Shown one piece after another: positions 1-64,000 of a stretch of 64,000 bases of DNA. The translations under genes were made by a program, and so were the position numbers. Source of the DNA: Candidatus Mycalebacterium zealandia (GTDB lineage: Bacteria > Desulfobacterota_D > UBA1144 > Nemesobacterales > Mycalebacteriaceae). Below the pieces are notes generated by a model that saw only the letters and a list, made by a program, of their open reading frames with translations, was not told the origin of the DNA and made no database searches. The DNA is taken from positions 248,001-312,000 of the forward strand of contig CP046180.1 in assembly GCA_014075295.1 (NCBI GenBank), read 5' to 3'. Numbering within the stretch: the stretch's first letter is position 1; each line of letters starts with the position of its first letter.

Positions 1-26
1 GTACTTTTTTTGAGGGAGTTTGTTCA

Positions 27-563
27 ATGATTAGAGTTCTTTTTTCATTTCTTGTACTTATTGTTTTGTCTATGTCTCAGGGCGCGCAGGCTGTCCAGCC
101 GGCCGACAGCGCTGAAGCGAGCGGAATACGTACCTGCAAAGAAAAAATTCGGGAAAACACCGCCATTTTTTTGAAAGACCAACCCCATGTAAGCCACGAT
201 TTTGTGGCTCCCGGCGGCAAAAGAAGCGTTGACAAAAGGCCTTTCCTTTCAACAGCTTTCAGAAACTACAGCGATGTGGGGCTTGCTCACTTGAGCATTG
301 TTGCCACAAGGTCTGATTTGAGCAGAAAAAATGTCAAGTGCGACATGCAAATCAGCGAGACTTTCGCTTCGGAAAGAAAAAGTTGCGAAGCGTGGTCGCT
401 TGAACTTTCAAAGCAGCAGTTTGAGGCGTTGCCTCTCGCCCCGGACATAACTCTGATGGAAAACAAAGGCAAACAAGGAGTGTTCTCTTTCTACTATCTG
501 ACCAGTATCAACGACGGAAACGGTTGTCTGGTCAGCAGAAGAATGATGGCCTACGACGAATAG
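27..563 (+). CDS. Secreted protein of unknown function
   Basis: Encodes 178 aa. Residues 1-22 form a Sec-type signal peptide: a positive start, a hydrophobic stretch from about residue 4 to 17, and an AQA cleavage site. The mature part has four cysteines (C37, C105, C120, C167), which would allow two disulfides after export. A Shine-Dalgarno GAGGGAG lies at 12-18, nine bases before the ATG. It converges on the exchanger gene with only 17 bases between them. I recognise no family. Being a real secreted protein is likely from the signal peptide and ribosome site; its function is unknown. Confidence 0.7.
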   Translation: MIRVLFSFLVLIVLSMSQGAQAVQPADSAEASGIRTCKEKIRENTAIFLKDQPHVSHDFVAPGGKRSVDKRPFLSTAFRNYSDVGLAHLSIVATRSDLSRKNVKCDMQISETFASERKSCEAWSLELSKQQFEALPLAPDITLMENKGKQGVFSFYYLTSINDGNGCLVSRRMMAYDE

Positions 564-580
564 TTTTCGCGTTCGTTTTT

Positions 581-1543
581 TCAGAAAATCCAGTAAAGGA
601 AAAAGCCGTAGAGGAGGAGCAGGGAAATGCCCACCTCCCTTCCGATTGCCGTGTTCTTTTTCATGAACGGCACGACAAGCGCGCTTATGGCAATGGCGAA
701 CGGCAGTTGAAAGCCCGTTATTTCGGGGCTAATGGTAAGCGGCAGGATTGAAGCGGTCAGCCCCAGAATTACTATGTTGAACAGATTGCTGCCGACCAGA
801 TTGCCAACCGCGATTGAGTATTCGCGCCGCGCAATCGCCGCAAAAGACGCGGCGAGTTCCGGCAAAGAGGTGCCCACCGCCACCGCGCTTGCGCCGATTG
901 CGGCTTCCGGCACTCCGGCTCTGAAACCGATTCCGCTCGCGCCCTTAACAACCAAATCGCTTCCAAACGCGAGCGCGGCAAGCCCCGCCACGGTGATGAA
1001 CAGAACAAACCCGTTTCCACGGCTCTGAAACTTTTCGGGCGCGTGAGCGCTGGCTTTGCCCGCGCGTCTCACATACAGATATATGACAAGAGGCACAAGA
1101 AGCACAAACACCACGCCGCCCTCCCCTCTGCCGAGCATGCCGTCTCCGCACAGGAATATAAGAACAACCAGAAAAACAAACGCCAGAATTGTTTCCGCCC
1201 TGAGACCCTGATGAGTCCGGATTGGAAAAATAGCCGCACTTATTCCCATTATAAGGCAGATGTTTGAAACGTTGCTGCCTATGATGTTTCCGGTCGCTAT
1301 GTCCGCCGCGCCATTGAATGCGGCTATGAGGCATATCAAAAGTTCAGGCAGAGAGGTGCCGATTGCTATGACAGTCAATCCGGACACGACCGGGCTTATG
1401 CCCAGTTTTCGTGAGAAGAGCGAAGCGCCTTCAACCGCCGAGTCCGCACCGACCCACACACCCGTGATGCCCGCGATGAGCAGAACTACTTCAAAAATCA
1501 ATGAATCCGCGAAAAACATCTTCCAGAGATATGGAAAGGGCAA
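581..1543 (-). CDS. Sodium/calcium exchanger family membrane protein
   Basis: A 320-aa polytopic membrane protein of the Ca2+:cation antiporter superfamily (YrbG-like), expected to extrude Ca2+ in exchange for Na+ or H+. The two family alpha-repeats are visible as duplicated GTSLPEL motifs (about residues 62-68 and 224-230). Each is followed by a GN-[I/L]-[I/V]-GSN motif; these acidic and polar residues line the ion site. About ten hydrophobic segments flank a central hydrophilic loop near residues 155-175. The annotated start is TTG; an ATG eight codons later (1519) is an equally plausible start, and neither has a well-spaced ribosome site. It diverges from the acyl-CoA ligase gene. Confidence 0.9.
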   Translation of the reverse strand: MPFPYLWKMFFADSLIFEVVLLIAGITGVWVGADSAVEGASLFSRKLGISPVVSGLTVIAIGTSLPELLICLIAAFNGAADIATGNIIGSNVSNICLIMGISAAIFPIRTHQGLRAETILAFVFLVVLIFLCGDGMLGRGEGGVVFVLLVPLVIYLYVRRAGKASAHAPEKFQSRGNGFVLFITVAGLAALAFGSDLVVKGASGIGFRAGVPEAAIGASAVAVGTSLPELAASFAAIARREYSIAVGNLVGSNLFNIVILGLTASILPLTISPEITGFQLPFAIAISALVVPFMKKNTAIGREVGISLLLLYGFFLYWIF

Positions 1544-1606
1544 AACCTTCCGCTTCGGGAGTATAAACGCGGTTTTTTAAATGGAAAGGACGGTGCGCCG
1601 TCCGCT

Positions 1607-1636
1607 TTGTTGAAATTGATTTTCAAATTGTATATT
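1607..1636 (+). promoter_or_regulatory. Candidate promoter of acyl-CoA ligase with embedded inverted repeat
   Basis: TTGTTG (1607-1612), an 18-base spacer and TATATT (1631-1636) resemble a housekeeping promoter. An inverted repeat TTGAAA-ttgat-TTTCAA (1610-1626) sits over the -35 and spacer and could be an operator for a repressor of the downstream acyl-CoA ligase. A separate hairpin GGACGG-tgcg-CCGTCC lies just upstream (1588-1603). Confidence 0.35.
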
Positions 1637-1712
1637 TTTCCCGCTGTGGCTTGGAGATTCAGACGCCTGTTTCTCACAACTTTTACAAAAAAACCACAGG
1701 AGGATTTCGGCT

Positions 1713-3443
1713 ATGCGCCTTTTATTTAAACCACGTGACAAACAGTATGTTGGAGGTGGAGATTTGCCTTTTGGCACATTTGACGACACAACACAGTGGC
1801 AACCGGTTACAAAAAATCTTGAAAATGGAGCCGCGGAGTTTCCCGACAAGGATATGTTCAAAGTCGGTGACAGAGATGGCAACATCGTTAAAAGTTTCAC
1901 ATACAAAGAGGCCAATGAACTCGCGAACAAAGTTGCCAACGGACTCATAAAAGATTTCAAAATCAAAAAAGGCGACAAAGTCGGCATGTATATGCTTAAC
2001 TGCGCCGAATACGTTCTTTCCATCATTGCCGCGCACAAATCGGGTGCCGTTCAGGTTCCAATAAACAAGGACGAAAAAGGCGAGCGCCTCGCGTATGTCA
2101 TCAACTACTCTGAAATGAAAGTGCTCGTGATAGACGGCGGAAGCATTCCGTTTCTTGAGGAAATCGCCGACAGTCTTGAAAATCTTCAAGCGATTTTTGT
2201 TGTCTCCGAAGGGGACGACAAACTCCCCTCAAAGATAGGAAAAGCAAAGGTTCACCCGTTTTCCGTTTTTGACGGTTCGGACACTAAAAACCCCGGAGTC
2301 GAGGTTTCGGTGGAAGACATGGAAAGGTGCATGTTCACCTCTGGCACAACCGGAATGCCTAAAGGTGTCGCCAGAGACCACGGCGGGGTTGTTATGACGG
2401 TTCGCTCATACATACAGCAACAGGGAGTCCGCAACGACGATACTCTCATGAGCATTCTTTCGCTCGGTCACGCCAACGCTCAGGTTATGTGTTTGTTCAG
2501 CGCTATGGGCGCGGGCGCGACCGCGGTGTTTTTCCCGCGTTTTTCTGCTTCCAATTTCTGGAAATGGGCCGCGGGTTGCGGCGCGACTTCGGTCAACATG
2601 CTGGGCGCGGTCGCCGAATATCTCTGGTCCGCCCCGCAAAGCGAATGGGACGCCAAACACAAGGTAAGAATTATGCTCGGCTCTCCGGCTCCGCGCGATC
2701 TTGACCAGTTTCAGCAGAGGTTCAACGTCAGGGTCATAGACGGCTACGGTTCAACCGAGATGGGAATGGTTCTCTGGAAAGACCCCGAAGACCACCGCCC
2801 CGGTTCTTCCGGTTTTCCGATGGAGGGCTACCACGTTGAACTCAGAAATCCGGACAACTCGGACGAGTCTGTCAAATACTTCTGGGATCCGTCTGACGAC
2901 ATCACTCCGCCGGACGAGGCGAAGGGGCTGCTTTTCATCAAACCGCTTGTCGGCCACACCACTTTGAACGAATACTTCAAAGACGAGAGGCGCACAATAG
3001 AGGCGTTTGATGACGAAGGGTTTTTCAATTCGGACGACCTTTTTGCCATGGGCATTGACGGCAGATACTACTTCGCCGGCAGATACAGCAGAATCAGGGT
3101 GTCGGGCGAGAATGTTGACCCGGTCGCCGTTGCGGACGAAGCGATGCAGTATGCGGCGATCCAGGAGGCGATTGCTGTCGGTTTGCGGCTTCCCAACGTT
3201 TCCGATGACGAGATTAAACTGTGCCTGACTTTGAAAAAGGGCGAGACCTTTGACCCGGTTGATTTCTGCAAATGGATGGCGGAAAGGGTTATGGTCGCAA
3301 TGGTTCCGAGATTTATAGAGGTCTACGAGGACGGTTTCCCCGTAACCGCGACCCAGAAGGTCAAGGTTGCCGAAATAAAGGAGATAACCGACAAGACCTG
3401 GGACAGAAATGAAGCGGGTCTCAAGTTCAGCGCGAGAAAGTAA
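1713..3443 (+). CDS. AMP-forming acyl-CoA synthetase / ligase
   Basis: A 576-aa member of the ANL adenylating family, which activates a carboxylic acid with ATP and transfers it to CoA. Visible core motifs are the phosphate-binding loop TSGTTGMPKG (209-218), YGSTE (345-349), the A8 hinge region GRYSRIRVSGEN (456-467), and a C-terminal catalytic lysine, K549, in TATQK. The hinge and overall layout are most like crotonobetaine/carnitine-CoA ligase-type enzymes, but the substrate cannot be read from sequence. The start has a good AGGAGG ribosome site. It is followed, with overlap or close spacing, by tadA and an acyl-CoA dehydrogenase. That suggests it feeds the dehydrogenase with an acyl-CoA; this is inferred from neighbourhood only. 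Confidence 0.9.
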   Translation: MRLLFKPRDKQYVGGGDLPFGTFDDTTQWQPVTKNLENGAAEFPDKDMFKVGDRDGNIVKSFTYKEANELANKVANGLIKDFKIKKGDKVGMYMLNCAEYVLSIIAAHKSGAVQVPINKDEKGERLAYVINYSEMKVLVIDGGSIPFLEEIADSLENLQAIFVVSEGDDKLPSKIGKAKVHPFSVFDGSDTKNPGVEVSVEDMERCMFTSGTTGMPKGVARDHGGVVMTVRSYIQQQGVRNDDTLMSILSLGHANAQVMCLFSAMGAGATAVFFPRFSASNFWKWAAGCGATSVNMLGAVAEYLWSAPQSEWDAKHKVRIMLGSPAPRDLDQFQQRFNVRVIDGYGSTEMGMVLWKDPEDHRPGSSGFPMEGYHVELRNPDNSDESVKYFWDPSDDITPPDEAKGLLFIKPLVGHTTLNEYFKDERRTIEAFDDEGFFNSDDLFAMGIDGRYYFAGRYSRIRVSGENVDPVAVADEAMQYAAIQEAIAVGLRLPNVSDDEIKLCLTLKKGETFDPVDFCKWMAERVMVAMVPRFIEVYEDGFPVTATQKVKVAEIKEITDKTWDRNEAGLKFSARK

Positions 3444-3930
3444 TCCTCGGGGGACTTTCACAGACAGAAGTTTTATGCGGCTTGCGCTCCGTGAGGCGGA
3501 GTCCGCCGCAGACAGGGGCGAGGTGCCCGTGGGGGCGGTTGTAGTGGACTCCGGGGGCGGTGTTGTCGCTTCGGCGGGCAATGAAAGAGAGTTGCTTGGC
3601 GACCCTACCGCACACGCCGAACTGCTTGCCATAAGGCGCGCGGCGGAGAAAACTGGCGACTGGCGGCTGGAGGGTTGCGTTCTGTATGTTACGCTTGAGC
3701 CGTGTATAATGTGCATGGGCGTCGTCGTTAATTCACGCGTTGATACGGTGGTTTTCGGTGCGTATGACCCGCAGGGCGGCGCGCTTGAAAGTAACTACGG
3801 AATCGGAACGGGCGGCGTGGCAAATCATACGGTTGGATACAGGGGAGGGGTTCTGGAAGAGCAGTGTTCGGAGACGCTCCGGCGGTTTTTTCACAACTTG
3901 AGGGAGAGCCGTTCCGGCCGCGCACTGTAA
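3409..3930 (+). CDS. tadA: tRNA-specific adenosine deaminase TadA
   Basis: A cytidine/deoxycytidylate deaminase-fold enzyme that converts wobble adenosine 34 to inosine in tRNA-Arg(ACG). The zinc-site signatures are present: HAELLAI, with ligand His and proton-shuttle Glu, and PCIMCMG, with the two ligand Cys. The usual TadA opening, EVPVGAVVV, is at residues 38-46. The longest reading starts at ATG 3409 inside the upstream ligase gene (35-base overlap). The alternative ATG at 3475 would remove residues aligning with the TadA amino-terminal helix (DRSFMRLAL), so I keep the longer form, with the exact start uncertain. The gene is essential in most bacteria and its place between lipid genes is probably incidental. 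Confidence 0.9.
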   Translation: MKRVSSSARESNPRGTFTDRSFMRLALREAESAADRGEVPVGAVVVDSGGGVVASAGNERELLGDPTAHAELLAIRRAAEKTGDWRLEGCVLYVTLEPCIMCMGVVVNSRVDTVVFGAYDPQGGALESNYGIGTGGVANHTVGYRGGVLEEQCSETLRRFFHNLRESRSGRAL

Positions 3931-3943
3931 AAAGGAGTTGAAA

Positions 3944-5086
3944 ATGGCGCTTGATTTTGAGCTCAGCGATGAACAGAAGCTTTTTCAGGAAACTCTGGCG
4001 GATTTCTGCGCAAACGAGATAGAACCGCTGGTTGAAGAGCACGAAAAAGAGGAGAAGTTCCCCGAACAGATATTTCCAATGCTCGGCGAGATGGGATTTC
4101 TCGGGATTATGTTTCCCGAGGAATACGGCGGGGTTGGCATGGACAAGGTAACCGACTGCGTTTTTGCCGAAGAGATGGGGAAGGTGTGGTCTGCGGCGGC
4201 GATGTCTGTGAACGCGCACATAGGACTCGCCTGCTTTCCGATTTACAAGTTCGGAACCGAAGAACAGAAACAGAAATATCTGGTTCCGGGGCTGAAGGGC
4301 GAAAAAATAGGCGCACTTGGGCTCACCGAGCCCGGAGCCGGTTCGGATGCGCGGAGCATCAGGTCTCAGGCGGTCAAAGAGGGGGGTAAATACATCCTCA
4401 ACGGTGCCAAAACATGGATAACAAACGGCAGCATGGCGGATTTTTCCGTTGTTGCCGCCTATACGGATAAAACAAAGAAGGGAGATGGGATAAGCATATT
4501 TGTTGTTGAAAAGGACTCTCCGGGCTTCAGCGTCAGCAACAAAATACACAAACTCGGGCACCGCGCCGCCGACACGGCGGAACTTATTTTTAAAAACTGC
4601 GAAATTCCCGAGGAAAACCTTCTTGTGGGAGAGGGTGGATTCGGCTCCGCGATGGAAACTCTGCTCGGCGCGCGCATAACCCATGCGGCAAAGTCTGTGG
4701 GCCTTGCGCAGGCGGCTTTTGAATACGCCCTGCAGTATTCCAAAGAGAGGGAAACCTTTGGCAAGCCCATATCCAAGCATCAGGAAATAAGCTCCAAACT
4801 CGCCACAATGGCGGTCAAAATAGAGGCGGCGCGCAATCTGGTCTATAAAGCCGCGTGGCTTTATAGCAATGAAAAACCCGCGCTCAAAGAGGCGTCAATG
4901 GCAAAACTGTATTCCGCGGAAGTAGTCCAATGGGTTTCAAGCGAAGCCATTCAAGTGCTCGGCGGATACGGATACAGCGTGGAATACAAGGCGGAGCGTT
5001 TCTTCCGTGACGCGCGCCTGTCGTCCATAACCGAAGGGACTTCTGAAATTCAGCGTCTTGTCATCGCACGCGAAATCGGATGCTGA
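3944..5086 (+). CDS. Acyl-CoA dehydrogenase
   Basis: A 380-aa FAD-dependent acyl-CoA dehydrogenase that introduces the alpha-beta double bond in an acyl-CoA and passes electrons to ETF. Family signature 1 is seen as GLTEPGAGSD. Signature 2 spans LGGYGYSVEY to ITEGTSEIQ near the C-terminus; the Glu in TEGTSE is the expected catalytic base. Start: a TTG at 3938 touches the AAAGGAG ribosome site directly, whereas ATG 3944 is spaced six bases from it, so I use the ATG. It lies 13 bases after tadA and downstream of an acyl-CoA ligase. Chain-length preference is not deducible. Confidence 0.93.
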   Translation: MALDFELSDEQKLFQETLADFCANEIEPLVEEHEKEEKFPEQIFPMLGEMGFLGIMFPEEYGGVGMDKVTDCVFAEEMGKVWSAAAMSVNAHIGLACFPIYKFGTEEQKQKYLVPGLKGEKIGALGLTEPGAGSDARSIRSQAVKEGGKYILNGAKTWITNGSMADFSVVAAYTDKTKKGDGISIFVVEKDSPGFSVSNKIHKLGHRAADTAELIFKNCEIPEENLLVGEGGFGSAMETLLGARITHAAKSVGLAQAAFEYALQYSKERETFGKPISKHQEISSKLATMAVKIEAARNLVYKAAWLYSNEKPALKEASMAKLYSAEVVQWVSSEAIQVLGGYGYSVEYKAERFFRDARLSSITEGTSEIQRLVIAREIGC

Positions 5087-5125
5087 CAAGTTTCTATCTC
5101 TCAAAACCTCAAAAAAATTAAACTG

Positions 5126-5155
5126 TTGACTTAAACCCGCTTTTTCTGTTAGAAG
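5126..5155 (+). promoter_or_regulatory. Candidate promoter of the AmiS/UreI-like gene
   Basis: TTGACT (5126-5131), an 18-base spacer and TAGAAG (5150-5155) lie upstream of an unusually strong ribosome site, TAAGGAGGTAAGGAG, directly before the ATG at 5188. This suggests the channel gene is transcribed independently of the acyl-CoA dehydrogenase and translated well. Confidence 0.5.
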
Positions 5156-5187
5156 AACACATAACTTACTTAAGGAGGTAAGGAGAA

Positions 5188-5721
5188 ATGGTAGTTGAAG
5201 GACTGTTAGGTTACGTTCTCCTGTTAGTGGGGTTTGTTTTCTTTGCAAACGGAATGACCCTGCTCGGAAAGACAGGGGCGAAAGAAGTCGGGGTTCTGAA
5301 CCTCGGTGTCGCCGTCCTTATAGCGATAGCGGCTTGGAAATTGCATGCGGCAGGTGTGACTGCGGCTACGGCGCTGGTTTCGGTTTTCGCTCTTATATAC
5401 CTGTTGGTATATGCGGTGTTCGTTCACGGGCATGACGCCAAGGGACTTGGTTGGTACTGTCTGTTTGCGACCATAGCTTTCGTGTGGTACGCACTCAAAG
5501 TGTTCCCCGCGAGCATGGACCCCGCTGGAGTTGGAATGTTCGGCGTTTTTTGTCTTGCTTGGGCTTTTCTTACTCTGCTTTGTTTCTTCGCCTTTGCTCA
5601 GGGCAAAAACATCGGAACCACAATAGGGTATGTCTTCATTATTGAAGCGTTTTTAACTCTGTTGATTCCGGGAATGATGCTTCTTTCAGGTGCTTGGAAA
5701 CCGCTTACAGGCGGCGTCTAA
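5188..5721 (+). CDS. AmiS/UreI family transporter (urea or short-amide channel)
   Basis: A 177-aa, six-transmembrane protein of the AmiS/UreI family, whose known members conduct urea (Helicobacter UreI) or short aliphatic amides (mycobacterial/pseudomonad AmiS). Family features are the opening GYVLLLVGFVFFANGMTLLG, the NLGV stretch near residue 38, and the closing IPGMMLLSGAW. It stands alone here, with no urease or amidase gene nearby, so the substrate is unknown. It has its own promoter, a near-perfect ribosome site and a strong terminator. This arrangement implies a monocistronic, well-expressed gene. Confidence 0.85.
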   Translation: MVVEGLLGYVLLLVGFVFFANGMTLLGKTGAKEVGVLNLGVAVLIAIAAWKLHAAGVTAATALVSVFALIYLLVYAVFVHGHDAKGLGWYCLFATIAFVWYALKVFPASMDPAGVGMFGVFCLAWAFLTLLCFFAFAQGKNIGTTIGYVFIIEAFLTLLIPGMMLLSGAWKPLTGGV

Positions 5722-5764
5722 GTCAGCGAAAAAAGAAAGTTTTTCCCTTCGGGGAGAGCTATAT

Positions 5765-5808
5765 AAAAAAAGGGAAGATTCGCTTCGTGCGGATATTCCC
5801 TTTTTTTT
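5765..5808 (+). terminator. Rho-independent terminator after the AmiS/UreI-like gene
   Basis: AAAAAAAGGGAA (5765-5776) pairs with TTCCC followed by eight T (5796-5808), giving an A/T-flanked stem with a U tract. Because of the A tract it can work in both directions. Confidence 0.75.
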
Positions 5809-5838
5809 GTCTTGAACCCGACTGTGTGAGGGCGTGTG

Positions 5839-5847
5839 TGATATAGT
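5839..5847 (+). promoter_or_regulatory. Extended -10 element of nuoI
   Basis: TGA-TATAGT is an extended -10 box with no good -35. The likely transcription start falls at about 5854-5857, essentially at the GTG/ATG start of nuoI, so the mRNA would have little or no leader. Confidence 0.4.
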
Positions 5848-5859
5848 TTGCATTGAGTG

Positions 5860-6486
5860 ATGGCTATAAAAGTAAAAGTTGTCCGACAGCCTGAGTTCAG
5901 TTTTTTTGAGCGTCTGCAGTTTCCGCAAATCCTTACCGGGCTTCTTATAACCTTAAAAAGCATTTTCCGTTCAAAAATAACGGTCAGTTATCCCGATGAG
6001 ATAAAGGAGCTCCCGCCGAACTACCGCGGACTTCACGAGATGCCCGCGGATGACGACGGGGAAATCCGGTGTGTTGCCTGCAAACTGTGCGAAGTGGCTT
6101 GCCCAACACAGGCGATTTCAATAGTCAGCGAGCCGGCGGGGGACTACGGCATTGAGCGCAGACCGTCCGTTTACAACATAGATTTTATGCGTTGCGTTTT
6201 CTGCGGTTTCTGTGTTGAAGCGTGCCCGTGCGATGCTTTAAGAATGGGAATGGAGTATGAACTCGCCTCCTACAACAGAGCGGGGCTTGTTCACACAAAA
6301 GAGGTCTTTTTCAAGCCGCATCTAAAAAGTGATGCCCCGAGAGACAACGCGAACTTTCTTTACCAGTGCATGAAGGGGAACATCATTGACGACCCGGAAG
6401 AAATTGGAAAGGTGAAGACTCTGGACGGCTCCTACCGTTCGGCGGACGACTCTGCGGGTAACGGCAAATCTTCAATAGCCGGATAA
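5860..6486 (+). CDS. nuoI: NADH-quinone oxidoreductase subunit I (8Fe ferredoxin subunit)
   Basis: A 208-aa protein with two [4Fe-4S] motifs, CVACKLCEVACP and CVFCGFCVEACP, spaced as in NuoI. NuoI carries clusters N6a/N6b between the peripheral and membrane arms of respiratory complex I. The NuoI-typical amino-terminal region (LLITLKSIF, then YPDEIKELPPNYRG) is present. The start may be ATG 5860 or GTG 5857; neither has a ribosome site, and an extended -10 lies just upstream. No other complex I gene adjoins it (nuoE is at 21.2 kb), so the complex is encoded in scattered pieces. Its last 55 bases overlap tail-to-tail with accDA on the other strand. Confidence 0.9.
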   Translation: MAIKVKVVRQPEFSFFERLQFPQILTGLLITLKSIFRSKITVSYPDEIKELPPNYRGLHEMPADDDGEIRCVACKLCEVACPTQAISIVSEPAGDYGIERRPSVYNIDFMRCVFCGFCVEACPCDALRMGMEYELASYNRAGLVHTKEVFFKPHLKSDAPRDNANFLYQCMKGNIIDDPEEIGKVKTLDGSYRSADDSAGNGKSSIAG

Positions 6487-8366
6487 CCGGTTTTGTTTCT
6501 CAAACTGAGCGTGCCCGCGAGAAGCGGCTTGAGTTGCGATCTTTGCACTGAGGCGTGTATTCCGCCGTTTTTCAAGTAAAAATCCGGAGTCATGGTTTCG
6601 GGGTTTACGCCTCTGCCTCCGCTGGTCAATTTCACAACCCTGTCTCCGGCAAATGCTATTATGGATTTTTGTTCGGCGATTATGAAGTCTCCCTGAACCG
6701 CGTAGCTGGCAAGCGCACCGCCCGTTGTCGGGTGGGCGAGAACCGATATGTATGAAAGCCCGGACTCTTTGAGTTTCAGAATCGCGGAGATTGTTTTCGC
6801 CATCTGGTAAAGCGCGACCGTTCCCTCCTGCATTCTTGCGCCTCCACTTGTTGTTATGGAGACAAGGTCAAGGTTGTTCTGTATGCAGTAGTCAACAATT
6901 ACGCGCATTTTTTCGCCGAAAACCGCGCTCATTGAACCGCCCATGAAACGGAAATCACAAATCGCGACCCCGACCGGACGGCCGAATATCGCGCCGAAAC
7001 CCACAATAAGCGAATCTTTTGAGTTGGTTTTTTCCGCCATTTTCTTTCTCGTTTTTGAGTAGTCCGCTATTTTGAAGTCGTGAGATATGTCTTCAATGGT
7101 CAAATCCGGGCTTATTTCACGGAAGGTTTCCTCATCAAACAGAAATTTGATGTAATCATCCGAGCCGAGAGATTCAGGTTTGTTGCAGTAAGGGCACGAG
7201 AACAGGTTTTCCTCAACCTCTTCCCGGGCGTAACGGTTGTGGCATCCGGCACGGACTATGTTTCCTTCCGCGTCCTTTTCATCGTTGCAGAAAAACGGCT
7301 CCGCCCCGTAAATGGCAAGCTGAATAGCCGAAACTTCCGGAGTTTTCGGAGAAGAAAGCCGTGAGGGTAGCAATGACTTGATTTTTCTGGTGATGACGTT
7401 GTAAAAACCGGATTTTTTCTCCATGCGTCCACACATGTTTATGCTGTCTCTGAGGTTGTTTTTCAGTTCTTCAACGTCTTTTTTCTCCATATTCTTAATT
7501 GCTTTCGCAAGTCGGTTTTCAATGTTTTTCACCACTTCGTCGGTGTAGTTCTTGCCGCCGACTTTGGGTTCTTTGATTATGTCGTCAATAATTTTGTATT
7601 TCAGCATGTGATTCGCGGTGGGCTGAAGAACTTCAAGGGCTTCCGCAACCTTATCCGAACTTCTGAACAGAATCGCCGAGCACCCTTCGGGCGTGATAAC
7701 AGAGAACTCCGCTCTTGAAAGCATAAGCCTGCAATGGGCGAGTTGAAGGGCAATCGCGCCGCCGCTTCCGCCGAGCCCTATAATTGTTGAAATCGAGCGC
7801 GTTGCCAGCGAAAGCATCTTCGCCTGACACTCTGAAATGAGCCACGACTGCAGTTTTTCCGCCGAATACTCGTAAGGGTCTCCGCCGACCGTGTCTATGA
7901 AGGTGTTGAGAATAATTCCGTTTTTTTCCGCGTATTCCATCATATTGATTGAAATCGCGTATCCGTCCGCTTTGACCATTCCGTAGTTCATCGTCGTGCG
8001 CTCTTCCTCATTTGAAGGTGTCTGCTGGGCGATGATTGCGACCTTTTTGCCGTTCTTTTTGAGGATTCCCACTCCCGCGATAATTGTCGGGTCGTCCTCT
8101 ATTTTCATCTTTTTTCCGGTGGGCGATTTAATGTACTTTGAAAACCCCTCCAGTTCATTCCAGGGGGTAAACTCCGAATAGATAAGGTCTATGAGAGAGC
8201 CGGCTTTGATTCTATTCTGCGACTTTGCCTCTTCATGCGCTTGAACCGCTTTGGAAAGGCTTGAACCGCCCTTTTTCTCCTCACTTACAATCTTGAGGCG
8301 GGCTTCGGAATCAAAATCTTCGGAGGTTTTTTTTGTTTTGCTGTCAGACGTTGAAGGATTGGCCAC
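6432..8366 (-). CDS. Fused acetyl-CoA carboxylase carboxyltransferase, alpha then beta
   Basis: A single 644-aa polypeptide joining both carboxyltransferase subunits, which move CO2 from biotin-BCCP to acetyl-CoA to make malonyl-CoA. The AccA-like part (about 50-340) shows DTVGGDPYEYSAE, IGLGGSGGAIAL and PEGCSAILFRSSDK. The AccD-like part (about 355-640) shows TTSGGARMQEG, HPTTGGALASYA and AFAGDR. The beta zinc finger looks altered: cysteines 360, 375, 391 and 394 are present, but the first CxxC pair is broken. The start is GTG, 23 bases inside the end of the upstream erpA-like gene, implying translational coupling. Normally accA and accD are separate genes; the alpha-beta order of fusion is unusual to my knowledge. 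Confidence 0.92.
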   Translation of the reverse strand: MANPSTSDSKTKKTSEDFDSEARLKIVSEEKKGGSSLSKAVQAHEEAKSQNRIKAGSLIDLIYSEFTPWNELEGFSKYIKSPTGKKMKIEDDPTIIAGVGILKKNGKKVAIIAQQTPSNEEERTTMNYGMVKADGYAISINMMEYAEKNGIILNTFIDTVGGDPYEYSAEKLQSWLISECQAKMLSLATRSISTIIGLGGSGGAIALQLAHCRLMLSRAEFSVITPEGCSAILFRSSDKVAEALEVLQPTANHMLKYKIIDDIIKEPKVGGKNYTDEVVKNIENRLAKAIKNMEKKDVEELKNNLRDSINMCGRMEKKSGFYNVITRKIKSLLPSRLSSPKTPEVSAIQLAIYGAEPFFCNDEKDAEGNIVRAGCHNRYAREEVEENLFSCPYCNKPESLGSDDYIKFLFDEETFREISPDLTIEDISHDFKIADYSKTRKKMAEKTNSKDSLIVGFGAIFGRPVGVAICDFRFMGGSMSAVFGEKMRVIVDYCIQNNLDLVSITTSGGARMQEGTVALYQMAKTISAILKLKESGLSYISVLAHPTTGGALASYAVQGDFIIAEQKSIIAFAGDRVVKLTSGGRGVNPETMTPDFYLKNGGIHASVQRSQLKPLLAGTLSLRNKTGYPAIEDLPLPAESSAER

Positions 8367-8667
8367 AACCGCACGACCCCTTTGAATTTGGATTGCTTAT
8401 TGAAAATCCGGTTCCGTTCAGTCCCCCCTGATATTCAAGACTGGAGCCTTCAAGGTATTGGAAACTGATGCCGTCAACAACTACCTTAACGCCTTCTTCC
8501 TCAAATACCTTGTCGGAGTTTTCAAGTTCGTCATCAAACCCCATTTCGTAGGAAAATCCCGAGCATCCGCCCGGCACAACCCGCACCCTGAGGAAACCAT
8601 CCGGCATATTTTCGGCTGAAAGCAACTTTTTAATCTCTTCAGCAGCCTGTTTTGTTACCCCGAACAT
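8344..8667 (-). CDS. erpA: A-type iron-sulfur carrier / insertion protein (ErpA/IscA/HesB family)
   Basis: A 107-aa A-type carrier that holds and delivers Fe-S clusters to target proteins. The three invariant cysteines are C35 in GGCSG and C99/C101 in SCGCG near the end. The length matches ErpA/IscA/SufA, and which paralogue it is cannot be settled by sequence alone. The ribosome site GGGAGG precedes the ATG, and a good -10 lies upstream. It is the first gene of a two-gene unit with the carboxyltransferase fusion, overlapping it by 23 bases. Clients in the window could include LipA, NuoI, NadA and NuoE, all Fe-S proteins; this is inference. Confidence 0.88.
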   Translation of the reverse strand: MFGVTKQAAEEIKKLLSAENMPDGFLRVRVVPGGCSGFSYEMGFDDELENSDKVFEEEGVKVVVDGISFQYLEGSSLEYQGGLNGTGFSISNPNSKGSCGCGQSFNV

Positions 8668-8707
8668 AGCAATTCAAACCTCCCGTCCACCCTGCGCGGA
8701 CATCAGG

Positions 8708-8736
8708 ATTATACATCAGAGAGTGCCGTAAAACAA
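8708..8736 (-). promoter_or_regulatory. Candidate promoter of erpA-accDA
   Basis: Reading the minus strand, TTGTTT (8736-8731), a 17-base spacer and a perfect TATAAT (8713-8708) precede the erpA ATG by about 40 bases, leaving room for the GGGAGG ribosome site. Confidence 0.5.
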
Positions 8737-8765
8737 TCGCCAAAACTGCGGACACACAGTATATT
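8737..8765 (+). promoter_or_regulatory. Candidate promoter of the M24 peptidase gene
   Basis: TCGCCA (8737-8742), a 17-base spacer and TATATT (8760-8765) end seven bases before the ATG at 8773. There is no ribosome site, so the transcript would be leaderless. Confidence 0.4.
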
Positions 8766-8772
8766 TTCTGAA

Positions 8773-9897
8773 ATGAAAAGCGAAAAAGCATTTTTGATAA
8801 TTGATTCAAGCGAGAACAATCCCGACCTTCTTTACGCGATTGGGGGGTTTTTCGTTCCCGACCCGGTTGTTTTTATCAGGCACAAAAACCGCAGTTTTCT
8901 GGTCTTGAGCGATCTGGAACTTGCGCGCGGCAGAAAGGACGCGGCAGTTTCCGCCGTGTTGCCGCTTTCCTCCTACACATCGCAACTGAGAGGGGCAAAG
9001 AAACGCTCACTTGCCGATGTTGCCGCTCTTGTATTGCGGGAAAAAGGGATTTCACGCGTGGAGGTCCAGAGAACCTTCCCCCTGGCGTTTGCCGAATCCC
9101 TCAAAAAAAACCGCGTAAAGGTTTCGTGTTGCGATGGAGGCATGCTGTTTGAGGAAAGAATGAGGAAAACCCAGCACGAAGTTTCACTTATCCGCGCCGC
9201 GCTGAAAGACACCGCTTCGGCGCTGAAAACCGCGATTGATATGATTTCCACCTCTGAACCCCGTAAAAACGGAGTTCTTTTTCTACACGGCAAGCCGCTT
9301 ACCTCGGAGCGTATACGGCTTTCCATACACACCGAGCTTGCGGGCAAGGGCTACGGCGCTTCGGGAACAATAGTCGCCTGCGGCGAACATTCCGCCATGC
9401 CCCACCACTCCGGCGAGGGCCCGGTTTTCGCTAACCATCCGGTCGTTATTGACATTTTTCCGAAGTCCGCGCACGGATATTACGGGGATATGACCAGGAC
9501 GGTGATAAAGGGCAGTCCCTCGCCTGAACTTGCTCGGATGTATAAAACCGTTTTGAAAGGACAGAAGATAGCAATTGGTATGATAAAACACGGCGTAAAA
9601 TGCGCCGATATTCACAACGCGGTTTTGAGTTTCTTTGATTCCGAGGGTTTTGTGACTGAGCGCGGGGAAAATCCGCGCGGTTTTATACATTCAACCGGGC
9701 ACGGTCTGGGAATGGGGCTTCACGAGCCACCGGGCATCGGTCCCTCGGGCGGGGTTCTGAGCAAAGGCAATGTGGTTACGGTTGAGCCGGGGCTTTATTA
9801 CGAAGGGGTTGGGGGCATACGCATTGAGGATGTTGTTTTTGTAACAAAAAAAGGCTGTGAAAACCTTACAAAATGTCCAAAGGTATTTTCACGCTGA
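8773..9897 (+). CDS. M24 family metallopeptidase (Xaa-Pro aminopeptidase/dipeptidase-like)
   Basis: A 374-aa pita-bread-fold peptidase that removes residues next to proline. The five expected metal ligands are in order: Asp in VVIDIFPK, Asp in YYGDMTRT, His in STGHGLGMGLHE, Glu in TVEPGLYYE and Glu in GIRIEDVV. The amino-terminal 150 residues are the weaker creatinase-like domain. The length fits PepQ/PepP-type enzymes; specificity is not resolved. It is divergently arranged with erpA. No Shine-Dalgarno is visible and a -10 box ends seven bases before the ATG. Confidence 0.88.
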   Translation: MKSEKAFLIIDSSENNPDLLYAIGGFFVPDPVVFIRHKNRSFLVLSDLELARGRKDAAVSAVLPLSSYTSQLRGAKKRSLADVAALVLREKGISRVEVQRTFPLAFAESLKKNRVKVSCCDGGMLFEERMRKTQHEVSLIRAALKDTASALKTAIDMISTSEPRKNGVLFLHGKPLTSERIRLSIHTELAGKGYGASGTIVACGEHSAMPHHSGEGPVFANHPVVIDIFPKSAHGYYGDMTRTVIKGSPSPELARMYKTVLKGQKIAIGMIKHGVKCADIHNAVLSFFDSEGFVTERGENPRGFIHSTGHGLGMGLHEPPGIGPSGGVLSKGNVVTVEPGLYYEGVGGIRIEDVVFVTKKGCENLTKCPKVFSR

Positions 9898-9912
9898 CAG
9901 TTCCGCTCGGGT

Positions 9913-11115
9913 TCAACGCTCAATAAATGAGCCGATAAGTTTCCAGCCATTTTCAAAAAAGTTTCCGGTTTCAGCCGCGCATTTTTCCGAATAGACGCGC
10001 TCAGGATTGGACAGTTTGTTTTTCGGGTCATAAAGGGCGAAGGGCACGGGGTCCCGTGAGTGAGTTCTAAGCGATATGGGTGTCGGGTGGTCTGATGTTA
10101 CAAGCACTTTAAAATCTCCAAACCTCTCCATTGCTTTGAGTGCGGGACCCACAACGCGCAAGTCAAAATCCTCAACCGCACGCACTTTCAACTCTGTTTT
10201 GCCCGTGTGCCCCGTTTCATCGGTTGCCTCTATGTGAATCATCACAAGGTCGTTTGTTTCAAGCGATTTTATCGCGTATTGGACCTTGCCTTCGTAATTT
10301 GTGTCCAGATAACCGGTCGCTCCCGGCACTTCTATAACTTCCATTGCCGCGCATTTCCCTATTCCCTTCACCAGATCAACCGCCGATATGACCGCTCCGC
10401 TCACCCCGTAAGTCTTTTCAAAAGACGGTAGCGCAGGCGCGGTTCCCTCGCCCCACAGCCATATATCGGTCGCGGGCGATTCGCCGTTTTTCTCCCTTTC
10501 CCTGTTGACCGGGTGGTCTTTCAGCACGTCTTTCGCGGCGCGCATAAGTTCAACAAGCGCCGCGGCGTCAGCGCCTTTTGGAAGAAAGTCCGCCACCTCT
10601 TTGCCGAGAATGTCATGAGGCGGCGTGGACGAGACCGCGCTTTTGCCGTTGTCAATAATGAGCAGATGCCTGTAACTGACACCCGGAAGAAACTTTATGC
10701 CGTCAGAGTCAAGCGCGCGCGCGATGTCCTTGATTATTTTCCGTGACTGTTCGGTTGGAATATGCCCCGCGCTGTAATCCTCCATTACGGCTTTGCCGCC
10801 TTTGCCGCGAAGGGTTACGAGATTGCATCGGCACGTCAGGTCGGTTTTTTTAAGAGAGATTCCCATTCCCGCCGCTTCCAGCGGAGACCTGCCCGTGAAA
10901 TGGACGGTCGGGTCGTATCCGAGAACACTCAGGTTTCCCACGTCGCTTCCGGGCGGCAGAGAGGGTGGTATGTGGTTTGTCTCTCCGAACATTCCTGCGT
11001 TTTGCGCTATAAAGTCAAGGTTTGGCGTGTTTGCGGCTTCAAGCGGGGTTTTGCCTCCAATCTCATCAAGAGGCATGTCTGGCATTCCGTCTCCCTGAAG
11101 AATTAGATATTTCAA
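9913..11115 (-). CDS. apgM: 2,3-bisphosphoglycerate-independent phosphoglycerate mutase, archaeal type
   Basis: A 400-aa alkaline-phosphatase-superfamily enzyme interconverting 3- and 2-phosphoglycerate in glycolysis. The catalytic serine motif PPGSDVGNLSVLGYDP (Ser57) and the metal-site motifs ATDETGHTG and TSDHPTPI, followed by THSRDPVPF, fit the archaeal-type ApgM rather than GpmI. The start is TTG. It lies 11 bases after lipA as the last gene of the long minus-strand run. Glycerate 2-kinase at 20 kb makes 2-phosphoglycerate, the other face of this step. Confidence 0.92.
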   Translation of the reverse strand: MKYLILQGDGMPDMPLDEIGGKTPLEAANTPNLDFIAQNAGMFGETNHIPPSLPPGSDVGNLSVLGYDPTVHFTGRSPLEAAGMGISLKKTDLTCRCNLVTLRGKGGKAVMEDYSAGHIPTEQSRKIIKDIARALDSDGIKFLPGVSYRHLLIIDNGKSAVSSTPPHDILGKEVADFLPKGADAAALVELMRAAKDVLKDHPVNREREKNGESPATDIWLWGEGTAPALPSFEKTYGVSGAVISAVDLVKGIGKCAAMEVIEVPGATGYLDTNYEGKVQYAIKSLETNDLVMIHIEATDETGHTGKTELKVRAVEDFDLRVVGPALKAMERFGDFKVLVTSDHPTPISLRTHSRDPVPFALYDPKNKLSNPERVYSEKCAAETGNFFENGWKLIGSFIER

Positions 11116-11126
11116 TTTTTGAACGC

Positions 11127-12095
11127 TCAGGAGCAGCCCTCGCGCGTTTCCGCCTCTGGCTTGCCGCCGGCTTCAAGTTTAAGCAACTGCTTCTCCGCGT
11201 GATATGAGCTTCTCACAAGCGGGCCCGCCTCAATGTGCGGAATGCCCACAATTTTTTCCCCGTAGTTTTTCAGAGACTCAAACTCAACGGGGTGGTAAAA
11301 GCGTGAAACGGGAATATGGTCGTGAGTGGGTTGCAGATACTGCCCGATGGTAACAATGTCGCAACCAACCGAATGCAGGTCTTTTAGCGTGGAGGTTATT
11401 TCCTCAAAGGTTTCTCCGAGTCCGACCATTATGCCGGACTTTGTAAGCATTCCGTTTCCGCCCTCACGCGTGGAGGTTTCAAGAAGCGTGAGAGAGCGTT
11501 CGTAAACCGCCTGCGGGCGCACCGAGCGCAGTTTGCCCGATTGCGTTTTTTGCGGAAGCGCATAAAGGCGCGGCACGGTTTCAATGTTGTGATTCAACAC
11601 ATCGGGTCCTTCAGCCAGAACTGCGCGCAGGGCTTTTGAACTGCCTTTGAAGTCGGGAATAAGGCACTCTATTTTGATTTGGGGAGCCGCGAGGCGAATC
11701 TCTTTTATGGTCTGCGCGAAAATTTCAGCGCTTTGCTGATTTTTGTCATCCCTGTTCACGGAGGTTACGACTATGTGGGATATCACGGAGTTATGCGCGC
11801 AAAGGTCTTTTATCGCGCGCGCGACTCTTGAGGGCTCGTCCCGGTCAAGTTCTCCGCCTTTTCCCGTCTTTACATGGCAGAACCCGCAACTTCTCGTGCA
11901 GGTATCGCCCATTATCATAAAAGTTAAGGTTCCCGCGCTCCAGCACTCTCCGATGTTTGGGCATTTGGCTTCCTCGCATACCGTATGGAGCCCCATTTCG
12001 CCGACAAGATTTTTAAGGCGCGAGTAGTTTTCCCCCGAAGGAATTTTCGCTTTCAGCCACGGGGGTTTTGGCGTTTTTCTAACGCTTGCGGACAT
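11127..12095 (-). CDS. lipA: Lipoyl synthase
   Basis: A 322-aa radical-SAM enzyme inserting two sulfurs into protein-bound octanoyl groups to form lipoate. Both iron-sulfur sites are visible: the auxiliary cluster motif CEEAKCPNIGEC (CX4CX5C) and the radical-SAM motif CTRSCGFC (CX3CX2C). The usual closing serine motif RSSYHAEKQL is also present. It sits between the LapA-like gene (6-base gap) and apgM in one transcription unit. No lipB is in the window. Confidence 0.96.
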   Translation of the reverse strand: MSASVRKTPKPPWLKAKIPSGENYSRLKNLVGEMGLHTVCEEAKCPNIGECWSAGTLTFMIMGDTCTRSCGFCHVKTGKGGELDRDEPSRVARAIKDLCAHNSVISHIVVTSVNRDDKNQQSAEIFAQTIKEIRLAAPQIKIECLIPDFKGSSKALRAVLAEGPDVLNHNIETVPRLYALPQKTQSGKLRSVRPQAVYERSLTLLETSTREGGNGMLTKSGIMVGLGETFEEITSTLKDLHSVGCDIVTIGQYLQPTHDHIPVSRFYHPVEFESLKNYGEKIVGIPHIEAGPLVRSSYHAEKQLLKLEAGGKPEAETREGCS

Positions 12096-12101
12096 AGGAG
12101 G

Positions 12102-12404
12102 TCAGGACTGCTGTTCTTCGCTGTCTGTTTTTTTGTTTTCAAGTTTGCTAATTTTTCTGTTTTTGCTTACCAGCGAGATCCAGTTAAGTGAAGAATGCAT
12201 AAGAGTGAAAACAATTCCCAGCAGAAAAGCAGACCCAACAACCGCCCACATCTGCACGGACGGCAGTTCGGGGACAACGTAGATTTGCTGGGGAATCTTG
12301 CTGAAACTCAAGCTCGTAATCTGATTCATCCACGCGTTGCTCAGATAAACAACTGCTCCAAAAGTGACAAAAACCAAAGTCAAAATCAGTTTTAAATATT
12401 TCAT
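12102..12404 (-). CDS. LapA-like (DUF1049) inner-membrane protein
   Basis: A 100-aa protein with two transmembrane helices (about residues 4-22 and 50-72) and a charged C-terminal tail, the layout of LapA/YciS proteins linked to lipopolysaccharide assembly in E. coli. I start it at ATG 12404 because GGAG lies seven bases upstream; a longer reading from 12431 has no support. Family assignment rests on topology and size rather than on a catalytic motif. Confidence 0.6.
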   Translation of the reverse strand: MKYLKLILTLVFVTFGAVVYLSNAWMNQITSLSFSKIPQQIYVVPELPSVQMWAVVGSAFLLGIVFTLMHSSLNWISLVSKNRKISKLENKKTDSEEQQS

Positions 12405-12443
12405 GGATTTTCTCCATCTTAATAATACCACAAGCGCGTGGGT

Positions 12444-13313
12444 TTAATTAAGAGTTTTCACTTGCCCGAACTGTTCTGACAGATAGTAAAGCCCCGTGCC
12501 GTGAAAGACAGACGGCGACAGGTATTTTCCCAGCAGTTTAGCGGATTCTCCGGGGATTATGAGGTCTAAAAACGCCAAATCCTTAACGGGAAAGGTGTGC
12601 ACGGGCGAGTCTTTGGAAATTCCGGCTCTTTCGGCGGCGATTTCAATCGCGCTCAAAAGTGTTCCCATTTCGTCTACAAGCCCTATCTCCATTGCCTCAC
12701 TACCCAGAACAACCCTTCCGTCCAAAACTTCCTTCATTTTTCCCGCGCTTATTTTCCTGTTTTCCACGACTGTGTTTTTGAACTGCTCAAGCGCGGTATC
12801 CACAAAGCCCTGAAGGTATTTTCTCTCGCCCGGCTCAATAGGGCGCAGAGGCGAGCCCGCGTCTTTGAGTTTGCCGGTTTTTACGACATCAACTCCTATC
12901 TTCGCCCACCTCAACAGTTCCCCGTAGTTTGCGAAAGTCGCTATCACGCCTATGCTTCCGGTAATTGTTCCGGGGTTTGAGATTATGTGCGGCGCGCCGC
13001 AGGCGATGTAGTAGCCGCCGGATGCCGCAACATTTCCCATACTCGCGACCACGGGCATTTTTTGTCCGAGTCTTTTTATCAGCGCGTAAATCTCCTGAGA
13101 TGCCGCGACGCTTCCGCCGGGCGAGTCAATCCGCACGACAACCGCCTTGTAAGAGCCGTTTTTTTCTATCTCTCTGACGGCCTCGGTGTATGCGCCTGAA
13201 GAGGTTATGACGCCTTCGATATTGAGCACGGCGATTTTGTCCGTGGTTTCCTCAACCAGCACCACAATCACGCCCACAAGTATAAGCGCGGCAATTATGT
13301 AGCGGAGTCTCAT
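12444..13313 (-). CDS. sppA: Signal peptide peptidase SppA (S49 family)
   Basis: A 289-aa short-form SppA anchored by one N-terminal helix (residues 4-20), which degrades cleaved signal peptides in the membrane. The catalytic Ser98 is in GNVAASGGYYIA and the general-base lysine is in TGKLKDAGSP (K150). It is a Ser-Lys dyad protease like the Bacillus/archaeal short type, not the double-length E. coli enzyme. It lies 13 bases downstream of rpsA in the same direction. Confidence 0.93.
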   Translation of the reverse strand: MRLRYIIAALILVGVIVVLVEETTDKIAVLNIEGVITSSGAYTEAVREIEKNGSYKAVVVRIDSPGGSVAASQEIYALIKRLGQKMPVVASMGNVAASGGYYIACGAPHIISNPGTITGSIGVIATFANYGELLRWAKIGVDVVKTGKLKDAGSPLRPIEPGERKYLQGFVDTALEQFKNTVVENRKISAGKMKEVLDGRVVLGSEAMEIGLVDEMGTLLSAIEIAAERAGISKDSPVHTFPVKDLAFLDLIIPGESAKLLGKYLSPSVFHGTGLYYLSEQFGQVKTLN

Positions 13314-13326
13314 TGCTCTGGACTTT

Positions 13327-14808
13327 TTAATCCTCTTCTTCGTTTTTTACGGCGCCGATTTTGTCTGAAATAAAATCGCCCAGTTTCGCGCCGCTTCCCT
13401 CACCCTGTTTGTTGGTGAACTCTTTGAGGATTTCCCTCTCATTTTTCCTTACAAGCATTTCCGCGCTCAAGGTTACAGTGCGGGATTTGTTGTCAATGTT
13501 TTTCACAACCCCTGTTATCTCCATGCCCGTTTTGTAGTGTTCACCGTCCCGCCCTCCGTCCGAATCCGCAAGGTCGGAAAACCGTATAAAACCTTCAATG
13601 TCGTCATCAAGTTCAAGAACAAGCCCGCCGCGCACCTCTTTTTTGACCTTTCCAGTGAGAACGTTCTCGCCTTTTTTGAGTTTTCTGACCGCCGTTTTCC
13701 ACGGGTCTTTTTGCAGTTGCTTCACTCCGAGAGACATCTTTTTCCTCACGGGATCGCACCACATCATCATCACTTCAATTTCCTTGCCCTTGTTTTCGCC
13801 GTATTCGTCCACGGGGTCAACCTTTTCCTTCCAACTTATGTTATCCGGATGCACAAGCCCGACCACTCCTTCCGCGACCTCAACAAAAACGCCCGCCTCA
13901 TTTACATTGGCAATTTTCCCTTTTATTCTGGAGTTTTGCGGGGTTTTTTCCGCGAAATCCTCCCACGGGGTCGACTGAGTCTGTTTGTAACTCAGCGCTA
14001 TCCGCCCGCTATCCTGTCTTATGTCTATAATCTTGACCGTTATTTCCTCGCCGGGTTTTAGAACATCTCCGGGGGTTTTGATGCGTTTCCACGCAACTTC
14101 GCTTACGGGTATGAAGCCCTCAATGGTTCCACTTCCGTCCGTCAAATCCACAAAAACTCCGGGCGGTATGATGTTGGAAACAACCCCTTTTACCAGCATC
14201 CCCACATCTATCTGTTTTACGAACTCCGCCATCTTTTCCGCTCTTTCCCTTTCAAGCAGTTTTTTTCTGGAAAGAACAATCCTTCTGCCTTCCATCTCAA
14301 TTATGAGCGCGTCAAAACTCTGGTTCATAACCTTGTCCGCGCCCTGACGGTTTTTTCCTATCAGCACCTGCGAGGATGGAAGAAACGCCTTTGCGCCCGT
14401 GCCTTCAATCACACATTCAACGCCGCCTTTTATCCTTTTCGCCGCCTTAACCTTAACAGGCTGCTCGTTTGAAAACGTCTGTTTCAAGTCCTCAAAATGT
14501 TTCATAGAGTCCGCATCCGCTTTTGAAATTTTCGGCAGTCCGCGGCCCACTCCTTTAATCAGAACGTCCACGCACGTCCCTTCGGCGACTTCGCAATTGC
14601 CGTTTTCATCAACAAACTCTTTGAGTGGAACTATTCCCTCGGACCTCATTCCTATGTTTATGAAGACGTTTTCTTCCTCAACCCGCACTATGGTTCCGTT
14701 GACGATTTTGCCGGCGGTGTTTTCTTCGGCAAAGCCGCTTTCGTCAAGCAGTTGTGAAAAACTCTGTGAGTTGTCCGGGGCGGCGGTTTTTTTGGCAAAA
14801 TCGGTCAT
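13327..14808 (-). CDS. rpsA: 30S ribosomal protein S1
   Basis: A 493-aa chain with five recognisable S1 (OB-fold) repeats, at about residues 30-100, 118-190, 200-275, 290-365 and 375-455. S1 binds mRNA and brings it to the 30S subunit. E. coli S1 has six repeats and 557 aa, so this is a five-repeat form. No ribosome site is evident before the ATG. It follows cmk by 54 bases, the widely conserved cmk-rpsA pairing. If several genes here are leaderless, as the promoter spacing suggests, the reduced S1 is of some interest. Confidence 0.93.
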   Translation of the reverse strand: MTDFAKKTAAPDNSQSFSQLLDESGFAEENTAGKIVNGTIVRVEEENVFINIGMRSEGIVPLKEFVDENGNCEVAEGTCVDVLIKGVGRGLPKISKADADSMKHFEDLKQTFSNEQPVKVKAAKRIKGGVECVIEGTGAKAFLPSSQVLIGKNRQGADKVMNQSFDALIIEMEGRRIVLSRKKLLERERAEKMAEFVKQIDVGMLVKGVVSNIIPPGVFVDLTDGSGTIEGFIPVSEVAWKRIKTPGDVLKPGEEITVKIIDIRQDSGRIALSYKQTQSTPWEDFAEKTPQNSRIKGKIANVNEAGVFVEVAEGVVGLVHPDNISWKEKVDPVDEYGENKGKEIEVMMMWCDPVRKKMSLGVKQLQKDPWKTAVRKLKKGENVLTGKVKKEVRGGLVLELDDDIEGFIRFSDLADSDGGRDGEHYKTGMEITGVVKNIDNKSRTVTLSAEMLVRKNEREILKEFTNKQGEGSGAKLGDFISDKIGAVKNEEED

Positions 14809-14862
14809 GTTTTGAGAACGTTCAAATTCCCGCGCGTAGGCTGTGCGCCCGCGCCTGATTTT

Positions 14863-15549
14863 TTAAAATGATTTCCAACCTTCAACCAAGTTGAGAATTT
14901 TCTCAACAACCTCATCCACACCGAGGTGTGTTGTGTCTATTATCACAGCATCATCGGCAGGTTTCAAGGGAGAGTGCTTTCTCCGGCTGTCCCGCCGGTC
15001 TCTTGAAGACAGTTCGGCGGCGGTTTGTTCCAAAGTCGCACCCGCGCCCTCCTGTTTAAGTTCGGCGGCTCTGCGCCGCGCACGTTCGCCTTCCTCGGCG
15101 GTGAGAAAAAACTTGTAATCAGCATCTTTGAAAACACGCGTTCCCATGTCTCTGCCTTCGGCTACTATGCTTGTATTTTCGCCGTGCGCGCGCTGTATGA
15201 GCCCGAGAACCTCCCGCACTTCCTTAACCTGCGAAAACTTTGACGCATTTTCGGATATTTCAGGCGTTCTTATGTCTGCGCTCACATTCCTGCCGCCCAG
15301 TGTAACGGTGTAGGAACTGTCCTCGGAGCACACCGGTAGAATTTCGCAGTTTTTGAGAAGTCTCGAGATTTTTTCGCTTTCTCCAGGTTTCACGCCTTTT
15401 TCACGTGCAAGCAGGGCGAAAGTTCTGTATATGGAACCCGTGTCCATATAGCGAATACCGAGTTTTTTAGCCACAATGCGCGCTACCGTTCCCTTGCCGG
15501 ACGCGCCGGGTCCGTCAATTGTTATCACAATCCTTCCGCGCCCGCTCAT
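14863..15549 (-). CDS. cmk: Cytidylate kinase
   Basis: A 228-aa nucleoside monophosphate kinase phosphorylating CMP/dCMP. The P-loop DGPGASGKGTVA is at residues 13-24, followed by the CMP-site motif MDTGSIYR and the lid RDRRDSRRKHSPL. It starts with ATGA overlapping the aroA stop, so the two are translationally coupled. The order aroA-cmk-rpsA is common in bacteria. Confidence 0.96.
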   Translation of the reverse strand: MSGRGRIVITIDGPGASGKGTVARIVAKKLGIRYMDTGSIYRTFALLAREKGVKPGESEKISRLLKNCEILPVCSEDSSYTVTLGGRNVSADIRTPEISENASKFSQVKEVREVLGLIQRAHGENTSIVAEGRDMGTRVFKDADYKFFLTAEEGERARRRAAELKQEGAGATLEQTAAELSSRDRRDSRRKHSPLKPADDAVIIDTTHLGVDEVVEKILNLVEGWKSF

Positions 15550-16835
15550 TTTCGCGCTCTCAAACCCTCAAGAAACGGAAAAAAATCCCTGAACGAAACC
15601 GCCACACATCCAGCGTCCTCAATCCTGCTGTCGCCATCCGCCGCCGTTGCCGCGACACCCAGAGCCATCGCGACCCTGTGGTCTCCCGCGCTTGAACACG
15701 CGCCTCCGGTCAAACCGCCTCCGGTTACAAGCATTCCGTCCGGCGTCTCCTCAACGCGCGCGCCGAGTTTTCCGAGCCCTTCGGTCATTGATTTTATTCT
15801 GTCGCTTTCCTTCACCCTCAATTCTGCCGCATCCGATATTTTTGTAACCCCTTGCGCAAAACACGCGACCACCGCAATCGCGGGCAATTCGTCTATCGCG
15901 CGCGGTATCAAATCTCCATTGATCTCAATCCCTTTCAGAGCGCGTCCGCCTTGGGCCTCTATGTCCGCCACATCTTCGCCGCCGGATTTTCTGCGGTTTG
16001 AAATCCGCACGTCCGCCCCCATTTTTTGCAGAATTTCAAGACCGCCCGCCCGCGCCGGATTGATTCCGACATTTTCAATCACCACGCGCGAGTCCGAGTT
16101 GATGACTGCAGCAGCGACCGGAAAAATCGCGGAGGATATATCCGCCGGAACCGCCACCTCGCCGCCAGTGAGCTGTTGAGCTCCGCCACCGGACAGCGTT
16201 ATCGTGTTTCCCTCGCGTCTGACCACGGCGCCGAAATGCCCAAGCATTATTTCCGTGTGGTCTCTGGTTTTTTTGGGTTCTGTGATTTTTGTGTCGCCGT
16301 CAGCGTAAAGCCCCGCGAGCAGAATCGCGGATTTTACCTGCGCGCTCGCGACCGGCATTTCGTATTCTATCGCCCGCAATTTTGAGCCCTTTATGGAGAC
16401 CGGCAGTTTTCCGCCACGCGAGGATATGTCCGCGCCCATCAGCGAGAGGGGCGTTATCACGCGCTCCATCGGTCTTTGTTTCAGGTATTTGTCCCCCGTT
16501 ACGGTTGATTCAAACCGTTGGGCGCTCAACACGCCCGCAAGAAGCCGCGCAGTTGTTCCCGAATTGCCCGCATCAATGGCTTTTCCGGCGTGCGCAAGGC
16601 CGTCGGAAACGGCGGCGGTTTCGCCCGCCGATGTTTCTATCCGTGCGCCAAGGAGCCTCAACGCGTTCTTTGTGGAAACTATGTCTTCGCTGTCAAGCAG
16701 GTTGGTTATGCGCGCCCCGCCCCGCGAAAGGCACCCTATTATTAACGCTCTGTGAGAGATGGACTTGTCTGCGGGAACGGTGGTCCGCCCCGTTACGGGA
16801 CGCCCCCCGCCTGATACTGTGATTTGCGCTGACAC
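15546..16835 (-). CDS. aroA: 3-phosphoshikimate 1-carboxyvinyltransferase (EPSP synthase)
   Basis: A 429-aa shikimate-pathway enzyme condensing shikimate-3-phosphate with phosphoenolpyruvate. Motifs seen are PADKSISHRALI, GNSGTTARLLAG, SAQVKSAILLAG, RDHTE and the C-terminal GDHRVAMALG. RDHTE and SAQVK match two of the motifs used to define class II EPSP synthases. The loop glycine (NSGTT) is retained, so glyphosate response cannot be called. The start is GTG. It is the second gene of the run beginning at 17265. Confidence 0.96.
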   Translation of the reverse strand: MSAQITVSGGGRPVTGRTTVPADKSISHRALIIGCLSRGGARITNLLDSEDIVSTKNALRLLGARIETSAGETAAVSDGLAHAGKAIDAGNSGTTARLLAGVLSAQRFESTVTGDKYLKQRPMERVITPLSLMGADISSRGGKLPVSIKGSKLRAIEYEMPVASAQVKSAILLAGLYADGDTKITEPKKTRDHTEIMLGHFGAVVRREGNTITLSGGGAQQLTGGEVAVPADISSAIFPVAAAVINSDSRVVIENVGINPARAGGLEILQKMGADVRISNRRKSGGEDVADIEAQGGRALKGIEINGDLIPRAIDELPAIAVVACFAQGVTKISDAAELRVKESDRIKSMTEGLGKLGARVEETPDGMLVTGGGLTGGACSSAGDHRVAMALGVAATAADGDSRIEDAGCVAVSFRDFFPFLEGLRARK

Positions 16836-16863
16836 TTTTTGCGGGAGCGGGAAGGGTTTTTCT

Positions 16864-17265
16864 TTACGGGGTTATTATCTTGCCCCCGCTTTTGCCACCC
16901 CCTCCTTTCCCATTTTCGGGCGACTGCTTTTTCGCGCGGGATTCAATAAGAGCAAGCAGCCGTTCCTTGAAGTTTTCCTCATAGTCGCAAATTGACGGGA
17001 CTATGTAGCCCAACAGGGCGATTTGCAAAAGGTATTCAGTGTTGGCGATTATCTGCTGCTGGTCAACCTTGTCGCCATACGCTTTTGAAATGCTCGTGAA
17101 AATGTGTTCTCCCATCTCGGCAAGAACCTGTGCTATGCTTTTTGTTCCCTTTGCCTGTTGGTTGGCGGAAACTCCGAGGTTGAACGCCATCATTATGGAC
17201 GCGGCGAGGTCGTTTTCGGGCGCATTTCCCTCTTTAGGGTTTTCGGTCTTTTCAGAATTTGGCAT
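16864..17265 (-). CDS. Small acidic protein of unknown function
   Basis: A 133-aa soluble protein heading the aroA operon. Residues 1-20 are polar and probably disordered, the middle (21-110) looks helical, and the tail is Gly/Lys-rich (KGGGGKSGGK). I recognise no family. A strong promoter ends eight bases before its ATG and there is no ribosome site, so it looks leaderless. An internal ATG pair at residues 25-26 is an alternative start if it is not. Confidence 0.6.
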   Translation of the reverse strand: MPNSEKTENPKEGNAPENDLAASIMMAFNLGVSANQQAKGTKSIAQVLAEMGEHIFTSISKAYGDKVDQQQIIANTEYLLQIALLGYIVPSICDYEENFKERLLALIESRAKKQSPENGKGGGGKSGGKIITP

Positions 17266-17273
17266 TTTCTGCT

Positions 17274-17302
17274 ATCATAACAGGCGGGAGCCGCCGTGTA
17301 AA
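17274..17302 (-). promoter_or_regulatory. Promoter of the aroA-cmk-rpsA-sppA-lipA-apgM run
   Basis: On the minus strand TTTACA (17302-17297), exactly 17 bases, then TATGAT (17279-17274). Each hexamer matches consensus at five of six positions. The predicted transcription start (about 17267) coincides with the ATG at 17265. Confidence 0.65.
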
Positions 17303-17329
17303 TCAGGAGCGGGGTGCCAATCCATAGAG

Positions 17330-17827
17330 TTGAAACCGGCAAACATCATAAAAAAACTCGGACTGAAGCCTCTTGAGAAGGAAGGAGGCTTTTACAGGCA
17401 AACCTATGTAAGCCCCGAAACCATTGCCTCCTCCCATCTGCCCGACCGTTACGGCGGGCACAGAAGTTTTTCCTCGGCGATTTACTATTTTCTTCAAAAA
17501 GACGAAGTTTCCGTAATGCACAGACTGCTTTCGGACGAGGTTTACCATTTTTACGCCGGAGACCCGGTTCAATTGCTCACCCTGAAGCCCGGAGGCCCGG
17601 GGCTGGTATTTCTCGGCAACGACATAATGTTCGGTCAGCATCCGCAGGTTGTGGTTCCGGCGGGTGTGTGGCAGGGAATGAAAATTGTTGACGGCGGTGA
17701 ATACGCGCTTATGGGAACAACCGTTTCGCCCGCCTACGCCGAAGACGACTTTGAATTGGGCGACCCCGAAAAACTGTCCGAACAGTTTCCCGGGCACTCC
17801 GAACTCATAAAAACCCTTTCGCGCTGA
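17330..17827 (+). CDS. Cupin domain protein, DUF985 family
   Basis: A 165-aa RmlC-like cupin of the DUF985 (Cupin_5) family. Family features are the opening LGLKPLEKEGGFYRQTY, the AIYYFL segment, HRLLSDEVYHFYAGDP and the late QVVVPAGVWQG. The biochemical role is unknown. The open frame extends far upstream, but homology begins at TTG 17330 (MKPANII), so I use that; the ribosome site there is poor. It precedes dnaB in the same direction by 57 bases. Confidence 0.8.
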   Translation: MKPANIIKKLGLKPLEKEGGFYRQTYVSPETIASSHLPDRYGGHRSFSSAIYYFLQKDEVSVMHRLLSDEVYHFYAGDPVQLLTLKPGGPGLVFLGNDIMFGQHPQVVVPAGVWQGMKIVDGGEYALMGTTVSPAYAEDDFELGDPEKLSEQFPGHSELIKTLSR

Positions 17828-17884
17828 AAGCGGTTTTTTGACAATTCCCGCCAATCGTAATACTTTTTTCGCCGGAGGGGTGAG

Positions 17885-19234
17885 ATGTCCGTAAATGCCG
17901 GCGTTCCTACAAGTGAGGATTCCGAAAGAGCCGTTCTCGGCGCAATTATGCTTGAAAACTCGTGCATAAACGAGGTTCTTGAAATCGTAACCCCCGAAGA
18001 TTTCTACACAAAGTCCAACAAAAAAATCCTTGAAATGATGATTGAACTGGACAAAGAGGGCAAGCCCCTTGATGTTCTGACCGTTTCGGAACACCTGAAA
18101 TCTTCAAACGGGAATTTGAACGAAGTGGGAGGAAGCGCGTATCTGACCTTGCTCGCCGATGTGGTTCCCACCACTTCCAATGTCGCCTACTACGCGAAAA
18201 ACGTAAAAGACACCTCTTTGCTCCGTCAGATTATCAAAACGGGCGGCGAAATTGTGCGGCGCGGCGGCAACGGTGTAACCCCGGACGAACTTCTTGACAT
18301 CGCCGAGAGTGAAATAATGCGCATTGCCGAAAACAGGGTGAAAGCCGCTTTCACTCCTCCGCACGAACTTGCCGCACAAACAATGAAGCACGTTGAAGAA
18401 GCGCAGAAAAAGAAGGCCGTTATTACGGGTCTGTCAACCGGATTTAAGAAAATAGACGAACTGACTTCGGGGCTGCAACCTGCGGATTTGATTGTGGTCG
18501 CGGCGCGCCCAAGTCTTGGAAAAACCTCTTTGTGCCTCAACATAGCCGAAAATGCGGGAGTTCACCTCGGCAAAAAAATTGCCGTGTTTTCGCTCGAAAT
18601 GACAGAAACCCAGCTTGTGCTCAGAATAATTTCAATGATGTCTCAAGTCAGTTTTTCGGACTTGCGGGGCGGACACATTAAAAAATCCGACGACGACATG
18701 ATCACCAACGCGTTTACCAGATTCGGGCAATCGGGAATTTTCATAGACGACACCGCCGGGCAAACGGCTCTTGAAATCAGAGCCAAATGCAGACGGCTCA
18801 AAAAAGACAAGGGGCTTGACCTTGTCGTTGTTGACTATCTGCAACTTATGCGCGGAGACGGCAGGGCGGAAAGCCGGGAAAGGGAAATTGCACAGATTTC
18901 GTCCTCGCTAAAAGCGCTCGCCAAGGAACTCAATGTGCCCGTAATCGCGGTTTCGCAGTTAAGCCGTCAGACCGAAGCCCGCTCCGACCACCGTCCGCAA
19001 CTCTCAGATTTGCGCGAAAGCGGCGCGATAGAGCAGGACGCCGATGTGGTCATATTCATAAACCGCCCTGATTTCTATGAAAGTAATGAAGACAAGAAAA
19101 CCGGCGAGGCGGAAATCATAATCGGAAAACAGAGAAACGGGCCCCTCGGCACCGCCAGGCTGACGTTTCTTGAAGGGAAAGGCGTTCCGGGATTTGCCGA
19201 ACCCTCTTACGACAACTACGAATATTACGAATAA
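17885..19234 (+). CDS. dnaB: Replicative DNA helicase
   Basis: A 449-aa hexameric helicase that unwinds DNA at the fork. The N-terminal domain (about 8-110) binds primase, and the RecA-like C-terminal domain carries Walker A ARPSLGKTS (207-215) and Walker B LDLVVVDYLQLM. The characteristic SQLSRQTEAR and LRESGAIEQDADVV motifs follow. The ribosome site GGAGGGG precedes the ATG at 17885. No intein is present. Confidence 0.97.
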   Translation: MSVNAGVPTSEDSERAVLGAIMLENSCINEVLEIVTPEDFYTKSNKKILEMMIELDKEGKPLDVLTVSEHLKSSNGNLNEVGGSAYLTLLADVVPTTSNVAYYAKNVKDTSLLRQIIKTGGEIVRRGGNGVTPDELLDIAESEIMRIAENRVKAAFTPPHELAAQTMKHVEEAQKKKAVITGLSTGFKKIDELTSGLQPADLIVVAARPSLGKTSLCLNIAENAGVHLGKKIAVFSLEMTETQLVLRIISMMSQVSFSDLRGGHIKKSDDDMITNAFTRFGQSGIFIDDTAGQTALEIRAKCRRLKKDKGLDLVVVDYLQLMRGDGRAESREREIAQISSSLKALAKELNVPVIAVSQLSRQTEARSDHRPQLSDLRESGAIEQDADVVIFINRPDFYESNEDKKTGEAEIIIGKQRNGPLGTARLTFLEGKGVPGFAEPSYDNYEYYE

Positions 19235-19242
19235 GCCCGCGC

Positions 19243-19881
19243 TCACACAAGCAAGGGTTTTATCTTTCTGTCCTCGGCGGTTTCCCTTTCGTGGAGTTCA
19301 CCGTCTTTCTGCCACTGACAGAACTTGTCAAAGATTTTTTTCAACCGGTTGCCAACCGAGTCCCATTCCGGGTTCCAGTCGTGATTTTTCTCCCATCCTT
19401 CAAAGAAAGTTTCAAGGAAGAACTGCCGCTTCCTGCGCAGTCCTTTTTCCGCCGTCCAACCCGTGCGTGCGACCGCGTAGCCGCATGCAAAACCCATTGC
19501 TATTGTGCCGGTCAAGCCCAGCGCTTCGGCGGCTTTTGCCGCAAGTTCAATGTGGCAGTAAAGAGCCTGCGGAGTACGGTAGCCGCGCTCGGGCATAAGT
19601 TCGTCCATCTCAATCAGGTTTTTCACGAAATACATCGGGTAGTAAGTGGGGCTGTTTACGTCAACGGATTTTGTCGCGCACGAAAGCGGGCTTTTAATTA
19701 TCACATCCTCGTCTATCACGCCTATCATGAATTCGTTCCGGTCAAAATCTCCCGTCTCACCGCACATTCGGAGACTTGAACCGATTTTGCCCCACTCCCT
19801 GCGGGCGATTTTCATGGCGGCTTCCACGCGCTCCTTCCCGGCGCCGTCCACCAGAGCGTCAAGGTCTGTTTGAGCGCTCAT
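19243..19881 (-). CDS. Protein of unknown function downstream of glycerate kinase
   Basis: A 212-aa soluble protein rich in charged residues and tryptophans in its C-terminal half. No family or catalytic motif is recognisable to me. It starts with ATGA overlapping the stop of the glycerate 2-kinase gene, so the two are almost certainly co-translated. That hints at a linked role, but nothing in the sequence proves one. Confidence 0.65.
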   Translation of the reverse strand: MSAQTDLDALVDGAGKERVEAAMKIARREWGKIGSSLRMCGETGDFDRNEFMIGVIDEDVIIKSPLSCATKSVDVNSPTYYPMYFVKNLIEMDELMPERGYRTPQALYCHIELAAKAAEALGLTGTIAMGFACGYAVARTGWTAEKGLRRKRQFFLETFFEGWEKNHDWNPEWDSVGNRLKKIFDKFCQWQKDGELHERETAEDRKIKPLLV

Positions 19882-21215
19882 GCTTTCCCCGGCGGTCCGG
19901 CGAGAACAATCCCGATGTCCATAACGTTTGTTCCCGTGGGTCCCGTTTTGATTAAGTCTCCGAGAGAGTCAAAAAATGTGTAGGAGTCATTCGCCATAAG
20001 GTAATCGCGTGCGCTGATTCCCCGTTTTCTGGCGAGCAGACGCGAAGAGCCGTCGCATATCGCGCCCGCAGCGTCAGTAGGTCCGTCAATTCCGTCTGTT
20101 CCGGCGAAAAGCCCCACTATATTCTCATGTCCGATAATCTCCATGCAGAACGACAGCGCGGTTTCGGTGTTTCTGCCGCCTTTGCCTTTCTGCCTCACAT
20201 TCACGGTTGTTTCACCGCCGAAGATTACGCAAGCTGGCATTTTGACGGGCTTGCCGAAACGCTCAATGTCAAGCGCGACCGCCGCCACGCATTTGGCAAC
20301 CTCTTTCGCTTCGCCCTTCACCTGAGACGACAGCCCGATTGTTGAGTAGCCGAGTTCACGCGCTCTTTTCTCCGCCGCTCTCACGCATTTGGCGTTGTTT
20401 CCCACAATAACCGTGCGAACGCGCGCGGTTTTGGGAATGCTTTCCCGCGCTGATTTTTCGTCTTTAAGACCGCGTTCAAGATGAACCACAACCTTAGGCG
20501 GAATCTGATGCTCAACGCCCAGCGCTTCAACAACACGCCACGCCTCCTTGAAGGTGGTGGTGTCCTCAACGGTGGGACCGGACGATATCATCTCAAGGTT
20601 GTCTCCCGCGACATCAGAAAGAATAAGCGTCAAAACCTCGGATGGAAGCGCCTGTTTCAAAAGCCCTCCGCCTTTTATGCTGGACAGTTTTTTTCTTACG
20701 GTGTTGAGCCCGTATGTGTCCACGCCGGAAATCAGCAGTTGCTCGGTAACCTTCTGCTTGTCTTCAAGCGACAGCCCTTCGCGCGGCATCGCCAGCATTG
20801 AACTGCCGCCGCCCGATATGAGGAAAAGCACCAAATCTTTTTCTCCGGTTTTTTCAAGCAAAGTCATTATTTCGCGTGCGGCACGGAAACTTTTTTCATC
20901 GGGAACGGGATGGCTTGAAAGCGTAAACTTCAAGCGTGAGAACTTTTCGCGCGGCACGGAGTTTGAAACAACAATTCCGTCCGTGATGCGGTCGCCGAGA
21001 AGTTTTTCCGCCGCCGCCGCCATCGCCGCCGCGGCTTTGCCGAACGAAACCACAAAGATTTTGCCATATGACGAAAGGTCGTAGATTTTTCCGTCCACTT
21101 TGAGAGAGTTTCCTTTGATCGACACATGCTCAAGCACGCACCGTTCGGGATTGACCGCCTCAATTGCGGCGTCCAGAATCTTCATCGCGTCTTTTCTGAG
21201 GGTTTTGTTTGACAT
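19878..21215 (-). CDS. Glycerate 2-kinase (MOFRL/GckA family)
   Basis: A 445-aa kinase converting D-glycerate to 2-phosphoglycerate. The N-terminal DUF4147 domain has FGKAAAAM and the nucleotide-binding SGGGSSMLAMP. The C-terminal MOFRL domain has GGRNTETALSF and GTDGIDGPTDAAGA. The product feeds ApgM or enolase, linking glyoxylate or serine breakdown to glycolysis. It lies nine bases after nuoE and overlaps the unknown gene at 19243-19881 by four bases. Confidence 0.92.
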   Translation of the reverse strand: MSNKTLRKDAMKILDAAIEAVNPERCVLEHVSIKGNSLKVDGKIYDLSSYGKIFVVSFGKAAAAMAAAAEKLLGDRITDGIVVSNSVPREKFSRLKFTLSSHPVPDEKSFRAAREIMTLLEKTGEKDLVLFLISGGGSSMLAMPREGLSLEDKQKVTEQLLISGVDTYGLNTVRKKLSSIKGGGLLKQALPSEVLTLILSDVAGDNLEMISSGPTVEDTTTFKEAWRVVEALGVEHQIPPKVVVHLERGLKDEKSARESIPKTARVRTVIVGNNAKCVRAAEKRARELGYSTIGLSSQVKGEAKEVAKCVAAVALDIERFGKPVKMPACVIFGGETTVNVRQKGKGGRNTETALSFCMEIIGHENIVGLFAGTDGIDGPTDAAGAICDGSSRLLARKRGISARDYLMANDSYTFFDSLGDLIKTGPTGTNVMDIGIVLAGPPGKA

Positions 21216-21224
21216 TGTTTGAGC

Positions 21225-21698
21225 CTATTTGCTTCTCAAGTCGTCCAGAATTTTGTCAACCGATTCGTGTGTCAGATTTTCATGCAGAGTATTGTCAACA
21301 AGCATCACCGGAGCCGAGCCGCAAGCCGCGAGGCATTCTGCCTCCATAACGGTTATTTTGCCATCCTGTGTGGTTTCACCCGATGAAATTCCGAGTTTTT
21401 CGTAGATGTAACTCTCCACTTCCTCCGCTCCTTTAAGAGCGCATGAGAGCGTTCTGCACACCCAGACGATGTGCTTGCCTATCGGTTTTGTGAAAAACAT
21501 TGTGTAAAAGGTGGCAACATTCTGGACGCTTGAAGGTGTGATGTCCAGAATTTCCGCGACTTCAACCATTGACTCTTCGCTGAGCCAGCCGAGCCGTTTC
21601 TGAACCGCCCACAAAGCCGGAATAAGCCCCGAACGCGGTGTTTCCGCTTTCTCCGCGATTTGCTCTATTTCTGCTCTTGTCTCACCGGGAAGGGGCAT
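21225..21698 (-). CDS. nuoE: NADH-quinone oxidoreductase subunit E
   Basis: A 157-aa thioredoxin-like [2Fe-2S] subunit of the complex I NADH module (cluster N1a). The ligands are CRTLSC (CX4C) and CLAAC (CX3C), in the NuoE order. The helical N-terminal region AIQ/ALW..VQKRLGWL is also typical. NuoF and NuoG are not next to it, so complex I genes are dispersed. Its upstream region abuts the truncated hsdM remnant, so the accessory island has landed right behind its promoter. Confidence 0.93.
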   Translation of the reverse strand: MPLPGETRAEIEQIAEKAETPRSGLIPALWAVQKRLGWLSEESMVEVAEILDITPSSVQNVATFYTMFFTKPIGKHIVWVCRTLSCALKGAEEVESYIYEKLGISSGETTQDGKITVMEAECLAACGSAPVMLVDNTLHENLTHESVDKILDDLRSK

Positions 21699-21734
21699 TG
21701 CAGTCCGCTCTTTTCAAGCGGTAAAACTATACGA

Positions 21735-21914
21735 TTGGAATGGGCGGTCAAGATTGAGGATGTTGACACCGAAACATTTGATTTGTCGGTCAGAAATCCT
21801 TTCGCCTCGGAAGCCGCCCCGTTGCTTTCTCCGAAAGCAATATACAAAGAAATGAAAAAGATTGACTCTGAAACCGCCAAACTGATGGAGGATGTCAAAA
21901 AAATCGTAAGTTGA
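21735..21914 (+). pseudogene. Truncated C-terminus of a type I restriction methylase (HsdM remnant)
   Basis: About 59 codons (from LEWAVKIEDV to VKKIVS) resemble the extreme C-terminus of HsdM N6-adenine methylases. The DLSVRNP motif corresponds to the family's (D)L(S/D)xKNP, followed by SPKAIYKEMKKID and a coiled tail. Everything upstream, including the methylase domain, is missing; the left edge meets the nuoE promoter region. It marks the left end of a degraded type I restriction-modification locus. Confidence rests on the short motif and on the HsdS remnant downstream. Confidence 0.55.
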
Positions 21915-21987
21915 GATTTGTTGCCTAATTGACTATAAGCCCCACCCGTTGTATAAAGTTGCGTCTCAGTATATGACTTCTAGGAGC

Positions 21988-22010
21988 AAGACCACCTGAG
22001 TGGAGGTCTT
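21988..22010 (+). promoter_or_regulatory. Hairpin covering the ribosome binding site of the cassette's first gene
   Basis: AAGACC (21988-21993) pairs with GGTCTT (22005-22010), and CC (21995-21996) pairs with GG (22002-22003), around an A-A mismatch and a TGAGT loop. The only Shine-Dalgarno of the next gene, GGAGG (22002-22006), is completely inside the right arm, eight bases before ATG 22015. Translation would be blocked unless the hairpin opens. Confidence 0.5.
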
Positions 22011-22014
22011 TCAG

Positions 22015-22668
22015 ATGCCTGAAATCCCATTTAAAATTAAGTTGAGTAGTGTCTCGGTTGTGATACTTGCGAAAGACCACAACCCCACCATAGTGAATCC
22101 TGATTTTTTGAAAAATCATGACATAGTGGGCAGTGATTGGGAGATAGCTGATAACCAACCTAGTTTGACCACGCCCGTCAATTCCATTGTCTCTTTCAAA
22201 AACGGCGTTCAGTGGGATGTTAACCCTGAGAGATGTACAATTAAAGAAAGGGTTGAAGGTGATTTCAAAGATTCTTATTTGATTCAGAATTGCACCAAAA
22301 AATTTGTTGAGGTTCTTCTTCATGTTCCTTATCATGCAATAGGAATCAATTGGCACATCTTTTTTGAATTCAAAAACCAAGAGGTTGTTTTCACTTGGTT
22401 TAAAAGGCGTTTTTTGAAAGAGGGTAAATGGCAAAATAAAATCTTCCCAAGAAATTTAGGATTTCAAGTTGGTTCTGATTGCACCTTTTTTCTTGACACT
22501 AAGAATTTGCCTGTTGGCAGGATTAGTGTGGGTTGCAATTTCCATACGGATATTAAAAACGCGGAAAATAAAGTGAAATCAATCCGTTCAGTTCTTGGCA
22601 AAATTAAGAAAAATCAGGCAACTTTAAAAAAACACTTGGATAGTTACTTCATTGGAGATTTGAAATGA
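22015..22668 (+). CDS. Unknown protein A of a three-gene cassette in the R-M island
   Basis: A 217-aa protein with no recognised domain. A notable motif is VVILAKDHNPTIVNPDFL near the start, followed by VPYHAIGINWHIFFEF in the middle and NFHTDI late; the last ~35 residues are a charged helix. I start it at ATG 22015 because GGAGG is correctly spaced; the longer GTG reading at 22000 includes the ribosome site itself. It is AT-rich (38% G+C in the line at 22021, against 58% in nuoE). Its stop overlaps the next start by four bases. It is intact, unlike the hsd genes around it. Confidence 0.75.
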   Translation: MPEIPFKIKLSSVSVVILAKDHNPTIVNPDFLKNHDIVGSDWEIADNQPSLTTPVNSIVSFKNGVQWDVNPERCTIKERVEGDFKDSYLIQNCTKKFVEVLLHVPYHAIGINWHIFFEFKNQEVVFTWFKRRFLKEGKWQNKIFPRNLGFQVGSDCTFFLDTKNLPVGRISVGCNFHTDIKNAENKVKSIRSVLGKIKKNQATLKKHLDSYFIGDLK

Positions 22669-23327
22669 GTACCTCCCCGGCATCAATTCAGGAAGAAGCG
22701 ATATTGAATAGGGCCTGTATGAATCTGAGGCATATTGAAAAAAAAGACTCTAGGGGACACCTTTCCACAGCAGATTCCCCAAGTGGTTCTTTCGTTCCGA
22801 GTATTGCAAGTGAACCTGAAAATACGGCTGGAGTTGGGGAGTCAGAAGGCAAGAATGTGTATACATCCGAAAGCGTAGAAACATTTGATGAAACGTACAA
22901 AGCCATTTTACAAAGATTTGCCACCGAGTCGGAAATCGGAATAATTGTTCAAGCCCTAAATTCGCTTGGTTATTCAAAAAATGCAGAAAGATTGCTTTTT
23001 TTGCATAATTACGATGTTTCCGAAGAAGAAGACCAAAAACCTCTTTCTTTAAAATCCGCACAAGGATTTTTATCTTTTATTGCTGGTTTTCAATATTTGG
23101 GAGAACCCGGTCTCGGTCTTTTTTCTGAAGGCACTTTGTCTGTCGGGTGGAGGATTGCTGACAACAAACATCTTTTGGTGGAACCTTTGAATGATGGCAA
23201 TTTTTCTTATGCTTTAATTGGTCCTTCAGTAATTCCGAGCAATAAGTCGCGACACAACGGCAGAGGAACGAAGGACGATGTCATCATTGCACTGCGGGGT
23301 CTAGATGTTCACAAATGGAGAAAATAA
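22665..23327 (+). CDS. Unknown protein B of the three-gene cassette
   Basis: A 220-aa protein starting with ATGA overlapping protein A. Residues 1-70 are polar and low in hydrophobics, probably disordered. Residues 75-215 form a folded-looking region with EIGIIVQALNSLGYS, a short helix ending FLSFIAGF, and strand-like GTLSVGWRIADNKHLLVEPL. I recognise no catalytic motif. Coupled translation with A and C implies that the three products work together; no function can be assigned. Confidence 0.75.
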   Translation: MSTSPASIQEEAILNRACMNLRHIEKKDSRGHLSTADSPSGSFVPSIASEPENTAGVGESEGKNVYTSESVETFDETYKAILQRFATESEIGIIVQALNSLGYSKNAERLLFLHNYDVSEEEDQKPLSLKSAQGFLSFIAGFQYLGEPGLGLFSEGTLSVGWRIADNKHLLVEPLNDGNFSYALIGPSVIPSNKSRHNGRGTKDDVIIALRGLDVHKWRK

Positions 23328-23738
23328 TTGCCTGAAATTCCCGACGCCAACCATGTTCTTAGGTATTGCAGACCCTCGAAGGTTGATAATGGTGTGCCAC
23401 AAGAGTCTGCATTTGAATTTCGTCCACGAGAAAATTATCTCTCTGTAAATTGGATGGAGCACAATCCTAAAATCACTTCACCAGACAAACAAATAGAAGC
23501 GATTAGGCAGTTCATAATCAAGAAGAACAGTTTGACCCTTAGCGGGAACGGTAGATTTGCACGGGCTAATGTAGGCAAAGTAAAGAATTTAATTGAAGGC
23601 TCGAATGTTGTCAGCAAGTCTCAACGCATTGACCCTTCTTACGCTGGAATTGTTGTTTCCAGAGACGAGGATAGGCACAAAACTCTTGAATTGGCAAACA
23701 TAATCAAAACCAAAGACATTTTCCCCGCAGTTGATTAA
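23328..23738 (+). CDS. Unknown protein C of the three-gene cassette
   Basis: A 136-aa protein beginning with TTG immediately after the stop of protein B. It opens MPEIPDANHVLRYC and contains YLSVNWMEH, which looks like a conserved core, then a helix-rich half ending IFPAVD. Its first five residues (MPEIP) are identical to those of protein A, although the rest differs. GGAG lies ten bases before the TTG, a weak ribosome site, so it probably relies on coupling. No named family is recognised. It ends 33 bases before the hsdS remnant. Confidence 0.7.
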   Translation: MPEIPDANHVLRYCRPSKVDNGVPQESAFEFRPRENYLSVNWMEHNPKITSPDKQIEAIRQFIIKKNSLTLSGNGRFARANVGKVKNLIEGSNVVSKSQRIDPSYAGIVVSRDEDRHKTLELANIIKTKDIFPAVD

Positions 23739-23771
23739 CATTTTCCTCAAATACTTTCCCACAACCCTCCA

Positions 23772-24180
23772 ATGACTACAAATAAAAACTGGCAAATGGT
23801 GGAGTTGGGGGAGGTAGCAAAAATTGTAAATGGCGGCGCCTAAAACATCAGTCAAAGAATACTGGGAAGGTGATGTAAAATGGATTACCTCAAAAGACTT
23901 GGGGCGATTACAAAATGATTATATTGATAGTACCGATAGAATGATAAGTTCTCTCGGTTTGGAAAATCATCAGCGAAAATTGTTCCCGCAAATTCGGTGA
24001 TTTTATCCACTCGCGCACTCACTCTTTAGCCATAAATAGAGTTGAGATGGCGTTTAATCAGGGTTGCAAAGGTTTAGAGCCTTTAAAAAAATTGACAGTA
24101 AATACCTCTATTCCACCAATCTTGACCGCCTTCTTCAAACCCGTGAGGTTCTGGAGTTTTATTTTCGGGGTAATAGGCAA
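23772..24180 (+). pseudogene. Type I restriction specificity subunit (HsdS) remnant with multiple frameshifts
   Basis: Reading across frames rebuilds an HsdS target-recognition domain. Frame one gives a start with WQMVELGEVAKIVNGG. A shift gives PKTSVKEYWEGDVKWITSKD, and another gives ANSVILSTRA. A third gives AINRVEMAFNQGCKGLEP, and a fourth DSKYLYSTNLDRLLQ. These are the usual order of HsdS motifs (LGEV, NGGTP, YW-G-I-WIT-KDL, STRAPIG, NQGCK). At least four frame changes and a missing second domain show the gene is dead. Its place after the cassette fits hsdM-[A-B-C]-hsdS. Confidence 0.75.
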
Positions 24181-24464
24181 ACTTAAAGACAGGCGGGAAC
24201 TTTTAATTGATGAGGTGCAAAAGGGAGTTGCGGCAATAAAGCTCAGCGAGGATGAAATTCAATGTTCTTATGGCGGTTGTTGACAGTGAGGAAGGTCGTT
24301 AAATCATAAAATCGGGACAGTTTGGCAAACTTGCAGACAACCCAGCGCTTTCAAGTGAGCAATGGCTCGAAATTGACCGAAAAACCCGCAAGGTGATTAT
24401 TGAATATGTGAGCTACTACGTGACTCTGAAAATCTTTCAGAAAACTCCGGCGGAAAGTTCCTAA
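24180..24464 (+). pseudogene. Broken coding remnant at the right edge of the island
   Basis: Three frames join into a plausible protein tail: KLKDRRELLIDEVQKGVAAI and then LSEDEI; next MAVVDSEEGR; then after an in-frame stop SGQFGKLADNPALSSEQW and KVIIEYVSYYVTLKIF. It may be the end of an hsdR-like or other restriction gene of the same locus, but I cannot name it. The final TAA at 24462-24464 overlaps the stop of the convergent decarboxylase-like gene. Confidence 0.35.
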
Positions 24465-25204
24465 TTCACAACTTGAAACTGTGGATAGACGAAACTGCCT
24501 TTCATCCAGACCGCCCATGTGGGGTCGGCTATGGGTTTGAGTTTGTTCAAAGGATGACCTTCGGGCGCAGTGATTTTGATTTTCGGATTTGTTATCGCCT
24601 TTATTGAGCCGAGGTAGGGAATAGGATATTTGACAACTTTGCCGTCTTTCATTCCAAAGTAGTTCAGATGCCCGCCTTCGGGGTTTTCAAGCCGTTTGCC
24701 CGTAACTTTGGCTTCGGCTTTGATAAATGCTTTGCCGCCGACTTTGAGGCTTGTTTTGAGTTTTCCTTTTCTCACACGCGTCCGCGTCATTCCCTCTTCG
24801 GCTGGAATTCCCGCGCTTTGCGCAAACTTTCTCATCTTTTCCGAACTGTTGAAGTAATAAACGAAGTATCTGCCGGGATAGCCCGCGTTTCTGTCCATAA
24901 CATAGGAATCGTGCCCTTTGAGTTCAACCGTCAGATAGGTGAGCGTGTAGGCGCCGAAGCCGGAAGTTTGTGAATCTTTCGGAACGGTGTACATGTTGAT
25001 AACCACGTGCCCGTTCGGGTGCGGTTCAAGCCCTTCGGGAAGAAGAGACTTCAGCATTTCGGGGTCCGACTTGTATGCCGCGATGAACATCCATGCGTTT
25101 GTTACGAGTTGCGGCCCGGGCAGAGGGTCCGGTGTTTTTGCCGCATGAGCGGGAAAAACGCAAAGCAAAATAACAAGCGCGAATACGGCAATCTGTTTTC
25201 TCAT
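24461..25204 (-). CDS. Exported acetoacetate decarboxylase-like protein
   Basis: A 247-aa protein whose body resembles the acetoacetate decarboxylase (ADC) superfamily: LLPEGLEPHPNGHVVINMY, YLTVELKGHDSY, GYPGRYFVYYF and GHLNYFGMKDGKV occur in ADC order. It carries a clear Sec signal peptide (residues 1-21, ending AHA), which the classic cytoplasmic enzyme lacks. I cannot identify the Schiff-base lysine pair with certainty, so activity is open. It may be a periplasmic ligand-binding or lyase relative. It is convergent with the island remnant and divergent from the cobalamin adenosyltransferase. Confidence 0.75.
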   Translation of the reverse strand: MRKQIAVFALVILLCVFPAHAAKTPDPLPGPQLVTNAWMFIAAYKSDPEMLKSLLPEGLEPHPNGHVVINMYTVPKDSQTSGFGAYTLTYLTVELKGHDSYVMDRNAGYPGRYFVYYFNSSEKMRKFAQSAGIPAEEGMTRTRVRKGKLKTSLKVGGKAFIKAEAKVTGKRLENPEGGHLNYFGMKDGKVVKYPIPYLGSIKAITNPKIKITAPEGHPLNKLKPIADPTWAVWMKGSFVYPQFQVVN

Positions 25205-25249
25205 AACAAAATTTTACACGCTGTCGGCAGTTTACGCAATACTCGCCGT

Positions 25250-25278
25250 TTGAATTGACCAACCCGCTGGGCTATGCT
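25250..25278 (+). promoter_or_regulatory. Candidate promoter of the adenosyltransferase-glnD-nadBC run
   Basis: TTGAAT (25250-25255), a 17-base spacer and TATGCT (25273-25278) end seven bases before the GTG at 25286. No ribosome site is present, which supports a leaderless start at that GTG rather than the ATG inside the -10 box. Confidence 0.4.
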
Positions 25279-25285
25279 TTGCGCA

Positions 25286-25849
25286 GTGGCAAAAAAACGC
25301 ATAACACGGGTTTACACAAAGACCGGAGATGCGGGCGAAACCGCGCTTATAGGCGGTGGCAGAGCGCGCAAGGATTCGGCGCGGGTTATTGCCTATGGCG
25401 ATGTTGACGAGTTGAACTCGTCTCTCGGAGCCGCGCGCGCTTTTTGCGAAAACCCCGAAATCCTCGCGATTATCTCCGAAATTCAGAACGACCTTTTCAT
25501 TCTCGGCTCCGACCTCGCCAGCCCGCCCGATGTTGACGCGCCCAGAACCGGAAAAGCGCGCGCCGAAAAACTTGAAAAATGGATAGACCGCTTTCTTGAA
25601 GACATGGAATCTCTCAAAGAGTTTATTCTTCCGGCGGGCGGGTCCGCGGGGGCGCTTCTTCATATTTCGCGCTCGGTGTGCCGAAGGGCGGAGAGAAGCG
25701 CGGTTACCCTTCTGAAAAAAGAAAAAACCGGTTCCGATGCGGTTGTTTATCTGAACCGCCTGTCCGACCTGCTTTTTGTTCTCGCCCGTGCGGCGAACCA
25801 AAATGACGGATTTAACGAGGTTTCGGTTGATTTTGGTAAAAAACCTTGA
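25286..25849 (+). CDS. Cob(I)alamin adenosyltransferase, PduO type
   Basis: A 187-aa ATP:corrinoid adenosyltransferase making adenosylcobalamin. The N-terminal ATP-binding signature VYTKTGDAGETALIGG and the YGDVDELNSSLGAAR motif are intact, as are FILPAGG and SRSVCRRAERS in the C-terminal helices. I use GTG 25286 (MAKKRITRVY) because the ATG at 25274 lies within the predicted -10 box; the longer form adds four residues. The coenzyme is required by the class II ribonucleotide reductase at 59-61.5 kb. The stop overlaps the next TTG start (TTGA). Confidence 0.9.
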   Translation: MAKKRITRVYTKTGDAGETALIGGGRARKDSARVIAYGDVDELNSSLGAARAFCENPEILAIISEIQNDLFILGSDLASPPDVDAPRTGKARAEKLEKWIDRFLEDMESLKEFILPAGGSAGALLHISRSVCRRAERSAVTLLKKEKTGSDAVVYLNRLSDLLFVLARAANQNDGFNEVSVDFGKKP

Positions 25850-26493
25850 GCGAGCGGAAACTGGAAATTGTTCACCCTGAAATAGAACGTTATATGGGCT
25901 CGCTCGCGGAGTCCGCGCAGCCTGTTTGCGACACCGTGCTTGAAATGGAAGAACTGGCGCGGGAGCGCGATTTTCCAATTGTGGGTCGGCTGGCGGGCAG
26001 GTTTCTTTTTCAGCAGGCGCTTCTGCTCGGTGCGAAAAGGATTTTTGAAATGGGTTCGGGCTTTGGGTATTCGGCTTACTGGTTTGCCCGCGCGGCGGGC
26101 GGCGATGTTATCTGCACGGACACATCGCCCGAAAACGCCGAACTCGCGGGCGGTTTTATGAAAAAAGCGGGTTTTGAAAAAAAGGTTCGGTTTTTTACCG
26201 GAGACGCGATTGACATTCTCACAAACACCGGCGGCGAGTTTGATATAGTTTTCTGCGACATAGACAAAGAGGCGTATCCTTCCGCGTTTGCCGCCGCCCG
26301 GGGAAAGATTCGCAAAGGCGGGCTTTTTCTGGCGGACAACGCTTTCTGGGACGGCAAAGCCGCGCTGCCGGACGGTTCGCCCGCCGCGCAAGGAATAATA
26401 AAATTCAACAAAACGGCCGTGTCCGACCCGGATTTTCTCACCGTTCAGGTTCCTTTAAGGGACGGAATTTCGGTGAGTTTGAAACTGGTTTGA
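25846..26493 (+). CDS. O-methyltransferase family 3 (SAM-dependent)
   Basis: A 215-aa class I methyltransferase of the catechol/caffeoyl-CoA O-methyltransferase type. The SAM-binding motif FEMGSGFGYSAYW is near residue 65, FDIVFCDIDKEAYP (metal-binding Asp) near 130, and FLADNAFWDG near 163. The substrate is unknown. It starts at TTG in a TTGA overlap with the adenosyltransferase and precedes glnD by 13 bases. Confidence 0.85.
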   Translation: MSERKLEIVHPEIERYMGSLAESAQPVCDTVLEMEELARERDFPIVGRLAGRFLFQQALLLGAKRIFEMGSGFGYSAYWFARAAGGDVICTDTSPENAELAGGFMKKAGFEKKVRFFTGDAIDILTNTGGEFDIVFCDIDKEAYPSAFAAARGKIRKGGLFLADNAFWDGKAALPDGSPAAQGIIKFNKTAVSDPDFLTVQVPLRDGISVSLKLV

Positions 26494-26506
26494 CGGCTTC
26501 GCAGAT

Positions 26507-29152
26507 ATGGCGACAGGCACAACGGACAAAACGGCGGCGGAAAAACTGGCAAAGTTTTACCGGCGCGGCGCGAAAAGCATAGAGAAAAAGCATTTCTCCT
26601 TCGCTCCGCGCAACAGGATGTCCGCAGGAATTGAACTCGCCCGCGAAAGGACGGCGCTTGTTGATTCCTTCATAAAAAAAGCCGCCGCGGACTCAAAAGG
26701 CAAAATCCCCGAAGGGGTGTCGCTTGTGGCTCTGGGCGGTTACGGCAGGCGCGAGATGTGCCCGTTTTCAGATGTGGACATTCTCGTTCTGCACAAACCG
26801 GGCTTTGAAGACGCCGCCGCGCAAATCGGCGAGAAGGTTTTCTATCCGCTCTGGGATTTGAAGCTGGATTTGGGGCACGCTGTCAGAACGCTTGACGATT
26901 GCGTCGATTTGTGCTCGCGGGACTTTGTGTCTCTCACATCACATCTCGACAACCGCTACATCGCGGGCGACCGTGAACAGTGTGAGAATTTGGAGCGGAT
27001 TTTGTCCGCCGAAATTGTGTCCTCGTGTTCGGCGCGTTTTATTGATGAAAAACTCGCCGAAGCGTTTGAACGCAGAAAAAAGTTCGGCAGTTCGGTGTGG
27101 ATGCTTGAGCCCAACGTCAAAGAAGCCGAGGGCGCGCTGCGAGACCTCAACACGATTCTCTGGCTGGGGCAGGCGAAATACAAAATCAAAACATTTGACG
27201 ATTTGCTCGCCGAGGGAATCCTGAGTGAAAAAGAGGCGCGGCTTACGAACAGGTGTATGAGTTTTCTTTTCCTCGTGCGCTCGCATCTTCACTACCTGAC
27301 GGGACGGCGGCAGGACAAACTCACCTTTGATTTTCAGGACAGCGTGGCGCGGTTCTTCGGGCATGCGGACTCCTCATCAATGAAGGCGGTTGAGAAGTTT
27401 ATGAGGATTTACTATCTGAGAGCGGGGTTTGTGAGCGAGCAGTTTCAGCGCATGGTTGATAAGGTTGCCGGAAAACCGGTGCGGTGCGGCGCGAGAATCC
27501 GGCACCTTGAAAACGGCTTCACAATCAGCGACGGGGTTTTGTCTGTTAAGGGAAAAAATGTTTTCAGAGAAACTCCCGTGAACCTCATAAGGGTGTTTGA
27601 ATACGTGGACAGGCATGACGCGGAAATGAGTCCGTATCTGCGCGGGCTCATAAGGGAGCAATCGCCGCGCATTGACGAAAAAACCAGAAAAGACCCGGAG
27701 TTCAACCGCGTGTTCATCGGAATTCTCAAAAACGGTAAAAATGTTTACAAAACGCTGTCGTTGATGAACCGCTTGCGGTTTCTCGCCCATTACATACCGG
27801 AGTTCGGAAGAATCGTCTGCATGATGCAACACAACGCCTACCACCTTTACACGGTGGACATTCACTCGCTTTTCCTCGTGAAAGAGGTGGAAGAACTGTT
27901 CAAATACAAGAGAGAAGAAGAGTTTCCGCTTCTCACAAAAGCCGCCGAATCGGTCGTCAGCCGCGACATTCTCTATCTCGCGTGCCTTTTTCACGACATT
28001 GGCAAGGGCGTTTCAGGAACGCGCCATGAAATCGCGAGCAGGGATATGGTGCGCAAAATCAACCGCCGGATGGGGCTTTCGGGGCGCAACGCCGAAGTTC
28101 TTGAGTTCCTGGTTGAAAACCATCAGGTTATGTCCGATTTTTCGCAAAAGCAGGACACAAACGACATTGAACTCGTTTCAAAGTTTGCCCGCACGGTTGG
28201 AGACGAGGAGCGTCTCGCGCTTCTTTACGTGCTGACTTTCGCGGATTTGCGCTCGGTCGGCGATGTGTGGAATAACTGGAAGGGGATGCTTTTGAGGCGG
28301 TTGTTTTTTTCCGCTTCACGGATTTTTGAGAGCGGGCGGGTCGGTCAGTTGCGCTCATTTGACACGAGAAAAAAGATGGTCTGTTCGGAAATCGCCCGCG
28401 TTTCCGAAGGCATGATTTCAGAGAGAGAGGCGGCGCGCATTATCAAAACCATGCCCGAATCGTATCTGTTCAGCCATTCACCCCTTGATATGGAAAGGCA
28501 TTTCCGCCTGATGAAATCGGGTCGGAGCGGGAGCATTGCCACTCAGGTTATTCACCACGAAAAAGAGGGCTTTGACGAGTTCACTTTCTGGGGGAAAGAC
28601 CGCAAAAAACTTTTCCGCACTCTTTGCGGGGCGATGAGCGCGAACGGATTGGACATAATGAGCGTGAGGGCGGAGTGCTCTTCAAACGGCAATGTTCTGG
28701 ATATTCTGTATGTGAGCAAACTCGGCAAGTCCGCGTCTGATGACCCGGGGTTGTGGAAGAAACTCAACGATGACATAAAAAACGCGCTTTCGGAAAAACT
28801 GGATTTGGAAGCGGTTTTGAAAAGGCGCGAAAAAAACTCCTCATACCGCAAAACCGTGCCGCAACAGCCGTCGCGCGTCTTTTTTGATAACATCTCATCA
28901 GACAGGGCAACCATTGTTGAGGTTGTCGCCAAAGACGAACCGGGCATTCTCTACAAAATCTCAAGCGTTATCTCAGACATGCATTTGTCAATAATCTACG
29001 CCAAGGTTTCAACGCGGGCGGAGCAGGTTTTTGACGTTTTCTATGTTACGCGGCGCGGTGGACGCAAAGTGGAAACCCCCGATATTCTTAAGAAACTCGA
29101 AAAGGCGCTTCTTAAAGTGATAAGCTCCAAACCTCAGAGCGTTGTGAAGTGA
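26507..29152 (+). CDS. glnD: [Protein-PII] uridylyltransferase / uridylyl-removing enzyme
   Basis: An 881-aa bifunctional nitrogen sensor that adds UMP to PII when glutamine is low and removes it when glutamine is high. Domains in order: nucleotidyltransferase with GGYGRREMCPFSDVDIL (77-93), a helical linker, an HD phosphohydrolase with FHDIGKG near 496, and two ACT domains (about 700-770 and 805-875) that bind glutamine. The layout and length match GlnD. No PII gene (glnB/glnK) is in the window. It overlaps nadB by four bases. Confidence 0.95.
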   Translation: MATGTTDKTAAEKLAKFYRRGAKSIEKKHFSFAPRNRMSAGIELARERTALVDSFIKKAAADSKGKIPEGVSLVALGGYGRREMCPFSDVDILVLHKPGFEDAAAQIGEKVFYPLWDLKLDLGHAVRTLDDCVDLCSRDFVSLTSHLDNRYIAGDREQCENLERILSAEIVSSCSARFIDEKLAEAFERRKKFGSSVWMLEPNVKEAEGALRDLNTILWLGQAKYKIKTFDDLLAEGILSEKEARLTNRCMSFLFLVRSHLHYLTGRRQDKLTFDFQDSVARFFGHADSSSMKAVEKFMRIYYLRAGFVSEQFQRMVDKVAGKPVRCGARIRHLENGFTISDGVLSVKGKNVFRETPVNLIRVFEYVDRHDAEMSPYLRGLIREQSPRIDEKTRKDPEFNRVFIGILKNGKNVYKTLSLMNRLRFLAHYIPEFGRIVCMMQHNAYHLYTVDIHSLFLVKEVEELFKYKREEEFPLLTKAAESVVSRDILYLACLFHDIGKGVSGTRHEIASRDMVRKINRRMGLSGRNAEVLEFLVENHQVMSDFSQKQDTNDIELVSKFARTVGDEERLALLYVLTFADLRSVGDVWNNWKGMLLRRLFFSASRIFESGRVGQLRSFDTRKKMVCSEIARVSEGMISEREAARIIKTMPESYLFSHSPLDMERHFRLMKSGRSGSIATQVIHHEKEGFDEFTFWGKDRKKLFRTLCGAMSANGLDIMSVRAECSSNGNVLDILYVSKLGKSASDDPGLWKKLNDDIKNALSEKLDLEAVLKRREKNSSYRKTVPQQPSRVFFDNISSDRATIVEVVAKDEPGILYKISSVISDMHLSIIYAKVSTRAEQVFDVFYVTRRGGRKVETPDILKKLEKALLKVISSKPQSVVK

Positions 29153-30729
29153 GCAAACAGGTTCTGGAAACTGATGTTCTTGTGATAGGCGGCGGCCTTG
29201 CAGGGCTTTACGCTGCTTTCTCCGCTGCTTCCTACGGCTCAAAGGTTGCGCTTGTTACCCGCACAACCCTCAAAGAAAGCAACTCATACTGGGCGCAGGG
29301 CGGAATAGCCGCCGCTGTTGACGTTGGGGACTCAACCGTTCTTCACGCGGACGACACGCTCAAAGCGGGCTGCGGTTTGTGCTCTCCGGAGGCGGTTGAG
29401 ATTCTTGTCCGCGAGGGCAGGGAGCGGGTGATTGAGATGGCGGAGTTCGGAATGGAGTTTGATTCGGACCGTGACGGCTTTGATTTGGGGCTTGAAGGCG
29501 GGCATTCAAAGCGGCGCGTTTTGCATGCGGGCGGTGCGGCAACCGGCAGAAAAATGGTGGAGTTTCTCATTTCGTCCGTTAAAAAGGAAAGCGGCGTCGC
29601 GCTTTTCGAGGGAACCGAGGTTGAGGGCTTGATCTCTTCGGGAGACAGTTGTTTCGGCGCATGGACTGTCGGTCCGGACCGTGAGCCCGGCGCGGTGCTG
29701 GCTCGCTCAACGATTCTCGCCACGGGCGGAGCCGCCGCGCTTTTCGGCAGAACAACAAACCCGCAAGCCGCCAAAGGCGAGGTAATACGTATGGCTTACG
29801 AGGCGGGCGCGGAGATAATGGACATGGAGTTTGTGCAGTTTCACCCGACCGCGTTTTATTCCGGAAGCGGACAATGTTTTCTCATATCCGAAGCGCTCAG
29901 GGGTGAGGGCGCGCGCCTTGTTGATGAAAACGGCGAAGGGTTTATGGCGGGATGCCACCGGCTCGGCGACCTCGCGCCCAGAGACGCGGTTTCAAAGGCG
30001 ATACATTTGCAGATGAGCGAATCGGGAAAGGATTTTGTCTGTCTTGACCTTGCGGACGTGAAACCCGAAGTTATAAAAAACCGGTTTGGCGACATATACC
30101 GCAGATGCCTTGAAAACGGCGTTGACTGTATTTCGGAGCCAATTCCGGTCGCGCCCGCCGCACACTACACAATTGGCGGAGTGAAAAGCGGACTCGGCGG
30201 CGAAACAAGTTTGAAAGGACTTTACTGTTGCGGCGAAACCGCCTGCGCGGGTGTTCACGGCGCGAACCGCCTTGCGAGCAACTCCCTGCTTGAATGTCTT
30301 GTTTTTTCAAAACGCGCGGCGCACGGCGCGGCGGAAAACACAGCACCTGTCACGCGAGACCTTCCCCCGCGTCCGGTTTTGCGTTCGGGCGGGGAAAACG
30401 CCGAAAGGTATCCCGAACTCATACGGACGATTGTGTCAAAAGCCGATTCCCTTCTCGGCATAGTCAGAGAGGCGGGTGAGATGAAAAGTTTTATCGCAGA
30501 CCTTGAAACTGCGCTCGGCGAGGCGGAGGATATTGCGGGATGGAGGGGAGACCGGATTGCCGCGATGGCGACCGCCTGCCTTATGATGGCGCGCGCGGCT
30601 CTTCTGAGAGAGGAAACCAGAGGGGTTCACATAAGACGCGACTTTCCCGAAACCGACCCGGAATTTTGCAAACACAGCGTTTTCGGCAAGAATTCGGGCG
30701 GGCTGAAACCCCGGTTGGAGGAACTTTGA
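29149..30729 (+). CDS. nadB: L-aspartate oxidase
   Basis: A 526-aa FAD enzyme oxidising aspartate to iminoaspartate, the first step of de novo NAD synthesis, using oxygen or fumarate. The N-terminal dinucleotide fold is VIGGGLAGLYAA. Active-site stretches include SYWAQGGIAAAV, MEFVQFHPTAF, HYTIGGVKS and GANRLASNSLLE. The start is GTG in a GTGA overlap with glnD; its stop overlaps nadC. With nadC and nadA it completes quinolinate and nicotinate mononucleotide formation. Confidence 0.96.
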   Translation: MSKQVLETDVLVIGGGLAGLYAAFSAASYGSKVALVTRTTLKESNSYWAQGGIAAAVDVGDSTVLHADDTLKAGCGLCSPEAVEILVREGRERVIEMAEFGMEFDSDRDGFDLGLEGGHSKRRVLHAGGAATGRKMVEFLISSVKKESGVALFEGTEVEGLISSGDSCFGAWTVGPDREPGAVLARSTILATGGAAALFGRTTNPQAAKGEVIRMAYEAGAEIMDMEFVQFHPTAFYSGSGQCFLISEALRGEGARLVDENGEGFMAGCHRLGDLAPRDAVSKAIHLQMSESGKDFVCLDLADVKPEVIKNRFGDIYRRCLENGVDCISEPIPVAPAAHYTIGGVKSGLGGETSLKGLYCCGETACAGVHGANRLASNSLLECLVFSKRAAHGAAENTAPVTRDLPPRPVLRSGGENAERYPELIRTIVSKADSLLGIVREAGEMKSFIADLETALGEAEDIAGWRGDRIAAMATACLMMARAALLREETRGVHIRRDFPETDPEFCKHSVFGKNSGGLKPRLEEL

Positions 30730-31601
30730 AGAACGAAAGAAAACCGCCCGTTCTTGATTTTGAAAAGGTTGACCGCCTCATAGAAGCCGCCGTTGAGGAG
30801 GATGTGAGAAGCGGAGACGTTACGACCGAGTTGCTTTTTGAAACCGATGTTCCATGCCGTGCGCTTGTGCGCGCCAAACAGCCCGGAATTCTTGCGGGTG
30901 TTGATGTGGCGCGCCTTGTTTTTGAAAAACTTGACAAAAACCTTGAATGGCAAACCTCTAAAACTGACGGAGATGTGCTTGCCGCCGGCTCTGAAATCGT
31001 CTCCATAGCTGGCTCGCAAAAACACATACTCACGGGCGAGCGGCTTGCGCTCAATGTTCTCCAACGCCTTAGCGGAATAGCAACCTTTGCGGCGCGTTTT
31101 GCCGAAGAGGTTAAAGGCACGGGCGCGTGCGTGGTGGATACGCGCAAAACCGCTCCGGGCTTGCGGGAACTTGAAAAATACGCCGTGCGGCTCGGCGGCT
31201 GCGGAAACCACAGGTTCGGTCTTTACGACGGCATTCTCATAAAAGACAACCACATAAAACTTGCGGGCGGCGTGAAAAAGGCGATAGAGAAGGTCAAAAG
31301 CGGTGTTGACGCGTCCGAGCACAACTACGCGCGTTTTCCCATTGAGGTTGAGGCGAAGGAACTGCATCAGGTTTCGGAAGCGGTTGAGGCGGGGGCGGAT
31401 GTCGTTATGCTTGACAATATGAGCGTAGATTTGATGAAAGAGGCGGTAAGGATTGTGGACGGAAAAATACTCACTGAAGCGTCTGGCGGCGTTACGCTTG
31501 AAAATGTGAAGCGGGTTGCCTCAACCGGCGTTGACATAATCTCAGTCGGCGCGCTTACCCATTCAGCGCCCGCGCTGGACATTAGTCTTGATATGATTTG
31601 A
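30726..31601 (+). CDS. nadC: Nicotinate-nucleotide pyrophosphorylase (quinolinate phosphoribosyltransferase)
   Basis: A 291-aa enzyme joining quinolinate to PRPP with loss of CO2. Seen motifs are EEDVRSGDVTTELL, LNVLQRLSGIATFA, VDTRKTAPGLRELEKYAV, GGCGNHRFGLYDGILIKDNH and EASGGVTLENV. The open frame runs further upstream inside nadB, but the true start is TTG 30726 with GGAGG five bases before it and a TTGA overlap with the nadB stop. Confidence 0.96.
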   Translation: MKNERKPPVLDFEKVDRLIEAAVEEDVRSGDVTTELLFETDVPCRALVRAKQPGILAGVDVARLVFEKLDKNLEWQTSKTDGDVLAAGSEIVSIAGSQKHILTGERLALNVLQRLSGIATFAARFAEEVKGTGACVVDTRKTAPGLRELEKYAVRLGGCGNHRFGLYDGILIKDNHIKLAGGVKKAIEKVKSGVDASEHNYARFPIEVEAKELHQVSEAVEAGADVVMLDNMSVDLMKEAVRIVDGKILTEASGGVTLENVKRVASTGVDIISVGALTHSAPALDISLDMI

Positions 31602-31628
31602 GCGCCGCCACGCGCGGTTTTCCAAATG

Positions 31629-31637
31629 TGCTATAAT
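31629..31637 (+). promoter_or_regulatory. Extended -10 promoter of nadA
   Basis: TGC-TATAAT is an extended -10 with no clear -35. It lies 28 bases before the GTG start of nadA, leaving a short leader with a GGGGG ribosome site. nadA therefore has its own promoter apart from nadB-nadC. Confidence 0.5.
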
Positions 31638-31665
31638 TAAAAGTCCCTTTCAACGGGGGTTAAAA

Positions 31666-32619
31666 GTGTCTGACGAAAGGAAAGATATTGCCCGGCGGGT
31701 AGAAGAACTCAAAAAAGAGAAAAACGCCGTTATACTCGCTCATAACTACCAGATTGCCGAAGTTCAGGATATTGCCGACTATGTGGGCGATTCCCTCGGT
31801 CTGTCGCAAACCGCCGCAAGCACGAACGCGGAAATCATCGTTTTCTGCGGCGTTCACTTTATGGCGGAAACCGCGAGCATAATCTCGCCCGATAAAAAAG
31901 TGCTTATTCCCGATGAAAACGCGGGCTGTTCGCTTTCGGACACTATCACCGTTGAGCAACTCCAAGAGTGGAAAACCGAGCATCCCGGCGCGGTCGTGGT
32001 GTCTTATGTAAACACATCGGCGGCGGTCAAAAGCGAAAGCGATTACTGCGTTACATCGTCAAACGCTGTCAAGGTTGTGGAATCCATTCCGCCGGACAGA
32101 AAAATCCTGTTCCTGCCGGACATTTTTCTCGGTTCGTATGTTTCAAGGGTAACGGGCAGGGAAATGGAGATTTGGCCCGGCGAGTGCCATGTTCACGCGG
32201 GCATCAAGGTGAAAGACATAAAGCGCGTCAGGGACGAGCATCCCGCCGCCGAAGTGGTTATCCATCCCGAATGCGGATGCACAACGCACTATCTCTATGA
32301 CAGCGTTTCGGGCGGAGAAGCCGCCGGAGATGTGAGGTTTCTCTCAACTTCGGGAATGACCGAGTATGCGCGTAACGGCGGAGACGAGTTCATAGTCGCC
32401 ACGGAAACAGGAATGCTTCACCGCCTTCGCAAAGACAACCCCGGCAAAAAGTTTTTCCCCGCCAGCCCTGAAGCGGTTTGTGAATATATGAAAATGATAA
32501 CGCTTGAAAAGGTCCTGCTCTCTCTCACCGATGAGATATACGAGGTGAAAGTGCCCGAAAATCTTGCCATCCGGGCGAAAAAACCCATAGACAGAATGCT
32601 CGGCGCCTCGGAGCGCTGA
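31666..32619 (+). CDS. nadA: Quinolinate synthase
   Basis: A 317-aa [4Fe-4S] enzyme condensing iminoaspartate with dihydroxyacetone phosphate to quinolinate. The three cluster cysteines are in NAGCSLSD, HPECGC and EAVCEYM. The substrate-site motif AHNYQIAEVQDIADYVGDSL opens the protein, and TETGMLHRL is present. The start is GTG with a GGGGG ribosome site. It depends on Fe-S delivery, for which the A-type carrier at 8.5 kb is a candidate. Confidence 0.96.
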   Translation: MSDERKDIARRVEELKKEKNAVILAHNYQIAEVQDIADYVGDSLGLSQTAASTNAEIIVFCGVHFMAETASIISPDKKVLIPDENAGCSLSDTITVEQLQEWKTEHPGAVVVSYVNTSAAVKSESDYCVTSSNAVKVVESIPPDRKILFLPDIFLGSYVSRVTGREMEIWPGECHVHAGIKVKDIKRVRDEHPAAEVVIHPECGCTTHYLYDSVSGGEAAGDVRFLSTSGMTEYARNGGDEFIVATETGMLHRLRKDNPGKKFFPASPEAVCEYMKMITLEKVLLSLTDEIYEVKVPENLAIRAKKPIDRMLGASER

Positions 32620-32634
32620 CCCCCGCGAACCGCT

Positions 32635-33135
32635 TTATTCCGCCGTTTCCCGAGCGCCGACTTCCCTGTCAAGCATAAGAAGCGCGGCGGGGTTTGTTCC
32701 CGCAAGTTTCAGAGCGTCAAGGATATCGCTCGCGGTTTTTTCCTCTTCAACCTGTTCCGCTATGAACCATTCAAGCATAACGGCGCTTGTCTGATCCTTT
32801 TGAGCGATGGAAAGCGCGTGAAGCTTGTGGATCATGTCCGTTACGAGGCGCTCGTGTTTGAGAGACTGCTCAAACATCTGCTTAACCGAACCAAAGGACG
32901 ATTTTGGTTTGTCTATCGCTTGCAACTCCGCGCGTCCGCCCCTGTCAAGAACAAAATCAAACAGTTTCATAGCATGCGCGTTTTCTTCTTCGCTCTGTTT
33001 TCTCATCCATTTTCCGAAACCGGTAAATCCGTTTGCTTCGCATTCCGCAGCCATTGCCAGATACACGTAAGATGAGTACAGCTCGGCGTTAATCTGCTTG
33101 TTTATGGCGTCTTGCATTTTCTTTCCAATAACCAT
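32635..33135 (-). CDS. ftn: Ferritin (non-heme)
   Basis: A 166-aa four-helix ferritin that oxidises and stores iron. Ferroxidase residues appear in NAELYSSYVYL and in EEENAHAMK (ExxH), with a third-helix Glu and a fourth-helix QVEEEK. No heme-binding methionine typical of bacterioferritin is placed as expected, so I call it FtnA-like. A TTG three bases upstream is in frame, but AAGGAGG is spaced seven bases from ATG 33135. It is convergent with nadA. Confidence 0.93.
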   Translation of the reverse strand: MVIGKKMQDAINKQINAELYSSYVYLAMAAECEANGFTGFGKWMRKQSEEENAHAMKLFDFVLDRGGRAELQAIDKPKSSFGSVKQMFEQSLKHERLVTDMIHKLHALSIAQKDQTSAVMLEWFIAEQVEEEKTASDILDALKLAGTNPAALLMLDREVGARETAE

Positions 33136-33265
33136 CAATGCCCCTCCTTGTTAAAAAACTTCAAAAACTATAAGGGGAAAAATCGGCAACTTCAAAAGCC
33201 CGCGCGTGCGGCTTGAATCGGCAAAAAACCGCGACAACGCGAAAAAATAATTTCTGTTGCAGTGG

Positions 33266-33295
33266 TTGATATGTTTCCGCGCGTGATTATATAAT
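33266..33295 (+). promoter_or_regulatory. Promoter of lon
   Basis: TTGATA (33266-33271), an 18-base spacer and a perfect TATAAT (33290-33295). The transcript would begin near 33302, about 57 bases before the chosen TTG start. I see no CIRCE element. Confidence 0.65.
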
Positions 33296-33358
33296 CTTTA
33301 GGCAGTGGTTTAAAACAGATACGGGATGTCGCGCTTAAAGTGCGCAGGGAGACGTAAA

Positions 33359-35788
33359 TTGGATAAAAACCTTAAAGAAATCCCCATGCTTCCGCTTAGG
33401 GATGTTGTTATGTTTCCTTACATGGTCGCACCTTTGTTTGTCGGCCGGTCGCGTTCAATCAAAGCCATCGAAGAGGTGGAGAACACCAATAAAGAGATTT
33501 TTCTCTGCACTCAGATTGACGCAAGCGAAAACGAGCCGAAAAAAGACGGCATTTACTCTACCGGCGTTATCGGCATAGTGGCGCAGATGCTCCGCCTGCC
33601 GGACGGCACGGTGAAAGTTCTCGTTGAGGGCAAAAAACGCGGACGCATAGAGGAGTATGTTGAAACTTCGGATTTCTACCGCGTCAGGGTTTCAGAGATA
33701 CAGGAGACCTCGGAGCCCGAAAGCGCCGAGGCGGACGCGCTTAAACGCTCAGTTCTCAAAGCGTTTGAGGGATACATCAAACTGAATAGAAAAATCCCCG
33801 CCGAGGTGTTTTCAACGGTTTCCGCCATTGAAAATCCCGCCAGGCTGTCGGATACGGTCGCGTCGCACCTTAACCTCAAAATCAGCGACAAGCAGGACTT
33901 GCTTGAAACCGTAAGTCCCGAAGAGCGTCTGAAAAAACTGCACGAAAAGATGCAGGAAGAGGTGGAGATACTCGAAATAGAGAAGCGCATCGGCAAAAGG
34001 GTGAGCCGTCAGATGGAAAAATCCCAGCGCGAATACTATTTGACCGAGCAGATGAAAGCCATTCAGAAGGAACTTGGCGAAAAAGACGATATGAAGTCCG
34101 ATGTTCAGGAGATTGAGGGCAAAATAAAAGACAAAGGGCTTCCAAAGAGTGTTGAGGAGCGCGTCCGCAAGGAGCTCAAAAAACTCAAAATGATGCCGCC
34201 AATGTCCGCCGAGGCAACAGTTGTGCGGAACTATGTGGACTGGATAATGGATTTGCCCTGGACAAAAGAGTCCACAAAAGACCGGCTTGACATAAAAGAG
34301 GCGAAAACCATCCTTGATGAAGACCATTACGGTCTGAAAGACCCCAAAGACCGCATACTTGAATACCTTGCTGTGCGTTCGCTCACGGAGAAACTGCGTG
34401 GTCCAATTCTGTGTTTCGTGGGGCCTCCGGGCGTGGGGAAAACCTCGCTCGCGAAGTCAATAGCTCGCTCAATGGGAAGAAAGTTTGTGCGCGTTTCGCT
34501 TGGTGGCGTCAGAGACGAATCTGAAATTCGCGGACACCGCAGAACATACATCGGCGCGCTTCCGGGAAAAATCATTCAGGGAATGAAAAAAGCGGGAACC
34601 AACAATCCGGTTTTCCTGCTTGACGAAATAGACAAACTCGGAATGGACTTCCGGGGCGACCCCGCGTCCGCTCTGCTTGAATGTCTTGACCCTGAGCAGA
34701 ACGTGAACTTCAATGACCATTACATAGAGGCCGACTACGACCTGTCAAAGGTGCTGTTCATTGCAACCGCAAACATAATCCACACAATTCCGTGGGCGCT
34801 ACAGGACAGAATGGAAATAATTCGCATTCCGGGCTACACGGAAGACGAAAAACTTCACATCGCCAAAAAGTTTTTGCTTGGCAAAAAGACTCAGGAGCAC
34901 GGGCTTTCAGATGGCTATATGTCGGTCAATGATCCCGCTCTGCTTGAAATGATACGCCGCTACACAAAAGAGGCGGGAGTTAGGACTCTTGAGCGCGAAA
35001 TCGCGAAACTGTGCAGAAAAGTGGCAAGAAAAGTTGCCGAAGACAAAGCGGGTTCGCATTCCAAAAAAACTGAGACCAAACGGCAGAAAATAAGAATAAC
35101 TGTTAAAAACATCAACTCTTATCTCGGAGTGCCGAAATTCAAGCACGGAGAGATAGACAAAGACCACCAGATTGGAGCCGTAACCGGGCTTGCATGGACG
35201 GAAGTTGGCGGCGAACTGCTCACCATAGAGGTCGCCATAGTTCCGGGCAAAGGCAGTTTCACCGTTACGGGTGTCAAACCTGAAGGCGAAAACGTTATGA
35301 AGGAATCGGCTCGCGCGGCAATGAGTTATGTACGCTCACGCGGGGCGCAACTCGGTCTTGACAGGGATTTCTACCAGATGGTTGATATTCATATTCATGC
35401 CCCTGAAGGTGCGACTCCCAAAGACGGGCCATCCGCCGGAATTGCAATTGTTACGGCTATTGTGTCGGCGTTACTGAAAAAACCCATCAAGCGCGACATA
35501 GCGATGACGGGTGAAATCACACTTCGCGGGCAGGTGCTTCCAATCGGCGGGCTCAAGGAGAAAATCCTCGCTGCTCAACGCGGAAAAGTGAAAAAGGTAA
35601 TTCTTCCGCTTGAAAACGAAAAAGACATGGAGGATGTTCCCGAAGAGGCTAAAAAAGGTGTTGAGATAAAATTTGTGGAGCACATGGACGATGTTCTCTC
35701 ACAGGCGATAATCTCCGACTCCCCGATTTTGAAGCGTTTTGCCGTAACCCCGGCGGGCGAAATTATGCCCGGCACAAAAATAAACTGA
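33359..35788 (+). CDS. lon: ATP-dependent protease Lon
   Basis: An 809-aa Lon A-type protease that unfolds and degrades damaged and regulatory proteins. Domains: N-terminal substrate domain ([20 protein letters not shown]), coiled linker, AAA+ module with Walker [10 protein letters not shown] (about 354) and Walker [11 protein letters not shown], and a C-terminal protease with the Ser-Lys dyad in KDGPSAG (about 691) and GLKEK (about 733). I choose TTG 33359, which has AGGGAG upstream and gives the usual N-terminus; an ATG at 33326 would add 11 residues. Confidence 0.95.
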
Positions 35789-35792
35789 AAAT

Positions 35793-35812
35793 TATGCGGC
35801 AAAGTCCGCATA
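35793..35812 (+). terminator. Short hairpin after lon
   Basis: TATGCGG-caaagt-CCGCATA forms a seven-pair stem six bases after the lon stop. It lacks a U tract, so termination would be partial or assisted. Confidence 0.35.
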
Positions 35813-35815
35813 GTC

Positions 35816-35844
35816 TTGAAAGTTGAATGATTAGGTATTACACT
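35816..35844 (+). promoter_or_regulatory. Candidate promoter of the RRM protein
   Basis: TTGAAA (35816-35821), 17 bases, TACACT (35839-35844). It leaves a leader of about 60 bases before ATG 35913, which is long enough for post-transcriptional control as in cold-responsive RNA-binding protein genes. Confidence 0.45.
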
Positions 35845-35912
35845 AATGCGTGATTAGGTTATCTATATCGGATTAGTCCGAAAATCAAAAAAAACCTTGA
35901 AGGAGAGATTAA

Positions 35913-36167
35913 ATGAATATCTATGTAGGAAATTTGTCTTACAATACGACCGAGGATGAGCTCAGAGAGTTGTTTGCTCAGCACGGTTCAGTTGTAAGCG
36001 TGAACATAATCAAAGACAGAGAAACCGGAAATTCAAAAGGATTTGGATTTGTGGAAATGGGTGAGCAGTCCGAAGGCGAAACCGCCATTAACGAACTTAA
36101 CGACAGTGTTCTGAACGAAAGAAACCTGAGAGTCAACCAAGCACGCCCCAGAAGCGAAAGACGCTAA
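35913..36167 (+). CDS. Small RNA-binding protein with one RRM domain
   Basis: An 84-aa single RNA recognition motif protein like cyanobacterial and deltaproteobacterial Rbp proteins. RNP2 is IYVGNLS (3-9) and RNP1 is KGFGFVEM, with the aromatic residues that stack on RNA. The basic tail (RPRSERR) is typical. The ribosome site GAAGGAGAG precedes the ATG. RNA targets are unknown. Confidence 0.92.
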   Translation: MNIYVGNLSYNTTEDELRELFAQHGSVVSVNIIKDRETGNSKGFGFVEMGEQSEGETAINELNDSVLNERNLRVNQARPRSERR

Positions 36168-36175
36168 TTCTTATT

Positions 36176-36280
36176 TATCCGCAGATTACGCAGATATTCC
36201 GTTTGCTAACGCAAGCGGTAAAACAAGAAATTATTCTTTCTATTTGTCAGCGCAGATATTGTCTGCGTAATCTGCGGATA
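36176..36280. repeat. Structured intergenic repeat with 19-bp inverted arms
   Basis: The arms TATCCGCAGATTACGCAGA (36176-36194) and its exact reverse complement (36262-36280) enclose 67 bases. Inside lie a second hairpin, CCGTTTGC-taac-GCAAGCGG (36199-36218, one G-T pair), and another copy of CGCAGATATT (36251-36260), also found in the left side (36189-36198). The small stem CGCAGA-tattg-TCTGCG is at 36251-36267. It fills the rbp-dnaE gap and looks like a REP- or MITE-type extragenic element. No transposase is present. Confidence 0.7.
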
Positions 36281-36284
36281 TAAT
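36279..36284 (+). promoter_or_regulatory. Perfect -10 box at the end of the repeat, before dnaE
   Basis: TATAAT overlaps the last two bases of the repeat arm and ends seven bases before the dnaE ATG. No good -35 or ribosome site is visible, again suggesting a leaderless message. Confidence 0.35.
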
Positions 36285-36291
36285 CTTTTGA

Positions 36292-39200
36292 ATGAAAGAC
36301 AACGGTTTTGTCCATCTTCATCTCCATTCGGAATACTCGCTCCTTGACGGAGCTATAAAGTTTGACGACCTGATTAGCAGGGTGAGCGAGTTGGAAATGG
36401 GCGCTGTTGCTATTACAGACCACGGCAATCTCTTCGGCGCCTACGAGTTTTACAGCAAGGCGAGGAAAAAGGGTGTGAAGCCGATAATCGGCTGTGAAAT
36501 CTACGTTACGCCCACGCTTAAACTGGACAAGCCGTCTGACGGTAAAAACTTTCACCTGACCGTTCTGTGCATGAACGAGAAGGGATACTCAAATCTTTCA
36601 AATCTGGTTACGCGTGGTTATTTTGAGGGGCTTTACCGTCGTCCCAGAGTTGACCACGAGATGCTCTCGGAGCATAACGAGGGATTGATAGTTTTAAGCG
36701 GTTGCTTGAGCGGCGAGTTATCTCAGGCAATTTTCAAACGCTATCCTGACCCGCCCGAAAAGGTCGTTTCCACCTATAGAGAGATTTTCGGCGACAGATA
36801 CTACCTTGAAGTTCAGGCGACTGGTGTGAATGAGCAGAAACGCGTGAACTCTGAGTTGAAAAAGTTGGGGAAAAAGCTTGATGTTCCGCTTGTCGCCACC
36901 AATGACTGCCATTTTCTGCGGCGCGACGACTACGAGCCTCACGATGTTCTGCTTTGTATACAGACGGGCAAAAAGCTTGAAGACGAAGGCAGAATGAAGT
37001 TTCCGGGAGACGGGTTTTACCTCAAAACGCGCGGGGAGATGGAAGAAACCCTCAGAGGTTTCTCTGACGCGCTGGACAGAACCGTTCAGATCGCGGAAAG
37101 GTGTGATTTTGAATTCAAGGATGAGGGCTACCGCTTTCCGCAGTTTGAAGCCGGCGGCGAGTCGTCGGTCCGGAGTTTACGCGAACTTGCCCCCCGCCTT
37201 CTTGCCGAGCGGCTTTCGTCCCGCAAAATCTCGGAAAACTCCGCCGAATATTCCGAGCGGCTTGAATACGAGATTGACGAAATCTGCAAAATGGGTTTCG
37301 CGGACTACTTTCTTGTGGTCGCGGATTTTGTGCGATACGCCAAAGAAAATAACATTCCGGTCGGTCCCGGGCGCGGGAGTGTGGCAGGCAGTCTTGCCGC
37401 TTACGCTCTGGGCATAACAGATGTTGACCCTGTGGTTCACAAACTGATTTTTGAGCGTTTTCTCAACCCGGGCAGGATTTCAATGCCTGACATAGACATG
37501 GACTTCTGCGCCGAAGGGCGCGATCGTGTCATAGACTATGTGAGCGAAAAATACGGCAGCGAAAATGTCGTTCAAATCGGCTCCTTCGGAAGAATGTCGT
37601 CAAAGGCGGTTGTGCGTGATGTCGGCAGGGTTATGGGGATTCCCTACGGCGAGGTGGACAAGGTTTCAAAACTTATCCCGTCTTTTCGCGGCAAGGTTCA
37701 CAGTATAGAAAAAGCCGTCAAGGAAGCGCCCGAACTCAAAAAACTTGTTGAGGGCTCGGAGCAAATTGCCACGCTGATTGAAATGGCGAAACACCTTGAA
37801 GATATGACTCGCCACTCTTCAACGCACGCGGCGGGCGTGGTTATTGCGAGCGAGAAAATCTCCAACCGCGTGCCGCTTTACAAAGGCACCAACGGTGAAA
37901 CTGTAACGCAGTTTGACATGCACGCGCTTGAAAGTCTGGGTTATGTGAAATTTGATTTTCTCGGTCTTAAAACACTCACAATCATTCAAAAAACCGTTGA
38001 CCTCATACGCTCCCGCAAAAACGGTTCGGCTCCCACGCTTGAGATAGACCATATGCCGACTGATGACGAAAAGGTTTACAAACTCTTCACCAAGGGCGAA
38101 ACGCACGGGCTTTTTCAAATTGAATCGTCATCGGGAATGGTTTCAATGCTACGCAAACTCAAACCAGAAAGTTTTGACGACATAGTCGCCGCACTCGCGC
38201 TTTACCGTCCCGGACCGCTGGACAGTGGAATGGTTGAAGACTTTATCAAACGCAAACGCGGCAAGGCGCGGGTTTCGTATCCGCATCCTCTTCTTGAGGA
38301 CATTCTCAGCGAAACGCGCGGGCTTTTTGTCTATCAGGAGCAGATTATGCAGACGGCGAGCATTTGCGCGAATTACAGTCTCGCAGATGCGGATTTAATG
38401 AGGCGTGCAATGGGAAAGAAAAAGCCGCTGGAGATGAAGGCGCAGAGGGAGAAGTTTGTTTCAGGCGCCTTGGACAAAGGCATAGAAAAAGCAAAAGCCA
38501 CCGAATTGTTTGAAATTATGGAGAAGTTTGCGGGCTATTCCTTCAACAAAAGCCATAGTACCGCCTATGCGCTTCTCACCTACCAGACGGCGTATCTCAA
38601 AGTGCATCATCCAGCGGAGTTTATGTGCGCGCTTATGACGGTTGATTCCGCGAGTGACAAGGACAAACTCATCGCGCACATAACCGAATGCAGAAAGATG
38701 GGCATAAAGGTTCTTCCGCCCGACATAAGCGAGAGCATGTCAGGGTTCACGCCAGTAGATGAAAAGACCGTGCGCTTCGGGCTTTCCGCGCTCAAAGGTG
38801 TGGGTGAGGAGGCGGTCTCCGCTATAATCGCCGCACGTGAAGAGGGTGGTGCGTTTGAAGACCTGTTTGATTTCTGCGCGCGCGTTCAGACCAAGCGGAT
38901 AACAAAAAAGGTTTTTGAGATGCTCATAAAAAGCGGCGCGCTGAGTTCATTCGAGAGCAACGCCGCGAAACTGCTGAACTCTCTTGACACAATCGCCGCG
39001 TATTACGCCGCAATGGACTCTTCGGGAGATGCGGGCGGGCAATCATCTCTTTTTTCGTCTGATTCCGGTGCGATTACCAAGCCGGTTCTGCCCGAAGCGG
39101 AGAGATGGAGCGATGAACAGACCGCAGAATACGAGTTGGAAGCGGTCGGGCTGTTTGTTTCAAGCCATCCAATGACGCGCTACGCTGAGCAGTTGAAAGT

Positions 39201-39783
39201 TTTCACCTCGCACGCCGACACCGAGCGGTTTAGTTCTTTGACAGACAAAACAGAGGTTTCAATCGCCGGAGTCGTGCGCTCGCTAGCCATAAAAACGACC
39301 AAGTCTGGCAAGGGGCTGTTCGGGCGGCTTGCGCTTGAAGACCTGAAAGGATCGGTTGAGTGCGTGATTTTCAATGACGCGATAACCAAAAGCCGCAACC
39401 TGCTTGAACAGAAGACCGAGCCGGTGATTTTGACGGGCAATGTTGACGGTCCCGAAGACAAAAAGCAGATGAAGGTCAGAGAGGTTCTGTCCGTTTCGGA
39501 ATTCCTCTCCCGCGCGTCCCGCGTTACCATTTCCGTTGACGAAAGCACGGCGAACGTAGCAAACCTCTCCAAACTTGAAAACATTTTCAAACAGCACCGG
39601 GGCGAGGCGAAGGTTGATTTAAACCTCGGAGTGGAAGGTAAAACGGTTTCCATTGAGGTCGGTAAATACGGGGTTGAGGCGTCTCCAGATTTTGTCAGGG
39701 AGATTGAGTCGCTTCTCGGAGATAGGGCGCTCGCGTTTGAGGTACGGAATGGCGGCGCGGAGAGAAAACCTCCGTTCGGGTGA
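36292..39783 (+). CDS. dnaE: DNA polymerase III alpha subunit
   Basis: The 1163-aa replicative polymerase of the DnaE1 type. The N-terminal PHP domain starts HLHLHSEYSLLDGA. The palm has the catalytic aspartates in PDIDMDFC (near 400) and a third acidic residue in the palm after GPGRGSVAGSLAAYALG. The C-terminal half has tandem HhH (LSALKGVGEEAV) and the OB domain (SIAGVVRSLAIKTTKSGK). The length equals E. coli DnaE. Its last 89 bases overlap the end of comEC on the other strand. Confidence 0.97.
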   Translation: MKDNGFVHLHLHSEYSLLDGAIKFDDLISRVSELEMGAVAITDHGNLFGAYEFYSKARKKGVKPIIGCEIYVTPTLKLDKPSDGKNFHLTVLCMNEKGYSNLSNLVTRGYFEGLYRRPRVDHEMLSEHNEGLIVLSGCLSGELSQAIFKRYPDPPEKVVSTYREIFGDRYYLEVQATGVNEQKRVNSELKKLGKKLDVPLVATNDCHFLRRDDYEPHDVLLCIQTGKKLEDEGRMKFPGDGFYLKTRGEMEETLRGFSDALDRTVQIAERCDFEFKDEGYRFPQFEAGGESSVRSLRELAPRLLAERLSSRKISENSAEYSERLEYEIDEICKMGFADYFLVVADFVRYAKENNIPVGPGRGSVAGSLAAYALGITDVDPVVHKLIFERFLNPGRISMPDIDMDFCAEGRDRVIDYVSEKYGSENVVQIGSFGRMSSKAVVRDVGRVMGIPYGEVDKVSKLIPSFRGKVHSIEKAVKEAPELKKLVEGSEQIATLIEMAKHLEDMTRHSSTHAAGVVIASEKISNRVPLYKGTNGETVTQFDMHALESLGYVKFDFLGLKTLTIIQKTVDLIRSRKNGSAPTLEIDHMPTDDEKVYKLFTKGETHGLFQIESSSGMVSMLRKLKPESFDDIVAALALYRPGPLDSGMVEDFIKRKRGKARVSYPHPLLEDILSETRGLFVYQEQIMQTASICANYSLADADLMRRAMGKKKPLEMKAQREKFVSGALDKGIEKAKATELFEIMEKFAGYSFNKSHSTAYALLTYQTAYLKVHHPAEFMCALMTVDSASDKDKLIAHITECRKMGIKVLPPDISESMSGFTPVDEKTVRFGLSALKGVGEEAVSAIIAAREEGGAFEDLFDFCARVQTKRITKKVFEMLIKSGALSSFESNAAKLLNSLDTIAAYYAAMDSSGDAGGQSSLFSSDSGAITKPVLPEAERWSDEQTAEYELEAVGLFVSSHPMTRYAEQLKVFTSHADTERFSSLTDKTEVSIAGVVRSLAIKTTKSGKGLFGRLALEDLKGSVECVIFNDAITKSRNLLEQKTEPVILTGNVDGPEDKKQMKVREVLSVSEFLSRASRVTISVDESTANVANLSKLENIFKQHRGEAKVDLNLGVEGKTVSIEVGKYGVEASPDFVREIESLLGDRALAFEVRNGGAERKPPFG

Positions 39784-42034
39784 TTTGCTCCCCGTCCGTG
39801 AAAACGGACACCATTCCCTCAATCTCCGTTTCACGGATTTCAAAAGTGGGATTCTCTCCAAACATCTTTTTGCACATGCGGCACACCACAACACTCGGAC
39901 GCGCCGACCTTACAAGTCGCAAAAGCGCATTTTTGTTTCTCTTTGTGATTTCGGGCAGAAACACCAAATCACTACGCAATTCGCGGTTTTCCACAATATC
40001 CACAATATCAAACTTTTCCACATCACTGTGGATATTGTGGATAGATTCCATCAATAGAAACGAGGTTTTTCCACATACGATTTTGAGGATAACAGGGCGC
40101 GGAAAACGCGAGTCGGCGACCGTAAAGTCTTCTAAACGAAGGAATTTCAGTTGTGTCGCGCCGTTTTTGGAGATGTCATGAACAGGAGGGGATTTGTGGA
40201 TTTTTTTCCACGTTACGCCGTAGTTTTCCACAGTTTTCCACAATTTATTGTTCAACTTTGCACCGTTTATCCACAGGTTTTCCACACTATTGTTCTCTAT
40301 CAACGCCGCCGCGCCGTTGAGTTGGCTCTGGTCGTTTGCCAGCAGAATGAGGTGATCCGTTTTTGTTATCCGCTTGGCAAGCAGGGCGCGAGAGACAACG
40401 GCCGAACCGATGAAGGCCGAGCGCGCTTTGCGTGAAAAGCCACCCTTAACGAGCACGGTTGAGCCGTCTGTGAATGTGAACAGCGCGATGTTCTTGCGCC
40501 CTGCGTCAAAAAACGCCGCTTCAGTTTCTCCGTTTCCCGCAGGGCGGAAGTCGTAAGTCGCGCTTGCGGTTAGGCACACAACAAGAACGGCTGCGGCAAC
40601 CTGTGCGGTTTTGCGCCCCCTTTTCACAAAAAACGCGGCTGCAAGCGCCATGTAGAAAAGCGCGAAAGTCAGTCTCGACATCTGCGGCACGGAAATCGCG
40701 GGGCTTAGGGAGAAAAGTGCTTCGGCAACTGCGGTTAGCGTGACCGAGAGAAGCGACAGAGACGAGAGCAGAAACTCCGGCACAAAACCGAGGGCGGCAA
40801 AGACCGCTACCGCAACAACGCACAGAGGCACCATCGCAAGCGCAATCGGCATCGCGACTATGTTTGCGGGGAAAGTAAGAACCGGCGCGACCCCGAACAT
40901 GTTCACGACAAACGGCAGAGTCGTCATGGTCGCCGCCGCCGTTGTGAACACAACCGCAATGAGCGCGAGCGAGGTTTTTCGCGCCAGAGTCCTGTTCTCT
41001 CCGGATTCGGGGTTTTTCACTCCAAACCGATTCAGGGCGAGCAGTATTCCCGCCACCGCTGAAAAAGACAGAATAAACGACGGCTCAAACAGCGCGTTTG
41101 GGGTGAACAGCAGAATAATCACCGCGGCGGCCGCGAGCGCGTTCATTCTGTCGTCCCGTCTGCCCGAAATCATCGCGACCAGATAGACCGCCGCCATAAT
41201 CGCCGCGCGAACGGACGAGTTTCCAAAACCCGCGAGCAGGGCATAGAGAAAAACCGCCGGTATCGTCAGCCCCGCCGCGATTTGCGGCACGACAAACCGC
41301 GTCATAATGTATTCAGAGCGTTTAAGTAGCCACTTGACCGTCATAAAGAAAAATACCGCCGCGATGCCGACGTGCAATCCCGAAATTGCGAACAAATGTC
41401 CTATTCCAAGCGTTGTGAATTTGCGTTTAAGCGTTTCGTCAAGGGCGCTTTTTTCGCCTATGGAGAGCGCGTTCACAATTTCAGCCTGCGAGTTCGGAAG
41501 GTTTTGTCGTATGAAAACGGCGTAGTCGCGCCGCAAGCCGTTCACAAGACGCAAAAGGGCGCCGGATCGCTCCCGTGAGCCGAGCGGCTTGATTTTGTCC
41601 GCTTCGGCGTACGCAGTGAAAAACACACCGCTCTGCGCGAGCCGGCGGGCGTAATCCGTAGCGCCGGGATTCTTGAAGCCGGTTATCCGACGCGCGCGAA
41701 TCCGCACCGAAATCTCATCGCCGTAGGCAAGATTTTCATGACCGTTTGAATAGACGATGACCTTCGCGTTCACAGGCGCGGTTTGGTCGCCGTGAGTCGC
41801 GCTCTCAATTTTGAGCGGGATTTTTACCGAGCCATTTTGCCGTTTCTGAGCGTTTTCGTAGAGCGAGCCCGCAACGGTTATCCGCTTTCCTTCAAGTGCG
41901 GAAAGCGCGGGGTCCGGTCCGGACTCATAAAGACGCGGCAACGCCATTCCAAGCGGAAAAAAAAGAAGGGCGAATAAAACCGCAAAGCGTTTTTTCCCGC
42001 CCGCAAGAGCCAAAGCGGCCAGCAGGAGGCACAA
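39695..42034 (-). CDS. comEC: ComEC/Rec2 family DNA-uptake channel, main reading frame
   Basis: A 779-aa polytopic protein. The ComEC competence domain is clear: IGHLFAISGLHVGIAA, SSVRAAIMAAVYL and the SFILSFSAVAGILL region. The C-terminal metallo-beta-lactamase domain is degenerate. AFFDAGRKNIALF replaces the usual FLDVGQGD, and LLANDQSQLNGA stands where TH-x-DxDHxGG should be, so metal binding and nuclease function look lost. The first transmembrane helix is in another frame upstream (42035-42164), split off by a one-base insertion. Its codons also carry a dense DnaA-box-like cluster. The stop lies 89 bases inside the end of dnaE. Confidence 0.85.
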   Translation of the reverse strand: MCLLLAALALAGGKKRFAVLFALLFFPLGMALPRLYESGPDPALSALEGKRITVAGSLYENAQKRQNGSVKIPLKIESATHGDQTAPVNAKVIVYSNGHENLAYGDEISVRIRARRITGFKNPGATDYARRLAQSGVFFTAYAEADKIKPLGSRERSGALLRLVNGLRRDYAVFIRQNLPNSQAEIVNALSIGEKSALDETLKRKFTTLGIGHLFAISGLHVGIAAVFFFMTVKWLLKRSEYIMTRFVVPQIAAGLTIPAVFLYALLAGFGNSSVRAAIMAAVYLVAMISGRRDDRMNALAAAAVIILLFTPNALFEPSFILSFSAVAGILLALNRFGVKNPESGENRTLARKTSLALIAVVFTTAAATMTTLPFVVNMFGVAPVLTFPANIVAMPIALAMVPLCVVAVAVFAALGFVPEFLLSSLSLLSVTLTAVAEALFSLSPAISVPQMSRLTFALFYMALAAAFFVKRGRKTAQVAAAVLVVCLTASATYDFRPAGNGETEAAFFDAGRKNIALFTFTDGSTVLVKGGFSRKARSAFIGSAVVSRALLAKRITKTDHLILLANDQSQLNGAAALIENNSVENLWINGAKLNNKLWKTVENYGVTWKKIHKSPPVHDISKNGATQLKFLRLEDFTVADSRFPRPVILKIVCGKTSFLLMESIHNIHSDVEKFDIVDIVENRELRSDLVFLPEITKRNKNALLRLVRSARPSVVVCRMCKKMFGENPTFEIRETEIEGMVSVFTDGEQITRTEVFSPRRHSVPQTRAPYLREATQSP
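39987..40286. other. Cluster of twelve DnaA-box-like 9-mers inside comEC
   Basis: One perfect TTATCCACA (40267). One-mismatch copies: TTTTCCACA at 39987, 40014, 40067, 40224, 40234 and 40278; ATATCCACA at 39996 and, on the minus strand, 40027; CTATCCACA on the minus strand at 40036. Two-mismatch copies: 40195 (minus) and 40204. Several are exactly 9-10 bases apart. It may bind DnaA as a titration or control site, or be an origin-like region; the encoded protein segment is low in complexity (IHNIHSDVE, DIVDIVEN). Confidence 0.55.
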
Positions 42035-42164
42035 AACCGCCGTCCACCCGGGTTAAAAACCGCGAGGCAATTATGCCGAGCATAAGCGCCAGAGCACAGG
42101 CGACAATTCCGTGTTTGCGCCACAGCGATAAAAGAGGGGACGATGGGAGAAGTCCAGGGCTCAC
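42035..42164 (-). pseudogene. 5' segment of comEC, out of frame with the rest
   Basis: From GTG 42164, overlapping the ispF stop by GTGA, a frame reads LLPSSPLLSLWRKHG and then CALALMLGIIASRFLTR, the expected first helix of ComEC. Removing one base in CCCGGG (42047-42052) joins it to the main frame as SRFLTRWTAVLCLLLAAL. It is either a true frameshift mutation or a consensus error; intact comEC would be about 822 aa and co-translated with ispF. Confidence 0.65.
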
Positions 42165-42643
42165 GGCTTTTCTGTTATCAGGCAGATTGCCTTTGCGGCT
42201 ATTCCCTCACCGGCTCCGGTCCACCCCATTTTTTCGGTGGTTGTGGCTTTTATGTTTACCGCGCCGGGCGCGATGCCGATTGCCTCCGCGATTTTCCCGC
42301 TCATCTCTTCTGCGTACGGGGTAATAAGCGGTTTTTCGCATATCACAACCGCGTCCACATTTGAGACCTCAAAACCCGCGCGCACGATTTTTTCGCGCGT
42401 TTGTTCAAGCAAAGACGCGCCGCTCGCGCCTTTGTATGTGGGGTCTGTGTCGGGAAAATGTTTTCCGATGTCTCCCAGCCCAGCCGCGCCGAGCATGGAG
42501 TCGCATATCGCGTGGGCGAGAACATCGGCGTCCGAATGGCCTTCAAGCCCCCTGTCAAACGGAATTTTCACACAGCCGAGAAAAAGCTCGCGGTCCTCCG
42601 CAAACCTGTGCGCGTCAAATCCGATTCCGGTGCGTATTGTCAT
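42161..42643 (-). CDS. ispF: 2-C-methyl-D-erythritol 2,4-cyclodiphosphate synthase
   Basis: A 160-aa MEP-pathway enzyme forming the cyclic diphosphate. The zinc ligands are in GIGFDAHRF (Asp10, His12) and the third His in GLEGHSDADVL. The C-terminal TTTEKMGWTGAGEGIAA is the family signature. Its start overlaps the ispD stop by four bases. Separate ispD and ispF genes, rather than a fusion, are adjacent here. Confidence 0.97.
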   Translation of the reverse strand: MTIRTGIGFDAHRFAEDRELFLGCVKIPFDRGLEGHSDADVLAHAICDSMLGAAGLGDIGKHFPDTDPTYKGASGASLLEQTREKIVRAGFEVSNVDAVVICEKPLITPYAEEMSGKIAEAIGIAPGAVNIKATTTEKMGWTGAGEGIAAKAICLITEKP

Positions 42644-43353
42644 TTTTCCGTCTCCATATTTTTCACTACGGTCTCGGCGAGGGCAAAGTCCGCGCGCGTG
42701 GTGATTTTCATATTGAGTCTGCTTGAAGCCACAATGACGGCGGGCGTTTTGCTTCCTTCGAAAAGCGCGGTTTCATCAGTAATTTTTCCGGGGTTGCCTG
42801 AAAAGTTTTCATACGCGCCAGAGAGCAAATCGCGCCTGAACGCCTGAGGTGTTTGAATGCGCCAAACATCTTTGCGCTCCAGATTTCCCGAAACGCGGAG
42901 AATATCCGGATTTTGCTTGTCTTTCCCCGTCAACTTGATTGAGTCGTCAAGTGAAATCGCCGCGGTTGACGCTCCGAATTTAATCGCGGCGCTAACGCAC
43001 CGCTCTATCAGTTGCTTTTCAACAAACGGCCTTGCCGCGTCATGAAACACAACCGCTTTGCTCTTTTCGCTCGCGGCATAAAATCCCGCCCGCGCCGACT
43101 CAAAACGGGTTTTACCTCCGGTGATTACAGCCGCTTTTCCGCCCGTCCATTTTTGAGATATTTCCCGTGCCTCTTCCATTTTGCCCGCCGGCGCGACGAT
43201 TATAATTTCGCTTACAGTTTCGCAGGACGCGAAAGTTCGCAAACTTCGCGCAAGAACGGGCTTGCCCCCCAACAGGGCGAACTGTTTGCGTTCTCCGGCT
43301 CGTTTTCCCTCTCCTGCCGCGAGAATGACCGCCGAAGCACGAAAATTTGCCAT
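42640..43353 (-). CDS. ispD: 2-C-methyl-D-erythritol 4-phosphate cytidylyltransferase
   Basis: A 237-aa MEP-pathway enzyme making CDP-methylerythritol. The CTP-binding loop is ILAAGEGKRAGERKQFALLGG, with HDAARPFV and RIQTPQAFRRDLL later. No ribosome site precedes the ATG, and an extended -10 box ends seven bases upstream, so the message is probably leaderless. It is the first gene of ispD-ispF-comEC. Confidence 0.96.
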   Translation of the reverse strand: MANFRASAVILAAGEGKRAGERKQFALLGGKPVLARSLRTFASCETVSEIIIVAPAGKMEEAREISQKWTGGKAAVITGGKTRFESARAGFYAASEKSKAVVFHDAARPFVEKQLIERCVSAAIKFGASTAAISLDDSIKLTGKDKQNPDILRVSGNLERKDVWRIQTPQAFRRDLLSGAYENFSGNPGKITDETALFEGSKTPAVIVASSRLNMKITTRADFALAETVVKNMETEK

Positions 43354-43360
43354 AGGGGAA

Positions 43361-43389
43361 AGTATATCAGTATCAATACCGCTTGAAAA
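43361..43389 (-). promoter_or_regulatory. Promoter of ispD-ispF-comEC
   Basis: On the minus strand TTTTCA (43389-43384), 17 bases, then TGA-TATACT, an extended -10 (43366-43361). The start site would fall at the ATG (43353). Confidence 0.5.
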
Positions 43390-43434
43390 AACGGAGGCGA
43401 ATAATCATAATAAGCGGCGGAAACAGGAGCATAA

Positions 43435-44172
43435 TTGAAGGTTCAAACCCTTGCCAGCGGCAGTTCAGGAAACTGCACTTTTATAGACAGTGGTAGCGCG
43501 AAAATTCTTGTTGACGCAGGTATCAGCGCGAGGCAAATCTCGGAGCGTCTCAAATCGGTCGGGGCGCAAGTCAGTGAGTTAAGCGGCGTCATCGTCAGCC
43601 ACGAGCATCAGGATCACACAAAAGCGATAACCGCTTTGCCGGTTCCGGTTTATGTTTCATCCCGCACACGACATTTGTGGAGCGGCGTGGAAGATTTGCG
43701 GGAGTTTCGCACGGACGAAGCTTTTAGTGTGGGCGACATTCTCATAACGCCTTTCCCAGTTCCGCACGATGCGGTTGACCCGGTCGGGTTTGCTATTGAG
43801 GCGGGTGGCAAAAAGGTGGGAATTGTTACCGATCTAGGGTCTGAAACCGAACTAGTTCTTGAACAGCTCAGCGATTGCGACATGCTCATCATAGAGTCCA
43901 ACCACGACGAGGGACGGCTTCTCACGGGGCGTTATCCTCTTGAGTTGAAACAGAGAGTCGCCGGGCGGCTGGGGCATTTATCAAACCGCCAGTGTTCGCG
44001 GTTGCTTGAGAGTGTCGTGCACGGTAATCTGCGTTTTGTTGTTCTCGCGCACCTGAGCGAGAGAAACAACCTGCCGCGTCTGGCGTTGGACGCCGCGCGC
44101 AGGGCGGTAAAAGGTTTTTCCGCGTCTCTTCACATCGCACCAAAAAATTGCGGGGAGGTTTTTGTGCTTTGA
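43435..44172 (+). CDS. MBL-fold metallohydrolase (YycJ/WalJ-like)
   Basis: A 245-aa metallo-beta-lactamase-fold protein. The metal motif is SHEHQDH (HxHxDH), preceded by LASGSSGNC and followed by FPVPHDAVDPVGF and GIVTDLG. The ensemble resembles YycJ/WalJ exonuclease-like proteins connected with DNA repair and cell-wall regulation in Firmicutes. The start is TTG with AGGAG five bases before. The stop overlaps the purB start (TTGA). Confidence 0.85.
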   Translation: MKVQTLASGSSGNCTFIDSGSAKILVDAGISARQISERLKSVGAQVSELSGVIVSHEHQDHTKAITALPVPVYVSSRTRHLWSGVEDLREFRTDEAFSVGDILITPFPVPHDAVDPVGFAIEAGGKKVGIVTDLGSETELVLEQLSDCDMLIIESNHDEGRLLTGRYPLELKQRVAGRLGHLSNRQCSRLLESVVHGNLRFVVLAHLSERNNLPRLALDAARRAVKGFSASLHIAPKNCGEVFVL

Positions 44173-45461
44173 TTTCACGATACAGCCGGAAGGAAATGGT
44201 GGAAATTTGGAGCGACAATTCGCGATACGCGCGGTGGCTTGAAGTTGAGTTGGCTGTCTGCGGGGCATGGAGCCGGAAGGGGAAAATACCGCGCGCCGCG
44301 CTTGCGGACATCAGAAAAAAAGCCGCTTTTGACGAAAAAAGAATCTCCAAACTTGAAAAGGATTTGAAGCACGATGTTCTGGCGTTTCTTACTTGCGTTT
44401 CTGAAAAAGTCGGCAAAAACGCCCGCTACATTCATATGGGCATAACCTCGTCCGATGTGCTGGACACCGCATTCGCGCTCCAATTGAAAGCCGCGTCCAC
44501 AATCATCCTCAAAGACATGGGTGATGTGATGAAGGTTCTCAAAAAACTCGCTCTGCATCACAAAAAAACACCTATGATTGGGCGCTCTCACGGCGTTCAC
44601 GCCGAACCGAAAACTCTGGGGCTGGTTTTCGCTCTGTGGTATGACGAAATGGGGCGCAACCTTGAAAGAATGAAACGCGCCGCCGCGGGCGTGAGCGTGG
44701 GAATGATGTCGGGCCCCGTCGGAACTTATTCAAGCGTTCCGCCCGAAGTTGAAAAAATAGCCTGCCGCGAGCTGGGCTTGAAGCCCGCCGCCATCTCCAC
44801 GCAGATAATCCACCGCGACATACACGCGGAGTATTTTCTGTGCCTTTCGCTTATTGCCGCCGCGATTGAAAGAATCGCAACCGAGATACGCCATTTTCAG
44901 CGAACCGAAGTGCTTGAAATGGAAGAACCGTTCGCAAGCGGTCAGAAGGGGTCTTCGGCGATGCCGCACAAGAAAAACCCCATTCTGTCTGAAAATCTTT
45001 GCGGGCTTGCGAGGGTTGTGAGGTCTCACTCCGCCGCCGCGCTTGAAAACATCGCGCTGTGGCACGAAAGAGACATAAGCCATTCTTCGGTTGAAAGGGT
45101 TATCGCTCCGGACGGGACGATTTTGATTGACTTTATGCTCGCGCGGCTCAAAACCCTGCTGGAAGGGCTTGTTGTTCACAAAGACCGCCTCGCGCAGAAT
45201 ATGGATTTAACGAAAGGGCTTGTGTTTTCGCACAAGGTTTTGCTGAAGATTATAGACACGGGCGTTTCGCGCGAGAAGGCGTATAAAATAGTTCAGAGAA
45301 ACGCGATGAAGTGCTGGGAGAAAAAGACGGACTTCCGCGCAATTCTGAAAGAGGATGCAGAGTTGAAACGCGTTCTTTCTTCGCGGGAGGTTGACGCCTG
45401 TTTTGATATTTCGGAGGACTTTCAACATATTGACGCTATTTTCAAAAGGGTTTTCGGCTGA
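44169..45461 (+). CDS. purB: Adenylosuccinate lyase
   Basis: A 430-aa fumarase/aspartase-superfamily enzyme acting twice in purine synthesis (SAICAR to AICAR and adenylosuccinate to AMP). It opens ISRYSRKEMVEIWSD; the signature GQKGSSAMPHKKNP holds the catalytic serine loop, and HMGITSSDVLDTA is present. The frame is open further upstream, but TTG 44169 gives the usual PurB N-terminus and overlaps the preceding stop. Confidence 0.96.
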   Translation: MISRYSRKEMVEIWSDNSRYARWLEVELAVCGAWSRKGKIPRAALADIRKKAAFDEKRISKLEKDLKHDVLAFLTCVSEKVGKNARYIHMGITSSDVLDTAFALQLKAASTIILKDMGDVMKVLKKLALHHKKTPMIGRSHGVHAEPKTLGLVFALWYDEMGRNLERMKRAAAGVSVGMMSGPVGTYSSVPPEVEKIACRELGLKPAAISTQIIHRDIHAEYFLCLSLIAAAIERIATEIRHFQRTEVLEMEEPFASGQKGSSAMPHKKNPILSENLCGLARVVRSHSAAALENIALWHERDISHSSVERVIAPDGTILIDFMLARLKTLLEGLVVHKDRLAQNMDLTKGLVFSHKVLLKIIDTGVSREKAYKIVQRNAMKCWEKKTDFRAILKEDAELKRVLSSREVDACFDISEDFQHIDAIFKRVFG

Positions 45462-45471
45462 CTTTCGGCGC

Positions 45472-46464
45472 GTGAAGATTTTTTTATTCTCGGTTTTTCT
45501 CTGTCTGACCGTGCTTTCATGCGGCGGGCAGAGCGATGAGGACTTGCGCGAAAAGGCGGATGCCGCCGCGCAATTTTTTGCCGGAACATTTTCGCTTTTC
45601 ATTCCGGATGGGTACACCGTCAGGGCGGAAAATGTCAGAGACAAAGGAGACGGATTTACGGGCGGAGTGTTTGTTGTAAAGTCGCCAGACGGCTACGAGG
45701 CGAATATTCCCGCCGTGCCTTTTCTTCTCACGCCGGACGGACGGCGTATTGTCCTTGAAGCGCACGGACCTTTTGATGAGGACGATTTGAATGACTCTCA
45801 AGTTCCCGGCTTCAAAGTCGCGCCGCAGTCTTTCACGGGCGCGCCACTGTTGCTTGTGTCATCTGACGGGCGTGTGATTGCGGGGAACAGGATTCTTGAC
45901 ACGGCTGTTGATTATGCGGCTGAAAATATGAAAAAAATCTCCCTTGATGAAACCGCCGTTCTCGGCGACCCGGGCGCGCCGGTTGTGATTGTGGAGTTTT
46001 CGGATTTTCAATGTTCTTATTGCCGTAACTCGTCCGGAGTTTTGAAAAAAATTCTGGACGAATACAACGGCTATGTGAAGGTTGTTTACAAGCAATTTCC
46101 GCTTGATTTTCACAACTGGGCTTACGAGGCGGCTGAGGCGTCATACTGTTTTATGCGGTTAGGCGGCAATGAGGCGTTCGGGTTTTTTCACGATGAGGTT
46201 TTCGCCGCGCAGGGGGAGATAACAAAAGACAATCACAAAGGGTTATTTGCCGCCCTCGCCGTGAAGGCGGGACTTAACGCCGGCAAGTTCGCGCAGTGCG
46301 TAGAGCAGTCCGAAACGGCAGATTTGGTTGAGAGGGACGTAGCCGAAGCGTTTTCTTTGCAGGTGGACGGAACACCCGCGTTTTTTGTGGACGGTTTGAG
46401 GGTTCCCAACGACCCCGGGCTTTTGAGAAAAGCGATTGAAATGCGCCTTTCACGCATAAAATAA
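45472..46464 (+). CDS. DsbA-like thioredoxin-fold lipoprotein
   Basis: A 330-aa exported protein. The N-terminus is a lipoprotein-type signal ending VLSC (Cys18), so it is probably membrane-anchored in the periplasm. Residues about 45-150 form an unassigned domain. From about 160 a DsbA/thioredoxin_4 domain follows, with FSDFQCSYC (CxxC) and the cis-Pro segment VDGTPAFFVDG. It probably oxidises, reduces or isomerises disulfides. The GTG at 45472 is chosen because it begins the signal sequence; the open frame upstream lies in purB. Confidence 0.85.
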   Translation: MKIFLFSVFLCLTVLSCGGQSDEDLREKADAAAQFFAGTFSLFIPDGYTVRAENVRDKGDGFTGGVFVVKSPDGYEANIPAVPFLLTPDGRRIVLEAHGPFDEDDLNDSQVPGFKVAPQSFTGAPLLLVSSDGRVIAGNRILDTAVDYAAENMKKISLDETAVLGDPGAPVVIVEFSDFQCSYCRNSSGVLKKILDEYNGYVKVVYKQFPLDFHNWAYEAAEASYCFMRLGGNEAFGFFHDEVFAAQGEITKDNHKGLFAALAVKAGLNAGKFAQCVEQSETADLVERDVAEAFSLQVDGTPAFFVDGLRVPNDPGLLRKAIEMRLSRIK

Positions 46465-46470
46465 CTGGAT

Positions 46471-47676
46471 ATGGATTTTATAAACGAGGCAAGCGAGACG
46501 GTTGCTGGCGCGGCGGCGGATATCAAGGCTTGGGAGGCTGCTCATCTGGAAAAGGTTTTTGTGCCGTTTTACTCCTCGGCGGACATCAGGATTTCATCAA
46601 ACAAAGCCGCCGTGGTGGACACAAACATCTTTCCCGCCGGTTTCAACAACCTCTCTCCCGAATTCCGCGACCGGCTCGGGCTCCTCATCAGGGACGCCAT
46701 TTCGCGAAAATATCCCGGCACTGGCAAACTCCTTGTGATTCCGGAAATCCACGCGCGCAATCCGCATTACTGGGAGAATGTGAAGACGCTTGAAGAGGTT
46801 TTGCGCGCGCGCGGTTTTGAGGTCAAAGTCGGTTTTGTTGACGATGAGATTAAGCGCGGCGCGGTGTCTGTGGCGGCTTCGGGGGGTGGAACGGTTGAGG
46901 TTGTCAAAGCCGCGAGGGACGGAGCGAAAATCTCCGCCGCCGGTTTTGTTCCGGACGTGGTTTTGCTCAACAATGATTTTTCCAATGACTGCCCCACGAT
47001 TTTGCGCGACATAGAGCAGCCCGTTTTGCCTCCGGTGGAAATCGGCTGGCATTCCCGCAGAAAGGACGTGCATTTTGAGTTTTATAACTCGCTCGCCCGC
47101 GAAGCGGCGGCGGTTTGCAAAATTGACCCCGCGATTATTTCTATTGAGACGCGCCTAATTGAGGATGTGGATTTTGACGAGTCCGAAGACAGGGAAAGGG
47201 TTGCCCTTGTGGCTGATGAAATGGCGGGGACCGTGCCGGCCGGGCCGCTTCTTTTTGTGAAAAGCAACAACGGCACTTACGGAATGTCGGTTGTCGCGGT
47301 TTCAGGCGGGGACGCGATTAGAAATATGAACGCGGAAAACAGAAAGAAGATGCGAGCCGGAAAGTCAAAAAAGCCTAGCGGGCAAATTGTTATTCAGGAG
47401 GGAGTTGAGACCGTTTTGCGCACCGATGAAGGCATGCCTGCGGAGCCGGTTCTGTATATGGTGGAAACCGAAGTGGCGGGCGCGTTTTACCGCACCAACT
47501 CAAAGAAAAGCGCGGCGGAGAACCTGAACTCGTCGGGAATGGAATTCAGGCAATTTCCCGATTGCGTCAAGGATTTGAGAAATATCCCCGAACTACTGTC
47601 GCTGTGCGCGAAAATCGCCGCCCTCGCCGCGGGTTATGAGATTGAAAAAGTTATGCTTGAAGGCGGATGTGAGTGA
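46471..47676 (+). CDS. gshA: Glutamate-cysteine ligase, GshA type of acidithiobacilli and relatives
   Basis: A 401-aa protein matching the PF08886-type glutamate-cysteine ligase, first step of glutathione synthesis. Distinctive stretches are VDTNIFPAGFNNL, EIHARNPHYWENV, FVKSNNGTYGMSV and VIQEGV. It is a little shorter than the 430-440 aa I remember for the family, and its end touches the second accessory island, so the C-terminus could be trimmed. It follows a thioredoxin-fold protein by six bases, suggesting a thiol-redox theme. Confidence 0.82.
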   Translation: MDFINEASETVAGAAADIKAWEAAHLEKVFVPFYSSADIRISSNKAAVVDTNIFPAGFNNLSPEFRDRLGLLIRDAISRKYPGTGKLLVIPEIHARNPHYWENVKTLEEVLRARGFEVKVGFVDDEIKRGAVSVAASGGGTVEVVKAARDGAKISAAGFVPDVVLLNNDFSNDCPTILRDIEQPVLPPVEIGWHSRRKDVHFEFYNSLAREAAAVCKIDPAIISIETRLIEDVDFDESEDRERVALVADEMAGTVPAGPLLFVKSNNGTYGMSVVAVSGGDAIRNMNAENRKKMRAGKSKKPSGQIVIQEGVETVLRTDEGMPAEPVLYMVETEVAGAFYRTNSKKSAAENLNSSGMEFRQFPDCVKDLRNIPELLSLCAKIAALAAGYEIEKVMLEGGCE

Positions 47677-47724
47677 TTTTGCCTACACGGATTTGGTTGG
47701 TATTATCAAGAAATTGACAAAAAA

Positions 47725-48102
47725 ATGAACCCTTGGATACAAATGAGCATTGACTACGCTAACCAGCGCAGTTATTTGGATGACCTATTTACTGTTTATC
47801 CGACAATCCCCGACGGTATTCATAAAATAAACCCGAAAATATGGGATGACGTAGAAAAGTCGTTTGTAAAACAAGACAATGTTGCGCTTGTTGAAGCGTC
47901 ATCAAACGAAGGAGATTTGGTGTTGGATTGTTTCGCGGGGTCGGAGACAACTCTTGTAGCCGCACAATCTCTCAACCGCAATTGGATTGGAATTGACGAG
48001 TCTGAATCGGCAATCAAAGTTATCAGGAAAAGAATGAAAAACTTGCCGAACAGTCTTTCTTCAATGGTTGAATATGAGTTTTTGAAGAAAAAAGGGGGGT
48101 AA
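47725..48102 (+). pseudogene. C-terminal remnant of a DNA methyltransferase with altered SAM motif
   Basis: The last ~60 residues read EASSNEGDLVLDCFAGSETT, then LVAAQSLNRNWIGIDESE: motif I and neighbours of beta-class adenine/cytosine-N4 methylases (type III Mod-like). Motif I should be FxGxG, but the last glycine is glutamate. The recognition and DPPY parts are missing, so it is a dead fragment. A 19-codon stretch ending ATGA just before it (47669-47728) has no clear meaning. Confidence 0.65.
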
Positions 48103-48143
48103 TGTCTCCCATTTGAGCAAAGAGTAACAATTTTCACAAATCA

Positions 48144-49943
48144 ATGCTTCACGAGAGAATCAAAGAATACCTTGAAAAATTGGACAGAGAAAAAAATCCT
48201 CTGGAAAATTTACATGGAGAAAATGCTTTTTCTCACGAGATGAAGAAAATTCTTGATGGACTCAAACCCTACAAACCCAGCAAGGAAGATCAAATAGAAA
48301 TACAATCCTTTGACTTCACGGAAGCCTATAGAACCCAAGATTCTGGTTGGACAACTTACTATGGGTCAATGCTTTCCACCTATAGGTCAATGTTTTCCAC
48401 GCCAGAATATGAATATCCTGACATTAATAATATAGACGAACAATATTTAGATTATTGGTCAGAAAGAGCAAGGCAGGCTCAAAACCCTGTTTTGTCGGCA
48501 AGATATGCAGATTTAGTTGTCAATTTTTCCCCGATGGTTTTGAGTGAAAAAGCGGACATTGAAATGTTTCGGAAAGTAATTGACTCAAATATACAAATCT
48601 GTGAAAACCTTTTAGCAATTGACATTGATTGCAAAAAGAAAATAGAAAGAGCGTTGTTTTTGTCAACTTTTATAAAAGATGAGAGACGAATATTAAGAGC
48701 AAAGAAAGCAACAATCGATCTCGAGAAAAAAATTTCAGTAGATGACAAACCAAGTCTTTGGGGTTTTTCTTTTCGGTTGCTTTTGCTGGAATTTCCGAAA
48801 AAAGTTAAGTGTACGAAACAGGAAGAGAAAGAACTGGTGGAAGAACTCGAAGGAAGACTTAAAAGAGCAGAGAAAAATAGAATGATTGTAGAGTGTGCCA
48901 CCACACCCCTTGCGGAGTATTATCACAAACAAAAAGATGAACAAAACCTCATGCGTGTTTTGGGTGTTTTGGAGAACATGCTCAAAACGGACGAATATAT
49001 CAATTCCTCCCATTTGTTAATATTAGGTGCCTACGAACAACTTCGAGAAACATATGGGAGGTACGCCAGCAGTTTTTCAAAAGCAAAGGAGTCGGAAAAT
49101 AGAATTTTGCAAGAGATGAGTCGGTTTGATTTAGACGAGAAAAAATCCCTTAAGGTAGTATCCGCAGAAACAACAATAGATAGGAAAGAAATTGATGATA
49201 ATCTTAAGAGGATTTTTGGTGAACATGAAGAGCGTAGCCTGCCTGAAGTTTTACAAATGGTTGTAATACAGAGTTTGCCACGAAAAGAAAATGAAGAAAA
49301 GTATTTCAACGATATTTCGAAACAATCTCCTTTGGAACTTATTATTCCGAAAAATATACTCTCAGATGAAGGCTTCAGTATTGGCAAGGCTAATTCTTTT
49401 GACCAGAACTTTCTTTTGCATGCTGTACAAGGAGTACAATTTGCCTCGTTAATTTCTAGGTTTGCAATTGATAAGCTCAAAGAGAAATTTTCCAGAGAAG
49501 AAACTTTTGATTATTTAACTAACTCAATGCTTTTTGAAAAAGAAAATAAAAATTATTTAAAAAAAGCAGTTTTTTCATATTGGGATGGTGATTATCTTGT
49601 TTCTTCGCATTTTTTCATTCCTTTAATAGAAAGTGGTATTAGAGAGTTAATTAAGAGATGCAACGGTGTAGTGTTGAAACCAAATCAAATTGGCGGATAC
49701 GAATGTGTTTCGCTGTCTAGCTTGCTCGGAAATTGCGAGTACGAGAAAGATCTCAACCAAATCTTTGCCTTTTTTGGCAAAGATGTGGTGTTTTATTTGA
49801 AATTGATACTTACAGAGAGGCTTGGATTGAATTTGAGGAATGATTTTGCACACGGACTAGTAAAAGAAAAATTTGGCAAGAGAGAAACTTCAGACATATT
49901 ATTTTGTGTTTTGTCTTTAATGTCTTTTCTTAAGGAAAAGTAA
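48144..49943 (+). CDS. DUF4209 (RNxxxHG, HEPN-like) protein
   Basis: A 599-aa, mainly helical, AT-rich gene (33% G+C in the line at 48661). The C-terminus carries RNDFAHG (R565-H570), the RNxxxHG motif that defines DUF4209 and resembles the Rx4-6H catalytic motif of HEPN RNases. It is preceded by FFIPLIESGIRELIKRC. The first 450 residues are charged helices with no known domain. No ribosome site is clear. Next to a methylase remnant, it looks like cargo of a decayed defence island; antiphage activity is inference. Confidence 0.75.
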   Translation: MLHERIKEYLEKLDREKNPLENLHGENAFSHEMKKILDGLKPYKPSKEDQIEIQSFDFTEAYRTQDSGWTTYYGSMLSTYRSMFSTPEYEYPDINNIDEQYLDYWSERARQAQNPVLSARYADLVVNFSPMVLSEKADIEMFRKVIDSNIQICENLLAIDIDCKKKIERALFLSTFIKDERRILRAKKATIDLEKKISVDDKPSLWGFSFRLLLLEFPKKVKCTKQEEKELVEELEGRLKRAEKNRMIVECATTPLAEYYHKQKDEQNLMRVLGVLENMLKTDEYINSSHLLILGAYEQLRETYGRYASSFSKAKESENRILQEMSRFDLDEKKSLKVVSAETTIDRKEIDDNLKRIFGEHEERSLPEVLQMVVIQSLPRKENEEKYFNDISKQSPLELIIPKNILSDEGFSIGKANSFDQNFLLHAVQGVQFASLISRFAIDKLKEKFSREETFDYLTNSMLFEKENKNYLKKAVFSYWDGDYLVSSHFFIPLIESGIRELIKRCNGVVLKPNQIGGYECVSLSSLLGNCEYEKDLNQIFAFFGKDVVFYLKLILTERLGLNLRNDFAHGLVKEKFGKRETSDILFCVLSLMSFLKEK

Positions 49944-49971
49944 TATCAGCGAATGCATTGTTTATTTTCCC

Positions 49972-51669
49972 TCACCCCACTGCAACCGCTTTGTTATACG
50001 CCTCAATCACGTCGCGCCGCGACAAAATTCCCACAAGTTTTTTCGACCCTCTCGCTTCCACAACGGGAAGAATTTCAGCGGGTTTTTGACCGAGAATTTT
50101 GACCACTTCATAAAGATTGTCGTCCGGGCAGACGGTCGTAACATCCAGAGTGGCAAACTCCTTGACGAGTAGCAAGTCTTTCAAATCCTCCTGAAAAAGC
50201 CACTGGCGGAAGTCCTGAATTGAAACAATGCCGGACAGCCCGCCGTCAGAGTTCACAATGGGGAATGTTGTGAATTTGCTTCCCGGTAAATCCTCAATCA
50301 GTTTTCGCAAACTTGTGTTTTCGTCAATGGTCTCAATGGTTGTTCTCATCACGTCCCGCACGCGCAGGGAGTGCAGACTCTCATTCTCTATGCCGCTTAT
50401 TTCCACGCCCTCTTTTTTGAGTTCAAGAGCCTCTATGGAGCCGCCGGACAGAGAGCGGGCGATAGTCCAGCTTGTTACAACGCAAACCATCGCGGGCACA
50501 ATGAGGTGGTAGGTGTGGGTCAGTTCCAGGATCAGAAATATGGAGGTGAGCGGCGCGTGAGTGATTGCCGCCAGAAACGCGCCCATGCCTACCGTTGCGC
50601 ACACGGGCGCGATGCCTGCGGGTGTGGACGTGACGGCCGCCATCGCTTTTGAAAACGCTCCTCCCGTTGCTGCGCCCATGAATATCGCGGGAGCGAAAAG
50701 CCCTCCGGGCCAGCCCGAACCGACTGTTACGCAAGTTGCGAGCGGTTTAAGAAGCAGTATTGCCGCGAGCGCGAAAAGTGTTGTGTTGCCCGTGAGAATT
50801 TTCCGCACATGCTCGTAGCCGTTGCCGAGCACCTCGGGCAGCAGAAGGGCTATGCAGCCGAGAATGGCGGCTCCTAAAAAAAGCCGTATTTTAGCGTCTC
50901 CGATTTTTTGAAACAGGTTTTCGGTCGTGGAAAACATCTTGATGAAGCCCGCCGCGAGGAGCCCCGTAACTATTCCCAGAGGGAGATAGAAAACCGCGAG
51001 GTCGCTCAGACTGAAAGCCGAAAACCCCGGCATGTCAAAAAGAGGCGTACTGCCTTTGAGGAAATATGAAATTGCGGTCGCGGACGCAGACGATATAACA
51101 ATGGGAATAAAAGTTGCCGAGCGCAGATTTCTAAGCAGCACGATTTCCTCGCTGAACATCACGCCCGTGATAGGGGCGTTGAAAGTCGCCGCGATTGCCG
51201 CCGCCGTTCCGCACGCTATAAAGGTGCGTATGTTTGACTTGGAAAGCCGCATGCGTCCGCCGACCGCGCTACCTATGGCTCCACCCGTTTGCGCTATCGG
51301 TCCCTCCTGACCCGCCGAGCCGCCGAAGCCCAGTGTTATGATGGACGCGAGAGCTCTCACAATCGCTTCGCGCCCCCGAACAATTCCGCTTCCGAGGTTT
51401 ATGTGTTCAATGAAACGGGGGAATCCGAAGCCCAGCAGATCTTTCGGCGCGAAAGGGATTTTTGAAACCGCGATAAGCAGAGCGGCGCCCGCAAAAAGCG
51501 GCGCAAATAACCACAGTCCGCGCTCAAAAAACGGCTGAACCGCACCATTGTAAATCTCCTCGTAAAAAGCCGTGAAAAGATAGTTTACGCCGCCAGCCGC
51601 GATTCCTATGACAAGAGCGCCGATTATAAGAAGGGTTTGCTCTCTGGAGAGAGAGCCGTTTTTTTTCAT
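49972..51669 (-). CDS. ClC-family chloride channel/antiporter with CBS domains
   Basis: A 565-aa ClC protein. The anion-path motifs are GSAGQEGPIAQ (the gating glutamate is in QEGP) and GSGWPGGLFAPAIFMG. The usual first filter GSGIP is replaced by something like GFGFP near residue 80, so chloride selectivity is uncertain. Two CBS domains (about 440-560) likely sense adenine nucleotides. The ribosome site GGGG is six bases before the ATG. It is divergent from the antiporter. Confidence 0.9.
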   Translation of the reverse strand: MKKNGSLSREQTLLIIGALVIGIAAGGVNYLFTAFYEEIYNGAVQPFFERGLWLFAPLFAGAALLIAVSKIPFAPKDLLGFGFPRFIEHINLGSGIVRGREAIVRALASIITLGFGGSAGQEGPIAQTGGAIGSAVGGRMRLSKSNIRTFIACGTAAAIAATFNAPITGVMFSEEIVLLRNLRSATFIPIVISSASATAISYFLKGSTPLFDMPGFSAFSLSDLAVFYLPLGIVTGLLAAGFIKMFSTTENLFQKIGDAKIRLFLGAAILGCIALLLPEVLGNGYEHVRKILTGNTTLFALAAILLLKPLATCVTVGSGWPGGLFAPAIFMGAATGGAFSKAMAAVTSTPAGIAPVCATVGMGAFLAAITHAPLTSIFLILELTHTYHLIVPAMVCVVTSWTIARSLSGGSIEALELKKEGVEISGIENESLHSLRVRDVMRTTIETIDENTSLRKLIEDLPGSKFTTFPIVNSDGGLSGIVSIQDFRQWLFQEDLKDLLLVKEFATLDVTTVCPDDNLYEVVKILGQKPAEILPVVEARGSKKLVGILSRRDVIEAYNKAVAVG

Positions 51670-51686
51670 TTAAACCCCGTTCGGGT

Positions 51687-51716
51687 TTGACAGTAAAGCG
51701 TATTGATATGTAAAGT
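51687..51716 (+). promoter_or_regulatory. Candidate promoter of the antiporter and ATP synthase genes
   Basis: A perfect TTGACA (51687-51692), 18 bases, then TAAAGT (51711-51716), upstream of the antiporter ATG at 51754. As only 22 bases separate the antiporter from atpF, this promoter may also drive the ATP synthase genes. Confidence 0.45.
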
Positions 51717-51753
51717 CTGTGCCAGTGTTTCCCTTCTTTGGGCCGAAAGTTCC

Positions 51754-53043
51754 ATGATATCAGAGTCCGCGCATACCGCTCATAATCTATCCGCGAGCGA
51801 TTTCCTGCTGATTTTATCCCTTGTGTTGATTGTATCCAAGTTTTTCGGTGAAATTGCCGAACGGTTCAAGCAGTCCGCAGTTCTGGGCGAGCTTGTGGCC
51901 GGCGTTGTTCTGGGCGCCGGCGCGCTGGCGATTATGCCGTCATCCCCGGCTGACGCGGGCTATCAGACTTTCCATCTTATCGCCGAACTTGCCGTTGTTG
52001 TGCTTCTGTTCGAAATCGGTCTTGAAACCAAACTGAAAGAGATTTTGAAGGTGGGTCCCGTTTCGCTGCTTGTCGCGCTTGTGGGAATAGTCGCGCCGTT
52101 TGCTCTGGGATTTCTCTGTGTTTACGCGCTTGCCGCCTACGGCATTATGGGGCTCGGAGAGGAGAGCGTGTTTCTCATCGCCGTAACGGCGGGAGCAACC
52201 CTCACGGCGACAAGTGTGGGAATAACGGCGCGGGTTCTTTCGGACTTGCGGCAGTTGGGCTCGCCCGAAGCGAAAATTGTAATCGGGGCGGCGGTCATAG
52301 ACGATGTGGTGGGGCTTATTATCCTGAGCCTTGTGAGCGGGCTCATAGAAACGCAAAACATGAGCGCGGCCGGCGGCGTGTCCGTCTCGCAAATCGCCAT
52401 TATCGCGGGCAAGGCGTTCGGTTTTCTTTTTCTTGCCGTTGTTCTCGGAAACCTTGTTGTGGAGAGGGTTTTCTCTTTCGTGGAGAAACTCCGGAGCCGG
52501 GGCGCCATGATAGTCGCCGCGCTTTCGGTCGCTTTTCTCTACGCTTATGCCGGGCAATATTTTGCCGAAGTCGCGCCGATAGTCGGCGCGTTCGCGGCGG
52601 GGTTGGTTATCAGGAAAACGCATCATTTTGAGGAAATTGAGAGCCAACTGCGAAATGTTTCGGACTTTCTCGTGCCAGTGTTTTTTGTTGCGGTAGGCGC
52701 TCAAGTGGATGTGGGCGTTCTCAATCCGTTCTCAGAAGGCAACTCTGCCGTGCTCATGGTCGCGCTGGTGCTGTTTGTTGTGGCGTTCATCGGAAAATAC
52801 GCGAGCGCGTTTGCGGCTTTCGGTTCGGGCATCAGAAGGAACATAGTCGGCATCGGTATGATACCGCGCGGGGAGGTGGGGTTGATTTTTGCGCAGATTG
52901 GCTACAATAATGGTAACGGAGTTTTTGATTCTAGATTCTTTTCAGCAATAGTGCTGACTGTTATGCTTACGACCTTCGTCGTTCCGCCCCTGCTCCAGAA
53001 GGGATACGGAAATCCGGCGGACGAAAAAGGTGTGGAGTCTTAA
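51754..53043 (+). CDS. CPA2-family cation:proton antiporter
   Basis: A 429-aa membrane protein with about twelve helices of the monovalent cation:proton antiporter-2 type (KefB/Na+:H+ exchanger domain). Family stretches are GEIAERFKQSAVLGELVAGVVLG, TAGATLTATSVGIT, AAVIDDVVGLI (ion-site aspartates) and FAAGLVIRKT, then IGMIPRGEVGLIFAQ. There is no TrkA-N domain. I start at ATG 51754; a TTG at 51703 is an alternative. It ends 22 bases before atpF. Confidence 0.88.
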   Translation: MISESAHTAHNLSASDFLLILSLVLIVSKFFGEIAERFKQSAVLGELVAGVVLGAGALAIMPSSPADAGYQTFHLIAELAVVVLLFEIGLETKLKEILKVGPVSLLVALVGIVAPFALGFLCVYALAAYGIMGLGEESVFLIAVTAGATLTATSVGITARVLSDLRQLGSPEAKIVIGAAVIDDVVGLIILSLVSGLIETQNMSAAGGVSVSQIAIIAGKAFGFLFLAVVLGNLVVERVFSFVEKLRSRGAMIVAALSVAFLYAYAGQYFAEVAPIVGAFAAGLVIRKTHHFEEIESQLRNVSDFLVPVFFVAVGAQVDVGVLNPFSEGNSAVLMVALVLFVVAFIGKYASAFAAFGSGIRRNIVGIGMIPRGEVGLIFAQIGYNNGNGVFDSRFFSAIVLTVMLTTFVVPPLLQKGYGNPADEKGVES

Positions 53044-53065
53044 CGGCTTTTAGGTCTTTTAACAA

Positions 53066-53578
53066 GTGAAGACAAAAACGAAAATATTGTTTTTAGGGGC
53101 ATTTTTTGCCGTGTTCACAAGGGCTCAGGGTGCGGTTGCCGCAGATGATTTAATCACTGCGGACAAAACCCTGTTTGTACAGTTCGTTATTTTTCTCGTT
53201 GCACTTTATCTGCTCAATATCCTGTTTTTCAAACCCCTGATGGGACTCGCCGACAGACGTGAGAAAGCGACCTCCGGTTCGGGGAAAGAAGCCGAAGATT
53301 TGTCCGAGCGTGCGCGGGAAATGACAGAGCAATACGATTCCGCTCTCAAAGAGGCCAGGGAAATCGCGCTTGCCGAAAGGGCTGTTATTACAAAAGAGGC
53401 GACGACGGAAGCGGAAAAGATTGTGTTTTCGGCGAGAGAGGAAGCGCGCCTGATTCTTGAAAAGCGTGTGGCGGAACTGATGGCGGAGGCGGAAAAAGCC
53501 AAGGCGGAAATGAAATCCGAAATAGAAGACATGGCGGCGATGGTGGTCCGCGCCGTGAGGGGAGGAAAAGATGTTTGA
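53066..53578 (+). CDS. atpF: ATP synthase Fo subunit b (first copy, b'-like)
   Basis: A 170-aa stator subunit: a single transmembrane helix (about 35-55, FVQFVIFLVALYLLNILFF) followed by a long charged coiled coil. An additional hydrophobic leader (1-25, ending AVAA) looks like a signal peptide, as seen in some deltaproteobacterial b subunits. The start is GTG. It overlaps the next b-type gene by eight bases. With that gene it would form a b/b' heterodimeric stalk. Confidence 0.85.
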   Translation: MKTKTKILFLGAFFAVFTRAQGAVAADDLITADKTLFVQFVIFLVALYLLNILFFKPLMGLADRREKATSGSGKEAEDLSERAREMTEQYDSALKEAREIALAERAVITKEATTEAEKIVFSAREEARLILEKRVAELMAEAEKAKAEMKSEIEDMAAMVVRAVRGGKDV

Positions 53579-54131
53579 TTTTTCCCTGCTCGCCGCCGCG
53601 AACGAAGCCACGGGCGGCGCGGCGCATTTCAACTGGGTGTATGTTGGAAAGCACGCATTCAACCTCACCGTTTTGCTTGGCGTTCTCGCTTACATTCTGA
53701 AAAAACCGTTGTCGGAATTTATGAAGTCGCGCAGGCGCGAGATGTCCGAAAAGTTTGAAGAGTCCGGTAAAAAACTAGCCGAAGCTAAAAAACTTTTTGA
53801 GGAGTGTAGCGCGAAGGTTGCGAATCTTGAATCTGAAATAGGTTCCCTCAAGTCGTCAATCGCGGAACAGTCACAAACCGAAAAACAGAACATCCTGCTC
53901 CGCGCCGAAGAGGAGAAAGAAACGATACTCAAAGAGGTAAACGAGAGTCTGGAGTTTGCCACCGCCAGAGCAAGCGCGGCAATCAGGGAAGAGTCCGCCA
54001 CCGCCGTTATGAGCGCGGCGGAAGAAATTTTGAGAAACTCTGCGGACGGAGAGCAAACCGCTTCGGTAAAGACATTTGAAGACGCCGTGAAAGACGGCAA
54101 GATGGAGGGCAAATGGCTGCCGCGAAATTAA
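53571..54131 (+). CDS. atpF: ATP synthase Fo subunit b (second copy)
   Basis: A 186-aa protein with one membrane helix (about 28-45, AFNLTVLLGVLAYILKKPL) and a long alpha-helical coiled coil rich in Glu/Lys/Ala. Together with the preceding gene it gives two b-type subunits, as in alphaproteobacteria, cyanobacteria and many deltaproteobacteria. It overlaps atpH by 19 bases. Confidence 0.88.
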   Translation: MFDFSLLAAANEATGGAAHFNWVYVGKHAFNLTVLLGVLAYILKKPLSEFMKSRRREMSEKFEESGKKLAEAKKLFEECSAKVANLESEIGSLKSSIAEQSQTEKQNILLRAEEEKETILKEVNESLEFATARASAAIREESATAVMSAAEEILRNSADGEQTASVKTFEDAVKDGKMEGKWLPRN

Positions 54132-54655
54132 AGGATCTGATTGACGCGCTTGTTTCATGCTGTGAGGAAAACGTGGATTCCCTTGACGCTTGCGTTTCCG
54201 GGCTTGAGGAGTTTTTCAGGACTATTGAGAACTCGCCCGATTTGAAAAGGGCGATTGAAAGTTCCGTTGTTCCGGATTCGGAGAAAATAATGATAGTGAA
54301 AGACCTTTCCTCGGCGGGAGGTTTTTCAGACGTTTTGAGAAATTTTCTCGTTGTTGCCGCAGAGTTCGGCAGATTGAAAGCCCTTTTTGCGCGGCGCAGA
54401 GCTGTGATTAACCGTCTGCGCTCTGCGAGCGGCGTAATCCGGGCGACCGTTACAGCGGCGCGCCCCTTGGACTCCGATGACCGTAAGCGCGTCAAAGGCG
54501 CGATTGATAGTGTCGCGGGCGGCAGAAAATCAGATGTTGAGTTCATTGAGGATTCGGGAATAATAGACGGAATGATTGTGAGGGTCGGGAACACCGTCTA
54601 CGATGACAGCATCAAAACCCATTTGGCAAAAATGCGTGCGGCTATTTCAAAATGA
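54113..54655 (+). CDS. atpH: ATP synthase F1 subunit delta
   Basis: A 180-aa peripheral stalk subunit joining F1 to the b dimer. The helical N-terminal domain contains FLVVAAEFGRL, and the C-terminal signature reads EDSGIIDGMIVRVGNTVYD, matching the family's IIGG-RVGD. It lies within the conserved b-delta-alpha-gamma-beta-epsilon order. Confidence 0.92.
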   Translation: MAAAKLKDLIDALVSCCEENVDSLDACVSGLEEFFRTIENSPDLKRAIESSVVPDSEKIMIVKDLSSAGGFSDVLRNFLVVAAEFGRLKALFARRRAVINRLRSASGVIRATVTAARPLDSDDRKRVKGAIDSVAGGRKSDVEFIEDSGIIDGMIVRVGNTVYDDSIKTHLAKMRAAISK

Positions 54656-54682
54656 GCGCCACGGCGGGAAAAGGAGACAACA

Positions 54683-56212
54683 ATGCAAGACACCATAAAA
54701 GTTGATGATGTTGGCGAGATACTCAAAAAGAGAATAAGCGGCTACGAGCGCAGTTTTGAAACCTCGGAGGTTGGAACCGTTATTTCAGTCGGGGACGGCA
54801 TTGCGAGGGTCTACGGGCTTGACAACGTGGTCGCGGGCGAACTTGTTGAGTTTTCGGGCAGCATCAGAGGGCTTGTTCTCAACCTTGAGGAAGACAACGT
54901 CGGGGTCGCGCTTTTCGGAGAAGAGAAGGAAATCAATCAGGGTGACATCGTGAAGCGCACGGGGAGCATCGCCGCGCTTCCGGTTGGTGACGCTATGCTC
55001 GGCAGAGTCGTGAACTCGCTTGGGATTCCGGTGGATGGCAAGGGCGCAATTCAAACATCCGAGGTACGCAGCCTTGAACTCAAAGCGCCGGGTGTTGTTT
55101 TCAGAAAATCCGTCAACGAGCCTCTTCAAACCGGCGTTAAAGCCATAGACGCGATGATTCCCATCGGCAGGGGACAGAGGGAGCTTATTCTTGGTGACCG
55201 GCAGACTGGCAAAACCGCCATCGCCATTGACACCATAATCAACCAGAAGGGCGGAGATGTTTACTGTATCTATGTTGCGATTGGTCAGAAAAAATCCAAT
55301 GTGGCGCAAGTTGTGGACAAACTCAAACAGCACGGCGCGATGGAATACACAACCGTTGTTACAGCTTCGGCGAGTGAGCCGGCGCCGTTTCAGTTTATTG
55401 CGCCCTATGCGGGTTGCGCGCTCGGTGAATACTTCAGGGACAACGGCAAACACGCGCTTGTAATCTATGACGACCTCACAAAACACGCGTGGTCTTACAG
55501 GCAGCTTTCGCTTCTGCTCAAACGCCCTCCGGGAAGGGAGGCATATCCGGGAGATGTGTTTTATTTGCACTCGCGTCTTCTTGAGCGCGCCGCGAAGATA
55601 AGAGACGAGGACGGCGGCGGCTCACTTACGGCGTTGCCTATTATTGAAACGCAGGCGGGAGACGTGTCCGCCTATATTCCGACAAACGTAATCTCCATAA
55701 CCGATGGGCAGATTTATCTTGAGAGCAACCTTTTCTATTCGGGCGTGAGGCCCGCGATTAACGTGGGGCTTTCGGTTTCAAGGGTCGGCGGGTCCGCGCA
55801 GGTTAAGGCGATGAAGAAGGTCGCTGGAACATTGCGGCTTGAGCTTGCGCAGTACCGCGAGGTTGAGGCGTTTTCACAGTTTGCTTCCGACCTTGATAAA
55901 ATCACGCAGGACCAGCTTGCCAGAGGTGTGAGGCTTGTTGAGATTCTCAAACAGGATCAGTTTGTGCCGCTTGCGGTGGAGAAACAGGTAATTTCCATAT
56001 TCGCTGTTACAAAGGGATATCTGGACGAATATCCAGTTTCTTCGGTGCGCGCTTATGAAAAAGAACTTTTTGACTTTTTTGAAGCCAAACACAGAGGGCT
56101 TCTTGACGAAATCAGGGACAAGAAAGAGATTTCAGACGAGTTGGAGCCTCGTGTAATCTCCGCTCTTGACGAACTGAAATCACAGACCGCCGGGCTTGCG
56201 CAGGAAGGATAG
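54683..56212 (+). CDS. atpA: ATP synthase F1 subunit alpha
   Basis: A 509-aa non-catalytic nucleotide-binding subunit. Walker A is [11 protein letters not shown]; the arginine-finger region [17 protein letters not shown] is intact. N-terminal [16 protein letters not shown] is typical. The ribosome site AAAGGAG is well placed. Length is standard. Confidence 0.98.
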
Positions 56213-56224
56213 GCGCACGGAGAC

Positions 56225-58508
<2,284 letters not shown>

Positions 58509-58525
58509 CGGTGGGGATATTCAAG

Positions 58526-58921
58526 TTGGCGCAAAACCTCACACTGAAAGTTATCACTCCGGCCGGGCTCGCTCTTGAAGCCCCGGTTGAAACTGTTGTT
58601 CTCAAAGGCGATTTGGGAGAGTTCGGCGTACTTGCGGGTCATGTTGCTATGGTGTCAAACATCGTGTCGGGAAGAATCAGGTATGTGGATGAGCAGGGCG
58701 AGAAAACCCTTATCGCTCACGGCGGCATATCTGAAGTCAGAGACAACACCGTAACGATTCTGACGCAAACCTTGGAAAACCCGGACGAGATTGACGTTGC
58801 CGAAGCCATTAAAGAATTTGAAGAGATTGAAAGTCGCCTTGAATCCGGTTTTCTCGGCGAAGAAGAACAAGAACGCCTGTCCGACCGTCTTCAGATTGTC
58901 CGCGCTCGTGCGGGAATGTAG
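58526..58921 (+). CDS. atpC: ATP synthase F1 subunit epsilon
   Basis: A 131-aa subunit that couples rotation and can inhibit hydrolysis. The beta-sandwich opens LTLKVITPAGLALE and contains LKGDLGEFGVLAGH; two C-terminal helices follow. I prefer TTG 58526, with GGTGGGG nine bases before it; GTG 58511 would add five residues and has no ribosome site. Last gene of the run, followed by a strong terminator. Subunits a and c (atpB, atpE) are not in the window. Confidence 0.9.
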   Translation: MAQNLTLKVITPAGLALEAPVETVVLKGDLGEFGVLAGHVAMVSNIVSGRIRYVDEQGEKTLIAHGGISEVRDNTVTILTQTLENPDEIDVAEAIKEFEEIESRLESGFLGEEEQERLSDRLQIVRARAGM

Positions 58922-58937
58922 TTCATAAAAACAAAGA

Positions 58938-58976
58938 AAAATCCCGGTCGGAAAAACTTGTTCCGACCGGGATTTT
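58938..58976 (+). terminator. Bidirectional terminator between atpC and nrdJ
   Basis: AAAATCCCGGTCGGAA pairs perfectly with TTCCGACCGGGATTTT (16 pairs, seven-base loop). With A and T ends it can stop transcription from both the ATP synthase genes and the convergent nrdJ. Confidence 0.85.
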
Positions 58977-59017
58977 AGAAGGAGGATAGAGGAGAAATAA
59001 TCTCCGTTCTTTTCAGG

Positions 59018-61471
59018 TTATCCACACTTTGAGTACCCGCATGACCGACAAGTTACGCATCCTGATTCAAAAGCCAGTGAGGCGCTGTCGCATTCAGGGC
59101 AGTGGCTGGACAGATCTTTGAACTGTTGCGTGGCGACTTTATCTTCACCGTCACAGAAGTGTTTTTTCAGCACCGCGGCGACCGCATCCGCTATTGACAT
59201 GACAAGCTTGCCTTCGGAGAACACCGGAGACGCACCGCCAATTCCTTCAAGTTGTTCAACTATCTGTTTGGCCTCTATTCCGGCTCTCAGGCCCAGAGAG
59301 GCGAGCCGCCCTATTGCCTCAGCGTCCGCCATTGTGGTGTAGCCTGATTTGCCTATTTGAACAAAGACTTCAAACGGTTTTTCGTCAACGGTATTTACCG
59401 TAACGTAGAGGTTGCCATGACCCGTGCGCACAACCTCGGTGAAGCCTTTGAGAACCTGCGGCCTTTCCTTTTTTTCAGCCGCAGAAATTTTAGAGGGATG
59501 AAGAGACGAGGTGAGGTTGGGGTGAGTGGCTTGTGGAATCTCCCCATCCCTATTTTTTTTATTTTCTTGTTCTTGCTGTTCGGTAATCAGAATGCCCTCT
59601 CTGGAGCCTTCTCTGTAAATGGTTACACCTTTGCAACCGGTTTTCCATGACTGGAAGTAAATCTTCTCAACATCTTCAAGCGATATGTCGTTTGGAAGGT
59701 TGACGGTGCTGGATATGCATGAATCGATGTGTTTCTGTATGGTCGCCTGCATGCGCACCCTGAATTCCGGTTTGATTTCGTGCGAAGTTACAAAGGTTTC
59801 GGGCAGGTCTTCTTCACCGGAAAGATTGAAAGTGTCCATGTAGGAGCCGACCAGAGGGTGATAGACCTTGAACTGCTCTTTTGAAAGAGACTCGGACCTT
59901 CTGAAGTATGAGAGCGCGAATATGGGCTCAATGCCGCTTGAAGTGCCCGCGAGAACCGATCCGCTTCCAACCGGTGGAACGGTCAGTATGCAGGCGTTTC
60001 TCAAACCGCTCTGTTTGGCTTTCTCGAGCACTTCGGTGTCAAGAGAGTCAAGGAACGGGCTTTTGAAGTGTTTTTCCGGGTCGTATGCCGGAAAGGTCCC
60101 TTTCTCTTCGGCAAGCTTGGCGCTTGACATGTAAACGGTGTTTTTGATGTGGCTGAAAAGTTCGTCTGTGAACTCAATGGCTTCATCGGAGTCATACTTT
60201 TTGCCCAGTTTGGCAGCCATGTCGCCGAAACCCGTAAAGCCAACCCCTATGCGTCTTGAAAGTTTAGACGCTTCGGTCTGGAAGGTGAGCGGGTGCTTCT
60301 TTTCATTGTAGTCCAGTATGTTGTCCAGAAAACGCACGGAGTATGACAGCGAGCGGTCAAGATTTCCCCAGTCAACGCACGCGTCATCGGTGAACTCGTC
60401 TTTAACGAACATGCTGAGGTTTATGTTACCAAGGCAGCAGTTTCCGTAATTTTCAAGAGCCTGTTCGCTACAAGGATTGACTCCCTCAACCTCCATTCCG
60501 CCGTATTCGGTTGGTGAGTAGCGTTTTACGGCATCCCAGAAGATAAGACCCGGCTCTGCGGAAGCCCATGCTGATTTCACCAGCCGCTTCCATATCTCTC
60601 TCGCTTTGACGGTTTTTCTCATCCGCACTTTTTTGTTTTCGTATTCCAAATCAAAATCCCCGTCTTCCTCAACCGCTTTCATAAACTCATCGGATACCTT
60701 CACTGAGATGTTCGCGAATTTAACCTGCGACCTGTCCTGATCATTTTTGATGTCCAGAAAATCAAGTATGTCGGGGTGGTTGACATCAATTGTTATCATG
60801 AGAGCTCCCCTTCTTCCCGCCTGACCGATTGTGCCGGTCGTGGTTGAGAGAAGTTCCATGAACGAGACCGCTCCGGTGGAGTGAATCGCGGAGTTGTTAA
60901 CAGGCGCGCCTTTGGGTCTTAGAACGGAAATATCTGTTCCGACGCCGCCACCAAAAGAGTATGTTCTCGCGGCTTCCTTGCACCATTCAAAGATTCCCTC
61001 AATGGAGTCTTTCTTGATGGGCATAAAGTAGCAGTTCAGAAGTGTTGAGCGCCTGGTCTGTCCGGCGCCGAAGAGGATTCTTCCTCCGGGAACAAAACGG
61101 AAGTTTGACAGAAGCCAGTTGAACTTCTCCGTCCATTCCTCTCTAAGTTCTTTTGTCTTTTCGGGAGACGCCATTTCGGTCGCGACCCTTTTCCACATCT
61201 GTTCCGGCAGTGTCTCAACCGTTGTGCCGTCTTCATCCTTCAGGGCGTATTTCTCGTAAAACACTCGCGCGCGCAACTCGTCTCCGCCGAACGCCTCAAT
61301 TGTTTCTTTCGGGAGGTCTTCCTCGGTCTGCTCGTTCACAACCAGTCTTGGAGAGTCGGGTTTTTCCTCATTGCGGAAAACCGTATCGTCCGGAATGGAC
61401 TTCTTCGGCAATTCAAATATGTTGCCGTTCTCTTTTCCCGTTACTCCGTTCCCAGTTTTTTCCAAAGACAT
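59018..61471 (-). CDS. nrdJ: Adenosylcobalamin-dependent (class II) ribonucleotide reductase
   Basis: An 817-aa reductase making deoxyribonucleotides with an adenosylcobalamin-derived thiyl radical. Core motifs are FVPGGRILFGAG, YSFGGGVGTDISVLRP, NPCSEQALENYGNCCLGNINL (active-site Asn, Cys, Glu) and TVPPVGSGSVLAGTSSGIEP. The C-terminus has a TSCPD-type domain (GKSGYTTMADAEAIGR) and a cysteine-rich tail (CPECDS, then CVTCRSCGYSKC) for thiol regeneration or metal binding. The ribosome site AAAGGAG lies upstream. Coenzyme supply is likely from the adenosyltransferase at 25.3 kb. Confidence 0.96.
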   Translation of the reverse strand: MSLEKTGNGVTGKENGNIFELPKKSIPDDTVFRNEEKPDSPRLVVNEQTEEDLPKETIEAFGGDELRARVFYEKYALKDEDGTTVETLPEQMWKRVATEMASPEKTKELREEWTEKFNWLLSNFRFVPGGRILFGAGQTRRSTLLNCYFMPIKKDSIEGIFEWCKEAARTYSFGGGVGTDISVLRPKGAPVNNSAIHSTGAVSFMELLSTTTGTIGQAGRRGALMITIDVNHPDILDFLDIKNDQDRSQVKFANISVKVSDEFMKAVEEDGDFDLEYENKKVRMRKTVKAREIWKRLVKSAWASAEPGLIFWDAVKRYSPTEYGGMEVEGVNPCSEQALENYGNCCLGNINLSMFVKDEFTDDACVDWGNLDRSLSYSVRFLDNILDYNEKKHPLTFQTEASKLSRRIGVGFTGFGDMAAKLGKKYDSDEAIEFTDELFSHIKNTVYMSSAKLAEEKGTFPAYDPEKHFKSPFLDSLDTEVLEKAKQSGLRNACILTVPPVGSGSVLAGTSSGIEPIFALSYFRRSESLSKEQFKVYHPLVGSYMDTFNLSGEEDLPETFVTSHEIKPEFRVRMQATIQKHIDSCISSTVNLPNDISLEDVEKIYFQSWKTGCKGVTIYREGSREGILITEQQEQENKKNRDGEIPQATHPNLTSSLHPSKISAAEKKERPQVLKGFTEVVRTGHGNLYVTVNTVDEKPFEVFVQIGKSGYTTMADAEAIGRLASLGLRAGIEAKQIVEQLEGIGGASPVFSEGKLVMSIADAVAAVLKKHFCDGEDKVATQQFKDLSSHCPECDSASLAFESGCVTCRSCGYSKCG

Positions 61472-61505
61472 CCTTACATCACTCCTTTTTCTCTTTTCCC
61501 CGCCA

Positions 61506-61561
61506 CTTCAATATGTCGTGCTACGAGGGGTATTAGACTACCATATATTGAGGTAAGTCAA
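61506..61561 (-). promoter_or_regulatory. nrdJ promoter with paired NrdR-box-like sites
   Basis: On the minus strand TTGACT (61561-61556), 18 bases, TCTAAT (61537-61532). Two sites match the NrdR core C-w-A-t-A-T-a-T-w-G: CAATATATGG (61550-61541) within the promoter spacer and CGACATATTG (61518-61509) just past the start site. Their centres are 32 bases apart, about three helical turns, as expected for cooperative NrdR binding. No cobalamin riboswitch was noticed. Confidence 0.55.
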
Positions 61562-61644
61562 GAAGAAAACTTTTAAGTTTTCTTTAAAAAACCGAAAAGT
61601 TCTTTATTTTAAGTGCTTAAGAATGGATACTTGATAAAGGTTTT

Positions 61645-62259
61645 ATGTCGGTGGAAGGTCTGACAGAGCGCATAAACAATTTCTGGTTCGGCAAAACGGA
61701 GAAAAACGGGCTTTGCGCGCCCGAAAAGTCGTCCGCGTGGTTTGGGAAAAATGAGGAGTTTGACCGTCTTGTGAAACGGGAATTCGGCGGATTTCTGTCT
61801 CTTGCGAAAAGCGGGGAATTGGAAGGGATGTTGCAAACGCCCCGCGGGACTCTGTCTTTCATACTTCTCACTGATCAGTTTTCCCGAAACATACATCGGG
61901 GGCATTCCGAATCCTTTGCTTTTGACGACATCGCGCTCGCCGCGTCCCGCGAAGGAACGAAACTTGGATTTCACTCGGTTCTTTTTCCCATGGAGCGGCT
62001 TTTCTTTTTTATGCCGCTTATGCATTCCGAGGATATTTCCGTCCAGAAAATATCCGTTAAAACTTTTTTATCTCTCGCCGATGAATTTAAGGATTCCGTG
62101 GAGGTTTTTGAATTTTTAAAAGGGTCGGCCGATTACGCGCGAAGGCATTATGAAATTATTGAAAAATTCGACAGGTATCCGCACAGAAATAAAATACTGG
62201 GAAGGGAAAGCACGCTTGAGGAAATTGAATTTTTAAAACAGCCGGGAAGTTCGTTTTAA
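61645..62259 (+). CDS. DUF924 family protein
   Basis: A 204-aa soluble helical protein of the DUF924 (TPR-like) family. The conserved blocks are NNFWFGK and KSSAWFGKNEEFD near the start, LLTDQFSRNIHRG (72-84), PMERLFFFMPLMHSED and RYPHRNKILGRESTLEE. Function is unknown; there are no obvious catalytic residues. AAAGG lies four bases before the ATG. Confidence 0.88.
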   Translation: MSVEGLTERINNFWFGKTEKNGLCAPEKSSAWFGKNEEFDRLVKREFGGFLSLAKSGELEGMLQTPRGTLSFILLTDQFSRNIHRGHSESFAFDDIALAASREGTKLGFHSVLFPMERLFFFMPLMHSEDISVQKISVKTFLSLADEFKDSVEVFEFLKGSADYARRHYEIIEKFDRYPHRNKILGRESTLEEIEFLKQPGSSF

Positions 62260-62290
62260 AGGGGACACCTTTTAAAAAAGTAATACAAAA

Positions 62291-62525
62291 ATGAAAAAAT
62301 ATATTTCCACTTTAATTTTCGCACTCTTTTTTTGTGTTTTTTGCAATGTTTGCCGGTTTGCAAATATCGCCCGCGATAGGAAGCATGATACCGTTTCCCC
62401 TTGTTCTGGATGCATATTTTCCGGACACGGATTTCGAATCTTTTCCGTTTTATATTAAATTGGGCTTGCTTATTTTGACGGTTTTATTTTGGAGCGCAGT
62501 ATTTGTCGCATTAATTAATTATTAA
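62291..62525 (+). pseudogene. Small two-helix membrane protein interrupted in a T tract
   Basis: An ATG at 62291 gives MKKYISTLIFALFF, then the frame is lost at a run of seven T (62327-62333). Taking one T away joins it to VFFAMFAGLQISPAIG and YIKLGLLILTVLFW, a 77-aa protein with two transmembrane helices and a short extracytoplasmic loop. Unknown family. The break may be a consensus error, a real mutation or slippage-based switching. Confidence 0.5.
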
Positions 62526-62545
62526 AAATAAAAGATGAATTTATT

Positions 62546-62959
62546 ATGAAAATCCTTGCTCTTGATGTCGGAACAAAAACCATCGGTGTTGCCGTGAGCG
62601 ACGAACTCGGCATAACCTCAAACGGACTCGGCGTTATAAAACGGAAAGACGAAAAAAGCGATTTAAAATCCCTCGCGGTTTTTATTGAAGAGCACGGACC
62701 AGCGCGGGTGGTGGTGGGAATTCCGTTTAATTCGGACGGCTCTCTGGGAAAAAGAGCGGAAAATATAAAAAAGTTTTCGCAAACCCTTAATGAATTTTTC
62801 AAAATTGAAACCGTTTTATGGGACGAAAGTTTTTCAACCGTTCAGGCGGAACAAACTCTGATTGGCGGCGGTATGGGGCGCAGGAAAAGGAAAAAGGTCG
62901 TTGATAAAGTGGCGGCGGTCGTTATTCTGCGGGAATATCTTGACAGTTTGGAGAATTAA
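62546..62959 (+). CDS. ruvX: Putative pre-16S rRNA nuclease / Holliday junction resolvase-like YqgF
   Basis: A 137-aa RNase H-like nuclease. Key parts are LALDVGTKTIGVAVSD (first Asp), VVVGIPFNSDGSLGKRA, WDESFSTVQAE (Glu) and DKVAAVVILREYL (last Asp). E. coli YqgF matures the 5' end of 16S rRNA. The stop is immediately followed by the ATG of the hydrolase. Confidence 0.93.
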   Translation: MKILALDVGTKTIGVAVSDELGITSNGLGVIKRKDEKSDLKSLAVFIEEHGPARVVVGIPFNSDGSLGKRAENIKKFSQTLNEFFKIETVLWDESFSTVQAEQTLIGGGMGRRKRKKVVDKVAAVVILREYLDSLEN

Positions 62960-63757
62960 ATGCCTCTTGCCAAAGTAAACGGAGTCAACATCAACTACGA
63001 GGAACACGGCTCTGGCGCGCCCGTTTTTCTGATTGGCGGACTCGGAAGCACTATTGAGAGTTGGAACGATCAAATCACCCTTTATTCAAAGCATTTCCGG
63101 GTGATTGTTTTTGACAATCGGGGGTCAGGTCTTTCGGACAAGCCTCTTGAGCCCTATTCAACGGAGGATATGGCCGATGATGTGGTCGCGCTTGCGGGTT
63201 TTCTCGGAATTGACAGGGCGTCTTTTGTGGGCAAGTCAATGGGCGGCATGATAGCGCAGTGGATTGGCATTAAATACCCCGAAAATACTCAACGCCTTGT
63301 AATGGGTTGCTCATCGGCGCGCAGAGACGAAGTAGGCAACCTTATTCTTGAAACGGGCAGACACATATCCGAAAAAGCAGGAATGGGCGCGGTCTGGCTG
63401 ACGGCGCTTTTTCTCGGCTACGGCAGAAAATACATTGAAGACAACATTGGCGAGATTAAAAAACGGCTTCTCGCCGTTCGGACAACGCCCGAAACCATAG
63501 CGGGCTATCATGGGCAATGCCGTGCGTGCGAAGGGCATGACACTGCGGAAAAACTTCATCTTATCACCGCGCCGACACTTGTGATGTTCGGAACCGATGA
63601 CAATGTTACGGACCCGCGCAGGGCGGCTGAGGTCGGGGAATTGATACCAAACGCGAAAGTCCGCGCTTTTGAAGGTTCCGGGCACGGATTCTGGCGTGAA
63701 AACAGTAACGAAGCGGACAGCCTTGTTGTTGACTTTCTTAAGGGAAGTCAGGTCTAA
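62960..63757 (+). CDS. Alpha/beta hydrolase
   Basis: A 265-aa alpha/beta-fold hydrolase. The nucleophile elbow is GKSMGGMIA (Ser), the acid is in FGTDDNVTDP (Asp) and the base in GSGHGFW (His), with the oxyanion-side motif LIGGLGSTIESW. It is close to 3-oxoadipate enol-lactonase and haloperoxidase-like groups, but the substrate is open. It begins directly after the ruvX stop. Confidence 0.88.
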   Translation: MPLAKVNGVNINYEEHGSGAPVFLIGGLGSTIESWNDQITLYSKHFRVIVFDNRGSGLSDKPLEPYSTEDMADDVVALAGFLGIDRASFVGKSMGGMIAQWIGIKYPENTQRLVMGCSSARRDEVGNLILETGRHISEKAGMGAVWLTALFLGYGRKYIEDNIGEIKKRLLAVRTTPETIAGYHGQCRACEGHDTAEKLHLITAPTLVMFGTDDNVTDPRRAAEVGELIPNAKVRAFEGSGHGFWRENSNEADSLVVDFLKGSQV

Positions 63758-63780
63758 TAAATTTTAAAAGAGGGTTCAAT

Positions 63781-64000
63781 TTGAGATTTCTTTACAAAAC
63801 TGACGACAATCTCGCGGGGTTTTTCGCGCGGGTCGCGCTCGGAGCCGTTATGTTGCCGCACGGATATCCGAAGCTGGTGAATTTTGAGCGGGCAATCGGC
63901 GGGTTAACAGACGGTGTGGGGCTTCCCTATGCGGTGGCGTTTCTTGTCATAATCGGCGAATCAGTCGGCGCTGTGTCTCTGATAGCTGGTTTCCTGTCGC
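63781..64000 (+). CDS. DoxX family membrane protein (partial, cut by window end)
   Basis: The first 73 codons from TTG 63781 (AGAGGG six bases upstream). The start reads DDNLAGFFARVALGAVMLPHGYPKL, followed by two hydrophobic helices, fitting the DoxX/DoxD four-helix family. The rest lies outside the window. It probably belongs to the same run as ruvX and the hydrolase. Confidence 0.75.
   Translation, partial: MRFLYKTDDNLAGFFARVALGAVMLPHGYPKLVNFERAIGGLTDGVGLPYAVAFLVIIGESVGAVSLIAGFLS

Follow-up and report, generated by a model that had tools for sequence, protein, structure and literature searches.

A dense DnaA-box cluster inside comEC of Candidatus Mycalebacterium zealandia: a candidate DnaA sink near the replication origin

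The 64,000-nucleotide stretch of DNA analysed here (positions 248,001 to 312,000 of contig CP046180.1, referred to as the window) carries a dense group of DnaA boxes within comEC, and the cluster that a sequence-only reading of the window had predicted at this place is confirmed as real. From its location and anatomy, the group is probably, though we hold this with limited assurance, an origin-proximal, off-origin DnaA-titration cluster of the type represented by the DnaA-box clusters (DBCs) of Bacillus subtilis, the Streptomyces cluster and datA of Escherichia coli. As read from the sequence, what is unusual in the cluster is its position inside coding sequence, in a genome in which no Hda was detected. 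To our knowledge, very few bacteria have had off-origin DnaA sinks characterised, and most of these sinks lie in intergenic DNA.

DnaA boxes and their host gene

Within positions 39987-40286, seven exact matches to TTWTCCACA and five with one mismatch were found, giving 12 boxes with at most one mismatch. Compared with TTATCCACA, the same 300 bases contain one perfect site, ten single-mismatch sites and two double-mismatch sites, six of the sites being TTTTCCACA. The earlier count of 12 sites was right about the single perfect match and one too few for single-mismatch sites, of which it had listed nine, while its six identical 9-mers were all recovered. It can be observed in Table 1 that the boxes form two sub-clusters, the first with boxes on both strands and the second on one strand.

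The host gene, comEC, is a DNA-uptake gene, and the boxes fall in the C-terminal part of ComEC that corresponds to the beta-lactamase-like domain. No Pfam detection was obtained for this domain of ComEC and its metal motif is lost, the decayed motif reading LANDQSQLNG against the order consensus TSxDKDHLxGA. The box segment also encodes a repeated IVDIVEN/IHNIH peptide. The nearest named relative of the protein belongs to Candidatus Dadabacteria SW_59, with 33% identity. At its 3' end, comEC runs tail-to-tail into dnaE, with an overlap of 89 bp.

Table 1. Coordinates of the comEC box cluster, its component sites and the two converging genes, in window positions
Feature	Position	Strand	Description
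dnaE (DNA polymerase III alpha)	36292..39783	+	ORF coordinates; name recognised from protein sequence
comEC	39695..42034	-	Competence PF03772, DUF4131 PF13567
Off-origin DnaA-box cluster	39987..40286		7 exact, 5 one-mismatch, 1 further site two mismatches from TTATCCACA
Exact TTWTCCACA	39987, 40014, 40067, 40224, 40234, 40267, 40278	+	
One-mismatch boxes	39996+, 40027-, 40036-, 40084-, 40204+		
Sub-cluster A	39987..40092	both	7 boxes: 39987+, 39996+, 40014+, 40027-, 40036-, 40067+, 40084-
Sub-cluster B	40204..40286	+ only	5 boxes: 40204, 40224, 40234, 40267, 40278
Inverted repeat, left arm TCCACAATATCCACA	39990..40004	+	Perfect 15-bp; cores of two boxes
Inverted repeat, right arm TGTGGATATTGTGGA	40027..40041	-	Perfect 15-bp; cores of two boxes
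IHF-like site TATCAAACTTTTC	40006..40018	+	12/13 letters of WATCAANNNNTTR; between repeat arms

Box density against the genome and synonymous recoding

Exact boxes were counted genome-wide, and one-mismatch densities were taken from 239 kb of sampled sequence. The exact word TTWTCCACA occurs 78 times in the 1,162,547 bp of the genome. The seven exact boxes in comEC are the most in any 300-bp stretch of the whole genome, with at most five elsewhere, which answers the check on genome-wide density that had been proposed earlier. Only two other groups of exact boxes exist in the genome, five at oriC (200013-200177) and four at mnmE-pabC (182810-182946). Boxes with at most one mismatch show a mean of 0.31 per 300 bp in the 239 kb sampled, where the top windows are comEC with 12, oriC with 7 and mnmE-pabC with 6. 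A genome-wide uptake-signal sequence was considered for the word and dropped, because just 78 exact copies are present in 1.16 Mb.

The peptide words VEN, WI and VEK could in principle force boxes into the DNA, and this was tested by synonymous recoding. When the peptide was recoded with genomic codon usage, a mean of 0.59 exact boxes and a maximum of 5 were obtained, and none of 60,000 recodings reached seven; the codon usage of comEC itself gave a mean of 0.72 with the same maximum. Permutation of the segment's own synonymous codons gave a mean of 1.40 and a maximum of 6, again without a case of seven (0/20,000). The control genes dnaE and lon contained no exact boxes, as expected. Codon use or protein constraint alone as the source of the boxes is excluded by these three nulls, none of which attains the observed number. 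The earlier statements that chance or codon use can hardly explain the cluster, and that DNA rather than protein sequence has been selected, are thus supported.

Conservation in the genus and the order

The congener sample consists of one genome, G001, the ComEC of which is 58% identical. Three of the seven exact boxes recur in its comEC at the corresponding codons, and four are not shared. The pair 40267/40278 is identical letter for letter, including the 11-bp spacing (TTATCCACA and TTTTCCACA), and the third kept box is another TTTTCCACA at the same codons; the bases immediately beside the kept boxes differ. The three boxes lie above G001's own codon null (mean 0.33, P about 0.0005). Synonymous identity with G001 amounts to 6/11 in exact-box codons vs 172/414 elsewhere, which is not significant; the former figure takes all codons with their third base in an exact box, since counting just the conserved boxes is biased. 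It should be noted that the kept VENLWIN pair also follows the protein motif VxxxWxN, which is widespread in the order.

No box pair was found in comEC of the 23 other comEC-bearing genomes of the order. Perfect tandem box pairs number 15 in 41 genomes of the order, seven of them in this genus, and five of these seven are located in comEC (four in this genome and one in G001); in comEC of any other genus among the 41 genomes, no such pair is present. On the sequences compared, the comEC box cluster therefore appears to be a genus-level feature, since outside the genus ComEC is retained in the order but its gene lacks the boxes. The refuting outcome named earlier, relatives with the protein but without the 9-mers, is seen in these distant members, whereas the congener has retained part of the array, so that the answer is split. 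In another genus of the order, g6 (G006, G010, G014 and others), a ComEC match was obtained in 0 of 13 searched members, all at least 90% complete, and comEC has apparently been lost or strongly diverged there.

Part of this evidence can be read in another way, namely that the boxes have no DnaA function and arose neutrally, as a stretch rich in GTGGA(A/T) was locally duplicated and slipped within a C-terminal domain under relaxed constraint. The MBL-like domain is indeed degenerate, both the inverted repeat in sub-cluster A and the IVDIVEN/IHNIH repetition in the peptide point to rearrangement of the DNA at this place, and four exact boxes are absent from G001. However, the boxes of sub-cluster B stand in unrelated peptide contexts with irregular spacings of 10-44 bp and no repeated unit, and the array of G001 also exceeds its codon null. 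Furthermore, the enriched word is exactly the box of the genome's oriC, and a second cluster, described below, is likewise kept in the genus. A neutral origin is consequently considered unlikely, although it retains appreciable weight.

Inverted repeat and IHF-like site

In sub-cluster A, two facing box pairs form a perfect 15-bp inverted repeat with arms 22 nt apart, the loop of which holds one more exact box and the one-mismatch IHF-like site. The DNA strand of this part folds with z = -4.2, better than 200/200 shuffles. One-mismatch IHF-like sites are expected at ~0.24 per 300 bp, and one is seen, at 40006; the site is weak evidence because near-sites are this frequent. Three HU/IHF-family genes are present in the genome, recognised at family level only, none being assigned to IHF.

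Such an arrangement could belong to an activity site of datA or DARS type, at which DnaA and an IHF/HU-family protein drive ATP hydrolysis (datA) or nucleotide exchange (DARS), as opposed to passive titration. The placing of the IHF-like site within inverted box pairs and the three HU/IHF-family genes are consistent with this, as is the distance from oriC of 7.6% of the chromosome, datA being located at 94.7 min, or ~10% (PMC5295017). We nevertheless regard it as improbable, given the mismatch in a site expected that often, the lack of an IHF assignment for the HU/IHF proteins, and the loss in G001 of most of the boxes flanking the IHF-like site.

Further box clusters near the origin

The second off-origin cluster of this genome (G000), mnmE-pabC, is located 17 kb from oriC and contains four exact boxes in 137 bp; the same interval of G001 has one exact box and several with one mismatch. 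G001 also has a dense box cluster of its own at the folK 3' end, 39 kb from dnaA on the same contig (G001:C2, L060:1438-1524), of which no counterpart was found at folK of G000. In the dnaA-dnaN region of G001, no exact TTWTCCACA is present. Since the mnmE-pabC cluster occurs in both species and the folK cluster in G001, the genus seems, judging from these two genomes, to be characterised by several off-origin box clusters in the vicinity of the origin.

Beside the mnmE-pabC boxes, an imperfect direct repeat, GTGGAAAAG(C/T)TAAGGGTCAGGTCTTG, extends over G000:C1:182811-182930 and is found in degraded form in G001. Its AGGGTCAGGTCTTG part resembles what we take to be repeats linked to REP-associated transposases. 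In G000, parS-like sites TGTTTCACGGGAAACA, one mismatch from the consensus, flank mnmE (G000:C1:182763 and 181097), and one of them adjoins the second box cluster; those flanking mnmE in G001 (G001:C42:26845 and 28131) differ from the consensus by two mismatches. The proximity of these sites to the second cluster, similar in both species, would allow the comEC array to be viewed as an element of chromosome architecture or segregation that acts with the parS/mnmE region and not in initiation control. This is very improbable, as parS with at most two mismatches is absent near comEC and the sole matches are situated at 181 and 183 kb.

Position relative to oriC

The gene dnaA is located at 200.3 kb, and the dnaA-dnaN intergenic stretch combines five exact boxes, an AT-rich run and the TAGTAGTAG DnaA-trio. 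The comEC cluster is 88 kb from this oriC, and its enriched box word is the 9-mer of the genome's own oriC. The GC skew, which is noisy and sampled, is mostly negative left of ~180 kb and mostly positive right of ~215 kb. A sign change is seen near 200 kb and none at 288 kb, where the comEC cluster lies, so the flip that the sequence-only reading had suggested looking for at the cluster does not occur there. A+T in the cluster is about 51-63%, and no DnaA-trio is present, the trio being found at the dnaA-dnaN region only.

A promoter-type site for control of comEC or dnaE by DnaA would have a precedent, as there are clusters at which DnaA acts as a transcription factor (PMC4447404). Little credence can be given to this role because the boxes are found some 1.7 kb into comEC, counted from its start, and past the stop of dnaE, where the 3' ends of the two genes converge; at most, a DnaA roadblock on comEC transcription is conceivable. 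Although its boxes are denser than those at oriC, that the cluster is part of a replication origin, as had also been suggested earlier, or an alternative origin, is scarcely tenable, since dnaA-dnaN, the boxes adjoining AT-rich DNA, the trio and the skew change are all found 88 kb away, and the comEC cluster has neither the trio and AT-rich unwinding element beside its boxes nor dnaA/dnaN next to it.

A putative DnaA sink

The titration reading can be compared with three known systems. Initiation in B. subtilis is restrained jointly by six off-origin DnaA-box clusters, the removal of which makes it early (PMC5295017); the oriC-proximal DBCs of this species are those of Okumura et al. 2012 as described in PMC5295017, PMC4447404 and PMC10950094. 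The regions most strongly bound by DnaA in vitro include sites beside trmE (mnmE) and between the converging gcp/ydiF ends, with 4-12 boxes per 300 bp, and in-gene sites are weaker, with a Kd of 1.1 uM or more vs 0.13-0.33 uM for the strongest eight regions (PMC4447404). The comEC array shares with these DBCs a density far above background, an origin-proximal position outside oriC, comparable box numbers per 300 bp and the presence of more than one cluster per chromosome, one beside trmE/mnmE and one between converging gene ends. Unlike the strong B. subtilis DBCs, which are intergenic, it lies wholly in coding sequence.

E. coli datA works with IHF close to oriC (PMC5295017, PMC4585315) and is similar in being a multi-box locus fairly near oriC, the weak IHF-like site between the boxes of the comEC array being a possible further likeness. 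However, datA is non-coding and has, in about 1 kb, five boxes together with an IHF site that is required, whereas the comEC array consists of 12 boxes in 300 coding bases with an IHF-like site one mismatch off. According to Smulczyk-Krawczyszyn et al. 2006, as cited in PMC10950094, Streptomyces coelicolor has an off-origin DnaA-box cluster that represses untimely initiation. The two clusters belong to different phyla, and the likeness between them is drawn from that description.

As a titration cluster, the comEC array would be bound cooperatively by DnaA, seven of its boxes matching those at the genome's own oriC. Located 88 kb from oriC, it would be doubled soon after initiation, and the two copies would then hold DnaA off the new origins, or aid its turnover, with the result that re-initiation would be delayed. 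Bending by IHF/HU in the inverted-repeat half may also play a role. The datA-like titration that had been proposed earlier is accordingly the best fit in location and anatomy, while we infer the binding of DnaA, the sink effect and the bending. No Hda was found above the curated cut-off, the best match being DnaA itself and the next reaching 28 bits; a diverged Hda may be present in this genome. Since Hda was not detected, there is room for a sink as regulator.

A more specific proposal, put forward tentatively and with some reserve, is that synonymous and amino-acid changes have turned part of the reading frame of a conserved gene into a replication-timing sink with more exact boxes than oriC, in a streamlined genome in which Hda was not detected. 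If true, a degenerate domain that is still translated would have been co-opted to serve as a DNA element. With a coding-sequence sink, partly kept in a congener of this uncultured lineage, the mechanism would reach a new phylum, and it would seem that small genomes can accommodate replication control within their genes.

From the relationship of its ComEC to that of SW_59, the lineage is probably, though tentatively, placed in Candidatus Dadabacteria. Marine Candidatus Dadabacteria are described as having streamlined genomes of ~1.2 Mb with reduced GC (PMC8115339); in the stretches sampled, the GC of this genome is about 51%, and reduced GC is not obvious. Regarding gene order, the distance between dnaA and comEC is 65-78 kb in members of two distant families (G003:C5 and G025:C63), compared with 88 kb here, which suggests that the proximity of the two genes is an old gene order near the origin.
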